From Tupaia tana (lineage: Eukaryota; Chordata; Mammalia; Scandentia; Tupaiidae): DNA of 64,000 nucleotides. Positions 1 through 64,000 of this stretch are shown one piece after another. The translations under genes and the position numbers were made by a program. The first letter of the stretch is position 1; every line of letters begins with the position of its first letter. The DNA is taken from positions 11,528,363-11,592,362 of the forward strand of contig JAKSZU010000029.1 of the NCBI GenBank assembly GCA_026018925.1. The letters are read 5' to 3'. Below the pieces are notes generated by a model. That model saw nothing but the letters and a program-made list of their open reading frames with translations, did no database searches and was not told the origin of the DNA.

Positions 1-267
1 TCCTGGGGTTTTTCCATCTGAGAAGTGTTTTGAAACCATAAAGCTATTTCTCCTCTCTCTTTCAGATAAATTGATTTTTGTCACTTTATTAGTAATTTGA
101 GGCCTTAAAGGAATAAACCCAGAGTTGGAATAAATCCAGAACAAAGGGAGCTTTCACTTCATTTAGTCTACCTGGCACTACCTGAGTTTATTAAATCTTT
201 TCCTTTTTTTTTCCTATGGACCCTACTTCTTTCTCTGTTTACTATACAGATTTTTTCTTTTCTTTTT
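1..267. other. AT-rich intergenic DNA
   Basis: No gene, promoter or recognisable repeat could be supported here. The sequence is AT-rich and leads into a degraded SINE. Confidence 0.4.
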
Positions 268-475
268 TTTTAAGGTTTTTGACATTGAGCATGTGCTCTC
301 ATCGACTGAGACAAAGAGAAAGAAAGTGAGAAAGTACCCTCCAGGGCAGATGACCATGCTGCAATCTCTTCTCTTTCTTTCTCCTCTTGGGATTTTGAGC
401 ATGCATGCACACATGCCTGGAGTAATTTTCAAGTCACTGAGTCCTTAACCACCATGCCACCTGTGGTCCCCCCAA
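268..475 (-). mobile_element. old tRNA-derived SINE
   Basis: Antisense copy: T-run, then the block that reads as CATGTGCTC, the GA-rich stretch, the TGGGATTTTG block and a worn head end at CACCATGCCACCTG. It is well diverged from the young SINE. Confidence 0.6.
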
Positions 476-544
476 AAAGTGATTCTGTTAATACAGACAA
501 TTAAATACTAACTGACGCAGAAAATAAGAAATCACGCGTTGAGG

Positions 545-778
545 AGCCAGTAGGTGGTGTAGTGGTTAAAGTGCTAGACTGTCACATGACTGACTATGGT
601 TCGAGTTCCGGATCTGGTGACTTACACTGGGTACCTGTACATATGTGCCCAAAATCTCAAGAGGGGAATAGAGGAAAAGGAATTGTGGTGTGGCTATTCC
701 CCTTGAGGGCAGATTTCTCACTTTCTCTCTCTGCCTCTCTGGTGAGTTCATATGACTTATGGCAAAAACCTGAAAAAG
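545..778 (+). mobile_element. old tRNA-derived SINE
   Basis: Sense copy starting GAGCCAGTAGGTGGTGTAG with B-box GGTTCGAGTTCC. Its 3' tail runs into a purine microsatellite. Confidence 0.7.
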
Positions 779-881
779 AAAGAAAGAAAGAAGAAAGAAA
801 GAAAGAGAAAGAAAGAAAGAAAGAAGGAAGGAAGGAAGGAAGGAAGGAAGGAAGGAAGGAAGGAAGGAAGGAAGGAAGGAA
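778..881. repeat. GAAA/GGAA microsatellite
   Basis: About 100 bp of AAAG repeats changing to AAGG repeats, grown from the tail of the preceding SINE. Confidence 0.9.
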
Positions 882-888
882 ATCATGT

Positions 889-1020
889 CAAGTGTGTGTG
901 CATACATGCCCAAAATCCCAAGAAGGGAATGGAGAAGGCATTGTGGCATGGCCATCCCCCTTGGGGGATGATGTCTGACTTTCTCTCTGTCAAGAGCACA
1001 TGCCCTATGGCAAAACCAAA
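889..1020 (+). mobile_element. 5'-truncated old SINE
   Basis: Only the 3' half is present (CATGCCCAAAATCCCAAGAA to CCCTATGGCAAAACC). Confidence 0.55.
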
Positions 1021-1107
1021 GGGGGGGGGGAGAAGAAAGAACCCCTTGTAAGTTCAGTGTTCCATAGTGTATAATGCCACAGTTTTTTAATTCATTTATC
1101 AGTTACA

Positions 1108-1412
1108 TTCTTGTTTCTTTTTCTTTTTCCTTTCTTTCTCTTTCTCCTTTTTCTTTTTCTTTTTTTTCTTTTTCTTTTTCTTTTTCTTTTTCTTTTTCTT
1201 TTTCTTTTTCTTTTTCTCTTTCTCTTTCTCTTCTTTTCTTTCTTCCTTTCTCTTTTCCTTCTTCCTTTCTTTTTCTTCCTCCATTTCTTTCTTTCATTCT
1301 TCCTTTCTCCTTCCTTCCTTCCTTTCTTTGTTTCCTTTCTCTTTCTTTCTTTCATTCTTTTTCTATTTTATTTTATTTTATTTTATTTTATTTATTTATT
1401 TATTTATTTTTT
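1108..1412. repeat. CTTTT/CTTT pyrimidine tract
   Basis: About 300 bp of nearly pure pyrimidine on the + strand, with TTTTC pentamers, CTTT/CCTT tetramers and finally TTTTA/TTTA. The long lysine-rich or phenylalanine-rich open frames here are artefacts of the repeat. Confidence 0.9.
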
Positions 1413-1655
1413 TGCCATAGGGCACATGTGCTCACTGGAGAGGCAGAGAGAGAAACAGGGGAAGACACAGAGAGAGGGAAAGTGAGAAATCTCCCCCATG
1501 GGGAATGGCCATGACACAATCCCATCTCCATTCTCCTATTATGATTTGTGCACACATGCACACACACCCAGCATCATTTTCAAGTTGCATGGTCTGGGAC
1601 TTGAACTGTGGTCAGCCATGTGAGAATCCAGAATTGTAACCATCATGCCACTTAT
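1413..1655 (-). mobile_element. old tRNA-derived SINE
   Basis: Antisense copy from TTTGCCATAGGGCACATGTG to the worn head CATCATGCCACTTATATGG. Confidence 0.6.
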
Positions 1656-2044
1656 ATGGTTGTTTTTTTAATCTTCTTATATCCTTTTGCTAGCTCATAT
1701 CATAGAAATATTTTTGTTGTTGTTTTCCAGCACCCTAAACTCATCATCTAGATCATGTGTGCAACAGGGTCAGTAACAAATTCTTCATATGCATGGAAGA
1801 ATTTCCCACTGAAATTGAAGAATACTGGATCTCTTGAGGAAAAGGCTGAAAATGAGACCAGAATTATTTAGATGATACAGGAATCCTCTAAAGAAGAGAA
1901 ACTCCATACTTAAAACACAATTTTGTAAATGTGTTAATTTCTTGATTGCAAAGTATAAATTGTCACATTTCAGAATCACTAAAGACCCTTTTGGTGAAAA
2001 TTAGTCTAGCAATATTTCCTTTTCCTGGTAGTCATATCCAACAC

Positions 2045-2968
2045 ATGGAATCAGGGAACAGTACACAGATTTCAGAATTCCTTCTTCTGGGGCTTTCAGA
2101 GGAACCAGAATTGCAGCCCCTCATATTTGGGCTTTTCCTCTCCATGTACCTGATCACTGTGTGTGGAAACCTGCTCATCATCCTGGCCACCATCTCAGAC
2201 TCCCACCTGCACACACCCATGTACTTCTTCCTCTCCAACCTGTCTTTGGTGGACATCTGCCTCACCTCCACCACCATCCCAAAGATGCTGATGAACATCC
2301 AGACACAGAGCAAGGTCATCACCTATGCAGGCTGCATCACCCAGATGAACTTTTTCAACCTCTTTATAGTGTTGGATAACTGTCTCCTGACGGTGATGGC
2401 CTGTGACCGGTACATCTGTCATCCCCTGCACTACACCATCATCATGAATCCCCGGCTCTGCATGTTGCTGGTTCTGGCGTCCTGGATCAGGAGTGTCCTG
2501 TATTCTTTGCTACAAAGCATAATGGTGTTGAAACTGTCCTTCTGTAGGTGCTTGGACATTCCCCACTTTTTCTGTGAACTGAATCAGGTGGTCCAACTTG
2601 CCTGTTCTGACACCTTTCTTAATGACGTGGTCATGTATTTTACATCTGTGCTGCTGGGTGGTGGTCCCCTCACTGGGATCCTTTACTCTTACTGTAAGAT
2701 AGTTTCCTCCATTCGTGCAATCTCATCAGCTCAGGGGAAGTATAAAGCATTTTCCACCTGTGCCTCTCACCTCTCAGTTGTCTCCTTATATTACTTTACA
2801 GGTCTAGGTGTGTATCTTAATTCTGCTGTTACCCACAGCTCACACTCAAGTGCAGCATCCTCAGTGATGTACACCTTGGTCATACCCATGCTGAACCCCT
2901 TCATCTACAGTCTGAGGAATCAAGATACAAAGAGGGCTCTGAAAAGATTATTTGGAAGAAAAGTATAA
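2045..2968 (+). CDS. OR1: olfactory receptor, family 7 (OR7A-like), open frame with two codons missing in the DRY motif
   Basis: Seven-transmembrane odorant receptor of the class A GPCR type, expected in olfactory neuron cilia and coupled to Golf. The frame is uninterrupted for 307 codons from [12 protein letters not shown], with an N-glycosylation site (NST), GN in TM1, [13 protein letters not shown] in TM2, [11 protein letters not shown] before TM6 and [12 protein letters not shown] in TM7. The frame is open upstream to 1946, but that part lies before the predicted acceptor (CTGGTAG, ending at 2030), so the ATG at 2045 is chosen. The normal [10 protein letters not shown] reads MACDRYIC: six bases (Val-Ala) are missing between 2413 and 2414, which explains 307 rather than 309 residues. 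An extra Cys (CRCLD for CTHVE) lies in the second extracellular loop. Its promoter is left of the window. It may be translated but not signal normally. Confidence 0.9.
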
Positions 2969-3369
2969 AAGGGCCAACTTTTCTGGTATTGAAGTAAACC
3001 ATGATGCAGAGTTTAAAGCACTTCAGAGCAAGAAATGACAAGATAGCTGTCTCTTGGTATCTTTGAAGGCTTGGTTTTAGAATCTGCTGCAGATACCAAA
3101 GTTCACAGATGTTTAAGTACCATATATAAAATGTTGTAATATTTGCATATAACCTATAGAAATCCTCTTGTATGCTTTTAATCGTCTCTGTAATTCATGT
3201 AATGTGTAACAAAATGTAAATGCTTCATAAAGGCTTGTTATCCTGCATAGTTTTTAAAATGCATGTTATTGAATGTGATGTGCAAGGAAGGAAACATTTG
3301 AAAGGTGGAAATAAAAAAAATAATAAAAATATAGAAAAATGAAAACATATAGCTTTTTCAAAAAAATTC
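2969..3369 (+). other. 3' flank of OR1
   Basis: AT-rich sequence starting like the 3' flanks of OR2 and OR8 (AGGGCCAACTTTTCTGG after the stop). No second coding exon is seen. A clear poly(A) signal could not be singled out from the AATAAA-rich run near 3308-3330. Confidence 0.5.
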
Positions 3370-3598
3370 AGTTTTTCTATAGGATACATGTACTCACTAG
3401 AGAGAGACAGAGACTGAGACAGAGAGAAAGTAAGAAATCATTCCTCATGGGGAATGACTATGCATCGATCTCTTCTCCTCCATTCCTCTGTCAGGGTACT
3501 AGGCATGCATGCACCCACACCCCAGTGGGTTTTTCAAGTGGCCAGTAAACTACATGGGAGTCCAGGGACATAGCCATTACGCTAACTGCTGGTCCCGC
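3370..3598 (-). mobile_element. old tRNA-derived SINE
   Basis: Antisense copy ending in CATTACGCTAACTGCTGGTCCC. The body is diverged. Confidence 0.65.
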
Positions 3599-3711
3599 AA
3601 AGGTCTTTCTTAATTTCAAAATGACTGCAGTCCTAAACCTTAAACTGGCCAGTTACAATATGAATTACATTTCTGCAATGGAGAATGGCATATATAATAG
3701 GACTGTCTCAG

Positions 3712-3975
3712 GGCCAAGCAGGTGGGCTGGTAGTTAAGACACTGGACTCCAACATGGCTGACCATGGATTGAATCCCAGACCCAGTAGATTGAAAATCAC
3801 TCCAGACGTGCATGAGTGCATTCCCAAAACCCTAAGAAGAGACTGGAGGAGAAGAGATTGCAGTATGGCTATGCCCCATGAGGGTAGTTTCTCACTCTCT
3901 CTCTCTTTTCCTCTCTGCCTCTCCAGTGAACATATATATGCATCATATGGCCAATACCTAAAAAAAAAAGAAGAA
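3712..3975 (+). mobile_element. old tRNA-derived SINE
   Basis: Sense copy from GGCCAAGCAGGTGGGCTGG through a degraded B-box (GGATTGAATCCC) to CATATGGCCAATACC and an A-rich tail. Confidence 0.65.
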
Positions 3976-4189
3976 AAATTAATACCTCCTCATACAATGG
4001 GGTTGTATAAAACTTAAATTAAACAGTCTTTATAAAGTGCTAAGTTCAAGTTATGGTACATAAAAAGATCTAAATATATCTCCTCTAGTTACCAAACATT
4101 GTATAATAAGGTACTAAAAATAGCTCTTAACTTGTAATAGAAATATAAAATTATTTTTAAATTCTTGTTTAAATTTATCTATTATTATT

Positions 4190-4342
4190 TTAAAAATGTA
4201 TTATAGAGCACATGTGTTCACCAGAGAGAGACAGAGAGAGGAGGAGTGGGGAAATGAAAAAGCAAGCTGCCAGGTATACTCAAATCATGGTCACCGATGT
4301 AAGAATCCAGCCCCATAACTACTCCATCACCTGCCAGCCCCA
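4190..4342 (-). mobile_element. short old SINE
   Basis: Antisense short form lacking the middle section. It reads GAGAGAGACAGAG, then AAGCAAGCTGCCAGG, then CATCACCTGCCAGCCCC. Confidence 0.5.
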
Positions 4343-4745
4343 ATTATAAAATTCTAATTGTTTTGGCAAAAGTGTCATGAAGCCAACACTTGTAATACTC
4401 ATCCATTTACATCAGAGAAAGTTTCCCCTTCCTTAAGAGGAAAGATTTTTTTTTTTTTTTTTTTTGGTGGAGATACCAGGAACTATTTCCCCACCATGAC
4501 TCAAGGTTTTGAAAATCCTAGGGACCTATTTCAAACAGGTTCTTCAGTGTTTGACTTTGGAGAAACTTTAACTAAAGGAGTTAGACCTCTGGAAGGCAGA
4601 AGAACTCATTAGATTAGATTCATCTCATTTTAATACGATCCCTTGAGAGCATAGAATCAGTAGGAACAATCTTTTTCTGTCCAGATCAGTGTCCCACAGG
4701 GAAATCGTGTGCTTTGAGGTTGCAGTACCAAGAAGCAAATGTGTC

Positions 4746-4956
4746 TAATGAGCAGAAATAGGGAGCTGTGAATATCTCCTCTGCTGTTGTCCCTCAGGGT
4801 GTGCAGTGTTGGGCTGAGTGAGACGTGGTTGTTTCTTAGGGAGTCCCAAGTGCATCATGGATCCACACTGGAGTCCTTTCCTCTGTCTTTTGTGGGCACA
4901 AAGCTTCCGTCTCACTCTTCATAAGGAGAACATTCTCCCAGAGACCCCATACAGGT
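4746..4956 (+). promoter_or_regulatory. leader unit A: OR promoter and 5' exon, serving OR2
   Basis: TAATGA at 4746-4751 is a homeodomain-type site. TCCCTCAGGGT at 4790-4800 matches the Olf/EBF consensus TCCCNNRRGRR except for the last base. A leader exon ends at 4954 before a GTGAGA donor (4955). An ATG in the leader (4857) would, after splicing to the TAG acceptor at 8706, stay in frame with the OR2 start. This is the most diverged of the nine leader copies. Exon limits are inferred from conservation and splice signals, not from transcripts. Confidence 0.6.
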
Positions 4957-5196
4957 GAGACCAAGTGGTCCGTGGACACTGCAGAAGAGAAAGTCCAAAG
5001 GAATCCAACCTGAGAACGCTTAGCTGAGGTCATCTGAGAGCCAAGCCCACCCTGGGCAGGGCAGGGGTGTTGTGGTGTTTGCTTTCCCGATAGATGAGTT
5101 ACTGTGTGTATTCATGAGGTGAAAACAAAAGTGAACATTGATTTCAGAAATGTTGGGTATATTGCTGACGATGATTGCCAGCAGTGATGATACATT

Positions 5197-7190
5197 TTTT
5201 TTTTAATTTCAAGAAAGGCTGTTTTGTATCTAATAAATCAAAATAAAAAAATGTTAAGAGAACTTTGCTTATTACTGAAAGCCAGGAAACAGGTTAGGAT
5301 TCTGTTCGAAGAGTAGGTATATGAACCCATCCACAACTCAAGAGAAGACAAAACTCCTTAACACTGGAAAACATAGCTCAGAAGGTCAGTAACATTTTAG
5401 TCAAAAGTCATAAAATTCTATTTCACCAGTTCAAACTCATGTACTTAATCTTCTGTTGTGGTTCAATCTTTCCATTTAAATTCTGGAAGTTAACATTCAG
5501 CTCTGGACTTGTCCCTACCATGAAGCTGGCCATTTTCTTAGCTGTTTTAGAACTTTTATTTCTGTGTGTCTGACTTTAGTTTTCCTGGGATAGCACTCCC
5601 TTCAGAACTTCTTGGAGAGCTGGTCTGGTGTTGGTAAATTCTTTTAGGTTTGGTTTATCTGAGAATGTTCTCGTCTTCTCTTCCCATATGAAGGATAATC
5701 TTGCTGGATATAGTATTCTTGGTTGAAATTGTCTTTCACTCAGCACATTGAATATATTTTCCCATTCTTTCCTTGCTTGTGTTGTTTCCAATGAGAGGTC
5801 TGGTGTTATCCTGATGCGATATCCTTTGTGGGTAACTTGACGTTTCTCTCTTACCAGGCTGAGTATCTTGTCTTTGTCTGTGGTTTTGGTCAATCTGGCT
5901 ATAATGTGTCTTGGAGAAGATCTTGGGTTGATCCTATTTGGGGTCCTTTGTATTTCTTGGGTCTGGATCTTTGAATGCCTCTCTAAGTTTGGGAATTTTT
6001 CTTCCAGGATTTCTGGAATAGATTTTCAATGCCCTTCTTAGTCTCCTTACTTTCTGGGATTTTACTAGTCCAGCAATTTTGTCAGCTACATCTGAGATTT
6101 GATTTTCTGTATGATCTAGTCTGCTTTTAATACTTTCAAAGGAGGTTTTGACTTCCTGTATTATAGCCTTCCTTTCCAACAGTTCCATTTGATTCTTTTT
6201 TATGGTGTGCATTTTTTCTTTCAGCTCTTGCAAGATCTACCTCAACTCCTGGAACTCATGGGCTTTTTTCTTCTGGTGTTCATTGTCCCTCTTCTCTTCC
6301 ATCTCTGTTAGCTTTGTCACTAGTAATATTCTAAATTCTTTATCAGACATTTTCATGAGTTCCATTGTACTGTCTGTGGATGAAGAGGAGCTATTCTTAT
6401 CCCTTGGGGGGAGGTATTTTCTTGGTTTCACATATTTCTTGTGCCCCTGCAGTGGCTTCTAGTCACCTGATGGGTTATTCATTTCTTCCTAGTTTTTAGA
6501 AGATTAGTCTGAGCGATCAGAGGCACACAGGAGGATGTGGTCTGCAAACTCTTTGGTGGTGCGTTTTTCTCTCTTCATGTCACAGATTTAGTGGGAGTTG
6601 AGGAATATGAGGACCCAAATAGTATTCGGATTTTGGCAACTTTTCACTTAGACCTGTCTAGATACTCAGTGGGTGGGAGTTGAGCAGCAAAGTGATGAGG
6701 TAAAAGACAAAGGGTAAGAAAACAGAGAAACAAAGAAAAAAATAGAAAAATGGAAAAAAAGCAAGCAAACAAACAAACAAAAATCATTGTTAATTTAAAA
6801 AAAAACAAAAAATGAAAACCTAGCCTGCCCTCTGTTTGCCAGGGTAAATTCTCAGCAGAACATCTTCTTTGTCTTATCGCTGAAATCACTATATCTCAAC
6901 TGTCACGGCAGACTCAGTCTTCTGACCTGAACTCTCTGTTTGCCTAGATGGCAGGGGAAAAGGGGAGGGGAATATTTCCAAGATAAAAGAGGATTTTAGA
7001 GTCAAGAAAATCTTCACCTTAAAAAATTTAAAAAAAGAAAACAGAGACAGAGAGACAGAAAGAGACAGAGAGAGGCAGAGAGATGGATACAGGGTCTCTA
7101 CCAGGGTAAATTCAACAGAACATCTTCATTGCCTTATTGCTGAAATCACTATATTTCAGCTCTCATGGTGGACTCAGTCTTCTCTGCATC
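5197..7190 (-). mobile_element. ORF1-only L1 derivative (HAL1-like), copy 1
   Basis: The element reads on the minus strand. A tandem 5' region lies at about 6840-7190: two copies of a block starting CCAGGGTAAATTC, about 260 bp apart. Then come the ORF1 remnant (5576-6431), some 370 bp of unique 3' sequence and poly(A) (T-run at about 5197-5206). No ORF2 sequence lies between ORF1 and the poly(A). The same 3' end recurs at 19105, so the structure is shared by at least two insertions. This matches the half-L1 (HAL1) architecture. Relation to named HAL1 families was not tested. Confidence 0.75.
5576..6431 (-). pseudogene. L1 ORF1 remnant (nucleic-acid-binding chaperone)
   Basis: The segments follow L1 ORF1p order. 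First is an acidic Ser-rich N-terminus (SSSSSTDSTMELMKMSDKEF), then a coiled coil (SIKSRLDHTENQISDVADKI), then the RRM/C-terminal half (TKTTDKDKILSLVREKRQVT, ITPDLSLETTQARKEWENIF, RILYPARLSFIWEEKTRTFS, TRPALQEVLKGVL). An in-frame stop at 6234-6236 and a frameshift near 5925-5935 break the frame, so it cannot make a full protein. In L1, ORF1p binds RNA as a trimer in the retrotransposition particle. Confidence 0.9.
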
Positions 7191-7196
7191 AAATGT

Positions 7197-7262
7197 TAGG
7201 GTCTCTCTCTTTTTAATGGCCGAGTAGTATTCCACAGAGTCCACTCTCTTCTTTATACCTGC
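7197..7262 (-). mobile_element. L1 3'-end fragment
   Basis: TTTAATGGCCGAGTAGTATTCC is the antisense of the well-known L1 GGAATACTAC...GCCAT stretch near the ORF2 end. It is a short remnant beside the HAL1-like element. Confidence 0.6.
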
Positions 7263-7361
7263 TTTCACTTTTTCCAAAGCACATTTCACCACCTGACATG
7301 CTCTATAATTCTTATTTTATTTATTTAATTTTAAATTATAATGTTTTTTTCTTGAGAGATT

Positions 7362-7606
7362 TTGGCTATAGGGCATGTGCACTTACTTGAGTGATATTCA
7401 GAGACAGAGAGACAGAAAGTCAGAATCACCCCCCAGGGGGGAATGGCCAGGCTGCAATCCCTTCTCCTTCATTCTCCTCTTGGGATTTTGGGCACATATG
7501 CACATGCACCTGGCATGAGTTTCAAGACACCAGGTCTGGGACTTGAACTATGGTCGACCATGTGGGAGTCCGCCAATGTAACTATTATGCCATCTGCTGG
7601 TCTCCC
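7362..7606 (-). mobile_element. old-to-middle-aged SINE
   Basis: Antisense copy with GCTATAGGGCATGTGCAC, CCCCCAGGGGGG and CATCTGCTGGTC. It is closer to the young family than most old copies. Confidence 0.7.
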
Positions 7607-7804
7607 AAACATTTTTTATGCAGCAAAAATTACAGAACATTTTTTTTTCAAAAGAGAACTTCACATTCTTTTGCCTGTTAAATGTTTCTTTTCTTTGCCC
7701 CTCTCACCCACCCTCTACCACTCACTACCTTCCCTTACAGTTTCTGGTAGCTACACTTATCCTCTCTACTATGATATCTTTGGATTTATATTTTTAACAT
7801 TTGA

Positions 7805-7965
7805 TCATATGATTATTTTAAAGAGCTTTAATAAGATCTAACTGATAGACAAAAGACTGCCCATATTTAATGTGAAATCTGATGAATTTCTGTGTGGGTG
7901 AATAGACACGATGACATTACCACAATCAAGGCACTAGACATATAATTTCCTTACCTGACTGTATT
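7805..7965. mobile_element. old L1M-type 3' fragment
   Basis: It resembles the ancient mammalian L1M 3' UTR (GACTGCCCATATTTAATGTG, then ACCACAATCAAGGCACTAGA). Recognition is from memory of the family, with no alignment done. Confidence 0.5.
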
Positions 7966-8094
7966 ATTGTTCCATCATGGGGATGTCAGGATTTTGATTT
8001 TTGGCATTCTATAGTTCTCTGCTTAGATAGTATCTGAAACATGGTCAGCAGTCAATATATGTTCCTGAAATATGAAAAAATAATTTCTTTGTTT

Positions 8095-8520
8095 TATTAA
8101 GGTTTTTATTGAGAAAATTTTAGATTCATGTGTACGTGTAAGAAATAATACAGAGATGGGACCAGCAGTTGGCGTAATGGCTATGTTGCTGGACTCCCAT
8201 GTAGTCGACCACGGTTCGAGTCCCAGACCCGGTGGCTTAAACTCACGCCGGGCACGTGTGCGTGCGCGTCCAAGATCCCGAGAGGAGAATGGAGGAGAAG
8301 GGATTGCAGCATGGCCGTCCCCCCTGAGGGGTGATTTCTCACTTTCTGTCTCTCTGTCTCTCTCTGTCTATCTGGCGAGCACATGTGCCCTATTGCAAAA
8401 ACCTCTCAAAAGAAAAAAAAAAGAAATAATACAAAGAGATCTTGTGTATATTACCTGATTTCTCCAGCTGTGACTTTAATATAACTGTAAAATAGGTAAT
8501 ATTTTGGAAAGAAAGGCTCA
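8095..8520. mobile_element. old L1M fragment split by a young SINE
   Basis: GTTTTTATTGAGAAAATTTT and AGAAATAATACAGAGA before the SINE, then AGAAATAATACAAAGAGATC after it, match the ancient L1M 3' region. The repeated piece is the SINE's target-site duplication. Confidence 0.6.
8158..8419 (+). mobile_element. young tRNA-derived SINE with target-site duplication
   Basis: Near-complete sense copy: GGGACCAGCAGTTGGCGTAA, B-box GGTTCGAGTCC, poly(A) tail. It is flanked by AAGAAATAATACA duplications, showing recent L1-driven insertion. Confidence 0.9.
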
Positions 8521-8719
8521 GAGTAGGACAAAAATTCCTAATGAGCAATGTTTCTAGGGATGTCCTAAGGACCAAGCAAACTATAGAATCCAGTTAAAAT
8601 ATAGAAACTAATGTCTTCCCTGGAAATACATTGCAGCATTACAATTACATCAGGAAAGCTCAGCTGTGTCCAAAGTAAACATGTTATTTTTTGTCTTTCC
8701 TGGTAGTCACAGCCACCCC

Positions 8720-9650
8720 ATGGAACCAATGAATGACACAAACATTTTAGAATTTCTTCTTCTGGGTGTTTCAGAGGAACTGAAAATGCAGCCCATAATA
8801 TTTGGACTCTTTCTCTCCAGGTACCTGATTGCTGTGTTTGGAAACCTGCTCATCATCCTGGCCACCATCTCCGACTCCAACATGCACACTTCCATGTACT
8901 TCTTCCTCTCCATCCTCTCCTTCGTAGACATCTGTCTCACCTCCACCACCATCCCAAGGATGCTGGTGAATATCCAGACACAGAGCAAGGTCATCACCTA
9001 TGTAGGCCACATCACCCAGATGTACTTTTTCCTTCTCTTTGCAGTGTTGGATGACTTTCTCCTGACAGTGATGGCCTATGACCAATTCATGGCCATCTGT
9101 CACCCCCTGCACTACTCTGTCATCATGAACCCCTGGCTCTGTGGACAACTGGTTCTGGCATCCTGGACTTTAAGTGCCTTGTATGGATTATTACATAGCC
9201 TAATGGCATTACGGCTGTCCTTCTGTACACATGTGGAAATCTCCCACTTCTACTGTGATCTTACTAAGCTGGTCCATCTTGCTTGCTCTGATGTTTTCAT
9301 TAATGACACAGTGATGTATTTTACATCTGTGCTGCTGGGTGGTGGTCCCCTCTCTGGGATCCTTTATTCTTACTATAAGATAGTTTCCTCCATTTGTGCA
9401 ATCTTCATCAGCTCAGGGGAAGCACAAAGCATTTTCCACCTGTGTCTCTCACCTCTCAGTTGTCTCCTTATTTTATTACACAGGCCTGGGTGTGTACCTT
9501 AGCTCCGCTGCTACCCATAACTCATACTCAAGTGCAAGAGCTTCAGTGATGTACACTGTGGTCACCCCCATGCTGAACCCCTTCATCTACAGTCTGAGGA
9601 ATAAAGACATAAAGAGGGCCCTGCAAAGATTATTTGGGAGGAGGGTATAA
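8720..9650 (+). pseudogene. OR2: olfactory receptor, family 7, one frameshift
   Basis: OR7-like receptor opening [12 protein letters not shown] after a TAG acceptor ending at 8706. It is open through TM5 to about 9402, where one extra T (ATCTTCATCA, 9401-9410, against ATCTCATCA in sister genes) shifts the frame in the third intracellular loop. The correct frame then continues through [11 protein letters not shown] and [12 protein letters not shown] to the stop at 9648-9650. DRY is altered as well: [10 protein letters not shown]. It shares HFYCDLxKL with OR8 instead of HFFCELNQ, and its 3' flank matches that of OR8, so the two are closest relatives. A single 1-bp lesion could also be a sequencing or assembly error. 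Confidence 0.9.
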
Positions 9651-10007
9651 AAGGACCAATTTTTCTGGGACAGAATAAGTTGTCCTGTTTGCAGGCATCA
9701 ATGCCTCTGAGTTAGTAGAACTTGGTTCTCTTATGGGTGCCTGGAGTTTTCATTTCTTTGATTTCAATCTCTTTGTATAATTTTAGTAAGCCTTTAAATT
9801 AAGATTTCTCTTTTCTCTGATAGTCAACAGATTTCCCCTTTGTCATTTTCCCACTCTACCAAAGTCATTTACAATCTCACATCAAAATTATTTGTAAATT
9901 CTCATTCATCTTATTGGACAGTGTAATTTTAGTAGGGATTATTTCTTCTCAAATGGCATAAATCATAGTGAATAAGATTTATTTTATTTTACTGAAGTAA
10001 CAGTGCT
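9651..10007 (+). repeat. 3' flank of OR2, shared with OR8
   Basis: This stretch (for example GTAAGCCTTTAAATTAAGATTTCTC) reappears downstream of OR8 at 63469-64000, interrupted there by a SINE. It marks a segmental duplication of the whole gene unit. Confidence 0.75.
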
Positions 10008-10017
10008 GAGTTACTCC

Positions 10018-10283
10018 TTTTTTTTTTTTATTTGGAGAGGTTTTTTGCTATAGGACACGTACGCTGCCAGACAGACAGAAAGAGACAGAGAGACAGAAAG
10101 CGAGAAATCACCCCCAGGGGGGATGGCCATGCCGCAATCCCTTTTCCTCCATTCTCCTCTAGGGATTTTGGGCACGCACGTACATGCACCTGGCGTGAGT
10201 TTAAGCAACCGGGTCTGGGACACGGACCGCAGTCGACTACGTGGGAGTCCAGCGACATAGCCATTACACTAATTGCTGGTCCC
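10018..10283 (-). mobile_element. young SINE with target-site duplication
   Basis: Antisense full-length copy. GAGTTACTCCTTT occurs on both sides (10008-10020 and 10284-10296). Confidence 0.9.
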
Positions 10284-10299
10284 GAGTTACTCCTTTCTG

Positions 10300-10600
10300 A
10301 AACAAACAAACAAACAAACTGGGCTTAGACAGTAAAATCATTTAACTGCTTTGAGGGAGAAAAATATTTGAGAATACAGTTTTTCACTTTTGGGTCCATC
10401 ACTCCATCATATATTAAGACTTTAACTGTTCTTATTGATAATGTGGGCTTTGGCATTTAATATGTTTTATAACTGGTCAAAAGTTTTAAAAGTTTTTTAA
10501 ATAAATAATTACAGATTTTTTTTTAACAGAGAACTTTACAGTCTTTGATCTGTTAACCGTTCCTTCTCTTTTCTCCTTCTGAAGCAGAAGCACCTCCATC
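10300..10600. other. AT-rich spacer
   Basis: AAAC repeats and AT-rich sequence. A T-run near 10516 followed by a pyrimidine-rich block may be a worn minus-strand L1 3' end. Nothing else is recognised. Confidence 0.3.
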
Positions 10601-10639
10601 TTTAAACTTTATGTTGGATTTGTTTCCTCCTTTTGCTCA

Positions 10640-11095
10640 CAGTAGACAGAGTGATTAACAGTCTCAGTGTCTTTGTGAACTAGCCAGAAACCTTTTGGTT
10701 TAGATGTTCCCTAGCAATGTAATCACCAATCGCCAGCCCCTGACCAAAGCCATGGGGACCTTTGAACAAAGGTCTGGAGAGTGCCCTTAGACATTATTAA
10801 CTTGCTTGATCAGGCTTCTGTATCTGCTTTCTCTAGGAACTCAATTCCCTTTCCTCTCCACCCTTTCTTTATTTTCTACTGTAATCACCACGTCAACCCA
10901 GAAATGACTGACTTTTTGCCTTTATAAGCGCTCCTGTCCATTCACTCATTCACTTTGGGGCTGCAGGGTCTTTGAGAGACATGAGTCCTCCCGTAAGTTG
11001 CCGGCAGTAAAACTCCAATCGTTTGGCTATGTCTGGATGTCCCCTTATTTCTCGCTCATTTGACTACAGCAATCCCCTTTTGGGAATTTGCTCCA
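10640..11095 (+). mobile_element. probable solo LTR of a class I endogenous retrovirus
   Basis: The layout is LTR-like. A GC-richer U3 with CCATGGGGACCTTTGAACAA is followed by a TATA-like TTTATAAG (10920-10928), a CATTCACTTTGGGGCTGCAG segment, and an AGTAAAACTCC poly(A)-like region leading into a T/G-rich U5. No gag, pol or env is seen nearby. Exact ends are not resolved and the family is not identified. Confidence 0.5.
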
Positions 11096-11114
11096 GCAAT
11101 GTCTTTTCTCTCCC

Positions 11115-13610
11115 TTTTTTTCCTTAAAAAAGTTGCTTTATTGATTTTGTGGCAAATATATAAAAAGCTAACATGTCTTGATCTATTCAAAATTATGATT
11201 TACACTCTTAGCATAGTATGACAATTGTGTGTGTATAGTTCATCTTGTGCTTATACGCATACTGGAAAGAACATATATTCAAGGGGTTCTCTAAGATTAA
11301 AAACCATAATGTTTTGACTGAACAGCATGATTATAAAAAGGTATTACTTAAAAACTACAAATCACATGCTTCAGATCATTTCCTTCTCTGTCCCATTCTC
11401 AATTTATTCCACAATCTCATTTATTTCATTAATAATTTGTTTATACTTTAAAATATACTTTAACTATTTTTACAAGTATTCGACTTAATAATTGGTTTGG
11501 CCTTTTAAAACAGTAGATTAAAAAGCAATATAAGTGCATTTAATACTGGTCAACGTTTGGAATGCCAATAAGCAAAACAAAACAAAAATCCTCATTTTTT
11601 ATATATATATACACACACACACATATATATATAATTTTAAAATATATAATATATAATATTAAATACAGACAACTTTATCATAGGTGAAGCATTGTATATT
11701 TAATGGTTGTACTGGAAAGGGTAAATGAATTCTTTAGACCAGGGAAAAATTTAAAAATGAAACTTTTCAAGCAAACACTGCTTATTGGACAGCCTCATAT
11801 CTTGAAAATTTAAATCTAATTTTATTTGTATGTATACAAAGGACTATTTTTAAAAAATCACACCCACAAGTAAAATATTGGTAAACTGCTTACAAAGTGC
11901 AATAAATCAGTACAACAAATTCATCTCAAAGTAATAGAGTACGTGTGGCTTTTCAGGCTTTAGAACTCTCCTGGTTCTCATATAAATGGCCTAACATTAA
12001 GTCATACTGCATTACATAAGCAGCCTATGTAATTAAGCTTGGGCCCCTTAAAACCTGCTATTAATTAATTTCAATGTAAGCATGAGACCTGAAATGTAAA
12101 TTGTCAACATCTGACTGATGAAGTAAAGGTTCTCTGTATAAAATGTATGAGCTGGTAGTAGCAGTCAGTAATCCCAACTCAAATTCATGCTTTGTAATGA
12201 ATTCTGTCTGGTCTGCGTGTCCTTCATAACTGGAGATTTTTCCTACTTTTTTCTCCAGGTCTCAGTGTGGCTAAACGCTTTTTTGTGGTCCTTGTGATTC
12301 CAGAAAAATGGCTGCCACAGTTTCCTTCTTCCTCGAGTCTTTTATGGTAGGTCTTAATTCCTTCTTCTGCTCCTCTAGCTTCTGTTTCTCCAGCTGGGCT
12401 TGGTAGTTTTGAACTTTAGTTATTTGGTTGGCTTTTGCCTCCATCCTTCCCACCAGTACCTCTAGTTCACACTCTAAGCTGTCTTTCAGTTCAGCAGTCA
12501 GACTATTGAATAAGTTTTGCAAGCTGCAGGTGATCATCTTACCACAAAGCAAAGGAGCATTGTTGACGCCTTAATCGTTGCACAAAGCTTTACTACACTG
12601 CTTCTCTAGATGCAAGACGTGCTGAATGTTGGCTATCACGGCATGGCTGGGACTGGTGGACTTTCTAGCTACAAATGGCATATCACCCAAGCATAATCTA
12701 TAATGTGGTTGTGTGCCGAAATGGTTCCTAGGGCCTTTATTTTCTGGTGGTTTTGACTTCTTCTTCTCCTTATTTCCCCCGTTTTAATTCTTTTTGCACT
12801 GGGAACACATGAAGTAGCTTTATCTTCAAAGATAAAGTCTATTTGGTTCTAGACCAGTCTGGAAATCAGCTGTCTTAGCTTGCATACATTTCCTTTCCTC
12901 TTCTTCTTCATGGAGTTTTGCTTCCAACTCTTCCATTTTTTTCCTGCAATGGCCTCTATTGTACGTTTGTTATACTCCTGTTCAAGAAGACTCAGTTTTT
13001 TAAGTTGACCCTGAACACGTGTCTGATCATGCCGTCATTCTCTTTCTAGGGAAACCTGTTTCTCTAAGACTATTGTCCTCTCCATTTCTGCATGCTTTAT
13101 CATATTTCGCATGTATTCCATATTCTTCTAAAAGATTACATTTATCTTCTGCAGCTAACAACTGAGACGTCAGTTCTTGATTGTGCTTTGATTCCTCATT
13201 CCTTGAATTTGTCCTTTCCTGTATCTGATCATCCAGCACTTTCTTATATTCAATCATTTCTTTAGACAGTTTTCATACTTTCTTCTGCCTGAATTCTTTG
13301 AAGTTCTAGGCGTCAAATCTTATCTTGAAGATTCTTCAGAGCAGAAAATACGGCTCTGCTGTTACTTTCTGGATAGGCAAGTGTAGGCTTACCTGGGGAG
13401 CGTTGTAGATCCCTACTAAGGAAAGGCATATCAAGTGGATATACAACATTTGAAGATGAAGAATGGTGAACGATGCTTCCGTTAGATGTTGATGGTTCAG
13501 CTATAATGTTTGAGAACTGAGACCCAGAAGCTACAGAGACTGAAGCCACCACCATCTTTCTGCCTGTCCAGCTGGCCTCTGTAGCTCTGGGGTGGTCTTG
13601 ATTCTCTCTC
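11115..13610 (-). pseudogene. CEP57: processed pseudogene of CEP57 (centrosomal protein of 57 kDa, translokin)
   Basis: Read on the minus strand, the N-terminus at 13555 matches CEP57 (VASVSVASGSQFSNIIAEPS, RSPGKPTLAYPESNSRAVFS, ALKNLQDKI). It is followed by IEYKKVLDDQIQER and ESKHNQELTSQLLAAEDKCN (13257 downward), then a GDMPF/STSPSHA-like block near 12640-12690. The C-terminal ELKDSLECELEVLVGRMEAK and NQITKVQNYQAQLEKQKLEE lies at 12271-12500, and a tail ends in WDY-stop at 12165-12167. Exons are joined without introns. A 3' UTR of about 1 kb follows, with AATAAA (11137-11142) and a poly(A) remnant (11115-11121), so it is an L1-mediated retrocopy. Several frameshifts and stops make it non-coding. 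The parent protein acts at centrosomes and in microtubule attachment. Confidence 0.92.
11597..11662. repeat. TA/CA microsatellite
   Basis: Alternating TA and CA dinucleotides inside the CEP57 pseudogene 3' UTR. Confidence 0.8.
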
Positions 13611-13611
13611 G

Positions 13612-13905
13612 TGCTTTTATTAATGATTCAAGAGCATATTGGAGGGTATAAAATCAGTTGTGGAATCTGGAGACAGTGTGGAACAGGGCGGTAGAAGGGA
13701 AGAGTATAGAGCATAGCAATAGAACAAATAGAGAGGCATGACGTTCTTGGGATACAGAAATGGTTTATTACCTGTTGATGATAACAAGTATAGTATTCTC
13801 AACTGGACTGATCTGAGAAGTGTTTCATGTTGGGCAAATCCTTTATACAAGTCAAATGATATATAGTGATTGAATGTTTAAAAATAATGAAAATAAATAA
13901 TAATA
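13612..13905 (+). mobile_element. L1 3' end, family A
   Basis: Sense-strand L1 tail with TGGAATCTGGAGACAGTGTG, GGTTTATTACCTGTTGATGA and ATAGTGATTGAATGTTTAAA before an A-rich end. Sister copies lie at 30250-30480 and 43722-43992. Confidence 0.75.
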
Positions 13906-13924
13906 ATCTAAAAAAGATAGAAAG

Positions 13925-14072
13925 CTATGTGATGTGGATAGTAACGTCTTCGTTTTGACTGATATGCATGGTTATCTGTTAGAAAAAGAAATGTAATACA
14001 CTATAAAGATATATGTGATTCGATGTAATATATAAACAGATTATGATAATAAATAAAATAAAATAAAAAGAT
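13925..14072 (+). mobile_element. L1-like 3' end, family B
   Basis: GACTGATATGCATGGTTATC, AATGTAATACACTATAAAG and a TAAATAAAATAAAA tail. This is the same 3' end as at 46700 and, inverted, as the end of the composite element at 32146. Confidence 0.75.
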
Positions 14073-14074
14073 TT

Positions 14075-14475
14075 GAGAGCCGCCGACCGGGGGCGACCCA
14101 AGCCCAACCCCTGATGGAAGAGGCAGGGGGTGCTGATGTGCCTAGTCTGGAACCCCCTGCCACACAGCCCAACAGGTGGCCCCACGCTCAGAACGGGCAA
14201 CACGTCCTAACGGACGTCTTCAGTAGCCAATCAAAAAGCTGAAAGTCTTCCTGTAGTAGGAGAGAATCCGCCTTTAGCTACGTCACAAGGTAACTCCTTG
14301 CTGAGCTCGCCAGGTGGAGAATGCCTGGGGCTACTGAGCGGTCCTAGGGGATCCTGTGAAGGGGTGGGTCTGTCTGAAGAGGAAACCGGGTCTTGCTGTC
14401 ACCATTGTCAACTAGATGGAATAACCGAACTAGAATAAAAGCGAATGTGCAGTTCAAACACTCCCATCAGTTTTC
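14075..14475. other. GC-rich, CpG-containing single-copy segment
   Basis: This island differs from the AT-rich surroundings. It contains a CCAAT box (TAGCCAATCAAAAAGC) and a CRE-like TACGTCAC at about 14280, with several CpGs. It lies beyond the 5' end of the CEP57 retropseudogene, separated from it by two L1 tails. It could be upstream sequence carried by a long retrotransposed transcript or unrelated unique DNA. No open frame with recognisable homology was found. Confidence 0.4.
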
Positions 14476-14519
14476 CAGGGTCAAAGGCCAGAAAGCGTGA
14501 GCTTAAATTGGGGATGCGC

Positions 14520-14620
14520 TTTTTTTATTATTAATTTTATTTATTTATTTTTGTATATACATTAAATCGCATTGTTTAGCTTACAATTGGGGATACTTTT
14601 CTCCAGGGGAAGTACTTACC
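14520..14620 (-). mobile_element. L1 3' end fragment, family A
   Basis: T-rich start, then ACATTAAATCGCATTGTTTA and GCTTACAATTGGGG, antisense to the family A tail. Confidence 0.6.
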
Positions 14621-14796
14621 TTTTGGCCGCTCCAGTTATGTATTTTCTAGGGCTTCTGTTTCATTTCGACCTCATCATCCAATATACATAACTTGTTTTA
14701 TTAAACTTTCTGCTCTGATATCTGGTCAGTTTTCTTTTGTCCACGTTTCTATTTCATATATTAATTTCAAACGTGGAAAGCAAAAATAGCAGTGGG

Positions 14797-14809
14797 GGGG
14801 GGAGAGAGA

Positions 14810-14845
<36 letters not shown>

Positions 14846-15017
14846 ATCCTCCAGGAGGGATGGAACACTACACTCCTTTCTCCTCCAGTCTCTTCTCAAG
14901 ATTTTGACACCTCTGCACACGCACCCAGCACAATTTTCAAGCCACCAGGTCCGAACTTGAACAGTGTAGTCAGTCATGTGGAATCCAGTGCTTTCGCTTT
15001 CACACCACCTGCTGGCC
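14797..15017 (-). mobile_element. old SINE with expanded GA tract
   Basis: Antisense copy whose internal GA-rich part has expanded (14800-14844). Its head end is CACACCACCTGCTGGCC. Confidence 0.65.
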
Positions 15018-15069
15018 TGAGTTTTATTCTCATTATTAAGGTATACATTTCTCTCTCTTTTTATAGTGT

Positions 15070-15331
15070 TTTTTTTTTTTTCCTTAGGTGTGTGTGCTTG
15101 CTGGAGAGAGAGAGGCAAAGACAGAGAAAGTGAGAAGGAAAGTGGGAAATCTCCACCCCCAGGGGAATGGCTGTGCAGCAATCCCTTCTCCTACATTATT
15201 CTCCCAGGATCTTGGGCACACATGCACTCCGGCCTAGTGTGATTTTCCTCAGTCCAGTGGATCTAGCACTCAAATTGTGGTCAAGCATATAAGAGTATCT
15301 CTCCTTAACTACTACACCACCTACTGGGCCC
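15070..15331 (-). mobile_element. old tRNA-derived SINE
   Basis: Antisense copy next to the previous one, ending CACCACCTACTGGGCCC. Confidence 0.65.
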
Positions 15332-15677
15332 TAAATAACTTTTAATACATGTCATAAGCATAAAACTCCCAGTGCTTTGTCACAAGTATCATGAAGCCAA
15401 GGATTTTAAAACTACACATGGTTTTCAAGAACTTGAACACAGTTCTCTCCCTTGTTGAAGAGGCAGTACTATCAGTTTCTGGAGATATCAACAGCTGTGT
15501 CTCCACCACAGTCTATGCTTTGAAAATCCAAGGGGCTAGTAAAGAAAAGTTACTCAGTTAGACTTGGAGGATTAATTTTTTTTTTAAATTTATGCTTTGT
15601 TATTTACATTCAATCACTGTACATTTGTAGGGCATACACTATTTTTCAAAGTACATGCATGTAGTATGTGACAATCA

Positions 15678-15683
<6 letters not shown>
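15332..15683. repeat. duplicon block upstream of leader B
   Basis: TGTCACAAGTATCATGAAGCC onward reappears at 36180-36510 upstream of leader E, including TATTTACATTCAATCA. It is part of the duplicated OR unit. Confidence 0.65.

Positions 15684-15735
<52 letters not shown>
15684..15735. repeat. TA microsatellite
   Basis: About 25 uninterrupted TA units. Confidence 0.95.
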
Positions 15736-15738
<3 letters not shown>

Positions 15739-15993
15739 TTTTTGCTGTAGAGTACATGTGCTCCTCAGAGAGAAAGAGAGGGACAGAGAGAAAAAGAGAT
15801 AAAGAAAAAGTGAAAAGTCGACTCATGGGGGAGATGTTCGTGCTGCAATCCCTTCTCCTCCAGTCTCCTCTCAGAATTTTGGACACACAGGCACACCTAC
15901 CCAGCATGATGTTTAAGCCACTGGGTCCAAGACTCAATCCGTGCAGTCAGTCATGTGGGACCCAGTACCTTAACCTCCATGCCTTCAGCTGGC
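15736..15993 (-). mobile_element. old tRNA-derived SINE
   Basis: Antisense copy ending CATGCCTTCAGCTGGCC. Sister copies sit at the same place in other units (23055, 36515, 42350, 53655, 59395), so it predates the duplications. Confidence 0.7.
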
Positions 15994-16204
15994 CTGTGCC
16001 AATTAAATTTTAACTCATGGTTGGTAAAAGGTGCTAATGACCTCTGGAGGCAGGAGCATTCACAGAGAACGTGGAATAAAGACTGGATTCACCACGCTTT
16101 CAACGTGGTCTCTTGAGAATAGCAAATCAGTAAGAAAATTTGTCTTTCCAGACTAGAGTCCACGAGGGAAATCAGGTACTACAGGGTTGTAGGTATAAGG
16201 AAAA

Positions 16205-16450
16205 AATGTACCCAGGGAACATATAAAGGTAGCTATAAATATTTCCTCTATAATTTTCCCTCAAGGAGTATAACCTTGGGCTGACAAGACATAGTTGATG
16301 TTTTTGGAGTCTCCAGTTTGGCTGGGGACCATGATTAATTCTTTCATTATGTCTTGTCTGGGGACAGAGCTTCAGTCTCCATCACCAACCATTCAGGGAG
16401 AAAGTCACCCTTCCACAAGAAGACTGTCCTCTCTGAGAGCCCACACGGGT
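16205..16450 (+). promoter_or_regulatory. leader unit B: OR promoter and 5' exon, serving OR3
   Basis: A perfect Olf/EBF-type TCCCTCAAGGA lies at 16257-16267. The TAATGA found in most sister units is replaced here by CCAGGGAAC (about 16210-16220), next to a TATA-like ATATAAAGG. The leader exon ends at 16448 and is followed by GTGAGT (16449). In-frame ATGs at 16298, 16331 and 16349 open a frame that ends at the donor in phase 1. Splicing to the CAG acceptor at 20327 would continue straight into the OR3 frame. Confidence 0.65.
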
Positions 16451-17370
16451 GAGTCTGAGAACCTGGTAGGTATGGCAGGTCCTGTTCAGAGAGAATGGAT
16501 GCCAAGGACATCTACCTTGGACCACCTGAGAGCCAAACCAGCCCAGCAAGAGCTGAGAAATTGATGTGTTTGGTTACTTGTCAGCTCACGATATTAGTCA
16601 TTAATTTATTTAAGACATTAACAAGCCATGTGTCAGTCAGACTTAACAATGCAGGCATCGTTGTGGAAAACTTATTGACGAGAATTGATATCCAATTGGA
16701 TGAGGGTGAAGAAGGAATGAGAGAAATAAAAAGGATTTCAGTCAAACTGGAACATGTCCACAAAAATTTGCATTTAAAGAAGGAGGAAAAGTAGAATCCG
16801 TGTTGTGATAAGATATGCAATGACTTTTGGGTCTGTTAAGAAATTTTTGAAATGAGGGTATTTATTCATGTTTCTGTATTATTTTTGAAGATAGAGTGAA
16901 TGGGTTCCTTGCAATCCATACTTTGTAACAGTATTTTTATGAGACATACATTTCAGTCTCTTCTTTCACATTGGGCAATCACATAAAAATTATTCAAAGG
17001 TCAAAGTGGGGATATTAGCTTTTATTTACAAATATTTTCATGCTGATGAGGTTGAATAGTTTTTTTTTAATCTGTTAGCTTTTTAGTTTATTGCAAATCA
17101 TACATTTTTTTTTCTGTTCTGGGGTCTTAGTATTTTGTATTTTTTTGATTTTTAAAAATAATGAATTTAAGTTTTCAAATAAAATAGTCAGAATAGCATT
17201 GCTATTAATGTATTGCTAGATATAGATAGAAGTTAGGTGACTGTGAAAAGGTAAACATTTTGTGTTATCAAATACGATCATCGATCATATTTTATACATA
17301 CCCACCTCTCTCAAATTTTTATTGACTTAGATAAATTCTTCTTCATTAGTAGTAGAAATAAATCTTTTTT
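16451..17370 (+). repeat. duplicon intron block (unit B)
   Basis: Intron sequence repeated in units C, D, E, F, G, H and I, with landmarks TTTGGTTACTTGTC, CAATGCAGGCATC and CAATTGGATGAGGGTGAAG. Short open frames through it are not conserved in all copies, so I read it as non-coding. Confidence 0.7.
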
Positions 17371-17600
17371 TTCTTGCCATAGGGTGTAAGACAGAGAGAA
17401 AGACAGAGGGAAAGTGAGAAATTACTTCCCCGTGGGGATGGTCATGTTGTAATTCCTACTTCTCCATTTTCCTCTCCGGATTTTGGGCCTGTGCACACAT
17501 GCACCTGGTTTGATTTTCAAGACACTGGGTTCAGGACTCAAACAATGGTTGACCATGTGGGAGTCTAGCACCTTAACCACTATGACACCTGCTGCCCTCC
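17371..17600 (-). mobile_element. old tRNA-derived SINE
   Basis: Antisense copy ending CTATGACACCTGCTGCCCTCC. Orthologous positions in other units carry it too (25780, 29020, 38485, 55600, 61330). Confidence 0.65.
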
Positions 17601-17826
17601 ATCCAATTGTGGTTCTAAAAGATATCTGAATACTAATCAACAGATAAAAATTAGGAGAGTACTATTATGATCCATGGAAGACTGTATAAATAAAATGCTA
17701 TGTGATTCCACTAACTAAAATATCTGAAGTAGTTGAAGTCATAGAAGTTGATAACAGAATGGTGGTTTCCAAGGGATTCGTGAAAGGGAAAACAGAGTTG
17801 TTTTTCAATGGATATAAAGTTAGCTA

Positions 17827-18060
17827 TTGGGCCAGCTGGTGGCATGGTGGTTAAGGTGGCAGGATCACACATGACCAACTTCACAGGTCTACTCCCAGAC
17901 GTGATGGCTTGGAAAACTTGCCAGGCATGTGTGTATGCACACCCAACATTTTCAGAAGAGAACGGTTTGTGGTGTGACCATTCTCTCTGGGAGGTGATTT
18001 CTTATTTTCCCTTTGTCTCTCCCTCTCTCTCTCTCATAGCAAAACTAAAGAAAAAAAATA
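17827..18060 (+). mobile_element. old tRNA-derived SINE
   Basis: Sense copy starting GGGCCAGCTGGTGGCATGGT. Also present in sister units (26402, 38930, 56107, 61978). Confidence 0.65.
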
Positions 18061-18149
18061 AACATATTGAAACATTACATTGTACCTGTAAATATGCACT
18101 ATTATGATTATTTGTCAATAAATAAGTAAGTTAAAAAATCCTGTAGAAT

Positions 18150-18308
18150 AGGGACCAGCTAGTGGTATGGTAGTTAAGGGTGCTGGACTCTCATATAAAT
18201 GACTGTGGTTCAAGTCCCAGACCTGGAAGCTTGCTTTCTCATTTTCACTCTCTCTCGTTTTCTCTTTCTCACTCTGTTCCTCTCTGGTCAAATCTAAAAC
18301 AAAAAAAG
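18150..18308 (+). mobile_element. short SINE lacking the middle section
   Basis: Sense copy GGGACCAGCTAGTGGTATGG, B-box GGTTCAAGTCCC, then directly TTGCTTTCTCATTTTCAC. The body between is absent, as in 21380 and 44468. Confidence 0.65.
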
Positions 18309-18311
18309 ATC

Positions 18312-18573
18312 TTTTTTTTTTTTGAGAGGTTTTTGCTATAGAGTGTGTGTACTCGCCAGAAAGACAGAGAGAGATAGAGAGACAGAAAATGAGAAATCAA
18401 CCACCAGGGGGGATGGCCACGCCGCAATCCCCTCTCCTCCATTCTTCTCTTGGGATCTTGGGCATGCATGCACACTTGCCTGGCGTGAGTTTGAGCCACC
18501 GGGTCTGGGACTCGAACCGTGGTCAACTACATGGGAGTTCAGTGACATAGCCATTATGCCAAATGCTGGTTCC
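18312..18573 (-). mobile_element. young tRNA-derived SINE
   Basis: Antisense full-length copy, GAGAGGTTTTTGCTATAG to AAATGCTGGTTCC. Confidence 0.85.
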
Positions 18574-18649
18574 TTAAAAAAATTTTTTTAAAGTCCTGTA
18601 GAATACATAATCTATGGGAACAAAGAAGTAGGATAGGAATTCTTTATTT

Positions 18650-18965
18650 TTCTTAATATGAAATTTATTTATTTTACATTCATTCATTGTACATCGTTAC
18701 TTAGAAAATGCAATTTCCCATCCAAAATACACTGTGTATTGGCTTTATCGAGGATATTGTCATACATGTTAACACCAACAAATAATTTTCCATTCCTTGT
18801 TTCTTATTTTTTTTTCTTCTTTTTTCTTCTTTTCTCCTTGATTCCCTACTTCTTTCTTACCTTTCGCCATTTCCTACTTTTCTCTCACACTGTTTCTGGT
18901 GTCTACAGTTGCATGCCTCCCCTTCGCCCCCATTTTTTTTATTGGCTCACAAAATATGTTAATCT
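18650..18965 (-). mobile_element. L1 3' end, family A
   Basis: Antisense tail: TTACATTCATTCATTGTACA, then ACACCAACAAATAATTTTCC and a pyrimidine-rich part. Confidence 0.55.
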
Positions 18966-19104
18966 AAATGATTTTAATAGCAAGTTCAGCTGATATATAC
19001 ATAGCTGTGAACACATATCTGACTTTAGGCATAAAACTCAGTGAGTAGAATGAACATACTATAAAGTAGCACCTAGCTGGGGCTATATAGCTAACTGCAA
19101 TCAT

Positions 19105-20175
19105 TAAATAGGTTTTTTAATTTCAAGAAAAGCAGTTTTAGCTTTAATAAATCAAAATAAAAAATGTTAAGAGTTACTTGCTTACAACTTAAAGCCAGGA
19201 GAAAAAGTTAGGGTTCTGTTCAAATAGTAGGTAGATGAACCTATCAACAACTCAAGAGAAGACAAAAATCTTTAAATCTATAAAACAAAGCATAGAAGAA
19301 AATTAGTAATGTTTTAGTCAAAAGTTATGAAATTCTATTTCACCAGTTCAGTCTCATGTAACTAATCTCTCTTCTGTTGTGGTCTGATCTTTCTGTTTAA
19401 ATTCTGGAAATTAACATTCAACACCGGACTTATCCCTACCATTAAGTTGGTGATTTTCTTGGTTGCTTTTTGGATTCTTATTTGTGTGTGTCTGACTTTA
19501 GTTTTCCTAGTATAGCATTCTCTTCACAATTTCTTGAACAAATGGTCTGGTGTTGGTAAATTCTTTCAGGTTTTGTTTATCTGAGAGTGTTTTTTTAAAA
19601 TTTTTTCTTCTCATATGAAGGATAATCTTGCCGGGCATAGTATTCTTGGTTGAAATTGTTTTTCACTTAATACTTTGAATATATTTTTCCATTCTTCCTT
19701 GCTCACATTGTTTCCCATGAGAGGTCTACTGTTAGCCTGATGGGATATAGTTTGTAAGTAACTTGACATTTCTCTCTTGCCAGTTTTAGTACTTGGTCTT
19801 TGTCTATGGTTTTGGTCAATCTGGATATGATGTGTCTTGGAGAAGATCTTCTTGGGTTGATTCTATGTGGGGTCCATAGTATTTCTTGGGTCTAGATCTT
19901 TGCATGCCTCACTAGGTTTGAAAAGTTTTCTTCCAGGATTTCATGGAATAGATGATCAATGTCCTTATTAGTCTCTTTATATTCTGAGATACCAATTATC
20001 TGTATGTTTGGACATTTAATGGTTTCTAGTATTTCTTGTATATTATTCTCATTTTTTTGGGTTCTCAGTCTTTGCAGTGAATTTTTCTAGACCAGAGACT
20101 CTGTCTTCTACCTCTGAGATTTGACCTTTTTGCATAATCTAATCCAAATTAATACTTTCAAGGGATGTTTTGATT
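19105..20175 (-). mobile_element. ORF1-only L1 derivative (HAL1-like), copy 2, 5'-truncated
   Basis: It has the same 3' end as copy 1 (TTTTTTAATTTCAAGAAA on the + strand) and the same 370-bp segment between poly(A) and ORF1. ORF1 remnants on the minus strand run from about 19495 to 20175 and include the stretch before the RRM (TIKCPNIQIIGIS) that the composite element lacks. It is truncated within the coiled coil. Several stops and indels are present and no ORF2 sequence is seen. Confidence 0.75.
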
Positions 20176-20344
20176 TGAGATGGCACTGAAAAAGCCTAAA
20201 AGGGGATTAGAATGAAATGAAAACATAGAAAATGATGTTGTGACTGCAAAATGTTAACTATGGCAGTTCAGCTCTGTGAGTAATACTGGTTTGTGTGAAA
20301 TTAGCCATCTTATTTTCCTCTTTTCAGATAGTCACTTCCACCAC

Positions 20345-21298
20345 AAGCCACCAGGAAATGCCACACATATTTCAGAATTTATTCTTCTGGGGTTTTCAGA
20401 GGAACTGCAATTACAGCCCCTCATATTTGTTTTTTTCCTCTCCATGTACCTGATCACTGTGTGTGGAAACCTGCTCATCATCCTGGCCACCGTCTCGGAC
20501 TCCCACCTGCACACCCCCATGTACTTCTTCCTCTCCAACCTGTCCTTTGTAGACATCTGTTTCACCTCCACCACCGTCCCAAAGCTGCTGGTGAACATCC
20601 AGACACAGAGCAAGGTCATCACCTATGCAGGCTGCATCACCCAGGTGTACTTTTTCACAGTTTTTGCATCATTGGATGACTTCCTCCTGTCTGTGATGGC
20701 CTATGACCGGTATGTGGCCATCTGTCACCCTCTAAACTATATGGTCATCATGAACTCCTGTCTCTGTGGAAAGCTGGTTCTGGCATTATGGGTCATAACT
20801 GTCTTGTATTCCTTGATACACAGCTTAATGGCATTGCAACTGTCCTTCTGTACACATGTGGAAATCCCCCACTTTTTCTGTGAACTTAATCAGATGGTCC
20901 ATCTTGCCTGCTCTGACACCTTTATTAATGACATAGTGATTTATTTTGCACTTGTGCTGCTTGGTGGCGGTCCCCTCATTGGGATCCTTTACTCTTACTC
21001 TAAGATAGTTTCCTCCATTCGTGCAATCTCATCAGCTCAGGGAAAATACAAAGCCTTTTCCACCTGTGCCTCTCACCTCTCAGTTGTCTCCTTATTTTAT
21101 TGTACAAGCATGGGTGTGTACCTTAGTGCTGGTGCTACCCACAGTTCACACTCAAGGTCAACCGCCTCAGTGATGTACACTGTGGCCACCCCCATGCTGA
21201 ACCCCTTCATCTACAGTCTGAGGAATAGAGAGATAAAGAGGGCTCTGAAAGTAGTCTTTGGAGTGAAACTATCAAAGGATCAATTAGCTTGGGGCTGA
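20345..21298 (+). pseudogene. OR3: olfactory receptor, family 7, full-length frame but start codon lost (ATG to AAG)
   Basis: Uninterrupted receptor frame of 317 codons, with N-glycosylation site NAT, intact [36 protein letters not shown] and a slightly extended C-terminus ([11 protein letters not shown]). Alignment of the exon start with OR1 and OR2 (same 17-base spacing after GTAGTC or ATAGTC) places AAG at 20345-20347 where they have ATG. The next in-frame ATG (20444) would remove 33 residues, into TM1. The frame is open upstream to the CAG acceptor at 20327 and is in phase with the open leader exon of unit B, which has ATGs. Either it is a start-loss pseudogene or it is translated from the leader with an extra N-terminus of about 45-56 residues. 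Confidence 0.85.
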
Positions 21299-21379
21299 AG
21301 TAATGCCCATGATTGCAGGGTTCAAAACCTTGGCACCAAAAATTCTGGTTTTCTAAACACATTGTTAAAGTACTTGTTG

Positions 21380-21504
21380 GGCTAGGGCAGCATGTGGTAT
21401 GGTGGTTAAGGGTGCTAGACTCCCACATGACTGACCATGGTTCAAGTCCCGGACCTTACGGCTTGCTTTCTTTCTCTCTCTCTCTCTGTCCATCTCTGGT
21501 TAAA

Positions 21505-21545
<41 letters not shown>

Positions 21546-21548
21546 ATG
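21380..21548 (+). mobile_element. short SINE with AAAT tail
   Basis: Sense short form GGCAGCATGTGGTATGGTGG ending in an AAAT microsatellite (21507-21547). Confidence 0.7.
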
Positions 21549-21567
21549 TTAAATACAAAAGTACTTG

Positions 21568-21800
21568 TTGGGAACAGCAGATGGTGAGATAGTTACGTTT
21601 CTGGACTTCCACACAGTTGACCCCAATTCTAGTCCTGGAACTGACGGTTTAAAACTTACATTGGGCTTGTATGCATGCATGCCCAAAGTCCCTGGAGGAG
21701 AATGGAGGAGAAGGGATTACAGTGTTGCCATCTCTCCTGGGGGTTATTTCTCACTTTCTCTCTTTCTGGTGAGTTCTTGTGCCCTATAGCAAAAAAACTG
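21568..21800 (+). mobile_element. middle-aged SINE
   Basis: Sense copy, GGGAACAGCAGATGGTGAGA to CCCTATAGCAAAAAAAC. A similar copy follows OR6 at 50188. Confidence 0.7.
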
Positions 21801-22150
21801 TATTCTCAAATGATGTATAATTTGGAGTAGAATTTGTATAGTGTTAGTAAAATAAGTCTCTGGGGTTATGTTTTGTCTACAGAAAAAGAAAACAATAACA
21901 CACAAAAAAATTTAGAAAACAACAAACAACTTTACATTTGGAAACTATTTACCATTAATGTAATGTATAGTATGGAAAAATCTGAAACAGCAGATTTCCA
22001 TATCTGTCCTTGCTTCCAGTAACTCTCTCTGAAATATAGACTTCAATATATTAGTGTGTTTGATTTCCCATAATTCCCTCATTAGAATATGGTTCTGTTA
22101 TTCTGCTCAGAGTTCACATTCCCTACTGTAATCACTGTCAGATACGATGA
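21801..22150 (+). repeat. duplicon 3' flank block (OR3 unit)
   Basis: GTATTCTCAAATGATGTATA onward is repeated after OR5 (40850), OR6 (51380) and OR7 (58150). Confidence 0.75.
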
Positions 22151-22430
22151 TCAGGCTCAGACTCAGTGATAGAGTTATAGCATACCAGAGTACAGAGCTA
22201 GAACCCACTTGTGGACCTTGGTTCAAGTCCCGAGTCTGGTCAGCCTGAAATCTCACTGGATGGGTGTGGACCCAGGATCCTGGAGGGCTGGAGGGTTGGA
22301 GGAAGAGAGTCTCAGTATGACCATGCCCTGTAGAGGGTGCTTCTCTTTCTTTACTTCTCTCTCCTCTCACAGTATCTTTCTCTCTCTCCCCATGTGCACT
22401 AACACATTCTATATGAAAAAAAATTTTTTT
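22151..22430 (+). mobile_element. second, unrelated tRNA-like SINE in the duplicon flank
   Basis: It starts near GATCAGGCTCAGACTCAGTG, with a B-box-like GGTTCAAGTCCC and the block CCCTGTAGAGGGTGCTTCTC. Copies at 41205, 51740 and 58515 occupy the same place, so it was duplicated with the gene. Confidence 0.6.
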
Positions 22431-23010
22431 CTACCTACCTGAGCCAAAAATGCCTTGTATATGGAAAGGCAAATTTAAACAAATAGTTGAACACATACGG
22501 TCTTGGAGTCAGAGATAGCCTTTAATATGATGAAACAAACATGCAATCATACATTGAGTTAACTAGGCACCATGATTCTTGTTCACCCTGTTAATTTACT
22601 TGTGAAGTATAGAAAATTGCTGTCTATGTGGAAGGGTGTTTACTCATTGGGGAGAAGGATTGATTGACGTGTTTTTATGTTGTCTCATTCAATATCTTCC
22701 TGTTTCTCCTTGAACACCTCCAGTGTTGGTTGTAATTATAATTCTTTAAAGTGTTTAAAATGAATTACCTCCCCCTCTTTTAAATTTTGCCCTATTGAAC
22801 GGACAGTGAATGAACAAATATAAGTATCATCCAACATATGTTTCCTTTGTGCTCAAGATTCTCTTCCAAATTTATGATCAAAGGATGATTCACAAGAGTT
22901 AAATTCCTATCCCCATCTTTTGATTCAAGGTAAAAATTTCCTGTAAAAACATTTATGTCCTGTTGATTTTTCCTAGTTACCTTTAAGAAAACATAATGTA
23001 GTCACTTTGC
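22431..23010 (+). repeat. duplicon 3' flank block, continued
   Basis: AT-rich sequence shared with 41450-42340, 52010-52360 plus 53340-53580, and 58790-59390 (landmarks CACCTCCAGTGTTGGTTGTA and GTCCTGTTGATTTTTCC). No gene is seen. Confidence 0.7.
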
Positions 23011-23053
23011 TATATATATATATTCATACACACACACACACACACACACACAT
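23011..23053. repeat. TA/CA microsatellite
   Basis: TATATATA followed by about ten CA units. Confidence 0.85.
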
Positions 23054-23054
23054 A

Positions 23055-23293
23055 AAGTTTTGGAATAGATTGTGTTTGCAGAGAGAGAGACAGAGTGAAA
23101 GAAATGGGAAGTGAGAAATCACTTCCCAGGGGGATGCCATACTACAATTCCTTCTTCTCTAGTCTCCTATCAGAAATTTGGACACACATGCACACATGCC
23201 CAGTGTGATTTTCAAGCCACTGGGTGTGGAACTTGAATAGCCCAATCAGCAATGTGGGACCCAGCACCTTAAACTCCATGCTACGTGCAGACC
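23055..23293 (-). mobile_element. old tRNA-derived SINE
   Basis: Antisense copy just upstream of leader C, at the same unit position as 15736. Confidence 0.65.
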
Positions 23294-23514
23294 CATGACA
23301 ATTAAATTTTAACTCAAGGTTGGTAAAAGATGCTCATGACCTTTAGAAGCAGGAGACTTCACAGAGGGTGTGTAATAAAGACTGGAGTCTTCACACTTTC
23401 ATCTTGGTTCCATGGGAGTTGCAAATAAACAGGAAAAATTTCCTTACTTTCCAAACCAGTGTCCAAGAGGGAAATCAGGTACTAAGAGATGACAGTTATA
23501 AGAGGAAATGCACC

Positions 23515-23750
23515 TAATGAGCAGACATAGGAAGCTGTAAATGTTTCCTCTGTTATTGTCTCTCAAGGAGTGCAGCCTTGGCCTGGACGAGTCATGGCTG
23601 GCTTTTTAGATGTCTCTGATTGGTTAGGAGATCATGCTTAATTCTTTCATTATGTCTTATCTGGGGACAGAGCTGCAGTCTCCATCACCATTCAGGGAGA
23701 AATTCACCCTTCCACAAGAAAACTGTCCTCTCTGAGAGCCCATTACAGGT
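23515..23750 (+). promoter_or_regulatory. leader unit C: orphan OR promoter and 5' exon
   Basis: TAATGA lies at 23515-23520. The Olf/EBF position reads TCTCTCAAGGA (23559-23569), one base off. The leader exon has an ATG in the GATCATGC context and ends at 23748 before GTGAGT. There is no coding exon before leader D: the intron breaks off at about 26855 into an L1 fragment, and sequence resumes just upstream of leader D. It could only splice onward to OR4, 7 kb away. Confidence 0.6.
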
Positions 23751-24241
23751 GAGTCTGAGAGCCTGGTAAACACCACAGGAGTGGTTCAGAGAGAATGAAT
23801 GGCAAGAACATCTACCTGAGATCACCTGAGAGACAATACAACCCAGCAAGAGACAAGATATTGATGTGTTTGGTTACTTGTCTGACCATGCTATTTATCA
23901 TTAATTTATTTAATATGTTAACAAGCCCTGTGTCTTTCAGACTTAACAATGCAGGCATCATTGTGGGCAATTTAGTGATGGGAATAGGCTTCCAACTGGA
24001 TGAAGGTGGAGAAAAAAAACGGGAGAAATAAAATGAATTCAGCCAAATTCGAACATGTGCACAGGAATTTACAGTTCAAGAAGTAGGAAAAGTAGAATCA
24101 GAGTTGCAATGAGATGTGCAATGACTTTTGGGTCTATTAAGGAATTTTCAGAATGAGTATATTTGTGTATATTTCTGTAATTTTTAAAAAAGAATTATTT
24201 TATTTTATTTATTCATTCATTTAGTTTTTATTTATTTATAT

Positions 24242-24519
24242 ATTTTAGAGGTTTATGCTATAGGGTGTGTGCGCTCACCAGACAGGGCGCGTGCACTCGC
24301 CAGACAGACAGAGAGAGACATAGAGACAGAAAGCAAGAAATCACCCCCCAGGGGGGATGGCCATGCTGCAATCCCTTCTCCTCCATTCTCCTCTTGGGAT
24401 CTTGGGCATGCACGCACACACGCCCGGCGTGAGTTTTAAGCTACCGGGTCCGGGACGCAAACCACAGTCGACTAAGTGGGAGTCCAGTGACATAGCCATT
24501 ACACTAACTGCTGGCCCCC
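24242..24519 (-). mobile_element. young SINE with internal duplication
   Basis: Antisense copy whose tail block is duplicated (GTGCGCTCACCAGACAG then GTGCACTCGCCAGACAG). Confidence 0.85.
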
Positions 24520-24534
24520 ATTCATTTAGTTTTA

Positions 24535-24549
24535 ATTTGACCAGAGGGA

Positions 24550-24607
<58 letters not shown>

Positions 24608-24702
24608 TGAGAAAGCAAGCCACCAGGTCCAGGACTTGAACCGTGCTCAGCCATGTGGGAGTGTCCAGCACCTTAACCACCACATCACCTGCTGGTCCCT
24701 AT
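24535..24702 (-). mobile_element. short SINE with GA microsatellite
   Basis: About 25 GA units (24554-24604) followed by AAGCAAGCCACCAGG and the head CACATCACCTGCTGGTCC. Confidence 0.7.
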
Positions 24703-25096
24703 ATTTCTGTAATTTTTGAAGGATCCAGATGAGTTGTTTGCAATTCATACATTGCAACTGTACTTCATGAGACATGCATTTACGTTTCTTCTTTCAGAAT
24801 AAGTATTCACATAAAAATTTTTATTCTAAGGTCAAAATGTGAGTACTAAAGAGTTTTTACTTACAACTATTTTCTTGCCGTGTAATCGACTAAGGTTGTG
24901 AGTCTATTAGCTTTTTACTTCATTGCAAATTATGGAAGCGTTTTGTTTTTATGTTCTGGGGTCTGAGTATATTTTATTCTTTTGAGTATTTTTTAATACT
25001 GAATTGAAGTTTTAAAATAAAATTTTTAGAATACCTTTATTTTTATGTCTTGATCAATATAGATATACACTGGCTTAATGTGGAAAATTAATAGAT

Positions 25097-25357
25097 TTTT
25101 TTTTGAGAGGTTTTTCGCTATAGGGTGCGTGCGCTCGCCAGACAGAGAGAGAGAGACATAGAGACAGAAAGCGAGAAATCACCCCCCAGGGGGGACAGTC
25201 ACGCCGCAATCCCTTCTCCTCCATTCTCCTCTCGGGATCTTGGGCACGCATGCACACGCGCCCGGTGTGAGTTTTAAGCCACCGGGTCCGGGATGTGAAC
25301 CGCAGTCGACTACATGGGAGTCCAGCGACATAGCCATTACGCTAACTGCTGATTCCC
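25097..25357 (-). mobile_element. young SINE with target-site duplication
   Basis: Antisense full-length copy flanked by AAAATTAATAGAT on both sides. High CpG content suggests recent insertion. Confidence 0.9.
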
Positions 25358-25489
25358 AAAAATTAATAGATCTTTGTGTTATCAAATCTAATCGGCTATC
25401 ATATTACATACATACCCTCCCGCTTTGTATTTTTATTAACTTAGAAAAATTCTTTTACATCAGTAATAAACATAAATACCTATTTTTTT

Positions 25490-25761
25490 CTTTCTTTTTT
25501 TTTTTTTTTTGGAGAAGTTTTTGCTATAGGGAGTGTGCGCTCACCAGACAGACAGAGAGAGACAGAGAGATAGAAAGCAAGAAATCATCCCCCAGAGGGG
25601 ATGGCCATGCCCCAATCCCTTCTCCTCCATTCTCCTCTCGGGATCTTGGGCACACACGCACATGCACCTGGCATGAGTTTAAGCCACCGGGTCCAGGACT
25701 CGAACCACAGTCAGCTACATGGGAGTCCAGCGACATAGCCATTACGCTAACTGCTGGTCCC
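25490..25761 (-). mobile_element. young tRNA-derived SINE
   Basis: Antisense copy after a T/C-rich run. AATACCTATTTTT and AATAGCTATTTTT flank it. Confidence 0.85.
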
Positions 25762-25779
25762 AATAGCTATTTTTCTTTA

Positions 25780-26002
25780 TTGCCATAGGGCACATTTGTT
25801 CACCTGAGAGAGAGAGAGAGAAGCAAAGAAATAGCCCAGGGAGATGTGGATGATGAATCCCTACTCCACCATTTCCTTCTTGAGTTTTAGGGTATGCATG
25901 CCCTCTCGTCCAGTGTGATTTTAAAGCTGCTGGGTTTAGGATTTGAACCACATTGGCCATGTCAAGTTCAGCAACTTAACCACTATGATACCTGCTGCCC
26001 CC
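25780..26002 (-). mobile_element. old tRNA-derived SINE
   Basis: Antisense copy, duplicon position as at 17371. Confidence 0.6.
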
Positions 26003-26207
26003 CAAACTATGATCTTATAGTACCGTTCTCTGAATACTAATCCACAGAGAAAAATAAGGAGATCAATTCATGAAATACTTTTGAAATACAAAAAACTGAG
26101 TGATTTCACTTAACTTAGTTATCTGAAATAGTCAAAGTCATAGAAGCAGATGACAGAATGGTGGTTGCCAGGGGATTGCCAAATGGACTAACAGAGTTGT
26201 TTTTATT

Positions 26208-26365
26208 TATTTATTTTTAAAGAATTATTCATTTTATTTTATGCATTATTATCAGCATTTGATTTGATGAGAGAGAGAGAGTCACCAGGTTGAGCTCGAA
26301 CTCTTGAACTGCAGTCAACCATATGAGAGTCCAGCACCTTAACCGTCATGCCACCTGCTGGCCTG
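26208..26365 (-). mobile_element. short old SINE
   Basis: Antisense short form ending CATGCCACCTGCTGGCC. Sister copies lie at 29520 and 61790. Confidence 0.6.
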
Positions 26366-26401
26366 AGAGTTGTTTTTCAATGAATATAAAGACACAGTTA
26401 T

Positions 26402-26650
26402 TGGGCCAGCTGATGGTGTGTTGGTTAAGGTGGCTGGATTGCACATGGTCGACTGCCAGTTAAAGCCCCAAATCCGGCAGCTCAAAAAATTCCAGGCATA
26501 TGTGCATGTACTCCCAACATCCTGAGAGAAGAGAGGATTGTGGAATGGCCATCCCCCATGGGGGGTGATTTCTCACTTTCCATCTTTCTCTCTGTCTCTC
26601 CAGTGAGTGCATGTGCACAATAGCAAAACTAAAAACAAAGCAAAAATCAA
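26402..26650 (+). mobile_element. old tRNA-derived SINE
   Basis: Sense copy GGGCCAGCTGATGGTGTGTT, duplicon position as at 17827. Confidence 0.65.
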
Positions 26651-26855
26651 TTAAAACGCTATTGTAACATTACATTTTATTCCATAAATAATGTACTATC
26701 ATTTTTTGTCAAGAAATAAGTAAGTTAAAAATCCTGTAGAAGACATGATCTATGGGAATAAGGTAGTGTGATAAGAAGTCCTAAGCAGAGATAGCATGAT
26801 GAAAGCCTAAAGCAGATAAAATCCATACAAAAATATAAAAATAACTACTTTCAGT

Positions 26856-27262
26856 TTCTGTCATGGAGTGCCAACACTCTGTATATATTAGGTGGAGACA
26901 TACAATGTCTCTCTTGCATAGCCTGGCTTGCTTCACTTAGCAGTAAATCTTCCATATTTGATGATTTTTCTATCAAAAGTCAGGGCCTTTTTTTATGGCT
27001 GAGCGCTATTCCATAAAGTATATGTACTCAACTTTTTCAATCCGTTCATCTCCCTGTGGATATTTGGGTTGGTTCCATGTCTAGCAATTGTGAAGAATAT
27101 CAAAACAAACATAGATGTGCATGCAGTTTTCCAACTGAGCATTCTCCTTTCCTCAGGTAGATACATAGGAGTGAAATTGGTGGATCATATTATAGTTCTA
27201 TTTTTAAATCTTTGAGGAACCTCCATATTGTTCTCCATAGTGGTTGGACCTATATACATTCC
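26856..27262 (-). mobile_element. L1 fragment covering the ORF2 end and 3' UTR
   Basis: Antisense L1 landmarks: GCTGAGCGCTATTCCATAAA, GTCTAGCAATTGTGAAGAAT and GAGGAACCTCCATATTGTTC. It sits exactly where the coding exon of unit C should be, so it marks the breakpoint of that deletion. Confidence 0.85.
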
Positions 27263-27567
27263 CACCAAGCTACTGGATTCAGGACTTGAACAGTGTAGTC
27301 AGTTATTTGAGATACAGTACCTTAATCTTCATGCCATCAGCTGATCCATGACAATTAGATAATAATTCACAATTGTGATAGGTGCTAATGACCTTAGGAG
27401 GCAAGAGAGTTCCCAGAGAATCTGTAATAAAGAGTGGCTTCATCACACTTTCAACTTGGTCTCTTGAGAGCAGCAAATCAGCAGAAAAATGTTCCTTTCT
27501 TTCCAGACCAGTGTCCATGAGGGAAATCAGTATCTAAGATATTGTAGTTAAAAGGAGGAAATGTACC

Positions 27568-27821
27568 TAATGAGCAGATATAGGGAACTGTAAATATTTT
27601 CTCTGTCATTATCTCTCGAGGAGTACAGCCTTGGGCTGGACAAGACAGCCTTGGGCTGGATAAGTTGTTATTTTTGGAATCTCAAGTATAGCTAGGGGAC
27701 CGTGCTTAGTGCTTTCATTGTGTCATGTCTGAATACAGAGCTTTGGTCTCCATCATCAACCATCCAGAGAGAAATTCACCCTTCCACAGGAAGACTGTCC
27801 TTTCTGAGACCTCATGCAGGT
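27568..27821 (+). promoter_or_regulatory. leader unit D: OR promoter and 5' exon, serving OR4
   Basis: TAATGA at 27568-27573. The Olf/EBF site is mutated to TCTCTCGAGGA (27612-27622). The conserved leader ATG is GTG here (GACCGTGCTTAGTGC). The leader exon ends at 27819 before GTGAGT. The weakened site fits a dead target gene. Confidence 0.6.
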
Positions 27822-28390
27822 GAGTTTGAGAGCCCAGTAGGTACTGTAGGCCCAGTTCAGAGAATGGATGCCAAGAACATCTACCTGAGATCACCTGAGA
27901 GCCAACCAGCTTAGCAGGAGCTGAGAGACTGATGTGTTTGGTTCCTTGACTAACCTAGTTACTTCTCATTAATTTATTTAATTTGTAAAAATGCCATGTG
28001 TCCATCAGACTTAGCAATGCAGGCATCATTGTGGACAATTTAGTGATGGGACTAGACATCCAATTGGATGAGGGTGAAGAAGGAATGGGAGGAATAAAAT
28101 ATTTCAGTTATATTAGAACATGTCTACAGAAATTTGCAATAAAGAAGTAGGAAAAGTAGAATCAGAGCTGTGATGAGATAAGCGATGACATTTAGGTCTT
28201 TTAAGGAATTTTTTGAGGTGAGCCTATTTGTACACATTTCTGAATGTTTTAAGAATCCAGATGAATAGATTACTTACAATTTGTACCTTACAACAGTATT
28301 TCGTGAGACATGCATTTCACAGTTTCTTCTTTCACATTGTGAATTCAAATAAAAATTTACTCAAAAGTCAGATGGGAATATTAAAGACTT
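27822..28390 (+). repeat. duplicon intron block (unit D)
   Basis: Same landmarks as the unit B intron (GCAATGCAGGCATCATTGTG, CAATTGGATGAGGG). No gene. Confidence 0.7.
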
Positions 28391-28664
28391 GGGACCAGCA
28401 GTTAGTGTAATGGTTATGTCCCTGGACTCCCATGTCTTCGACCGCAGCTCGAGTCCCGAACCCGGTGGCTTAAACACATGCCAGGCGTGTGTGTGTGTGC
28501 ATGCCCAAGATCCTGAGAGGAGAATGGAGGAGAAGGGATTGTGGCGTGGCCATCCCCCCTGAGGGGTGATTTCTCGCGTTCTGTCTCTCTGTCTCACTCT
28601 ATCTTTCTGGTGAGCACATGCACCCTATAGCAAAATCCTCCCCAAAATTAAAAAAAAAAAAAAA
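28391..28664 (+). mobile_element. young tRNA-derived SINE
   Basis: Sense full-length copy, GGGACCAGCAGTTAGTGTAA to a run of A. AAAGACTT lies on both sides. Confidence 0.88.
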
Positions 28665-29019
28665 AGACTTTACTTACAACTCTTTTCTTGCTGATAAAAT
28701 TGAATAGGTTTGTGAGTGTCTTAGCTTTTTACTTTATTGCAAATTATAGAAGTGTTTTGTTTTTATGTTCTGGGGTCTGAGTATATTCTATTCTTCTGTG
28801 TTTTTTCTTCTAATAATGAATTGAAGTTTAAAAATATCATTTTCATAACAACATTGAATTATTTTATGTGTTGATAGATATTGATATATACTGGGTGAAT
28901 GTGAAAAGTTTTTATGTTATCAAATATAGTAGGCCATCATATTGTGTACATACCCATCCACCCCAAATTTTTATTAACTTAGAAAAAATTTTCTACATTG
29001 GTAATAAACATAAATACTT

Positions 29020-29264
29020 TTTTTGCCACAGGGCATGTGTGGTCATCTGAGAGAGAGAGAGAGAGAGAGACAGAGAGAGGGAAAGTGAGAAATCACCCCT
29101 GGGTTATTGTCCACACTGAAATCCCTTCTACTCCCTTTTCCTCTTGAGATTTTGGGCATGCATGCATACATGTGTGATTTTCAAGCCACTGGTTTTGGGA
29201 CTTGAACCATAGTCAGCCAAGTTGGAGACCATCACTTTAACCACTATGACAGCTGCTGGCCCTC
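29020..29264 (-). mobile_element. old tRNA-derived SINE
   Basis: Antisense copy with a short GA expansion, duplicon position as at 17371. Confidence 0.65.
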
Positions 29265-29519
29265 CAAATTATGATCTTATAATGCAGTTGTCTAAATATT
29301 AATCAACAGGTAAAAATAAGGAGATCAAAATAGAAGAGAGTATTGTCAAATGACCATTGTCATCGGGGGTGATCTATTTAGATCCATGGAATACTTTGAA
29401 ATAAAATACTGAGTGATTCCACTTAGCTAAGGTATCTGAAAGTAGTCAAAGTCATAGGAGACAACAGAATGTTGAGTGTCAGGGGATTGGCAAGAGGGAG
29501 AAACAGAGCTGTTTTCCTT

Positions 29520-29705
29520 ATTTATTTATTTATTTTTTAAAAAGAATTATTTATTTTATTTTATTAATTATTATTATTCAACTTGACCAGATAGAAACAG
29601 AGAGAAAAAGAGAGTGAGAAAGCATGCAACCAGATCTGGGACTTGAACAGCAGTCAGCCATGTAGGAGTCTAGCACCTTAACTACCATGCCACTCGCTGG
29701 CCCTG
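29520..29705 (-). mobile_element. short old SINE
   Basis: Antisense short form ending CATGCCACTCGCTGGCCC. Confidence 0.6.
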
Positions 29706-29782
29706 GAGTTGTTTTTCAATGGATATAAAGATACAGTTATTGGGCCAGTTGATGGTGTGGTGATTAAGATGGCTGGATTTAA

Positions 29783-30480
29783 ATAAAAAGATCAAAACAC
29801 AACAGAAGATAGACTAAGTATATGAGTCTGAACTGGTGAAATAGAATGTTATGACTTTTCACTAAAACAAATAGAACTGCCATATGATCCAGCAATCCCA
29901 TTTCTTGGCATCTACCCAAAGGACAGAAGAATTTCTCATTGGAAAAGTGCTTGTACATCAATGTTTATTGCGGCACTTTTCACAATTGCTAAGACATGGA
30001 ACCAACCCAAATGCCCCCGTATGGAGGAATGGATTGAAAAACTGTGGCACATATACTCTATGGAATACTACTTAGCCATAAAAACCAACAAAACCCTGGC
30101 TTTTGACAGAAAGTGGAAAAATATGGAAGATTTACTGCTGAGTGAGGCAAGCCAGGCTATGAAAGAGAGACATTGTATGTCCCCACTTAACATATACCAA
30201 ATGTCTGCACTCTATGACTGAAACTGATTGACTAACGGTTGTACAAACACAAGAGATGGGTGTGAATGTCAAATGAGGTGTATGTGGAGGAGTGGAGTCT
30301 AACGAAGGACATTTGGAGAAGGGATACGGAGGTAGAGCATTGACGGGATGGGGAAGTGTGGTGTTATTGGCTGAAGATATTTTGATCAACAGGACTGGGG
30401 AGAAGTGTTCACATATTGAAATGCTCACATTGTAAGCTAAACAATGCGATTGAATGTATATAAAAAAAAGAAATAAATTT
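29783..30480 (+). mobile_element. L1 derivative joining the post-ORF1 segment to an ORF2/3' UTR end
   Basis: The first 90 bp (CACAACAGAAGATAGACTAA, then GTGAAATAGAATGTTATGAC) match the segment that follows ORF1 in the HAL1-like copies at 5197 and 19105. It is fused directly to the L1 ORF2 C-terminal region (ATCCAGCAATCCCATTTCTT, AACTGTGGCACATATACTCT) and a family A 3' UTR. It is inserted in the old SINE that begins near 29741, whose 3' part resumes at about 30490. Confidence 0.75.
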
Positions 30481-30916
30481 TTTAAAAAAAGAGAGTATTG
30501 TGGAATGGCCATTCTATGTGGCAGGTGATTCCTCACTTTTCTTCTCTCTCCCTCTCTCTCTGATCAATGAGTGCATGTGCCCAATAGCAAAACTAAACCA
30601 AACAAACAAACAAACAAAAAAATAAAATCCCATTGTAGCATCACATTTCACTCCATGAATATGGACTATTATTTTTTGTTAAGAAATAAATCAGTCAAAA
30701 ATCCTGTAGAATACTTGCTCTATGGGAATAAAGAAGTAAGATAAGAAGTCCTAAGCAGAGATGACACTACAAAAGCCTAAAGGGGATTACATTCATACAA
30801 AAGTATAAAAAATAACTTTGTGACCGCAAAGTATTAACTATGGCATTTCAACGATGTGAGTAATACCTGCTCATGTGAAATTACCCATCATATTTTCCTC
30901 TTTTCAGGGAGTCATC

Positions 30917-31835
30917 ATGGAACCAGGAATTGATAGACAAATTTCAGAATTCCTTCTTCTGGGTCTTTCAAAGGAACCAGAATTGTAGCCCCTCATATTT
31001 GGGCTCTTCCTCTCCATGTACCTGATCACTGTGTGTGGAAACCTGCTCATCATCCTGGCCACCATCTCAGACTCCCACCTGCACACCCCCACGTACTTCT
31101 TCCTCTCCAACCTGTCCTTTGTTGACATCTGTCTCACCTCCACCACCGTCCCAAAGATGCTGGTGAACATCCAGACACAGAGCAAAGTCATCACCTACGC
31201 AGGCTGCATCACCCAGATGTTCTTTTCCTTAGTCTTTGTACCATTGGATGATTTCCTCCTGGGTGTGATGGCCTATGACCAGTATGTGGCCATCTGTCAC
31301 CCCCTGCACTACACAGTTATCATGAGTTCCTGGCTATGTGGAAAGCTGGTTCAGGCATCCTGGATCATGAGTGTCCTGTATTCCTTGTTACATAACTTAA
31401 TGGTGTTGCGGCTGTACTTCTGTACTCATGTGGAAATCCCTCATTTTTTTCTGTGAACTTAAGCAGGTGTTCCCCCTTGCCTGCTCTGACACCTTTCTTA
31501 ATGACATGGTGATCTATTTTGCATCTGTGCTACTGCGTGGTGGTCCCCTTACTGGGGTCCTTTATTCTTACTCTAAGATAGTTTCCTCCATTCGTGCAAT
31601 CTCATCAGCTCAGGGGAAGCGCAAAGCATTTTCCACCTGTGCCTCTCACCTCTCAGTTGTCTCTTTATTTTATTGCACAGTCTTAGGAGTATACTTTAGT
31701 GCTGGTGCTGCCCACAGCTCACACTCAAGTGCAGTAGCCTCAGTGATGTACACTGTGGTCACCCCCATGCTGAACCCCTTCATCTACAGTCTGAGGAATA
31801 AAGACATAAAGAGGGCATTGAAAATATTCTTTTGA
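30917..31835 (+). pseudogene. OR4: olfactory receptor, family 7, nonsense plus frameshift
   Basis: The ATG at 30917 follows a TTTTCAG acceptor. Codon 24 is TAG (30986-30988; CAG in sisters). A T-run at 31444-31450 has one extra T, shifting the frame at HFFCEL in the second extracellular loop. The rest is well conserved to the stop at 31833. The N-glycosylation site is lost (MEPGIDRQ) and DRY reads DQY. The Pro- and Gly-rich TM5 entry also has LLRGGP for LLGGGP. Two independent lesions make it a dead gene. Confidence 0.92.
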
Positions 31836-31959
31836 TGAAAATTATGAAAATATCACTGACCTGGAGCTGAAATAATGCCCATGGTTGCTAGGTTTAAAGC
31901 CTTAGCGCCAACATTGTGATTCTCTGATCAGATTGTGAAAGTAAATGTCTATACTTTTT

Positions 31960-32143
31960 TTTTTTTTTTTGGAGAGGTTTTTTTTGCTATAGGGTGTGTG
32001 CGCTCACCAGACAGACAGAGAGAGACAGAGAGACAGAAAGCAAGAAATCACCCCCCGGGGGGATGGTCACGCTGCATTCCCTTCTCCTCCATTCTCCTCT
32101 CGGGATCTTGGGCACGCACGCACACACGCCCAGCATGAGTTTT
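31960..32143 (-). mobile_element. young SINE, 3' part, split by the composite element
   Basis: Antisense SINE running to CCCAGCATGAGTTTT, where the composite element begins. The remainder resumes at 35138. Confidence 0.88.
32130..32143. repeat. left target-site duplication of the composite element
   Basis: CCAGCATGAGTTTT, differing at one base from CCAGCGTGAGTTTT at 35138-35151. Both are SINE sequence. Confidence 0.8.
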
Positions 32144-32508
32144 TGTTTTTTTTTTTAAATCTATTTTTTTATTACATTGAATTACATATAACTTTACAGT
32201 GTATTACATTGCTTTTTTAAAAGGGAATGCCATGCATGTCAGTCAGTACAGAGACATTAATCTCCCCGCTTCAACATTCAATATCTTTCCTATGTTTCCC
32301 CCAATCATTATTATTATTATTCTAATTATTTTTTATGATAAACATGATTTTTTTTTCCAATTATCAGATCATAAAGTTCCCAACAATAGGGAACGTAGAC
32401 TCCACTCAGGGCTGGACCAAGGGTGGGTCTCGTGCAGCCCCGCAAATGTAGGTGAATCTCCATGGAACACAACTTCAGGAACGTGGCTCAGGAAAGCAGA
32501 GACGGCCA

Positions 32509-33545
32509 TCAGCTGATGCGGCATGTGGGGCAGACCCCGGCCACGGCCCGCGGGGCAGAGCCCCGGCCACGGCACGTGGGACAGAGCCCCGGCCAGGCCG
32601 GGTCTCCGGCCAAGGCACGTGGGGGAGAGCCCCGGCCGGGCTGGCTTTCCGGCCAAGGCACGTGGAGCAGAGCCGCGGTCACAGGGCAGAGCCCCGGCTG
32701 GGCCGGCCATCCGGCCATGGCACGCGGGAGCAGAGCCCCGGCCACAGCATGCGGGGCAGAGCCCCGGTCAGGCCGGAACTCCGGATAGGGCACGCGGAGC
32801 AGAGCCCCGGCCAAGGCACGCGGGGGCAGAGCCCAGGCCACAGCACGCGGGGGCAGACCCTGGCCACGGCACGCGGGGCAGAGCCCAGCCACGGCACGCG
32901 GGACAGAGCCCTGGCCACGGCACGCGGGGCAGACCCCGGCCACGGCACGCGGGACAGAGCCCCGGCCACAGCACGCGGGACAGAGCCCCGGCCATGGCAC
33001 GTGGGGCAGAGCCCCGGTCGGGCCGGACCTCTGGATAGGGCACGCGGAGCAGAGCCCCGGCCACGGCACGCAGGACAGACTCCGGCCAAGGCACGCAGGG
33101 CAGACCCCGGCCACGGCACGTGGGACAGAGCCCCGGCCACGGCACGCGGGGCAGACCCTGGCCACGGCACGCGGGGCAGACCCCGGTCACAGCACGCGGG
33201 ACAGAGCCCCGGCCACGGCACGCGGGGCAGACCCCGGCCAAGGCACGCGGGGCAGACCCTGGCCACGGCACGCGGGGCAGACCCTGGCCACGGCAAGCGG
33301 GGCAGACCCCGGCCACGGCACGCGGGACAGAGCCCCGGCCACGGCACACGGGGTAGACCCTGGCCACGGCACATGGGACAGAGCCCCGGCCACGGCACGT
33401 GGAGCAGAGCCCCAGTCAGGCCGGACCTCCAGAGAGGGCACATGGAGCGGAGCCCCCACGCCCTGACCCCGTGCCCCAGCACGTGGAGTGGAGCCCCTGC
33501 GCCTGCCTCCCCACCCCCGCGCGCCGGCACACGGAGCGGAGCCCC
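32509..33545. repeat. CpG-rich 25-bp VNTR
   Basis: About 40 tandem copies of a 25-bp GC-rich unit beginning GGCACGCGGGGCAGACCC. Some copies have AGAGCC for AGACCC, and longer variant units carry GGTCAGGCCGGACCTC. Spacing of 25 bp was checked at 33141 and 33166. Every unit has several CpGs, so the block is a CpG island in an AT-rich setting. Long Pro/Arg/Ala/Gly-rich open frames exist on both strands because the unit lacks stops. Confidence 0.92.
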
Positions 33546-33565
33546 CGCCTGCCGCCCCTGGATGT

Positions 33566-34017
33566 TTAATTGTATCTAGTACTTCTTGCATATTATTCTC
33601 AAAGTTTTGGGCCATTTTCTCAGTCTTTATGGTGGACCTTTCTAAGCCAGCCATTTTCTCTTCTACATTAGAGATTCCATTTTCTGAATGATCTAGTCTG
33701 CTTTTAATACTTTCAAGGGAGATTTTGACTTCTTGTATTATAGCCTTCATCTCTAACAGCTCCATCTGATTCTTTTGTAAAGTGTGAAACTCCTCTTTTA
33801 GATCTTGCATGAATTTCCTCACCTCCTAGAACTCTTCAACTCCTTTCTCCTTCCCCTTCAGCAGTTCCTTGTCTCTCTTCTCTTCGATCTCTGTTAGCTT
33901 TGCCATTATGAATGATCTGAATTGTTTATCAGACATTTCCATGAATTCCCTTGAACTGTGTGTGGATGAAGAGGAGCTATCCGTTTCAATTGGAGGAGAG
34001 GCATTTTCCTGCTTCTC
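33566..34017 (-). pseudogene. L1 ORF1 N-terminal half inside the composite element
   Basis: Minus-strand frame starting MEKQENASPPIETDSSSSST, then MEMSDKQFRSFIMAKLTEIE and the coiled coil SIKSRLDHSENGISNVEEKM. One in-frame TAG (33826-33828) interrupts it where copy 1 has CAG. The homology stops at TIKHP, the point where copy 2 continues NIQIIGIS. From there the frame runs on into the VNTR as a Gly/Ala/Pro/Arg-rich tail to 33187. The RRM and C-terminal domains are missing. Confidence 0.85.
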
Positions 34018-34262
34018 CATATTTCTTGTGGTCCTGCAGTGATTTATAGTCATCTGGTGGATGGTCGGTTTCTTCCCAAACTTTTGAAGTTTAATATGAG
34101 GGTTGGGAAGTGTGCAGAAAAGGAAGCAGAGAGAGGGAAACAATACCAACAACAACAAAAAAACAGACAAGAAACAGAGAAAAAGAAGAGAAAAACTTTG
34201 GAATAAATCTAAAAAAGAAAAATTAATATTCAAAAAATTTCAATAAAAATCAAAAATTAGAA

Positions 34263-34743
34263 AACCGTGCGGCCTCAGGAGCCATGGAGCAGACTGTCTC
34301 TTGAAGAAGGGCTGTTCTGGGAGGAGCAGAGGGGATTATTAACAAAACAAAAGCCTAGGAGGGAGGGGCCAAAGGGCCCTGTAAGACACCTCACCTTAAA
34401 AAATTCTAAAAAGCAAAAATTATAAAAAAAGACAGACAGAGAGAGAGAGAGAGAGAGGTAGAGAGAGACAAAGATTGATTCAGAGACAGGAGATATAAAA
34501 GGGGTTTTCATACCACGTGGGTTTTGTATGCTGGAGGCCCAGTTAGGAGTGGGACATCTTCCTTTCTCCCAGCATGTCTAGATCTCAGGATCCATGGAGC
34601 AGACTGTCTCTTGAAGAAGGGCTGTTCTGGGAGGAGCAGAGGGGATTATTAACAAAACAAAGGCCTAGGAGGGAGGGGCCAAAGGGCCCTGTAAGACGCC
34701 TCACCTTAAAAAATTCTAAAAAGCAAAAATTAAAAAAAAAGAC

Positions 34744-34774
<31 letters not shown>

Positions 34775-35137
34775 CAAAGATTGATTCAGAGACAGGAGAT
34801 ATGAAAGGGGTTTTCCTACCACGTGGGTTTTGTATGCTGGAGGCCCAGTTAGGAGTGGGACATCTTCCTTTCTCCCAGCATGTCTAGATCTCAGGAGCCA
34901 TGGAGCAGACTGTCTCTTGAAGAAGGGCTGTTCATGTGGGTTTTGTATGCTGGAGGCCCAGTTAGGAGTGGGACATCTTCCTTTCTCCCAGCATGTCTAG
35001 ATCTCAGGAGCCATGGAGCAGACTGTCTCTTGAAGAAGGGCTGTTCACGTGGGTTTTGTATGCTGGAGGCCCAGTTAGGAGTGGGACATCTTCCTTTCTC
35101 CCAGCATGTCTAGATCTCAGGAGCCATGGAGCAGACT
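34263..35137 (-). repeat. tandem 5' monomers of the composite element
   Basis: The marker CCATGGAGCAGACTGTCTC recurs at 34282, 34592, 34898 and 35011, with a last partial copy at 35124, giving spacings of 310, 306, 113 and 113 bp. The 113-bp units are the long unit with an internal deletion of about 195 bp after GAAGAAGGGCTGTTC. Long units contain GA-rich tracts. By analogy with mouse L1, such monomers may be promoters. Confidence 0.85.
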
Positions 35138-35233
35138 CCAGCGTGAGTTTTAAGCCACCGGGTCCAGGACGTGAACCACGGTCGACTCCGTGGGAGTCCA
35201 GCGACATAGCCATTATGCTAACTGCTGGTTCCC
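35138..35233 (-). mobile_element. young SINE, 5' part, split by the composite element
   Basis: Continues the SINE of 31960-32143: CCAGCGTGAGTTTTAAGCC to CTGCTGGTTCCC. Confidence 0.88.
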
Positions 35234-35321
35234 AGATCTGGATAGATCTTGATGAAGTTTCAATCAAAGCTCCATCCTTACTCAGCTCATGATCAAACCA
35301 TCCTGAGTCTCATTTCTGTAA

Positions 35322-35419
35322 TGTATCATGAATTTGCTAATAGTGTGTCCTAGTAAAATGGTATTGTGTATGTATCATGAATTTGCTAATAGTGTGTCCT
35401 AGTAAAATGGTATTGTGTA
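35322..35419. repeat. 49-bp tandem duplication
   Basis: TGTATCATGAATTTGCTAAT and its following 29 bases are repeated head to tail without visible change. Confidence 0.9.
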
Positions 35420-35559
35420 AAAATTAAATAGAACAAGCCACATAAGTTTCCAACCTCAGTCCAATGTGCCTAAAGAGGTCAACATAAATCTCTTGTAATT
35501 AACCAATGTTACATAAATGAGAGACTAAATGACAATTTAAAAATATTTTTAAAATATTT

Positions 35560-35640
35560 TTGAGATTTTTGTGATAGAGCGTGTCCACTTGCAGGAGAGA
35601 AACAAAGAAAAAACAGAGAGAGGGAAAGTGAGAAATTTAT
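35560..35640 (-). mobile_element. SINE tail fragment
   Basis: Only the end block (GATAGAGCGTGTCCACTTGC and GA-rich part) remains. Confidence 0.45.
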
Positions 35641-35699
35641 TACAAAATACCCTTACCAGGGAGAAATTAAATAAACGAATTGAAAGGCATGAACATTCA

Positions 35700-35875
35700 C
35701 TTAAATAAAAATTTTTTATTGGGCATTTTAAAATTTTTAATATAATTTGATTTTTTTAATTAAAAAAATTTTATACATTCAATCACATTATTTAGCTTAC
35801 AAAGTGAACATTTCAATATGATAACGTTTCTCCCCAGTCCAGTTGATCAAAATATCTTCAACAGCAAGTTACCTA
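35700..35875 (-). mobile_element. L1 3' end, family A
   Basis: ATACATTCAATCACATTATT, TTTAGCTTACAAAGTGAAC and CTCCCCAGTCCAGTTGATC, antisense to the tail at 30360-30470. Confidence 0.7.
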
Positions 35876-35929
35876 AATAAAATTTTTAAATAATTATCTT
35901 TTATTTTTGTTAATTATTATTATTATCAT

Positions 35930-36163
35930 TTCTAAATTTGCTAAAGGTTACATACATGCATTCACCAAGGAGATGGATAGAGAGGGAAAGTGAGAGAGCT
36001 AGTCAGCCACAGGAGATGGCGCTGCTGCAATACCGTCTCCTTTATTGTCCTCTTGGGATTTAAAGCACACACTCACATGCACCTGGCATGATTTTCAAGC
36101 TGTTGGGTTTGGGATTTGAACCACAGTTATCCACACTTCAAACACCATGACACCTGTTAGCCC
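35930..36163 (-). mobile_element. old tRNA-derived SINE
   Basis: Antisense copy ending CATGACACCTGTTAGCCCC. Confidence 0.6.
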
Positions 36164-36514
36164 CAAATGATAATTCTCAATGCATGTTATGAGTGTAAAA
36201 CTCCCAAACGTTTTGTCAAAAACATTATGAAACTAAGGATTATCGTGACTACACATGGTTTTGTAGCATGTGAACACAGTTCTCTCCCATGCTTAAGTGG
36301 CAATATTATCAGTTTCTGGAGATACCAACTGCTGTGTCTCCTATGCAGTTTATGCTTTGGAAATCCAAAGGGCTAGTGAGGGCAAATTCCTCAGTTAGAT
36401 TTGAAAACATTTTAGTTTATTTTATGACTTGTTATTTACATTCAATCATTGTGCATTTCTATAGCATGCAATATTTTTCTCAAGACATACACATGGAGTA
36501 TGTGACAATAATTT

Positions 36515-36773
36515 TTTTTTTAGCTTTTGCTGTAGGGCACATGCACTCACCAAGAGAGGTGGAGAAAGAGAGAGACAGAAGGAAAATGAGAAATCACTTC
36601 CAAAAGGCATGACCATGCCTTTCCCTTATGCTCCAGTCTCCTCTCAGGATTTTGGACACACACGCACATGTGCCCAGTGTGATGTTTAATCCACTGGGTC
36701 TGGGACTGGAATCATGCATTCAGCCAAGTGGGATCCAGCACCTTAAACTCAATGCCACATGCTGACCTGTGAC
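36515..36773 (-). mobile_element. old tRNA-derived SINE
   Basis: Antisense copy upstream of leader E, duplicon position as at 15736. Confidence 0.65.
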
Positions 36774-36989
36774 TTTTAAATTTTAACTCAACAGTTGGTA
36801 AAAGGTGCTAATGACCTTTGGAGGTAGGAGAGTTCCCAGAGAACATGCAATAGAGACTGGATTTATCACATTTTTGTCTTGGTCTCTCAAGAGCAGCAAA
36901 TTACAGGAAAATGTTCTTTCCTTTCCAGACCAGTGTCCATGAGGGAAATCAACTGCTAAGAGGTTCAACTTATAATGAGAAAATTCATC

Positions 36990-37224
36990 TAATGAGCAGA
37001 TATAGGGAGCTGTAAATATTTCATCTGTCATTGTCCCTCAGAGAGGACAACCTTCGGCTGGACAGAGGTGAATTTTCTGGAATCTCCAGTCTGGCTAGGG
37101 TACCATGCTTAATTCTCTCATTGTGTCTCATCTGGGGACAGAGCTGCGGTCTCCACCACTAACTATCCAGGTAGAAAGTCACACTTCCACAAGAAGACTG
37201 TCCTCTCTGAGAGCCCACGCAGGT
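36990..37224 (+). promoter_or_regulatory. leader unit E: OR promoter and 5' exon, serving OR5
   Basis: TAATGA at 36990-36995. The Olf/EBF position reads TCCCTCAGAGA (37034-37044), one mismatch to TCCCNNRRGRR. A TATA-like TAAATATT lies between. The leader exon ends at 37222 before GTGAGT. Its ATG (37105) opens a frame that, after splicing to 39475, overlaps the OR5 start out of frame, so it acts as an upstream ORF. This is the promoter of the only intact gene. Confidence 0.68.
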
Positions 37225-37766
37225 GAGTCTAAGAGCCTGGTAGGTAACACAGAAAGAGTTCAGAGAGAATGGGTGCCAGGAACATCTACCTGAGATCACC
37301 AGACAGCCAAACCAACCTAGCAAGAGCCGAGATATTGATGTGTTTGGTTACTTGTCGATCAAGGTTATTTCTCATTAATTTATTTGAAATGTTAACAAGC
37401 CAGGTGTCTGTTAAACTTAGCAATGCAGGCAGCATTGTAGACAGTTTAGTGATGGAACTAGACATCCAATTGGATACAGGTGAAGAATAAGAGAAGTAAA
37501 ATGGTTTCAGTCAAATTAGAACACGTGCACAGAAATTTGCAGTTAAAAAAGTAGGAAAAGTAGAATCAGAGTTGTGATGAGATGTGCAATGACTTTAGGG
37601 TCTGTTAAGTTTTTGAAATGAGTATATTTGTGCATATTTCTTATTTTTAGGACTCAGATGAATGGGTTGCTTGTAATTCATACCTTGCAACTGTACTTCA
37701 TGACATATACATTTCACAGTTTCTTCTTTCACATTGAGCATTCACATGAAAAATGTTATTCTCATG
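37225..37766 (+). repeat. duplicon intron block (unit E)
   Basis: Intron landmarks as in unit B. No gene seen. Confidence 0.7.
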
Positions 37767-37768
37767 TT

Positions 37769-38018
37769 GGGACCAGCAGTTAGTGTAATGGTTATGTCAC
37801 TGGACTCCCACGTAGTCGACCGCAGTTCGAGTGCTTGACCCAGTGACTTGAACTCATGCCAGGAGCATGTGCGTGTGTGCCTAAGATCCTGAGAGAGTAA
37901 AGGAGAAGGGATTGCGGCGTGGCCGTCCCCCATGGGGGGTGATTTCTCGCTTTCTATCTCTGTATCTCTTTGTCTTTCTGGTGAGCGCACGTGCCCTATG
38001 GCAAAAACCTCTCCAAAA
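37769..38018 (+). mobile_element. young SINE with target-site duplication
   Basis: Sense copy flanked by TTATTCTCATGTT on both sides. Confidence 0.88.
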
Positions 38019-38270
38019 AGTTTTTTATTCTCATGTTAAAATGAGAATATTAAAGAGTTTTTACTTACAGCTATTTTTATGCAGGTAAAATTAAATAGGT
38101 TTATGAGTCTGTTAACTTTTTAAATTATTGCAAATCATGCCAGTGTTGTGGTTTTATGTTCTGGTGGTCTGAGTTTAGTTATTCTTTTGATGTTTTTATT
38201 TTAATAATGAATTGAAGTTTTAAAATAAAATTTTCAGAATAACTTTGAATTATTTTATGTTATATATGTG

Positions 38271-38273
<3 letters not shown>

Positions 38274-38357
<84 letters not shown>

Positions 38358-38361
38358 ATAT
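38274..38361. repeat. TA/TG microsatellite
   Basis: About 20 TA units followed by interrupted TG units. Confidence 0.92.
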
Positions 38362-38484
38362 GGTGAATGTGGAAAGTTAATATTTAGTCTTATCAAATCT
38401 AATAGGCTATCATATTGTGTACACAAATCCACTCCAAATTTTTATTAATGTAGAAAAATTCTATGTCAGTAGTAAACAAGCTAC

Positions 38485-38745
38485 TTTTTTTTTTTTTTTT
38501 GGCCATAGGGTATGTGTACTCACCTGAGAGAGCGAGATACAGAAAGACAGAGAGAAGGAAAGTGAGAAATCACCCCTATGGGTTGTCCACACTGAAATCC
38601 TTTTTCCTCCATTTTCCTCTTGGGATTTAGGGCACACATGCACACATGTCCAGTGTGACTTTTCAAGTCACTGGGTTTGGGTCTCAGACCATGAGTGGTC
38701 ATGCTGGTGTCCAGCATGTTAATCTCTATGACACCTGCTGACCTC
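38485..38745 (-). mobile_element. old tRNA-derived SINE
   Basis: Antisense copy, duplicon position as at 17371. Confidence 0.65.
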
Positions 38746-38929
38746 CCAAGTGAGGAGAGATCTATTTTGATCCATGGAATACTTTTGAAATAAAATAGTG
38801 AGTGACGCCACTTAACTAAGGTATCTGAAGTAGTCAGTCATGGAAGCAGACAACAGAATGGTGGTTGCCAAAAAACTGGTGAAAGAGGAAAACAGAGTTG
38901 TTTTTCAATGGATATAAAGTTACAGTTAT

Positions 38930-39190
38930 TGGGCCAGCTGGTGCTGTGGTGGTTAAGGGTGCTGGATCGCACATAGTTGACTGTCAGTTCATGACCCAGA
39001 CCTGGCAACTTGAAAAAAGTACCAGGCATGTGTGCATGCACTCCCAATGTCCTGAGATAAGAGAGGATTGTGGGATGGCCATTCCCTGACTGTGTGTGTG
39101 TGTGTGTGGGGGTGATTTCTTACTTTCTCTCTCTCTCTGTCTCTCCGTCTGGTAAGTGGATGTGCCCAATAGTAAAACTAAAACAAAACA
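38930..39190 (+). mobile_element. old tRNA-derived SINE
   Basis: Sense copy GGGCCAGCTGGTGCTGTGGT, with a short TG run at 39093-39108. Duplicon position as at 17827. Confidence 0.65.
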
Positions 39191-39482
39191 AAATCCAATG
39201 GAAACATCATATTATACTCCATAAATATGACCTACTACTATTTGTCAAGGAAAAAAAAAGTTAAAAATCCCATAGATTACTTGAACAAAGAAGTCAGACA
39301 ACAAGTCTTAGCAAACATGACAGTATGAAAGCCTAAAAGGGATTAAATCCATACAAAAACATAAAACAAAACAAAAAAACAACCTCTTGACTGCAAAATA
39401 TTAACTCTGGCATTTCAGCTTTGCAAGAATTCCTGTTCATGTCAAATTAGTCATCTTATTTTCTTCTTTTCAGATAGTCATC

Positions 39483-40412
39483 ATGGAACCAGGAAATGAT
39501 ACACAAATTTCAGAATTTCTTCTTGTGGGACTTTCAGAGGAACCACAGTTGCAGCCCCTCCTATTTGGGCTTTTCCTCTCCATGTACCTGATCACTGTGT
39601 GTGGAAACCTGCTCATCATCCTGGCCACCATCTCAGACTCCCACTTGCACACCCCCATGTACTTCTTCCTCTCCAACCTGTCCTTCATAGACATCTGTCT
39701 CACCTCCACCACCGTCCCAAAGATGCTGGTGAACATCCAGACACAGAGCAAGATCATCACCTATGCAGGCTGCATCACCCAGATATGTGTTTTTACACTC
39801 TTTGCAGGAGTAGATGATTGTCTCTTGACAGTGATGGCCTATGACCGGTACGTGGCCATCTGTCACCCGCTGCACTATATGGTCATCATGAATCCCTGGC
39901 TCTGTGGGAAGCTGGTTCTAGTGTCCTGGATCATGAGCCTCTTGTATTCCTTGTCACAAAGCTTAATGGCATTGCAGCTGTCCTTCTGTACACATGTAGA
40001 AATTCCCCACTTTTTCTGTGAACTTAATCAGGTGGTCCACCTTGCCTGCTCTGACACCTTTATTAATGACATAGTGATGTATTTTGTAGCTGTCCTGCTG
40101 GGTGGCGGTCCCCTCACTGGAATACTTTACTCTTACTCTAAGATACTTTCCTCCATTCGTGCAATCTCATCTGTTCACGGGAGGCACAAAGCATTTTCCA
40201 CCTGTGCCTCTCACCTCTCCATTGTCTCCTTATTTTATTGCACAGGCCTGGGTGTGTACCTTAGTGCTGCCACTACCCACAGCTCACACTCAAGTGCAGC
40301 AGCCTCAGTGATGTACACTGTGGTCACCCCCATGCTGAACCCTTTTATCTACAGTCTGAGGAATAAAGACATAAAGAGGGCTCTGAAAATCGTCTTTGGA
40401 GGGAAATTGTGA
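39483..40412 (+). CDS. OR5: intact olfactory receptor, family 7 (OR7A-like)
   Basis: Complete 309-residue receptor starting [12 protein letters not shown] after a TTTTCAG acceptor (exon start about 39475). Visible landmarks are N-glycosylation at N5, GN at 41-42 in TM1, [10 protein letters not shown] at 58-67, conserved Cys97, [10 protein letters not shown] at 118-127, ECL2 cysteines at 169, 179 and 189, KAFSTCASH at 236-244, and [12 protein letters not shown] at 283-294. The length equals the family norm. Its leader is unit E (37.0-37.2 kb), giving an intron of about 2.25 kb. Expected role: odorant detection in olfactory neurons through Golf and cyclic AMP. The ligand cannot be predicted. 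It is the best candidate for a working gene in the window. Confidence 0.95.
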
Positions 40413-40724
40413 AAAAAAATCAATAGCCTGGAGCTGAAATAATGTTCAAATGCAGAGTTTATAGACTTAGAGTCAACAATTGTGACTCTGATCGGATTGT
40501 GAAAGTACGAGTAACACTGTATTTAGCTTTCTATAATCTTCACTATCAGCCTTTTATTTCTTTAATATATTTCTACTTTCCCAATGTTATTCTTAGCCTT
40601 GTATCAGAAACACTTCGATAGTATCATAAACTCATAGAATGACTTGCAACTCTTTTAAAAAATTCTATTTATTAAATAATTATTTTTATTTTATCTAAGT
40701 GATTACTATTATTATTATTATCTT
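40413..40724 (+). repeat. 3' flank of OR5
   Basis: CCTGGAGCTGAAATAATG onward is shared with OR3, OR4, OR6 and OR7 flanks. No further exon is seen. Confidence 0.7.
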
Positions 40725-40838
40725 TTTATTTAATGAGAGAGAGAGGAAGTAAGAAAGCATATCGCCAGTTCTTGGACCCAAACTATAATTAGCCATGTGA
40801 GAATCTAGTGCCTTAACCACCATGCTGTTCACCTTAGG
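40725..40838 (-). mobile_element. short old SINE
   Basis: Antisense short form, sister of 50965 and 57865. Confidence 0.55.
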
Positions 40839-41204
40839 CAACTCTTAAAAATAATGTATTCTCATATGATGTATATAATTTGGAGCAATTTTTGTATAAT
40901 GTTACTAAAATAACTTTTGCGGGTTATATTCTGCCTATGTAAAAAAGAGAACAAGAAGAAAAAACAACTAGAAAGCAAAAAAAAATTGCATTTGGCAACT
41001 AACGCTATTAATGTAATATAGAGTATAGACAAATCTGAAAATGCAGATTTTCATGTATGTGTATGTCCTTGCTTCCAATATTTCTGAAATGTAGACTTTA
41101 ATATATTAGGGTATATGATGACTATAATTCGCTCATTAAAATCCTGTTCTGTTATTAGCTCAGAGTTCACATTGCCTCCTGTAATCACTGTCAAAACTGA
41201 TGAT

Positions 41205-41450
41205 CAGGTTCAGACTCTGTGGTGCAGCCACACAGAGCTGGAAGCCACGTGAAGACTCTGGTTCAAGTCCTGAGTCTAGTAAGCATGAAATCTCACTGGA
41301 TGGGGGAGATCTCACTGGAGAAAGAGTCTTTGCAATAGCCCTGCTCAGTAGAGGGTGCTTCTCTCTTATTCTATCTGTCTCCCTCACACTTTCTCTTCTT
41401 TTCTCTCATCCTGTGCTCCAACACATTCTGTCATGAAGAAAAATAATTTT
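41205..41450 (+). mobile_element. second tRNA-like SINE in the duplicon flank
   Basis: TTCAGACTCTGTGGTGCAGC, B-box-like GGTTCAAGTCC and GTAGAGGGTGCTTCTCTC. Sister of 22151. Confidence 0.6.
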
Positions 41451-41604
41451 TTTATCAGGTCTCTGAGTCAAAATGCTTTGTATACAGAAAGGCAAATATA
41501 ACAAATAGTTGAATCAATATGGCCTTAGAGTCAAAGATAGACTTAAATATGATGAAGCAAACATTTTGATCATACATTGTTATAACTATGCACTGTGTTT
41601 CTTT

Positions 41605-41888
41605 TTCTTTTTAAAATTGTATTTATTATTATAGTAATCTTGTTTTTATTACATTGAATCACATATAACTTTACAGTGCATTACATTTCTTTTTCCAGAA
41701 GGAATACCAAGCATATCAGTCAATACAAAGACATTAAAATTCCTAGTATCATCATCAAATAGCTTTTCATTACTTTCATCCAGATTATTATTATGATTAT
41801 TCCAATTATTTTTTTTAAACACTCAATCACTATTTCTCATTTTGCTTGTAGAAAGACTTTACCCAACATGAAATACTTCTCAGGCCAG
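41605..41888 (-). mobile_element. L1 3' ends, family B followed by family A
   Basis: TTACATTGAATCACATATAA (B) then ACACTCAATCACTATTTCTC and ACCCAACATGAAATACTTCT (A). The same B plus A pair occurs at 52730 and 60660, so it was copied with the unit. Confidence 0.7.
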
Positions 41889-42349
41889 CACTGTGTTTCT
41901 TTTTCATTCAGTTCATCTACTTGGTGAAGTACATAAATTTAGTGTCCATATGGAGGGTGTTTATTAATTGGGGTGGAGGATTTGTGTGTTTTATGCTGTT
42001 TCATTAAATATCTTCCTGTTTCTCCTTGAACACTTCAGTGTTGGCTATAATTACAACTCCTTGAAGTCCTTAAAATGAATTATCCCCCCCTTTTAAGTTT
42101 TGACATAATTGCTGAAGGAACAGTGGATAACAAATATCAATATCATCCAGTGTATGTTTCCTTTGTCCTCAAGGTTCTCTTTGAAATTTGTGATCGAAGG
42201 ATGGCTTACAAGAGATTGAATTACCATTCTAGTTGTTTGATTCTGAGTCACAATCTTCCTGTAAAAACATTGATGTCCTTTTAATTTCTACTTACCTCTA
42301 AAAACAAATCAATGCAGTTACTTTTTCTGTTACAATTTTTAAAAATTCA
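41889..42349 (+). repeat. duplicon 3' flank block (OR5 unit)
   Basis: Shared with 22560-23000 and 58930-59390. No gene. Confidence 0.65.
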
Positions 42350-42578
42350 TCTATTTATTTATTTTTAGTTTTGTTATAGGTTGAGTGCACTCGACAGAGA
42401 GAGAAAGGGAAAGTGAGAAACCCCTTCCCAGGAGGGATGACCACAGTACAATCCCTTCTCCTCCAGTCTCCTTAGGATTTGGGACAAATTCGCAAAAGTG
42501 CCCAGCATGATTTTCAAACTGTGCTGTCAGTCACATGGGATCCAGCACCTTAACCTCCATGCCACCTGCTGACCCATG
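42350..42578 (-). mobile_element. old tRNA-derived SINE
   Basis: Antisense copy ending CATGCCACCTGCTGACCC, duplicon position as at 15736. Confidence 0.65.
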
Positions 42579-42796
42579 ACCATTAAATTTTAACTCACAG
42601 TTGGTGAAAGGTGCTAATGACTGTAGGAGGCAGGAGAGTTCACAGAGAACATGGAGTAAAGACTGGATTCATCACATTTTCAACTTGGTCTCTCCAGAAC
42701 AGCAAATCAGCAGGAACATTTTTCTTTCCTTCCTGACCAGTCCCCGTGAGGGAAATCAGCTACTAAGAGGTTGTAGCTATAAGGAGGAAATGGACC

Positions 42797-43036
42797 TAAT
42801 GAGCAGACATAGGGAGCTGTAAATATTTCATCTGTCATTGTCCCTCAAGGAGGACAGCCTTGGGCTGAACAAGACATAGTTAATGCTTTCTGAATCTCTA
42901 GTCTGGCTAGGGGATTATGCTTAATTCTTTCATTGTATCTTGTCTAGAGACAGAGTTTCAGTCGCCATCATCAGCAACCCAGGGAGAAACTTACACATCC
43001 ACATAAAGACTGTCCTCTCTGAGACCCCATCCAGGT
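42797..43036 (+). promoter_or_regulatory. leader unit F: orphan OR promoter and 5' exon
   Basis: TAATGA at 42797-42802 and a perfect TCCCTCAAGGA at 42841-42851. The leader exon ends at 43034 before GTGAGT. The leader ATG is kept (GATTATGC). No OR coding exon follows before leader G. The intron block is interrupted by an L1 and gives way to unrelated DNA after about 44200. The regulatory part looks better preserved than in several units that still have a gene. Confidence 0.65.
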
Positions 43037-43720
43037 GAGTCTGAGATCCTACTAGGTACCACAGGACCATTTCAGAGATAATGGATGCTAAGAACATTGA
43101 CCTGAGATCACCAGCCTAGCAAGAACTGAGTGACTGATGCGTTTGGTTACCTGTCTGTCCGTTATTTATCATCAATTTATTGACTATGTTAAATAGCCAT
43201 GTACCTGTCAGGTTAAGCAATGCAGACATTATTGTGGACAATTTAGTGATAGGAATAGACACCAAATTGGATGAGGGTGAAGATGGAATGGGAGAGATAA
43301 GTGATTTTAGTTAAATTAGAAAGTGTCCCCAGAAATGTGCAGCTAAAGAAGTAGGAAAAGTAGAATCAGAGTTGTGATGAGATGGGCAATGAGTTTTGGG
43401 TCTCTTAAATTTTTTGAAATGCGTATATTTGTACATATTTCTGTATTTTTTGAAGGGTCCAGATGAATGGATTGCTTGCATTTTATACATATGACAGTAT
43501 CCCACCAGACATTCATTTCACAATTTCTCCTTTTAAATGGGGAATTTACTTGAAAAATTTATTCAACGGTCAAAAGGGGACTATTAAAGAGTTTTTACTT
43601 ACAACTATTTTCTCACTGGTGAGGTGGTATATTTACTTTATTGCTAATTATGTAGTTTTTATGTTCTGGTGTCTGAGTTTTTTATTCTTTTTATTTTTTC
43701 CCTTTAAATAATGCATTAGA
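43037..43720 (+). repeat. duplicon intron block (unit F)
   Basis: Intron landmarks as in unit B. No gene. Confidence 0.65.
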
Positions 43721-43721
43721 A

Positions 43722-43992
43722 ACACAGTAAATGGTTGTGAATACCAGATATAGTGCGGAAAGAGGGTAGATAAAGGAGTAGAGTCTAAGGAAGGACATTT
43801 AGAAGAAAAATAGAGAGGCAAAGCATTAATGGGACCAAGAAATGGGGTATTATCTGTTGAAGATAACGTTATAGTATTATCAACTGGACTAGGGAGAAAC
43901 GTACACATGTTAGAATATTCACTTTGCAGGCTAAATAACGTGATTGAATGTATAAAAGAACTTGAAATAAAATTAATTAATTAATTAATTAA
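43722..43992 (+). mobile_element. L1 3' end, family A, with target-site duplication
   Basis: GAAGGACATTTAGAAGAAAA to AATGTATAAAAGAAC and an AATT-rich tail. AAATAATGCATTA is present on both sides. Confidence 0.75.
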
Positions 43993-44269
43993 AAAATAAA
44001 TAATGCATTAATGTTTTAAAATCAAATGATCAGAATGCCATTGTACCATTTTACATATAGATATATACTGGGTGAATGTGAAAAGTTAATAGATTTTGTG
44101 CTATCAAATCTAATAGTCAATTCTATTGTGTACACACCAACCTTTCCCCAATTTTTATTAACTTAGAAAAATTCCTCTGCATCAGTAGTAGAAACAAATC
44201 ACCTTTTATACATATTTCCATTTTATTTCTTATTTATTTTTCCTCATTGTTATCTTTTTCTTGTGATGA

Positions 44270-44460
44270 TTAATTCTTTTTTAATTTAATTTTTGAATTC
44301 CACTTTCAAAGATGAGTAATTGCTTTATATATTTATGGGGTACAATGTGATGCTATGATATATACATGCACACAATGTGCAATGATTAAACTATGTTGAT
44401 AGACATACCTATCCCTTCATATAATGATTATCTCTTCATGGTAAGAATGTTTAAAATATC
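44270..44460. mobile_element. old L1 fragment
   Basis: TATGGGGTACAATGTGATGC and ACACAATGTGCAATGATTAA resemble an ancient L1 3' UTR. Confidence 0.5.
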
Positions 44461-44467
44461 CTATTTA

Positions 44468-44625
44468 AGGGCCAGCAGGTGGGATAGTGATTAAGGCACT
44501 GGACTTCTATATGGCCAAGTATGATTTGAGTCCTGGACCTGGTGGCTTGCTCTCTCACTCTTTCTCAGTGTCTCATTCTGTTGAGTGCACATACCCTATA
44601 GCAAACTAAAATATTATAATAATAA
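44468..44625 (+). mobile_element. short SINE
   Basis: Sense short form AAGGGCCAGCAGGTGGGATA, skipping from the B-box area to GCTTGCTCTCTCACTC. Confidence 0.6.
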
Positions 44626-44639
44626 ATAAAACTAAATAA

Positions 44640-44850
44640 ATAATTCTAAAACAACTGATTTGGGGAGAAGGTGAAGGTAAGTGAGTTTATATACCATTGC
44701 TACATCCCTCAAACCATTGTGAGCCAGGAAAAATGACATGGAATTAAATGAAATCAAGAAAGCGATATTCTCACATATTAGGTAAGTACATGCAGGAAGT
44801 GTTCTTTTCCATTCAGAATGTTTTTTGTTTGTTTGTTTGTTTGTTTTTTG
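44640..44850. other. unique non-duplicon DNA
   Basis: No relation to the OR units and no coding signal seen. Confidence 0.35.
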
Positions 44851-45121
44851 GTTTTTTTTTTTTTTTTTAGAGATTTTTTTCCTATAGGGCATGTGCACTT
44901 GCCAGAAAGACAGAGAGAGACAGAGAGACAGAAAGCGAGAAATCACCCCTCTCAGGGGGGATGGCCATGCTGCAATACCTTGTCCTCCATTCTCTTCTCG
45001 GGATCTTGGGCATGCACGCACATGCACCTGGCTTGAGTTTAAGCCACAGTGTCTGGAACTTGAACTGCGGTCGACTACATGGGAGTTCAGCGACATAGCC
45101 ATTACACTAACTGCTGGTCCC
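44851..45121 (-). mobile_element. young tRNA-derived SINE
   Basis: Antisense copy after GTTT repeats and a T-run, ending CTAACTGCTGGTCCC. Confidence 0.88.
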
Positions 45122-45134
45122 CATTCCATTTAGA

Positions 45135-45465
45135 ATGTTTTTTTTTTTTTTAAATTAAAAGAAGCTGACTCTAGAAGCTATGTGATGTATAATGATTGAA
45201 CGTATAAAAGAAATTAAAATAAAATAAAATATAAATTTTTAAAAAGAAGATGATGGAGGATGTTCTGAAAGAGTAGGTGTTCTTTAGTAAGAGAGGGAAT
45301 AAAAATTCCAAATATACCAGTGACAGAGACTCCAAGCGGAGGGAAGTACATCATGTAAAAGTGAGTATTGAAGCTCTGGAGTCTGGTGAAGCTTAAAGTG
45401 AAGTTCAGTGTTTGGGAGATCAGTGTGGGCAGGGGTGGGAGGAAGTATAGAGGTAAGAGGTGTTT
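45135..45465. other. unique non-duplicon DNA with a short L1-like tail
   Basis: ATGTGATGTATAATGATTGA and AAAATAAAATATAAA (45180-45240) look like a short family A tail. The following 220 bp are not recognised and have no convincing open frame. Confidence 0.35.
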
Positions 45466-45610
45466 TAGATTTTTTATTTATTTAACTTTATTTTATACAT
45501 TCAATCACTATACATCACCTAGCTTATAAATTGAATTTTTCCAACCTGATAATACACTTCACATCAGTCTAGTTGTGTTTAGTATGCATGTTATCTTTAA
45601 CAGAAAATAA
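45465..45610 (-). mobile_element. L1 3' end, family A
   Basis: TACATTCAATCACTATACAT and CACCTAGCTTATAAATTG, antisense tail. Confidence 0.65.
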
Positions 45611-45664
45611 TTCATTTTTCTTTCCCATTAATGTCTTGACTCTCTATTTTTCTCCTTAAGTTCT

Positions 45665-45903
45665 TTTCTCCATAAGGCATGTTTGCTTATTGGAGGAAGA
45701 AAGAGAAAGTCAGAGAGAGGGAAAGTGAGAAATCACTTCCCAGAAAAATGGCCACGCTGCAATTCCTTCTCCATTCTCCTCTTGGGATTTTGGGCATGTG
45801 CATACAGACCCGGTATGACATGTAAGCTGCTAGGTCCGAGGCTTGAACCGTGGTCAGCTATGATGGAATCTAGTGCCTGAATCATCATGCCACCTGCTGG
45901 TCT
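45665..45903 (-). mobile_element. old tRNA-derived SINE
   Basis: Antisense copy ending CATGCCACCTGCTGGTCTC. Confidence 0.65.
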
Positions 45904-46114
45904 CAGAGCTGCATTCTTCATGGAGAATGGAGTCATGTATGTGAAGTTATTCATGGACGAGGCGAGTTTTGCATGGAGAGTCAAATCATGTGTTTGAAGC
46001 TATGAAATTTCTGCTTCATTCTCTGCTGAGGAGTCATTGAGGGCTGGATCTGAGATGCAAAACCTAGTTTTCTGACTCCATTAGTTATTTTTTAAGGTCT
46101 CTATGATGAATCTT

Positions 46115-46425
46115 ATCTTTAAAAGTTTTTATTTTATTATAATTTTATACATTTGATTGTTGTACATCGTTTTGCTTGCAAAGAGTATTTACCCAACATG
46201 AAAGACACCCCAGACCAGTCCAGTTGAGAATACTATACACAATATCATCAACATGTAATAAAGCATACTGTGTCCCACAAATGTCTTGCCTCTATTTTTC
46301 CTCCAATTTCCTTCCCTATTCTCTTCCCCTCTCCTAATTCCTTCCTCACTATCTCCGGTTACCATAACTATTTTCAATGCTTTTACATACCCTAATTTTT
46401 CAGTCTCTACCATAGAGTGTGGATA
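46115..46425 (-). mobile_element. L1 3' end, family A
   Basis: TTTGATTGTTGTACATCG, ACCCAACATGAAAGACAC and CCAGTCCAGTTGAGAATAC. It is a longer copy than most. Confidence 0.7.
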
Positions 46426-46427
46426 GG

Positions 46428-46429
<2 letters not shown>

Positions 46430-46463
<34 letters not shown>
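46430..46463. repeat. CA microsatellite
   Basis: About 16 CA units. Confidence 0.9.
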
Positions 46464-46466
<3 letters not shown>

Positions 46467-46469
46467 ATT

Positions 46470-46632
46470 TTTTTTAAATTTAACTTTATTTATTATTTTT
46501 ATTTTTAAAAAATTTGACCAGAGAAGGACAGTGCATGTGAAAGAGAGAGAGTAAGAGAGAGAAAGTGAGAAAGCAAGCTGCCACTTCTGTGAATTGAACC
46601 GTGGTCTGCCACGTGGGAGTCCATCACCCTTA
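46470..46632 (-). mobile_element. short old SINE abutting leader G
   Basis: Antisense short form ending GTGGGAGTCCATCACC. It directly abuts the leader sequence and replaces the TAATGA part of unit G. Confidence 0.6.
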
Positions 46633-46699
46633 ATATTTCCTCTCATTGTCCCTCAAGTAGTACAGTCTTAGGCAGGATGAGACATGGTTGATGTTGTTG

Positions 46700-46965
46700 G
46701 GCAAAATCTTTTTACAGGCAAAATGAGAAATAGTGATTGATTGTTTAAAAGATCATTGCAATAATAATAATAATACTGATCAGGAGAAATAATGGGAGGC
46801 TATTAGATGATGAAATGGGTATTTTGGTGTCTCTGTGTTGACTGATATGCATGGTATTCCGTCTGGACGGGGAAATGTAATACACTGTAAAGTTGTATGT
46901 GATTCAATGTAATATAAACAAGATTATGACGATAAAAAATAAATAAACAAATAAAAAAACTGTAA
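46700..46965 (+). mobile_element. L1-like 3' end, family B, inserted in leader G
   Basis: GACTGATATGCATGGTATTC, AATGTAATACACTGTAAAG and an AAATAAATAAAC tail, sense orientation. Confidence 0.75.
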
Positions 46966-47129
46966 CCAAACTAACTGGTCAATAACTATATATTTAAAAT
47001 TAAATTTTGGAATGTTATAACCTAAACACTTTGCTGCTAATTTATGTTATCTATAGAACTGATATTTGTGCATTTAGTGAACTTATGGAAATATAGGCCT
47101 TTCTAAAAATATAAATAGACACATCTGAG

Positions 47130-47137
47130 TGTGTGTG

Positions 47138-47168
<31 letters not shown>
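47130..47168. repeat. TG/CA microsatellite
   Basis: Short TG run followed by about 13 CA units. Confidence 0.88.
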
Positions 47169-47332
47169 GACATAGTTGATATTTTTGGAATCTCCAGTCT
47201 GGCTAGGGAACCATGTTTAATTCTTTCATTTTGTCTTTTCTGGGGAAAGAGCTGCAGTCTCCATCATCAATTACCTAGGGAGAAATTCTCCCTTCCATAA
47301 GAAGGCTGTTCTCTCTGAGAGCCCGTACAGGT

Positions 47333-47979
47333 GAGTCTGAGAGCCCTGTAGGTACCGCAAGAACAGTTCAGAGACAAGGGATGCCTAGGACATTTATCTG
47401 AGGTCATCTGAGAGCCAAATCAGCCTGTAAGACCTGAGACATTGACTTGTTTGGTTACTTGTCTGACAAAGTTATTTATCCCTGTTTTATTTAATTTCTT
47501 AAGAAGCCATTTGTCTGTCAGACTTAGCAATGCAGGCATCATTGTGAACAATTTAGTGATGGGAACAGCCATCCAATTGGATGAGGGGGAAGACAGAATA
47601 GGAGAAATAAAATGATTTCAGCCAAATTAGAACATGTTCACAGAAATGTGCCATTAAAGAAGCAGGAAAAGGAGAATCAGAGTTGGGTTGAGATGTGCAA
47701 TGAGTTTCGGGTGTGTCAAGGAATTTCTGAAAAGAGAGTACTTGTGCATATTTCTATATTGTTTTTGAAGACTGAGTTGACTAGATTGCTTGCTATTAAG
47801 TCCTTGCAACAGGAGTTGATGAGACATACATTTCACAGTTTTTTATTTCACTTCAGAATTCCCATAAGAAATGACTCAAAGATCAAAACGAAGAATGTTA
47901 AGAGTTTTTACCTACAACCATTTTCTTGATGGTGAAGTTGGATAGTTTGTGAGTCTGTTAGCCTCAGATGTTATTGCAA
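47333..47979 (+). repeat. duplicon intron block (unit G)
   Basis: Intron landmarks as in unit B (GCAATGCAGGCATCATTGTG). No gene. Confidence 0.65.
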
Positions 47980-48107
47980 ATCATGCATGTTTTTGTTTTT
48001 ATGTTCTGGGGTCTGAGGTTTTTTTTATTCTTTTGATTTTTAAAAATAATGAATTGAAGTTTTAAAATGATATTTTCAGAATAGCATTGAATTATTTTAT
48101 CTATTGG
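47980..48107 (+). repeat. inverted repeat, left arm
   Basis: TCATGCATGTTTTTG through GAATTATTTTATCTATTG. The reverse complement recurs at 48473-48601 with few changes. Confidence 0.8.
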
Positions 48108-48199
48108 TTATTTTATTATTTTATCTATCTTTTTTAAAAAAATATTTTTTACATTTACTCACTATACCTCATTTCTTTTCCTCTTTTCAAGTAGTCACC

Positions 48200-48300
48200 A
48201 TGGAACCAGGAAATGATACGCAAATTTCAGAATTTCTTCTTCTAGGACTTTCAGAGAAACAAGAATTGCAATCCTCCATCTCTCTGTCTCTCTCTCTCTC
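48200..48300 (+). pseudogene. truncated OR coding exon (copy of the OR6 start)
   Basis: A splice-acceptor-like TTTTCAAGTAGTCACC is followed by ATG (48200) and about 25 codons nearly identical to the OR6 start at 49164 ([20 protein letters not shown]). Homology ends after CAAGAATTGCAATCC, where a CT-rich microsatellite takes over. The homology with OR6 begins upstream, at about 48120 versus 49090, so this is a local partial duplication. Confidence 0.85.
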
Positions 48301-48329
48301 CTCCCAGAGGAAAAAAAGGAAGAAAAAAG

Positions 48330-48601
48330 TTTATCCCTACTACTGATGAAGAAGAATTTTTCTAAGTTAATAAAAATTTGGAAGCAGTGGATGTGCATAC
48401 AATATGAATAATTACTTTGATAGCACAAAATCTATTACCTTTTCACATTCACACAATATATATCTATATCAATCAATAGATAAAATAATTCAATGCTATT
48501 CTAAAAATATCATTTTAAAACTTCAATTCATTATTTTTAAAAATCAAAAGAATGAAAAACAATTCAGACTCCAGAACATACAAACAAAAACATGCATGAT
48601 A
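48330..48601 (-). repeat. inverted intron segment, right arm
   Basis: The reverse complement of unit intron sequence. 48473-48601 mirrors 47980-48107, and 48345-48470 mirrors sequence seen at 44060-44195 in unit F. Together with the left arm it forms a palindrome-like structure around the truncated exon. Confidence 0.8.
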
Positions 48602-48611
48602 TTCAACAGTT

Positions 48612-48830
48612 AATTTTGGTTAAGGTGGCTGGATCACACAGGTCCACTGGGCAGGCTGGGTCACAGACCCACCAGCTGTGAAATCATGCCAGGCATGTGT
48701 GCATGCATACCTAAAATCATGGGAGGGGAAGGTATTGTGGCATGGTCATTCCCCCTTGGGCATGATTTCTCACTTCTCCTTCCCACTCCTGGTCTGGTGA
48801 GTGCATGTGTGCTATGGCTAAAAAATGAAC
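48612..48830 (+). mobile_element. 5'-truncated old SINE
   Basis: Sense copy GGTTAAGGTGGCTGGATCAC to GCTATGGCTAAAAAATG. Confidence 0.6.
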
Positions 48831-49163
48831 AAATGATAAAACCTACTGAAACATTATAGTGTCCTCCGTAAATATGTACAATTGTTATTTGTCAGTAGTA
48901 AGATAAAAATCCTGTAGAACACGTGATTTATGGAAGCCAAGAAGATAGGAAGTCCTAAGCAGGGAATGCACTTTGAAAACCTGAACAAAATTAGATCCAT
49001 ACAAAAATATAGGAAATGACTTTGTGACAGGAAAATATTAACTATGGCATTTTATCTAGGCGAGTAATACCTGTTCATAGGAAATTACCCATCTTTTAAA
49101 AAAATTTATTTCTTACATTTACTCACTATAACTCACTTCTTTTCCTCTTTTCAAGTAGTCACC

Positions 49164-50124
49164 ATGGAACCAGGAAATGATATGCAAATTTCAGAATTTC
49201 TTCTAGGACTTTCAGAGGAACAAGAATTGCAATCCTTTATATTTGACTTTTCCTGTCCATGTACCTGATCATTATGTGTGGAAACCTGCTCATCATCCTG
49301 GCCACCATCTCCGACTCCCACCTGCACACCCCCATGTACTTCTTCCTCTCCAACCTGTCTTTTGTTGACATCTGTTTCACCTCCATTACCGTCCCAAAGA
49401 TGCTGCTGAACATCCAGACACAGAGCAAGGTCATCACCTATGCAAGCTGAATCACCTAGATGTTCTTTTTCATTGTTTTTGTTGGATTGGATGACTTCCT
49501 CCTGATCATGGTGGCTGATAACCGGTACGTGGCCATCTGTCACCCACTACACGGTCATCATGAACCCCAGGTTATGTGGAAAGCTGCTTCTGCTGTCCTG
49601 GATCATCAGTTTTCTGTATTCCTTGTTACATACCTTAATGGCATTGCAGCTGTCCTTCTGTACACATGTGGAAATCTCCCACATTTTTTTATGAACTGAA
49701 TCAGGTGGTCCACCTTGCCTGCTCTGACACCTTTCTTAATGACTTGGTGACCTATTTTGCACCTGTGCTGCTGGGTGGTGGTCCCCTCACTGGGATCCTT
49801 TACTCTTACTATAAGAAAGTTTCCTCCATTTGTAGACTCTCATCAACTGAGGGGAAGTATAAAGCCTTTTCCACCTGTGCCTCTCACCTCTCAGTTGTCT
49901 CCTTATTTTATTGCACAAGTCTAGGTGTGTACCTTAGTGCTGGTGCTACCCACAGCTCACACTCAAGTGCAGCAGCCTCAGTGATGTACACTATGGTCAC
50001 TCCCATGCTGAACCCCTTCATCTACAGTCTGAGGAATAAAGACATAAAGAGGACTCTGAAAATAGTTTTTGGGCAAGACACCATGAAAGGATCAATTGGT
50101 CTGGAGCTGAATTACTGCTTATGA
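49164..50124 (+). pseudogene. OR6: olfactory receptor, family 7, heavily mutated
   Basis: Start MEPGNDMQISEF at 49164. Lesions in order: a 3-bp in-frame loss near codon 14, a 1-bp deletion near 49247, TGA at 49448-49450, TAG at 49457-49459, a 5-bp deletion near 49550 (HPLHY region), and a further shift near 49685. The last third reads cleanly ([43 protein letters not shown]) to the stop at 50122. DRY is NRY. It uses leader G, which is itself disrupted. Confidence 0.92.
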
Positions 50125-50187
50125 ATGCTGGGTTCAAAGCCTTGGGGCCTAAAATTGTGGTTCTCTGAAAAGATTATTAAAGTAACT

Positions 50188-50675
50188 GCTGGGACCAGCA
50201 GATAGTGAAATGCTTATGTCTCCACAGAGTTGACCACATTTTGAGTCCCAGACTCCACGACTTAAAACTCACACTGGACGGGACCAGCAGTTAGCATAAT
50301 GGCTATGTTGCTGGACTCCCACGTAGTCGCCCGCGGTTCGATGGCTTAAAACTCATGCCAGGCGCGTGTGCATGCGTGCCCAAGATCCCGAGAGGAGAAT
50401 GGAGGAGAAGGGAGTGTGGTGTGGCCATCCCCCCTGGGGGGTGATTTCCTGCTTTCTGTCTCTCTGTCTCTGTCTGTCTGGTGAGCGCACGTGCCCTATA
50501 GTAAAAACCTCCCAAAAAAAAAAACAAAAACAAACTCACACTGGATGTTTTTGATTGTGTGCCCAATGTCCTGAGAGGAAAATGGACGAAAAGGACTGTG
50601 TTGTGGCTCCTGGGGGTGATTTCTTGCTTTCTGTCTCTCTGGTGGCAAAAATCTCTCTCTCTAAAAAAAAAAGTA
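50188..50675 (+). mobile_element. middle-aged SINE interrupted by a young SINE
   Basis: GGGACCAGCAGATAGTGAAA up to ACTCACACTGGA, then the young SINE, then CTCACACTGGATGTTTTTG to GGTGGCAAAAATC. It is the sister of 21568. Confidence 0.75.
50279..50530 (+). mobile_element. young SINE nested in an older SINE, with target-site duplication
   Basis: Sense copy flanked by AACTCACACTGGA on both sides. Confidence 0.9.
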
Positions 50676-50964
50676 CTTATCTGCACAATTTAAGTAACAC
50701 CGTATCTAGCCCTGTATGCTCTAATATCCAGCAAATTTTTACCTTGGTATGTTTCTACTTTCCCAAAGTTATACTTATCCCATATTAGAAATACTTGAAA
50801 ATTTTCATGATCTCATAGGATGAACATGCAACTATTATTTTAAAAATTATTTATCAATAATTATTTTAATTTAATTATTTTATTATTTTAATTAATTAAT
50901 CATTAATTAATTAATTAATTTTAATTAGTTTAATTAATTTATTATTTTATTATTATTACTTTAT

Positions 50965-51105
50965 TATCATTTAATTTGACCAGAGAGAGACAGAGAGAGA
51001 GAGAGAGAAAGTGAGAAAGTCACCCACCAGGGCCCGGACTCAAACTCAATAGACCATGTGGGAGTCCAGTGCCTCAGGCATCATACCTTCTGCTGGTCCC
51101 TGACA
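50965..51105 (-). mobile_element. short old SINE
   Basis: Antisense short form after an AT-rich run (ATTAATTAATT). Confidence 0.6.
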
Positions 51106-51129
51106 TGCAGCTCTTAACAAAATGTATTT

Positions 51130-51375
51130 GAGACCAGGAGATGGCATAATGGTTACTCCACTGAATTCCCAAATAGTCCACAGTTCGATTCCAGGACCCG
51201 ATGATTTAAAACTCACGCCAGGCACTTTTGAGTGCATAGGTAAAGTCCCAAGAGAAAAATGCAGGAGAGGGTGTTACAGTGTGGCCATCCCCCCTGGAGT
51301 TGGTTTCTCACTTTCTGTCTCTTTCTCTGACAAGTGCATATGCCTTATATAAAACTTCTCAAATAAAAAAAAAGA
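51130..51375 (+). mobile_element. middle-aged SINE
   Basis: Sense copy GAGACCAGGAGATGGCATAA, B-box AGTTCGATTCCAGG. Confidence 0.65.
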
Positions 51376-51739
51376 ATAATGTATTCTCGAATGATGTAGA
51401 TCATTCTGAACAGTATTTGTATAGTTTTACTAAACTAATTCTATTGGGTTATGTTTTGTCTATGAAAAAGAGAACAACAATAAGAAAAAAAAAACTAAAA
51501 ACAATGAAGTGCATTACATTTGGCGACTAATGCCATTGATGTAATTTAGTGCTTAGAAAAATCTGAAACTGCAGATTTTCATATGTGTGTCTGTCCTTAC
51601 TTCCAGTATCTCTATTTGAAGTGTGTACTTTAATATATTAGTGTGTTTGATGATCTGTATTTCACTCATTAGAATCCTGTTCTGTTATTCTGCTCAGAGT
51701 TCACATTCCCTACTCTAATCACTGCCAAATATTGATGAT
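51376..51739 (+). repeat. duplicon 3' flank block (OR6 unit)
   Basis: GTATTCTCGAATGATGTAGA onward, shared with 21801 and 58150. Confidence 0.7.
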
Positions 51740-52010
51740 AAGGCCCAGGCTCTATAATGGAGTTAGAACATACCAAAGAACGGAGCTGGAAGCCATGTGT
51801 GGGCCATGGTTCAGGTCCCGAATCTGGTCAACCAGAAATCTCACTGGATGGGTGTAGGCCCAGGATCCTGGAGAGCTAGAAGGTTGGAGGAAGAGAGTTT
51901 CAGTATGCCCATGCCCTGTAGAGGGTGTTTCTTTCTCTTTACTTCCATCTCCCTCTTGCAGTCTCTTTCTCTCTCTCCTCATGGGCATTAATGCATTGTA
52001 TATGAAAAAA
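51740..52010 (+). mobile_element. second tRNA-like SINE in the duplicon flank
   Basis: Sister of 22151, with CCCTGTAGAGGGTGTTTC. Confidence 0.6.
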
Positions 52011-52375
52011 ATATTTTTCACCTACATGAGTGAAAATGCCTTGTATATGGAAAGGGAAATTTAAACAAGTAGTTGAATAAATATAGTCTTAGAGACAGAG
52101 ATAGCCTTTAATACGATGAAATGAACATGATCATACATTGAGTTATCTATGGACCGTGTTTCTTGTTTACCGTGTTCATCTACTTGTGAAGTATGGAAAA
52201 TTGCTGTCCATGTGGAAGGAGTGAAGGATTGATTGATGTGTTTTATGTTGTTTCATTTAATAGCTTCCTTTTTCCTCTTGAACACCTCCAGTGCTGGCTG
52301 TAATTATAACTCCTTGAAATGTTTAAAATGAATTACTTCCATCTCTTTGAAATTTGTTTTCCTTATATCTCAAAT

Positions 52376-52635
52376 TTTTTTTTGAGAGTTTCTTTGCTAT
52401 AGGGCACATGCGCTCACCAGACAGACAGAGAGAGACATAGAGACAGAAAGTGAGAAATCATCCCTCAGGGGGGATGGTCACGTTGCAATCCCTTCTCCTC
52501 CATTCTCCTCTTGGGATCTTGGGCACACACGCACACGCGCCTGGCATGAGTTTTAAGCCACCGGGTCCAGGACGTGAACCGCAATCAACTACGTGGGAGT
52601 CCAGTGACATAGCCATTATGCTAACTGCTGGTTCC
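52376..52635 (-). mobile_element. young SINE with target-site duplication
   Basis: Antisense copy flanked by TATATCTCAAA on both sides. Confidence 0.88.
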
Positions 52636-52729
52636 CTATATCTCAAAATTTTTAATAATTATGGAGAACTCATGGCACGTGAAAGCCTTGGGGCCCTCAG
52701 TTTTTCATCTTAGAACTTCTCTTTTTTTC

Positions 52730-53340
52730 CTTTAATTTTATTATTATTAGTTTATATTACATTTAATCACATATATCATTACTTTGTATAATATTTCTTT
52801 TTCCAGCATGATTACCATGCATATCAGTCAGGACAAAGACATTACTATGCACATCACCATCAGCAAATAACTTTTCATTTCTTTTTCAGATTATATATAT
52901 ACATATATGTATGTATATATGATTTTTTGCTATAGGGCATGTGCGCTCGCCAGAAAGACAGAGAGAGACAGAGAGACAGAAAGTGAGAAATAAGCCCCCG
53001 GGGGGATGGTCACGCCACAATCCCTTCTCCTCCATTCTCCTCTTGGGATCTTTGGCATGCACGCACACGTACCCGGTATGAGTTTAAGCCACCAGGTCTG
53101 GGACTTGAACCGCGGTGGACTACATGGGAGTCCAGTGAGATAGCCATTACGCTAACTGCTGGTCCCTATAGACATAATTTTAAAATATTCAATCACTATA
53201 CATCACTTGGCTTGTAAAGAGAATTTACCCAATATGAAATACTTCTCAGACCAGTCCAAGTGAGAATAGTATACATGTTATCATGAACAGATCATAAATC
53301 ATTTATGTGTCCCACAAATGTCATGTCTCTCTATCTTTCT
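52730..53340 (-). mobile_element. L1 3' ends, family B plus family A, split by a SINE
   Basis: B tail at 52730-52905 (TTACATTTAATCACATATAT) and A tail at 53170-53340 (ATTCAATCACTATACATC), the same pair as at 41605 and 60660. Confidence 0.7.
52921..53166 (-). mobile_element. young tRNA-derived SINE
   Basis: Antisense copy, TTTTTTGCTATAGGGCATG to CTAACTGCTGGTCCC. Confidence 0.88.
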
Positions 53341-53578
53341 TTTAAATTTTGCCTTGTATGTTGAAGGGACAGTGAATGAACAAATATCAGTGTCATCCAA
53401 TATATGTTTCATTTGTGTTCAAGCGTCTCTTCAAAATTTTTGATTAAAGGATGACTCACAAGAGTTTGAATTCCTGTCTTAGTCATTTGATTTAAGGTCA
53501 AAGTTACCTCTAAAACATCTATGTCCTATTGATTTCTCCTAGCTACCTCTAAGAAAACATCAGTGCAGTCACTTTTCC

Positions 53579-53601
53579 ATATCTATATCTATCTATATCT
53601 A

Positions 53602-53639
<38 letters not shown>

Positions 53640-53640
53640 A
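53579..53640. repeat. ATCT microsatellite
   Basis: TATCTATATC followed by about ten ATCT units. Confidence 0.92.
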
Positions 53641-53654
53641 AGGCAAAATTAAAA

Positions 53655-53880
53655 AAAAATTGTAATAGGTTGAGTGTGCTCACAGAGAGAGCAAAAGAAA
53701 GGAAAGAGAGAAATCACTTCCCAGGGGGATGGCCATACTACAATTCCCTCTTCTTTAGTCCCCTCTCAGGATTTTGGACACACATGTACACGTAACAATG
53801 TGATTTTCAAGCCATCTGGTCTGGGACTAGAAAGCAATGTGGGATCCAACACCTTAACCTCCACCACCTGCAGACCTGTG
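53655..53880 (-). mobile_element. old tRNA-derived SINE
   Basis: Antisense copy, duplicon position as at 15736. Confidence 0.6.
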
Positions 53881-53888
53881 ACAATTAA

Positions 53889-54147
53889 TTTTTTTTTTTT
53901 TGAGAGGTTTTTGCTACAGGGTGCGTGCGCTCGCCAGAAAGACAGAGAAAGACAGACAGAAAGCAAGAAATTGCCCCCCAGTGGCGATGGCCATCCTGCA
54001 ATCCCTTCTCCTCCATTCTCCTCTCGTGATCTTGGGCATGCATGCACACGTGCCCGACATGAGTTTAAGCCACCAGGTCTGGGAGTCGAACCGTGGTCGA
54101 CTACATGGAAGTTCAGTGACATAGCCATTACGCTAACTGCTGGTCCC
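53889..54147 (-). mobile_element. young SINE with target-site duplication
   Basis: Antisense copy flanked by TGACAATTAA on both sides. A further 50-bp stray SINE piece (TGCAATCCCTTCTCCTCCAT) lies at 54261-54316, possibly a gene-conversion patch. Confidence 0.85.
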
Positions 54148-54425
54148 TGACAATTAAATTTTAAACCAAGGTTGGTAAAAGGTGCTAATGACCTTTAGGG
54201 GCAGGAGACTTCACAGAGAGCGTGTAATAAAGACTGGATTCATTACACTTTCAGCGTGTACTGCAATCCCTTCTCCTCCATTCTCCTCTCGGGATCTTGG
54301 GCATGCACGCACACACACACCCTTGAGAGCTGTAAGTAAACAGGAAATTTTTCTTTTCTTTCCAGACCAGTGTCCAAGAGGGAAATCAGGTATTAAGAGA
54401 TGACAGTTATAAGAGGAAATGTACC

Positions 54426-54663
54426 TAATGAGCAGATATAGGGAGCTGCAAAAGTTTCCTGTCATTGTCCCTCAAGGAGTGCAGCCTTGGCCTGGACAAG
54501 TCATTGTTGCTTTTTGTGATACCACTAGACTGGCTAGGAGACCATGCTTAATTCTTTCATTGTGTCTTGTCAGAGGACAGAGCTGCAGTCTCCATCAGCA
54601 ACCATTCAGGGAGAAATTCACTCTTCCACAAGAAGACTGTCCTCTCTGAGAGCCCATATAGGT
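54426..54663 (+). promoter_or_regulatory. leader unit H: OR promoter and 5' exon, serving OR7
   Basis: TAATGA at 54426-54431 and a perfect TCCCTCAAGGA at 54468-54478. The leader exon ends at 54661 before GTGAGT. The leader ATG at 54544 opens a frame that, spliced to 56609, runs out of frame over the OR7 start and stays open to 56952. This is the best preserved leader copy. Confidence 0.7.
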
Positions 54664-55600
54664 GAGTCTGAGAGCCCAGTAGGTTCTGTAAGACTGATTC
54701 AGAGAGAATGGATGTCAAGAACCTCTAGTTGAAGTCGCCTGAGAGACAAACCAGCCAAACAGGAGCTGAGATATTGATGTGTTTGGTTACTTGACCAACC
54801 AATTTATTCATCATTAATGTATTTAATATGTTAACAAGCCATGTGTGTCAGACATAGCTTTCAGGCATCATTGTGGACCATTTAGTGATGGGAGTAGACA
54901 TCCAACTGGATGAGGATAAAGAAAGAACAGGAGAAATTAAATGATTTCAGTCAAATTAGAACATGTGCACAGAAATTTGCAGTTCAACAAATAGAGAAAG
55001 CAGAATTAGAGTTGTGATGAGATGTGAAATGACTTTCAGGCCTTTTAAGGAGTTTTTGAAATGAGTGTATTTGGGCCTATTTCTGTATATTTTGAAGAAT
55101 CCAGAGGAATGGATCATTTGCAATTCATACCTTGCAACTGCAGTTCATGAGAAATACATTTCACAGTTTCCTCTTTCACATTGGGCATTCACATGAGCAT
55201 TTTTATTCTCATGTTAAAAGGAGAATATTGAAAAGATTCACTTACAACTGTTTTCTTGTTGGAGAAATTGAATAGATTGGTGAGTCTGTTAACTACGTAA
55301 CTGCCAATTGTACCACTGTTTTGTTTTTATGTTCTGGAGTGTGAGCATATTTATTCTTTTGATGTTTTTCTTTTAATAATGAATTGAAGTTTTAAAATAA
55401 AATTTTCAGTATGCATTTGAATTATTTTTATGTATTGATAGATATAGATATATATATATGTATTGGGCGAATGTGAAAATCTAATAATTTAGTGTTGTTA
55501 AATCTAGTAGGCCATCATATTGTGTACACAAATATACTCCACATTTTTATTTACTTAGAAAAATTATTTTATGTCAATAGTAAACACAAATACCTTTTTT
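54664..55600 (+). repeat. duplicon intron block (unit H)
   Basis: Intron landmarks as in unit B. No gene seen. Confidence 0.7.
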
Positions 55601-55730
55601 ATTATTTTGCTATATTTTGTGTATAGCATGTGTGCTCACCAGAGAGAGAGAGACAGAGAGAAGGCAAGTGAGAAATCACCCTTGTCCATTCTAAAATCTC
55701 TTCTCCTTCATTTGCCTCTTGGGAGTGTGG

Positions 55731-55773
<43 letters not shown>

Positions 55774-55872
55774 CACTGTGACTTTGAAGCCACTGGATTT
55801 GGGTCTCAGACCACAATTGATTAGCCATATTGGAGTCCAGCACCTTAATGACTATGACACCAGCTTGCCCCC
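55601..55872 (-). mobile_element. old SINE with CA microsatellite
   Basis: Antisense copy holding about 17 CA units at 55736-55770. Duplicon position as at 17371. Confidence 0.7.
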
Positions 55873-56106
55873 CCCAAATTGTGATCTTATAATACAGTGG
55901 TCTCAATACTAATCAATATATAAAAATGTGGAGAGAGCTATTTTGATCTATGGAATACTTTTAAAATAAAATAGTCAATGATGCCACTTAACTAAGATAT
56001 CTGAAGGAGTCAAAGTCATGGAAGCAGACAACAGAATGGTGGTTGCCAAGGGATTGATGAAAGAGAAAATCAGAGTGTTTTTTCAATGGATATAAAGTTA
56101 CAGTTG

Positions 56107-56330
56107 TTGGCTAGCTGGTGGTTAAGGTTGCTGGATCACACATGGTCAACTCTCAGTTATCGGCCCAGAACTGGCACCTTGAAAAAAATGCCAGGCGTGT
56201 GTACACGCACTCCAATATTCTGAGAGAAGAGAGGATTGTGGCATGGCCATTCCCTGTGGAGGGTGATTTCTCACTTTATCTCTGTCTCACTGTCCAGCAA
56301 ATGCATGTTCCCAATAGTAAAATAAAGCAA
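56107..56330 (+). mobile_element. old tRNA-derived SINE
   Basis: Sense copy, duplicon position as at 17827. Confidence 0.6.
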
Positions 56331-56617
56331 AATAAAATCTTATCAAAACATATTTTACTCCGTAAATATGTGCTATTATTATTTGTTAAGTAAGAAATAT
56401 GTTAAAAATCCTGTAGAATACCTGATCTGTGGGAACAAAGAAGTGAGATAAGAAGTGCAGAGATGGCACTATGAAAGCTTAAAGGGGATTAAATCCATAC
56501 AAAAATATAGTACATAACGTTTGACTACAAATTATTAACTATGGCATTTAAGCTCTGTCAGTAATTCCAGTTCATGTGAAACTAGCCTTCTTATTTTCCT
56601 CTTTTCAGAGAGTCACC

Positions 56618-57543
56618 ATGAAACCAGGCAAGGATACACAAATTTCAGAATTTTTTCTTCTGGGACTTTCAGAGAAACCAGAACTGCAGCCTCTCCTATT
56701 TGGGCTTTTCCTCTCCATGTACCTGATCACCGTGTGTGGAAACCTGCTCATCATCCTAGCCACCATCTCAGACTCCCACCTGCACACGCCCATGTACTTC
56801 TTCCTCTCCAACCTGTCCTTTGTGGACATCTGCTTTACCTCCACCACCGTCCCAAAGATGCTGGTGAACATCCAGGCACAGAGCAAGGTCATCACCTATG
56901 CAGGCTGCATCACCCAGATGTTCTTTTACATAGTTTTCCTAGTGTTGGATGACTTCCTCCTGACGGTGATGGCCTATGACCGGTATGTGGCCATCTGTCA
57001 CCCCCTGCACTACACCGTCATCATGAATCCCCAGCTCTGTGGAAAGCTGGTCCTGGCATCCTGGATCATCAGTGTCCCACATTCCTTGTTACATACCTTA
57101 ATGGCATTGCGGCTGTCCTTCTGTACACATGTGGAAATCCCCCACTTTTTCTGTGAGCTTAATCAGGTGATCCACCTTGCCTGCTCGACACCTTTCCTAA
57201 TGACATGGTGATCTGTTTTGCAGCTGTGCTTCTGGGTGGTGGTCCCCTCGCTGGGATCTTTTACTTTTACACTAAGATAGTTTCCTCCATTCGTGCAATC
57301 TCATCAGCTCAGGAGAAGTACAAAGCCTTTTCCACCTGTGCCTCTCACCTCTCCACTGTCTCCTTATTTTATTGTACGAGCCTAGGTGTGTACCTTAGTG
57401 CTGGGGCTACCTGCAGCTCACCCTCAAGTGCAGCAGCCTCAGTGGTGTACATGGTGGTCACCCCCATGCTGAATCCCTTCATCTACAGTCTGAGAAATAA
57501 AGACATAAAGAGGGCTCTGAAGGTATTCTTTGGATGGAAATAG
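56618..57543 (+). pseudogene. OR7: olfactory receptor, family 7, single 1-bp deletion
   Basis: Start [12 protein letters not shown] after a TTTTCAG acceptor ending at 56608. The frame is intact through [13 protein letters not shown] and [10 protein letters not shown]. One base is missing near 57186 (GCTCGACACC for GCTCTGACACC), about codon 190, ending the frame soon after LACS. The alternative frame then continues cleanly through [11 protein letters not shown] and [12 protein letters not shown] to 57543. The usual N-terminal glycosylation site is lost (GKDT for GNDT). All other features are normal, so loss is recent or the deletion is a sequence error. It has the best preserved leader (unit H). 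Confidence 0.92.
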
Positions 57544-57864
57544 TGAGAAAAATCCTTGGCCTGGAGCTGAAACAATACTCATGATTACAGAATATAAAGC
57601 CTAGGAGACAACTGTCATGATTCTTTGATGAGATTGTGAAAGTACATGTCCATACAATTTAAGTGACGCTGTATTTAGTTTTCTATACTCTCATATCCAG
57701 ACATTTTTTTCCTTAATGTCTTTATACTTTCCCAATGATATTTCTAGCTTGTATCAGAAGCACTTTAAAAGTATCATTATCTCATTGAATGACATGTAAC
57801 TTTTTCTTTAAAATTTTCTATTTATTAAAAAATAATTTTTACTTAATTTAATAATAATAGTTAT
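57544..57864 (+). repeat. 3' flank of OR7
   Basis: CCTGGAGCTGAAACAATAC onward, shared with OR5. No exon seen. Confidence 0.65.
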
Positions 57865-57982
57865 TATTATTATTTTATTTGACCAGAGAGAGATAGAAAG
57901 TAAGAAAACATGCCACCAGTTTCAGGACTCGAACTGTAATTGGCCATGTGAGTGTGTAGTGCCCCCTGCTGGCCCCCTATAT
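57865..57982 (-). mobile_element. short old SINE
   Basis: Antisense short form ending GCCCCCTGCTGGCCCC. Confidence 0.55.
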
Positions 57983-57994
57983 GCAATTCTTAAA

Positions 57995-58145
57995 AATAGT
58001 GTATTCTCCATGTTGAAGATATTTTGTAGTTTTATCAACTGTGTTAGGGAGAAATGTTCACCTGTCGAAATATCCATTTTGTAAGACAAATAATAGTGTG
58101 ATTGAATGTATGAAAGAAAATGAAATGAAAAATTAAAATAAAAAA
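57995..58145 (+). mobile_element. L1 3' end, family A
   Basis: TGTTGAAGATATTTTGTAG, GAAATGTTCACCTGTCGAA and GATTGAATGTATGAAAGA. Confidence 0.7.
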
Positions 58146-58514
58146 ATAGTGTATTCTCAAATGATGTATATAATTCTGAGAGATTTTTGTATAATGTTAC
58201 TAAAATAACTTTCTTGGGTTGTTTTCTGCCTCTGTAAAAAGAAAACGACAACAAGACAAAAACAACTAGGAAACAACCAAAAAATTCCCCCATTACATTT
58301 GGCAACTAATACCATTAATGTAATTTAGAATACAGAAAAATCTGAAATTGCTGATTTTCATGTATGTGTATGTCCTTGCTTCTAGTAGCTCTATGTGAAA
58401 TGTAGACTTTAATATATTAGCGCGTTTACCTATAATTTGAAAATTAGAATCCTCTTCTATTACTCAGCTCTAAAGTTCACATTGCCTACTGTAATCACTA
58501 TCAAAAATTGATGA

Positions 58515-58790
58515 TCAGGCCCAGACTTTGTGGTGCAGCTATAGCATACCAGAGTACAGAGCTGGAAGCCATGTGAGGACTCTGGTTCAAGTTCCATGTC
58601 CAGTCAGCCTGCAATCTCACTGAATGGGTGTGTGGCCAGGATCCAGAGGACTGGAGGACTGGAGGAAGGGAGTCTCAGCCTGCTTGTGCCCTGTAGATGG
58701 TGCTTCTGTCCTTTTATGTCTGTTTCTCTATCTCCCTCTTGTTCTCTCTCCCCTCATGTGCACCAACACATTCTGTTATGAATTTAAAAA
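58515..58790 (+). mobile_element. second tRNA-like SINE in the duplicon flank
   Basis: Sister of 22151, with CCCTGTAGATGGTGCTTCTG. Confidence 0.6.
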
Positions 58791-59394
58791 AATATTATCA
58801 GTTTCCTGAGTCAAAATGTTTTGCATATGGAAAGGCAAATACAAACAAATAGTTGAACAAATATGACCTTGGAGTCAGAGAGAGACTTAAATACAATGAA
58901 GTGAACATTTCAATCAAACACTGTGTTAACCATGCACTGTGTTTCTTGTTAATCCTGTTCACCTACTTGTTGAAGGATTGAAAATTGGTGTCCATGTGCA
59001 AGGGTGTCATTGGGGTGAAGGAGTGATTGGTATGTTTTATGTTGTTTCATTCAGCACCTTCCTGTTTCTCGAATACTTCAGTGCTGTCTGTAATCACAAC
59101 TCTTTGGAGTGCTTAAAATGAATTTCTCTCCGCCCCCCCTTTTAAAAATTTTGTCATAACTGCTGAAGGGACAGTGATTGAACAAATATCAATATCATCA
59201 AGTATATGTTTTTAGTGCTGAAGACTTTCTTTGAAGTTCATGAACAAAAAGTATGAAAACCTGTCCCAGTCATTTGATTCAGGGTCACAAGTTTCCTCTG
59301 AAAACATTCATGTTCTTCAGATTTCTCCTAGTTACCCCAAGGGTATACCAATGCAGTCACTTTTTCTAATTTTTATTTTATGTATGTATGTTTA
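58791..59394 (+). repeat. duplicon 3' flank block (OR7 unit)
   Basis: Shared with 22431-23010 and 41450-42340. No gene seen. Confidence 0.65.
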
Positions 59395-59637
59395 TATTAG
59401 TTTTGCCATAGGGTAAGTATGCTTGCCAGAGAGAGACAGAGAGAAAGAGAGGCAAAGTGAGAATTCACTCTCCCCAGAGATGATGGCCACACTATAATGC
59501 CTTCTCCAATCTCCCCTCAGGATTTTGGACACATGCACAAGTATCAGGGATGATTTATCAAGCCACCTGGTCTGGGACTAGATCAGTACATCCATGCAGG
59601 ATCGAGAACCTTAACAGCCATGCCACTACTGACCATG
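59395..59637 (-). mobile_element. old tRNA-derived SINE
   Basis: Antisense copy, duplicon position as at 15736. Confidence 0.6.
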
Positions 59638-59854
59638 ACAATTACATTTTTAATCATGATTGGTGAAAGGTACTAATGACCTTTGGAGGCCGAAGAGTTC
59701 ACAGAGAATGTATGATAAAGACTAATTTATCAGACTGTCAACTTGGTCTCTCAAGAACAGCAAATCAACAGGAAAGTTTTCCTTCCTTCCCATACCAGTG
59801 TCCATGAGGGATATCAGCTACTAAGAGGTTGCACTTATAAGGAAGAAATGTACC

Positions 59855-60095
59855 TAATGAGCAGATATAGGGAACTGCAAATAGTTCCTCTGTCATTATC
59901 CCTCAAGGAGTGCAGCCTTGGTCTGGACAAGTCATGATTGACTTTTGTGATATCTCCAGACTGGCTAGGAGACCATGCTTAATTCTTTCATTGTGTCTTG
60001 TCTGGGGACAGAACTGCAGTCTCCATCACCAACCATTCATGGAGAAATTCACCCTTCCACAAGAAGACTGTCCTCTCTGCAATCCCATGAGGGAG
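59855..60095 (+). promoter_or_regulatory. leader unit I: OR promoter and 5' exon with damaged donor, serving OR8
   Basis: TAATGA at 59855-59860 and a perfect TCCCTCAAGGA at 59899-59909. The leader exon is conserved up to ATCCCATGA, but the donor GTGAGT of the other eight copies reads GGGAGGTC (about 60090), so the canonical GT is gone. Transcripts would have to use another donor or stay unspliced. Confidence 0.65.
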
Positions 60096-60655
60096 GTCTG
60101 AGAACCTGGTAGGTATTGCAGGAACAGTTCAGAGAGAATGGATGCCAAAATATATACCTGTAATCACACCAGACCAAATCGACCCAGCAAGAGCCGAGAT
60201 ACTGATGTGTTTGGTTACTTGTCTGACCACGTTATTTATCATTAATGTATTTAATATGTTAACAAGCCCTGTGTCTGTCAGACTGAACAATTCAGGCATC
60301 ATTGAGGACAATTTAGTGGTGGAAATAGACTTCCAATTGGATGAGGGTGAAAAAGGAATGGGAGAAATGAAATGAATTCAATCAATTTAGAACATGTGCA
60401 CAGGAATTTGTAATTCAAGAAGTTGGAAAATTGGAATCAGAGTTGTGATGAGATGTGCAATGACTTTTGGGTCTTTTAAGGAAGTTTTAGAATGAGTATA
60501 TTTGTGCATATTTCTATGATTTTTGAAAGATCCAGAAAAATGGATTGTTTGCAATTCATACTTTGCAACTGTAGTTTATAAGACATGCATTACAGAGTAT
60601 CTTGTTTCACATTGCACATTCGCGTTAAAAATTTATTCTAAGGTTAAAATGAGAA
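60096..60655 (+). repeat. duplicon intron block (unit I)
   Basis: Intron landmarks as in unit B. No gene seen. Confidence 0.65.
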
Positions 60656-60659
60656 TGTT

Positions 60660-60985
60660 AGTTTTATTTTATTTTATTTTATTTTAATATTACATTTAAT
60701 CACACATACCTTTACAGTGTATTAAATTTTTTTCCAGCTAGGTTTCCATGCATATCAGTCAAGACAAAGACATTACTATCCACATCATCATAATCAAATA
60801 GCTTTTCATTATTTTTTCATATTATTATTATTATTTATTATCACTATATTTTAAAACATTCAATCACTATATATCATTTGGCTTGTAGACAGAATTTACC
60901 TGACTTGAAATACTTCTCAGACCAGTTCTGTAAAGAATACTAGACATGTTATCATCAACAGGTAAAAGTTTTTACTTGCAACTAT
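60660..60985 (-). mobile_element. L1 3' ends, family B plus family A
   Basis: TTACATTTAATCACACATAC (B) then ACATTCAATCACTATATATC (A), as at 41605 and 52730, here in the intron of unit I. Confidence 0.65.
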
Positions 60986-61329
60986 ATTCTTGCTGGTTAA
61001 TTGAATAAGTTTGTGAGTCTATTGGCATTTTACTTTATTTCAAATCATGCAAGTGTTTTGCTTTATGTTCTGGGTCTGAGTATATTTTATTCTTTTGAGT
61101 TTTTTGTTTTATTAATGAATGTAAGTTTCAAAATAAAATTTTCAGAATATCTTTGAATTATTTTATGTGATGATTGTTAAAGATATATATGTTGGGTGAA
61201 TGTGAAAAAATAATAGATTTTGTGTTATCAAGTCTAAGCGGCCATAATATTCTGTACACATCCACCCACTACAAATGTTTATTAACTTAGAAAAAATTTT
61301 CTACATCAGTAGTAAACATAAATACCTTT

Positions 61330-61580
61330 TCTCCCTTTATTGCCATAAGGCAAATTTGCTCACCTGAGAGAGAAAGAAAGAGAAATAAAGAGAAGTGAGA
61401 AATCATACCCCAGGTATATGTGCCTGCTGAAATCCTTATTACTCCAATTTCTTCTTGAGTTTTTGGGCATACATTCACTCTTGTCCAGTGTGATTTTCAA
61501 GCCTCTGGGTTCAGGACTTGAACCACAGTTGGTCATGATGGAGACCAGCACCTTAACCACTATGACACCTGCCTGTCCCC
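61330..61580 (-). mobile_element. old tRNA-derived SINE
   Basis: Antisense copy, duplicon position as at 17371. Confidence 0.6.
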
Positions 61581-61789
61581 CAAACTATGACCTTATAATA
61601 CAATTGTCTGAATACTAATCAACAGAGAAAAATAAGGCGGTCAATGCATGAAATACTTTTGAAATAAAATACCGACAATTGCACTTAGCTAAGGTATCTG
61701 AAGTAGTCAAAGTCAAAGAAGCAGACAACAGAATGGTGGTTGTCAAGAGGTTGGCAAAAAGGGAAACAGAGTTGTTTTTATTTTAATCT

Positions 61790-61942
61790 TTATTATGATT
61801 ATTCAATTTGACCAGAAGAGAGAGAGAGAGAGAGAGAGGAGAAAGAGAGAGAGAAAATCAGCTATATCAGGTCCAGGAATTGAACCACAATCGACCATGT
61901 GGGAATCCAACACCTTAATCACCAAGCCAACTGCTGGTCCCA
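61790..61942 (-). mobile_element. short old SINE with GA run
   Basis: Antisense short form, ending GCCAACTGCTGGTCCC. Confidence 0.6.
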
Positions 61943-61977
61943 GAGTTGTTTTTTAATGAATATACCAATACAGTTAT

Positions 61978-62240
61978 TGGGCCAGCTGATGGTGTGGTGG
62001 TTAATGTGGCTGGATTGCAGATGGTCGATGGTCAGTTAAAGTCCCAGACCTAGCAACTTGAAAAAAATAGCAGGTATGTGTGCATGCACTCCCAACATCC
62101 TAAGAGAAGAGGGTATTGTTGAATGGCCATTCCCTGTGTGGGGTGGTTTCTCACTTTCCCTCTCTCTCTCTCTGTGTCTCTGTGTCTGGTGAGTGCATGT
62201 GTACAATAGCAAAACTAAAAATAAAACCAACAAAAAAAGA
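61978..62240 (+). mobile_element. old tRNA-derived SINE
   Basis: Sense copy GGGCCAGCTGATGGTGTGGT, duplicon position as at 17827. Confidence 0.65.
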
Positions 62241-62529
62241 ACAAATAAAATACTAATTTAACATTACATTTTACTCCATAAACATGTACTATTATTTTTT
62301 GTCAAGAAATAAATAAGTTAAAAATTCTACAGAATACATGATCTATGGGAGTAAAGAATTGAGATAAGAAGTCCTAAGCAGAGAAGGTACTACGAAAGCC
62401 TAAAGCAGATTAGATCCATACAAAAATATAAAAAATAGCTTTGTAAATACAAAATACAAACTATGGCATTTCAACTATGAGAGTAATACCTGTTCATGTG
62501 AAATTAGTGATCGTATTTTCCTCCTTTCA
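62241..62529 (+). repeat. duplicon pre-exon block (OR8 unit)
   Basis: AAGTCCTAAGCAGAGA, AAAGCCTAAAGCAGATT and CTATGGCATTTCAACTATG precede the acceptor. The same order precedes OR4, OR5, OR6 and OR7. Confidence 0.7.
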
Positions 62530-62539
62530 GGTAGTCACC

Positions 62540-63468
62540 ATGGAACCAGGAAATGACACACTAATTTCAGAATTTCTTCTTCTGGGACTTTCAGAAGTAC
62601 CAGAATTGCAGCCCCTCCTATTTGGGCTTTTCTTCTCCATGTACCTGATCACTGTGATTGGAAACCTGCTCATCATCCTGGCCACCATCTCAGACACCCA
62701 CCTGCACACCCCCATGTACTTCTTCCTCTCCAACCTGTCCTTGGTTGACATCTGTCTCACCTCCACCACCGTCCCAAAGATGCTGGTGAACATCCAAACA
62801 CAGAGCAAGGTCATCACCTATGCAGGCTGCATCACCCAGGTGTTCTTCTTCCTTCTTTTTGCAGGGATAGATGACTTTCTTCTGACAGTGATGGCCTATG
62901 ACCTATATGTGGCCATCTGTCACCCCCTGCACTATACAGTTATTACGAACACATGGCTCTTTGGACAACTGATTCTGGCTTCGTGGTCCATGAGTGCCCT
63001 GCATGCATTATTACATAGCCTAATGGTGTTGCGACTGTCCTTCTGTCCACATGTGGAAATCCCCCACTTCTACTGTGATCTTAGTAAACTGATCCACGTT
63101 GCCTGTTCTGACACCTTTCTTAATGACATGGTGATCTATTTTACAGGTGTACTGCTGGGTGGTGGTCCCCTCTCTGGGATCCTTTACTCTTACTCTAAGA
63201 TAGTTTTTTCCATTCATGCCATCTCATCATCTCAGGGGAAGTACAAAGCCTTTTCCACCTGCGCCTCTCACCTATCAGTTGTTTCTTTATTTTATTGTAC
63301 AATCCTAGGAGTGTACCTTAGTGCTGGTGCTGCCCACAACTCACACTCAAGTGCAGCAGTCTCAGTGATGTACACTGTGGTCACTCCATGCTGAACCCCT
63401 TCATCTACAGTCTGAGGAATAAAGACATAAAGAGGGCTCTGAAAAGATTATCTGGGAGAATGGTATAA
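62540..63468 (+). pseudogene. OR8: olfactory receptor, family 7, single 1-bp deletion near TM7
   Basis: Start [12 protein letters not shown] after a TTTCAG acceptor. The frame is open through [11 protein letters not shown] to TM7, where one C is missing (GTCACTCCATGCTG, 63380-63393, for GTCACCCCCATGCTG), giving a stop at 63392-63394 before [12 protein letters not shown]. The lost end is present in the next frame up to TAA at 63466-63468. DRY reads DLY, and HFYCDLSKL groups it with OR2. Its leader (unit I) has lost its donor GT. Single-base loss might be a sequence error, but the damaged leader supports real decay. Confidence 0.92.
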
Positions 63469-63640
63469 CAGGACCAATTTTTCTGAAATCAAATAAGCTG
63501 TCCTGATTATAAACCTTAAGTCTCAGAACTAATTTTTTGATTCTTGATCAGATTTGGGAATAGAACTTAGTTCTCCTATGAGTTCTGGGAGTTTCCATTC
63601 TTCTAATTTCAGTTTCTTGTATACTTATTATTATTATTAT

Positions 63641-63897
63641 TTTCGAAGAGTTTTTTTTGCTATAGGGTGTGTGCGCTTGCCACAAAGACAGAGAGAGACA
63701 GAGAGAAAGAAAGTGAGAAATCAACCCCCAGGGAGGATGGCCACGCCACAATCCCCTCTCCTCCATTCTCCTCTTGGGATCTTGAGTATGCACGCACACG
63801 CACCTGGTATGGGTTTAAGCCACCAGGTCTGGGACTTGAACCACCGTCAACTACATGGGAGTCCAGCGACATAGCCATTACACCAACTGCTGGTCCC
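63641..63897 (-). mobile_element. young SINE inserted in the OR8 3' flank
   Basis: Antisense copy flanked by TGTATACTT-like sequence on both sides. OR2's matching flank lacks it, so it inserted after the OR2/OR8 duplication. Confidence 0.88.
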
Positions 63898-64000
63898 TCT
63901 CTGTATACTTTTAGCAAGCCATTAAATTAAGATTTCTGCTCTCTCTGATATCCAAAAGCTTTCCCTTTGTCATTTTTACTACTTTCTCTAAGTCATTTCC

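What the first reader, a model, noticed from the sequence alone, without database searches (positions are those of the whole stretch)
32130..35151. A 3-kb composite retroelement: L1 monomers + ORF1 N-terminus + CpG-rich VNTR + L1-like 3' end
The sequence shows a minus-strand unit with tandem 5' monomers, an L1 ORF1 N-terminal half, about 1 kb of 25-bp GC-rich repeats and a poly(A)-ended 3' tail. It splits a young SINE whose halves resume across a 14-bp duplication (CCAGCATGAGTTTT / CCAGCGTGAGTTTT). This is best explained by one insertion of the whole unit, not by step-wise growth in place. SVA and LAVA elements are known composites with a GC-rich VNTR that use L1 enzymes. This one has the same plan but different components, so it may be an independently evolved family. 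That it is a family, not a one-off, is inference.
Basis: partly seen in the sequence, partly recalled or inferred. Interest (0 to 1): 0.88.

Follow-up and report, generated by a model that had tools for sequence, protein, structure and literature searches.

The report
SVA-like VNTR retrotransposon outside apes
An unnamed mammal, apparently not an ape, carries a young family of jumping genes built from the two ends of a LINE-1 element joined by a long CpG-rich tandem repeat, which looks like an independent reinvention of the SVA elements otherwise described in apes.

Summary
Window 32130-35151 is one minus-strand insertion of about 3 kb into a SINE, with a 13/14 target-site duplication at a TT|AAAA site. 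In the host genome (2.95 Gb) all 40 scored hits to the ORF1-VNTR junction, and all 40 scored hits to the unique segment plus 3' end, are near full length at 95-100%: 72 distinct loci. The 20 junction copies fetched also share the 3' junction; their VNTRs run from 325 to 2326 b. Target-site duplications differ between copies; 5' truncations and one 5' inversion occur. The same in-frame stop at ORF1 codon 65 is in 22 of 22 copies that hold it: one founder, non-coding. The last ~200 b is the end of an L1 3' UTR. Best reading: a non-autonomous VNTR composite moved in trans by L1 enzymes, evolved independently of SVA/LAVA, which papers call hominoid-specific (PMC4432496, PMC7353768). Host species, Dfam/Repbase status, the driving L1, and the sources of the VNTR and a ~160-b unique segment remain unknown.

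The parts
32130..32143 (-). target-site duplication, 3' copy (element strand AAAACTCATGCTGG)
32144..32156 (-). A-rich tail
32157..32356 (-). terminal ~200 b of an L1 3' UTR ('type B'); 88% to the L1 3' UTR that follows an ORF2 C-terminus in L017
32357..32519 (-). family-specific unique segment of unknown source
   Evidence: 40 of 40 scored genome hits 98-100% over 170/170 b of a query that covers it
32520..33563 (-). CpG-rich VNTR: 5' array 33-48-41-43 b, centre of 25-27-b units with 43-b units, longer units near the 3' end
33564..34020 (-). L1-type ORF1 N-terminal half (N-terminus and coiled coil; RRM and C-terminal domains absent)
33826..33828 (-). in-frame stop at codon 65, present in all 22 copies examined that hold the codon
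34021..34273 (-). 5' UTR, non-repeated part
34274..35137 (-). tandem 5' monomers (two of about 306 b, two of 113 b, a 20-b leading piece), presumed promoter
35138..35151 (-). target-site duplication, 5' copy (element strand AAAACTCACGCTGG)
31955..32129 (-). interrupted SINE, 3' part
35152..35240 (-). interrupted SINE, 5' part

Best explanation
A young, non-autonomous VNTR-composite retrotransposon family of this mammal. A single founder joined an L1-type 5' end (tandem monomers, 5' UTR, ORF1 up to the coiled-coil/RRM border) to a CpG-rich VNTR, a ~160-b unique segment and the last ~200 b of an L1 3' UTR. Shown: the same plan at dispersed loci, distinct target-site duplications at L1-type sites, A-rich tails, 5' truncations and one inversion, a shared stop in ORF1, an array of variable length with a conserved start and a largely conserved last ~56 b. 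Inferred: transcription from the monomers; the RNA makes at most a 64-residue peptide; its L1 3' end and poly(A) let it be copied in trans by L1 ORF2p, with ORF1p from L1 or from the ORF1-only elements of this genome; the array changes length at the DNA level by microhomology, as reported for SVA/LAVA.
For:: 40 of 40 scored junction hits cover at least 297 of 301 b at 95-100%; 40 of 40 scored hits for the unique segment plus 3' end, 98-100% over 170/170; 8 loci coincide, so 72 distinct; 20 of 20 fetched junction loci carry ORF1n sequence, VNTR, mid and tail; 19 of 20 with 5' UTR sequence (partial in some) and monomers; duplications in 13 of 21 junction-type copies (14-20 b in the 12; 11 b in L023); exact duplications of 15-18 b in 4 of 6 copies 5'-truncated in the VNTR, an approximate one in L032, none in L036. 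L016 has a 5' inversion. ORF1n of the 20 complete copies differs 0.2-1.75% (non-CpG) from consensus; the stop is in all 20, and in 2 of 2 further copies; composite branch N:S 15:2 and within-family 50:13, against 2.88 expected with no constraint (no formal test). VNTR 325-2326 b; 33-48-41 start in 20 of 21, 49 for 48 in L021; the tail is the end of an L1 3' UTR.
Against: No activity was measured, and no intact ORF2-bearing L1 was found: the ORF2 query did not complete. Eight of 21 junction-type copies gave no clear duplication. Distances of the 5' and 3' halves do not correlate across copies (Mantel r = 0.003), and pairs of copies sharing markers on both sides are not significantly in excess (5 against 2.9, 692 of 5000 permutations), so exchange between copies, perhaps in the VNTR, is possible. 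The copies sampled are those most like the window's, and the junction query itself covers the first ~164 b of the VNTR, so the constancy of the VNTR start is partly chosen for.
Confidence: 0.9

Rival explanations
1. A one-off chimera: L1 reverse transcriptase switched templates from a VNTR-tail RNA to an L1 RNA during this one insertion.
For: The order and common orientation of the parts are what a template switch gives; L1 chimeras are reported (PMC13174262, abstract and passages read).
Against: The ORF1-VNTR junction recurs in 40 of 40 scored hits, with a shared stop codon in 22 of 22 copies that hold it. Template switching may still explain how the founder arose.
Confidence: 0.02
2. An ordinary L1 in which a VNTR grew locally after insertion.
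For: Minisatellites do expand in place.
Against: The array with the same start recurs at dispersed loci. In the window copy the end units differ grossly in sequence (read), while the shared 113-b monomer segment differs by at most 1 base between its copies and the two long monomers by 6 of 306, so the array diversity predates the insertion.
Confidence: 0.01
3. A HAL1 (half-L1) family: an ORF1-only L1 derivative that supplies its own ORF1p.
For: It has L1 ends and no ORF2 sequence was seen; this genome does have ORF1-only elements with open ORF1.
Against: ORF1 is cut at the RRM border, carries a founder stop (22 of 22) and shows no sign of coding constraint; the 3' region of an ORF1-only element matched the family's 3' part over 42 b only.
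Confidence: 0.04
4. A true member of the SVA/LAVA/PVA/FVA group, shared by descent or by horizontal transfer.
For: Central CpG-rich VNTR, L1-type insertion hallmarks, non-coding.
Against: The 5' half is L1 of this host in place of the CT-hexamer/Alu-like region; the 3' end is L1 3' UTR, not SINE-R or the LAVA/PVA/FVA 3' parts as described in PMC4432496. Sequence comparison with SVA/LAVA themselves was not run.
Confidence: 0.03

Closest known systems
SVA (SINE-R-VNTR-Alu) of hominoids
   Same: Non-coding composite with a central GC-rich VNTR of variable length, L1-type insertion hallmarks; conserved repeat-unit arrays at both VNTR ends are reported for SVA (PMC4432496); here the first ~150 b are constant and the last ~56 b largely so
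   Different: No CT-hexamer/Alu-like 5' region and no HERV-K-derived SINE-R among its parts; instead L1 monomers plus ORF1 half at 5' and L1 3' UTR at 3'; units mostly 25-28 and 43 b, against 30-50 b stated for SVA
LAVA of gibbons (L1-Alu-VNTR-Alu)
   Same: VNTR composite that includes an L1 piece; a few conserved units at each VNTR end (PMC4432496)
   Different: LAVA's L1ME fragment lies in its 3' part; here L1 gives both ends; no Alu part identified
HAL1 (half-L1)
   Same: L1-derived, without ORF2, needing L1 in trans; independent origins in mammals (PMC5753468, passage read)
   Different: HAL1 encodes ORF1p; here ORF1 is truncated, carries a shared stop and shows no coding constraint, and a VNTR fills the middle

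Membership tests
SVA/LAVA/PVA/FVA (hominoid VNTR composites) | 5' CT-hexamer/Alu-like region shared by all four families | tested here: not met
   The 5' ends of 19 of 20 fetched junction copies are L1-type monomers and 5' UTR; judged by the parts present, no alignment to Alu was run
SVA/LAVA/PVA/FVA (hominoid VNTR composites) | central GC-rich VNTR of variable length | tested here: met
   21 copies, 77-82% GC, 325-2326 b
SVA/LAVA/PVA/FVA (hominoid VNTR composites) | conserved repeat-unit arrays at both VNTR ends | tested here: inconclusive
   5' start 33-48-41 in 20 of 21, but partly chosen for by the query. Last 56 b 86-96% like the window copy; last 100 b all-pairs median 0.85 against 0.72 for internal windows; the window copy's last 150 b are only 66-77% like the others, and its 3' 204 b gave no match over 150 bits in 20 loci
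SVA/LAVA/PVA/FVA (hominoid VNTR composites) | family-specific 3' part (SINE-R, AluSz/L1ME, PTGR2 or FRAM) | tested here: not met
   The terminal ~200 b is an L1 3' UTR of this host; the ~160-b unique segment has no identified source and was not compared with those parts
SVA/LAVA/PVA/FVA (hominoid VNTR composites) | hominoid host | tested here: inconclusive
   Host unnamed; 44 listed hits of one SINE family in the window, two of them halves of the interrupted one; calling it tRNA-type and not hominoid is recalled knowledge
SVA/LAVA/PVA/FVA (hominoid VNTR composites) | mobilised in trans by L1 | not testable with these tools
   Insertion hallmarks fit; needs a cell assay
HAL1 | encodes a complete ORF1p | tested here: not met
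HAL1 | L1-derived, no ORF2 | tested here: met
   Between ORF1n and mid lies only the 77-82% GC array in 21 copies; an ORF2 C-terminal query hit only sequence outside the composites in the loci held
L1 (autonomous) | ORF1 and ORF2 present | tested here: not met

The most novel reading that the evidence does not exclude
VNTR-composite retrotransposons arose a second time, outside hominoids, by a different route: the host's own L1 ends captured a CpG-rich minisatellite. In this genome the composite may live as a second-order parasite, using ORF1p from an abundant ORF1-only (HAL1-like) family and ORF2p from L1. Convergence on the same layout (constant start, variable centre, semi-constant end) would mean that the VNTR itself is what makes such RNAs good substrates for L1 enzymes.
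Probability: 0.5. Interest if true: 0.88.

Novelty: new variant of a known kind. Interest (0 to 1): 0.82.

Why it matters
Two papers state that VNTR composites are specific to hominoids (PMC4432496, PMC7353768). An independent family lets one ask which features are required, because nearly everything except the VNTR plan and the L1-type insertion differs. It offers a test of what the VNTR does in retrotransposition and silencing, a question PMC4432496 discusses as unsettled, and gives a second case of how such composites are assembled. The young copies (ORF1n within 0.2-1.75% of consensus in the sample) suggest that movement is recent or continuing.

Tried and rejected
Rejected: assembly artefact, one-off chimera and local VNTR growth. 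Rejected: that the 3' end is an unrelated SINE; five older copies in the window (x13, x41, x46, x52, x60) fit a 5'-truncated L1 3' UTR once L017 showed that UTR behind an ORF2 end (x13 was aligned to it directly; the others align to x13 and to each other).

Led nowhere: viral contigs patterns for the 3' end and VNTR; ORF1 scans of genome contigs and viral contigs gave 36 and 11 pattern matches, none a relative; Rfam at gathering threshold nothing; tRNA scan nothing; a paper search for SINE letters found nothing. Mantel test null; marker-pair test not significant. The first codon table was off by one frame and was redone. In one search the window copy's ORF1 had 9 of 72 private residues, between open homologues (1 of 54 to 3 of 30) and a dead 6-kb copy (12 of 66); I rest instead. 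In one search the script gave L023 a spurious 9-b match; the real 11-b one is. L014's A-rich match was not counted. Target-site duplications of L038 and L040 were not looked for.

Not in print: listings (10 of 10, 9 of 9, 15 of 16, 15 of 16, 30 of 337 and 19 of 19 papers shown) named no VNTR composite outside hominoids in titles and abstract starts. Papers: PMC4432496, abstract and three sections read; PMC5753468, passages; PMC13174262, abstract and passages; PMC7353768, abstract start in listings only.

Full report
Observation. The unit 32144-35137 lies on the minus strand between duplicated 14-b sites (13 of 14 identical, the difference at a CpG) inside a SINE ('tRNA-type' is recalled, the tRNA scan found none). 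On the element strand the site reads TT|AAAACTCA, the L1 endonuclease type (motif recalled). The joined SINE flanks match other near-full-length SINE copies in the window.

Anatomy. From 5' to 3': a 20-b leading piece and four monomers, two of 113 b and two of about 306 b (the short form lacks 193 b); the shared 113-b segment differs by 0-1 bases between copies and the long pair by 6 of 306. Then 5' UTR and ORF1 from its ATG to the coiled-coil/RRM border: a full homologue, P0001, goes on into the RRM domain, which Pfam places at residues 127-223. Then a ~1-kb VNTR, a unique segment of about 160 b, the last ~200 b of an L1 3' UTR, and an A-rich tail.

Family. The host genome search answered three times. 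The ORF1-VNTR junction query gave 1951 first-look candidates; 40 were scored and all 40 cover at least 297 of 301 b at 95-100% (the window copy is one of them). The unique segment plus 3' end gave 853 candidates; all 40 scored cover 170 of 170 b at 98-100%. Eight loci are in both lists, so 72 distinct loci are known. These are lower bounds, chosen for likeness to the window copy. I fetched 20 of the 39 other junction loci: 20 of 20 hold ORF1 sequence, VNTR, mid and tail, and 19 of 20 hold complete ORF1n, 5' UTR sequence (partial in some) and monomers. Six loci listed only were fetched as 5-kb pieces: two have the full plan, four are 5'-truncated inside the VNTR. Of three more seen as 3.2-kb pieces, two are truncated in the VNTR and one runs to the ORF1 end of the VNTR at the edge of the piece.

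Retrotransposition hallmarks. Clear duplications, no two alike, were found in 13 of 21 junction-type copies including the window's, and exact ones of 15-18 b in 4 of 6 VNTR-truncated copies (L033, L035, L037, L039); L032 has an approximate one, L036 none. Ten of the 12 copies have TT before the cut, two TC (L009 and L017, both in L1 ORF2 sequence). L016 has its 5' end inverted, as twin priming gives. The other 8 of 21 gave none; later insertions or exchange between copies may be why.

One founder, no protein. The in-frame TAG at codon 65 is in all 20 complete copies and both. Against two other ORF1 copies of this genome, the family's branch has 17 changes, 7/5/5 over codon positions, 15 replacement to 2 silent; within the family 50 to 13; about 2.9 to 1 is expected without constraint (no formal test). 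So the ORF1 piece does not appear to be kept as a coding sequence.

Age. ORF1n differs from consensus by 0.2-1.75% outside CpG and mid+tail by 0-2.5%. VNTR CpG o/e is 0.72-0.84 against 0.25 for the window. The sample is biased to the window copy's kin, so this dates recent activity, not the origin.

VNTR. Lengths run from 325 to 2326 b in 21 copies. As cut by script, the array starts 33-48-41 in 20 of 21 copies (49 for 48 in L021), followed by 43 except in L025; 12 of 21 end in a 55-56-b unit; the centre mixes 25-28-b and 43-b units. The first 150 b are 92-95% like the window copy in the 20 others, but the junction query itself covers that stretch. At the 3' end, not covered by that query, the last 56 b are 86-96% like the window copy and the last 100 b have an all-pairs median of 0.85 against 0.72 for internal 100-b windows; further in, the window copy's last 150 b are only 66-77% like the others, and its 3' 204 b gave no match over 150 bits in the 20 loci. 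A 26-b unit follows from a 43-b unit by losing 17 b between two GGCCGG repeats (read). PMC4432496 reports conserved arrays at both VNTR ends and microhomology-driven remodelling at the DNA level for SVA and LAVA; the layout here is similar in kind, clearly at the 5' end and partly at the 3' end.

Where the ends come from. In L017 the composite lies inside an L1 ORF2. The rest of that ORF2 is followed by a 3' UTR whose last ~200 b is the family's tail at about 88%. Five older tail-like copies in the window fit 5'-truncated bits of the same 3' UTR (x13 aligned along it). The 5' half is closest to an ORF1-bearing element in L020 (26 differences in 457 nt), itself broken, so it may be L1 or ORF1-only. 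The unique segment and VNTR have no known source.

Against and open. Distances of the 5' and 3' halves are not correlated (Mantel r = 0.003) and shared-marker pairs are not significantly enriched, though pairs such as L009/L020 and L022/L028 share markers on both sides; exchange within the VNTR is possible. No intact ORF2 was found because that query did not complete. A pattern count of copies did not complete either.

Comparison. By function it looks like SVA and LAVA: non-coding, VNTR-centred, with L1 insertion hallmarks. By membership it fails: no hexamer/Alu-like region and no known SVA-group 3' part among its pieces, though no alignment to those families was run. It also fails HAL1, because ORF1 is cut and stopped. 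Two papers state that VNTR composites are specific to hominoids (PMC4432496 read in part; PMC7353768 seen in listings), and six listings showed none elsewhere; Dfam, Repbase and subscription papers were not searched. I file it as a new variant of a known kind.

Noticed in passing
L017 8571-9901 with L029 1-1460; L041 1-1100: ORF1-only (HAL1-like) elements: open ORF1, then about 1 kb of 3' region and poly(A), no ORF2 seen; L029 and L041 are 97.7% alike over 1094 b. A genome search with P0001 scored 132 matches, all 296/296 residues at 98% with open frames of 309-388 aa; only two loci were checked for the missing ORF2.
   Followed up: partly
P0001: A protein labelled Streptomyces narbonensis is 96-98% identical to ORF1 of this mammal, so that bacterial assembly appears to hold DNA of this or a close species.
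   Followed up: partly
L032 and window 32130-35151; L009 and L017: Recurrent targets: two family copies sit in different SINE copies at about the same SINE position, and two sit in L1 ORF2 sequence with similar but different duplications.
   Followed up: no
window 35321-35419: A perfect 49-b tandem duplication next to the element.
   Followed up: no
window 13000-13600, minus strand: Looks like a processed pseudogene of CEP57 (recalled resemblance, not tested).
   Followed up: no
window 31016-31835: Olfactory-receptor-like gene split over two overlapping frames (family recalled, not tested).
   Followed up: no
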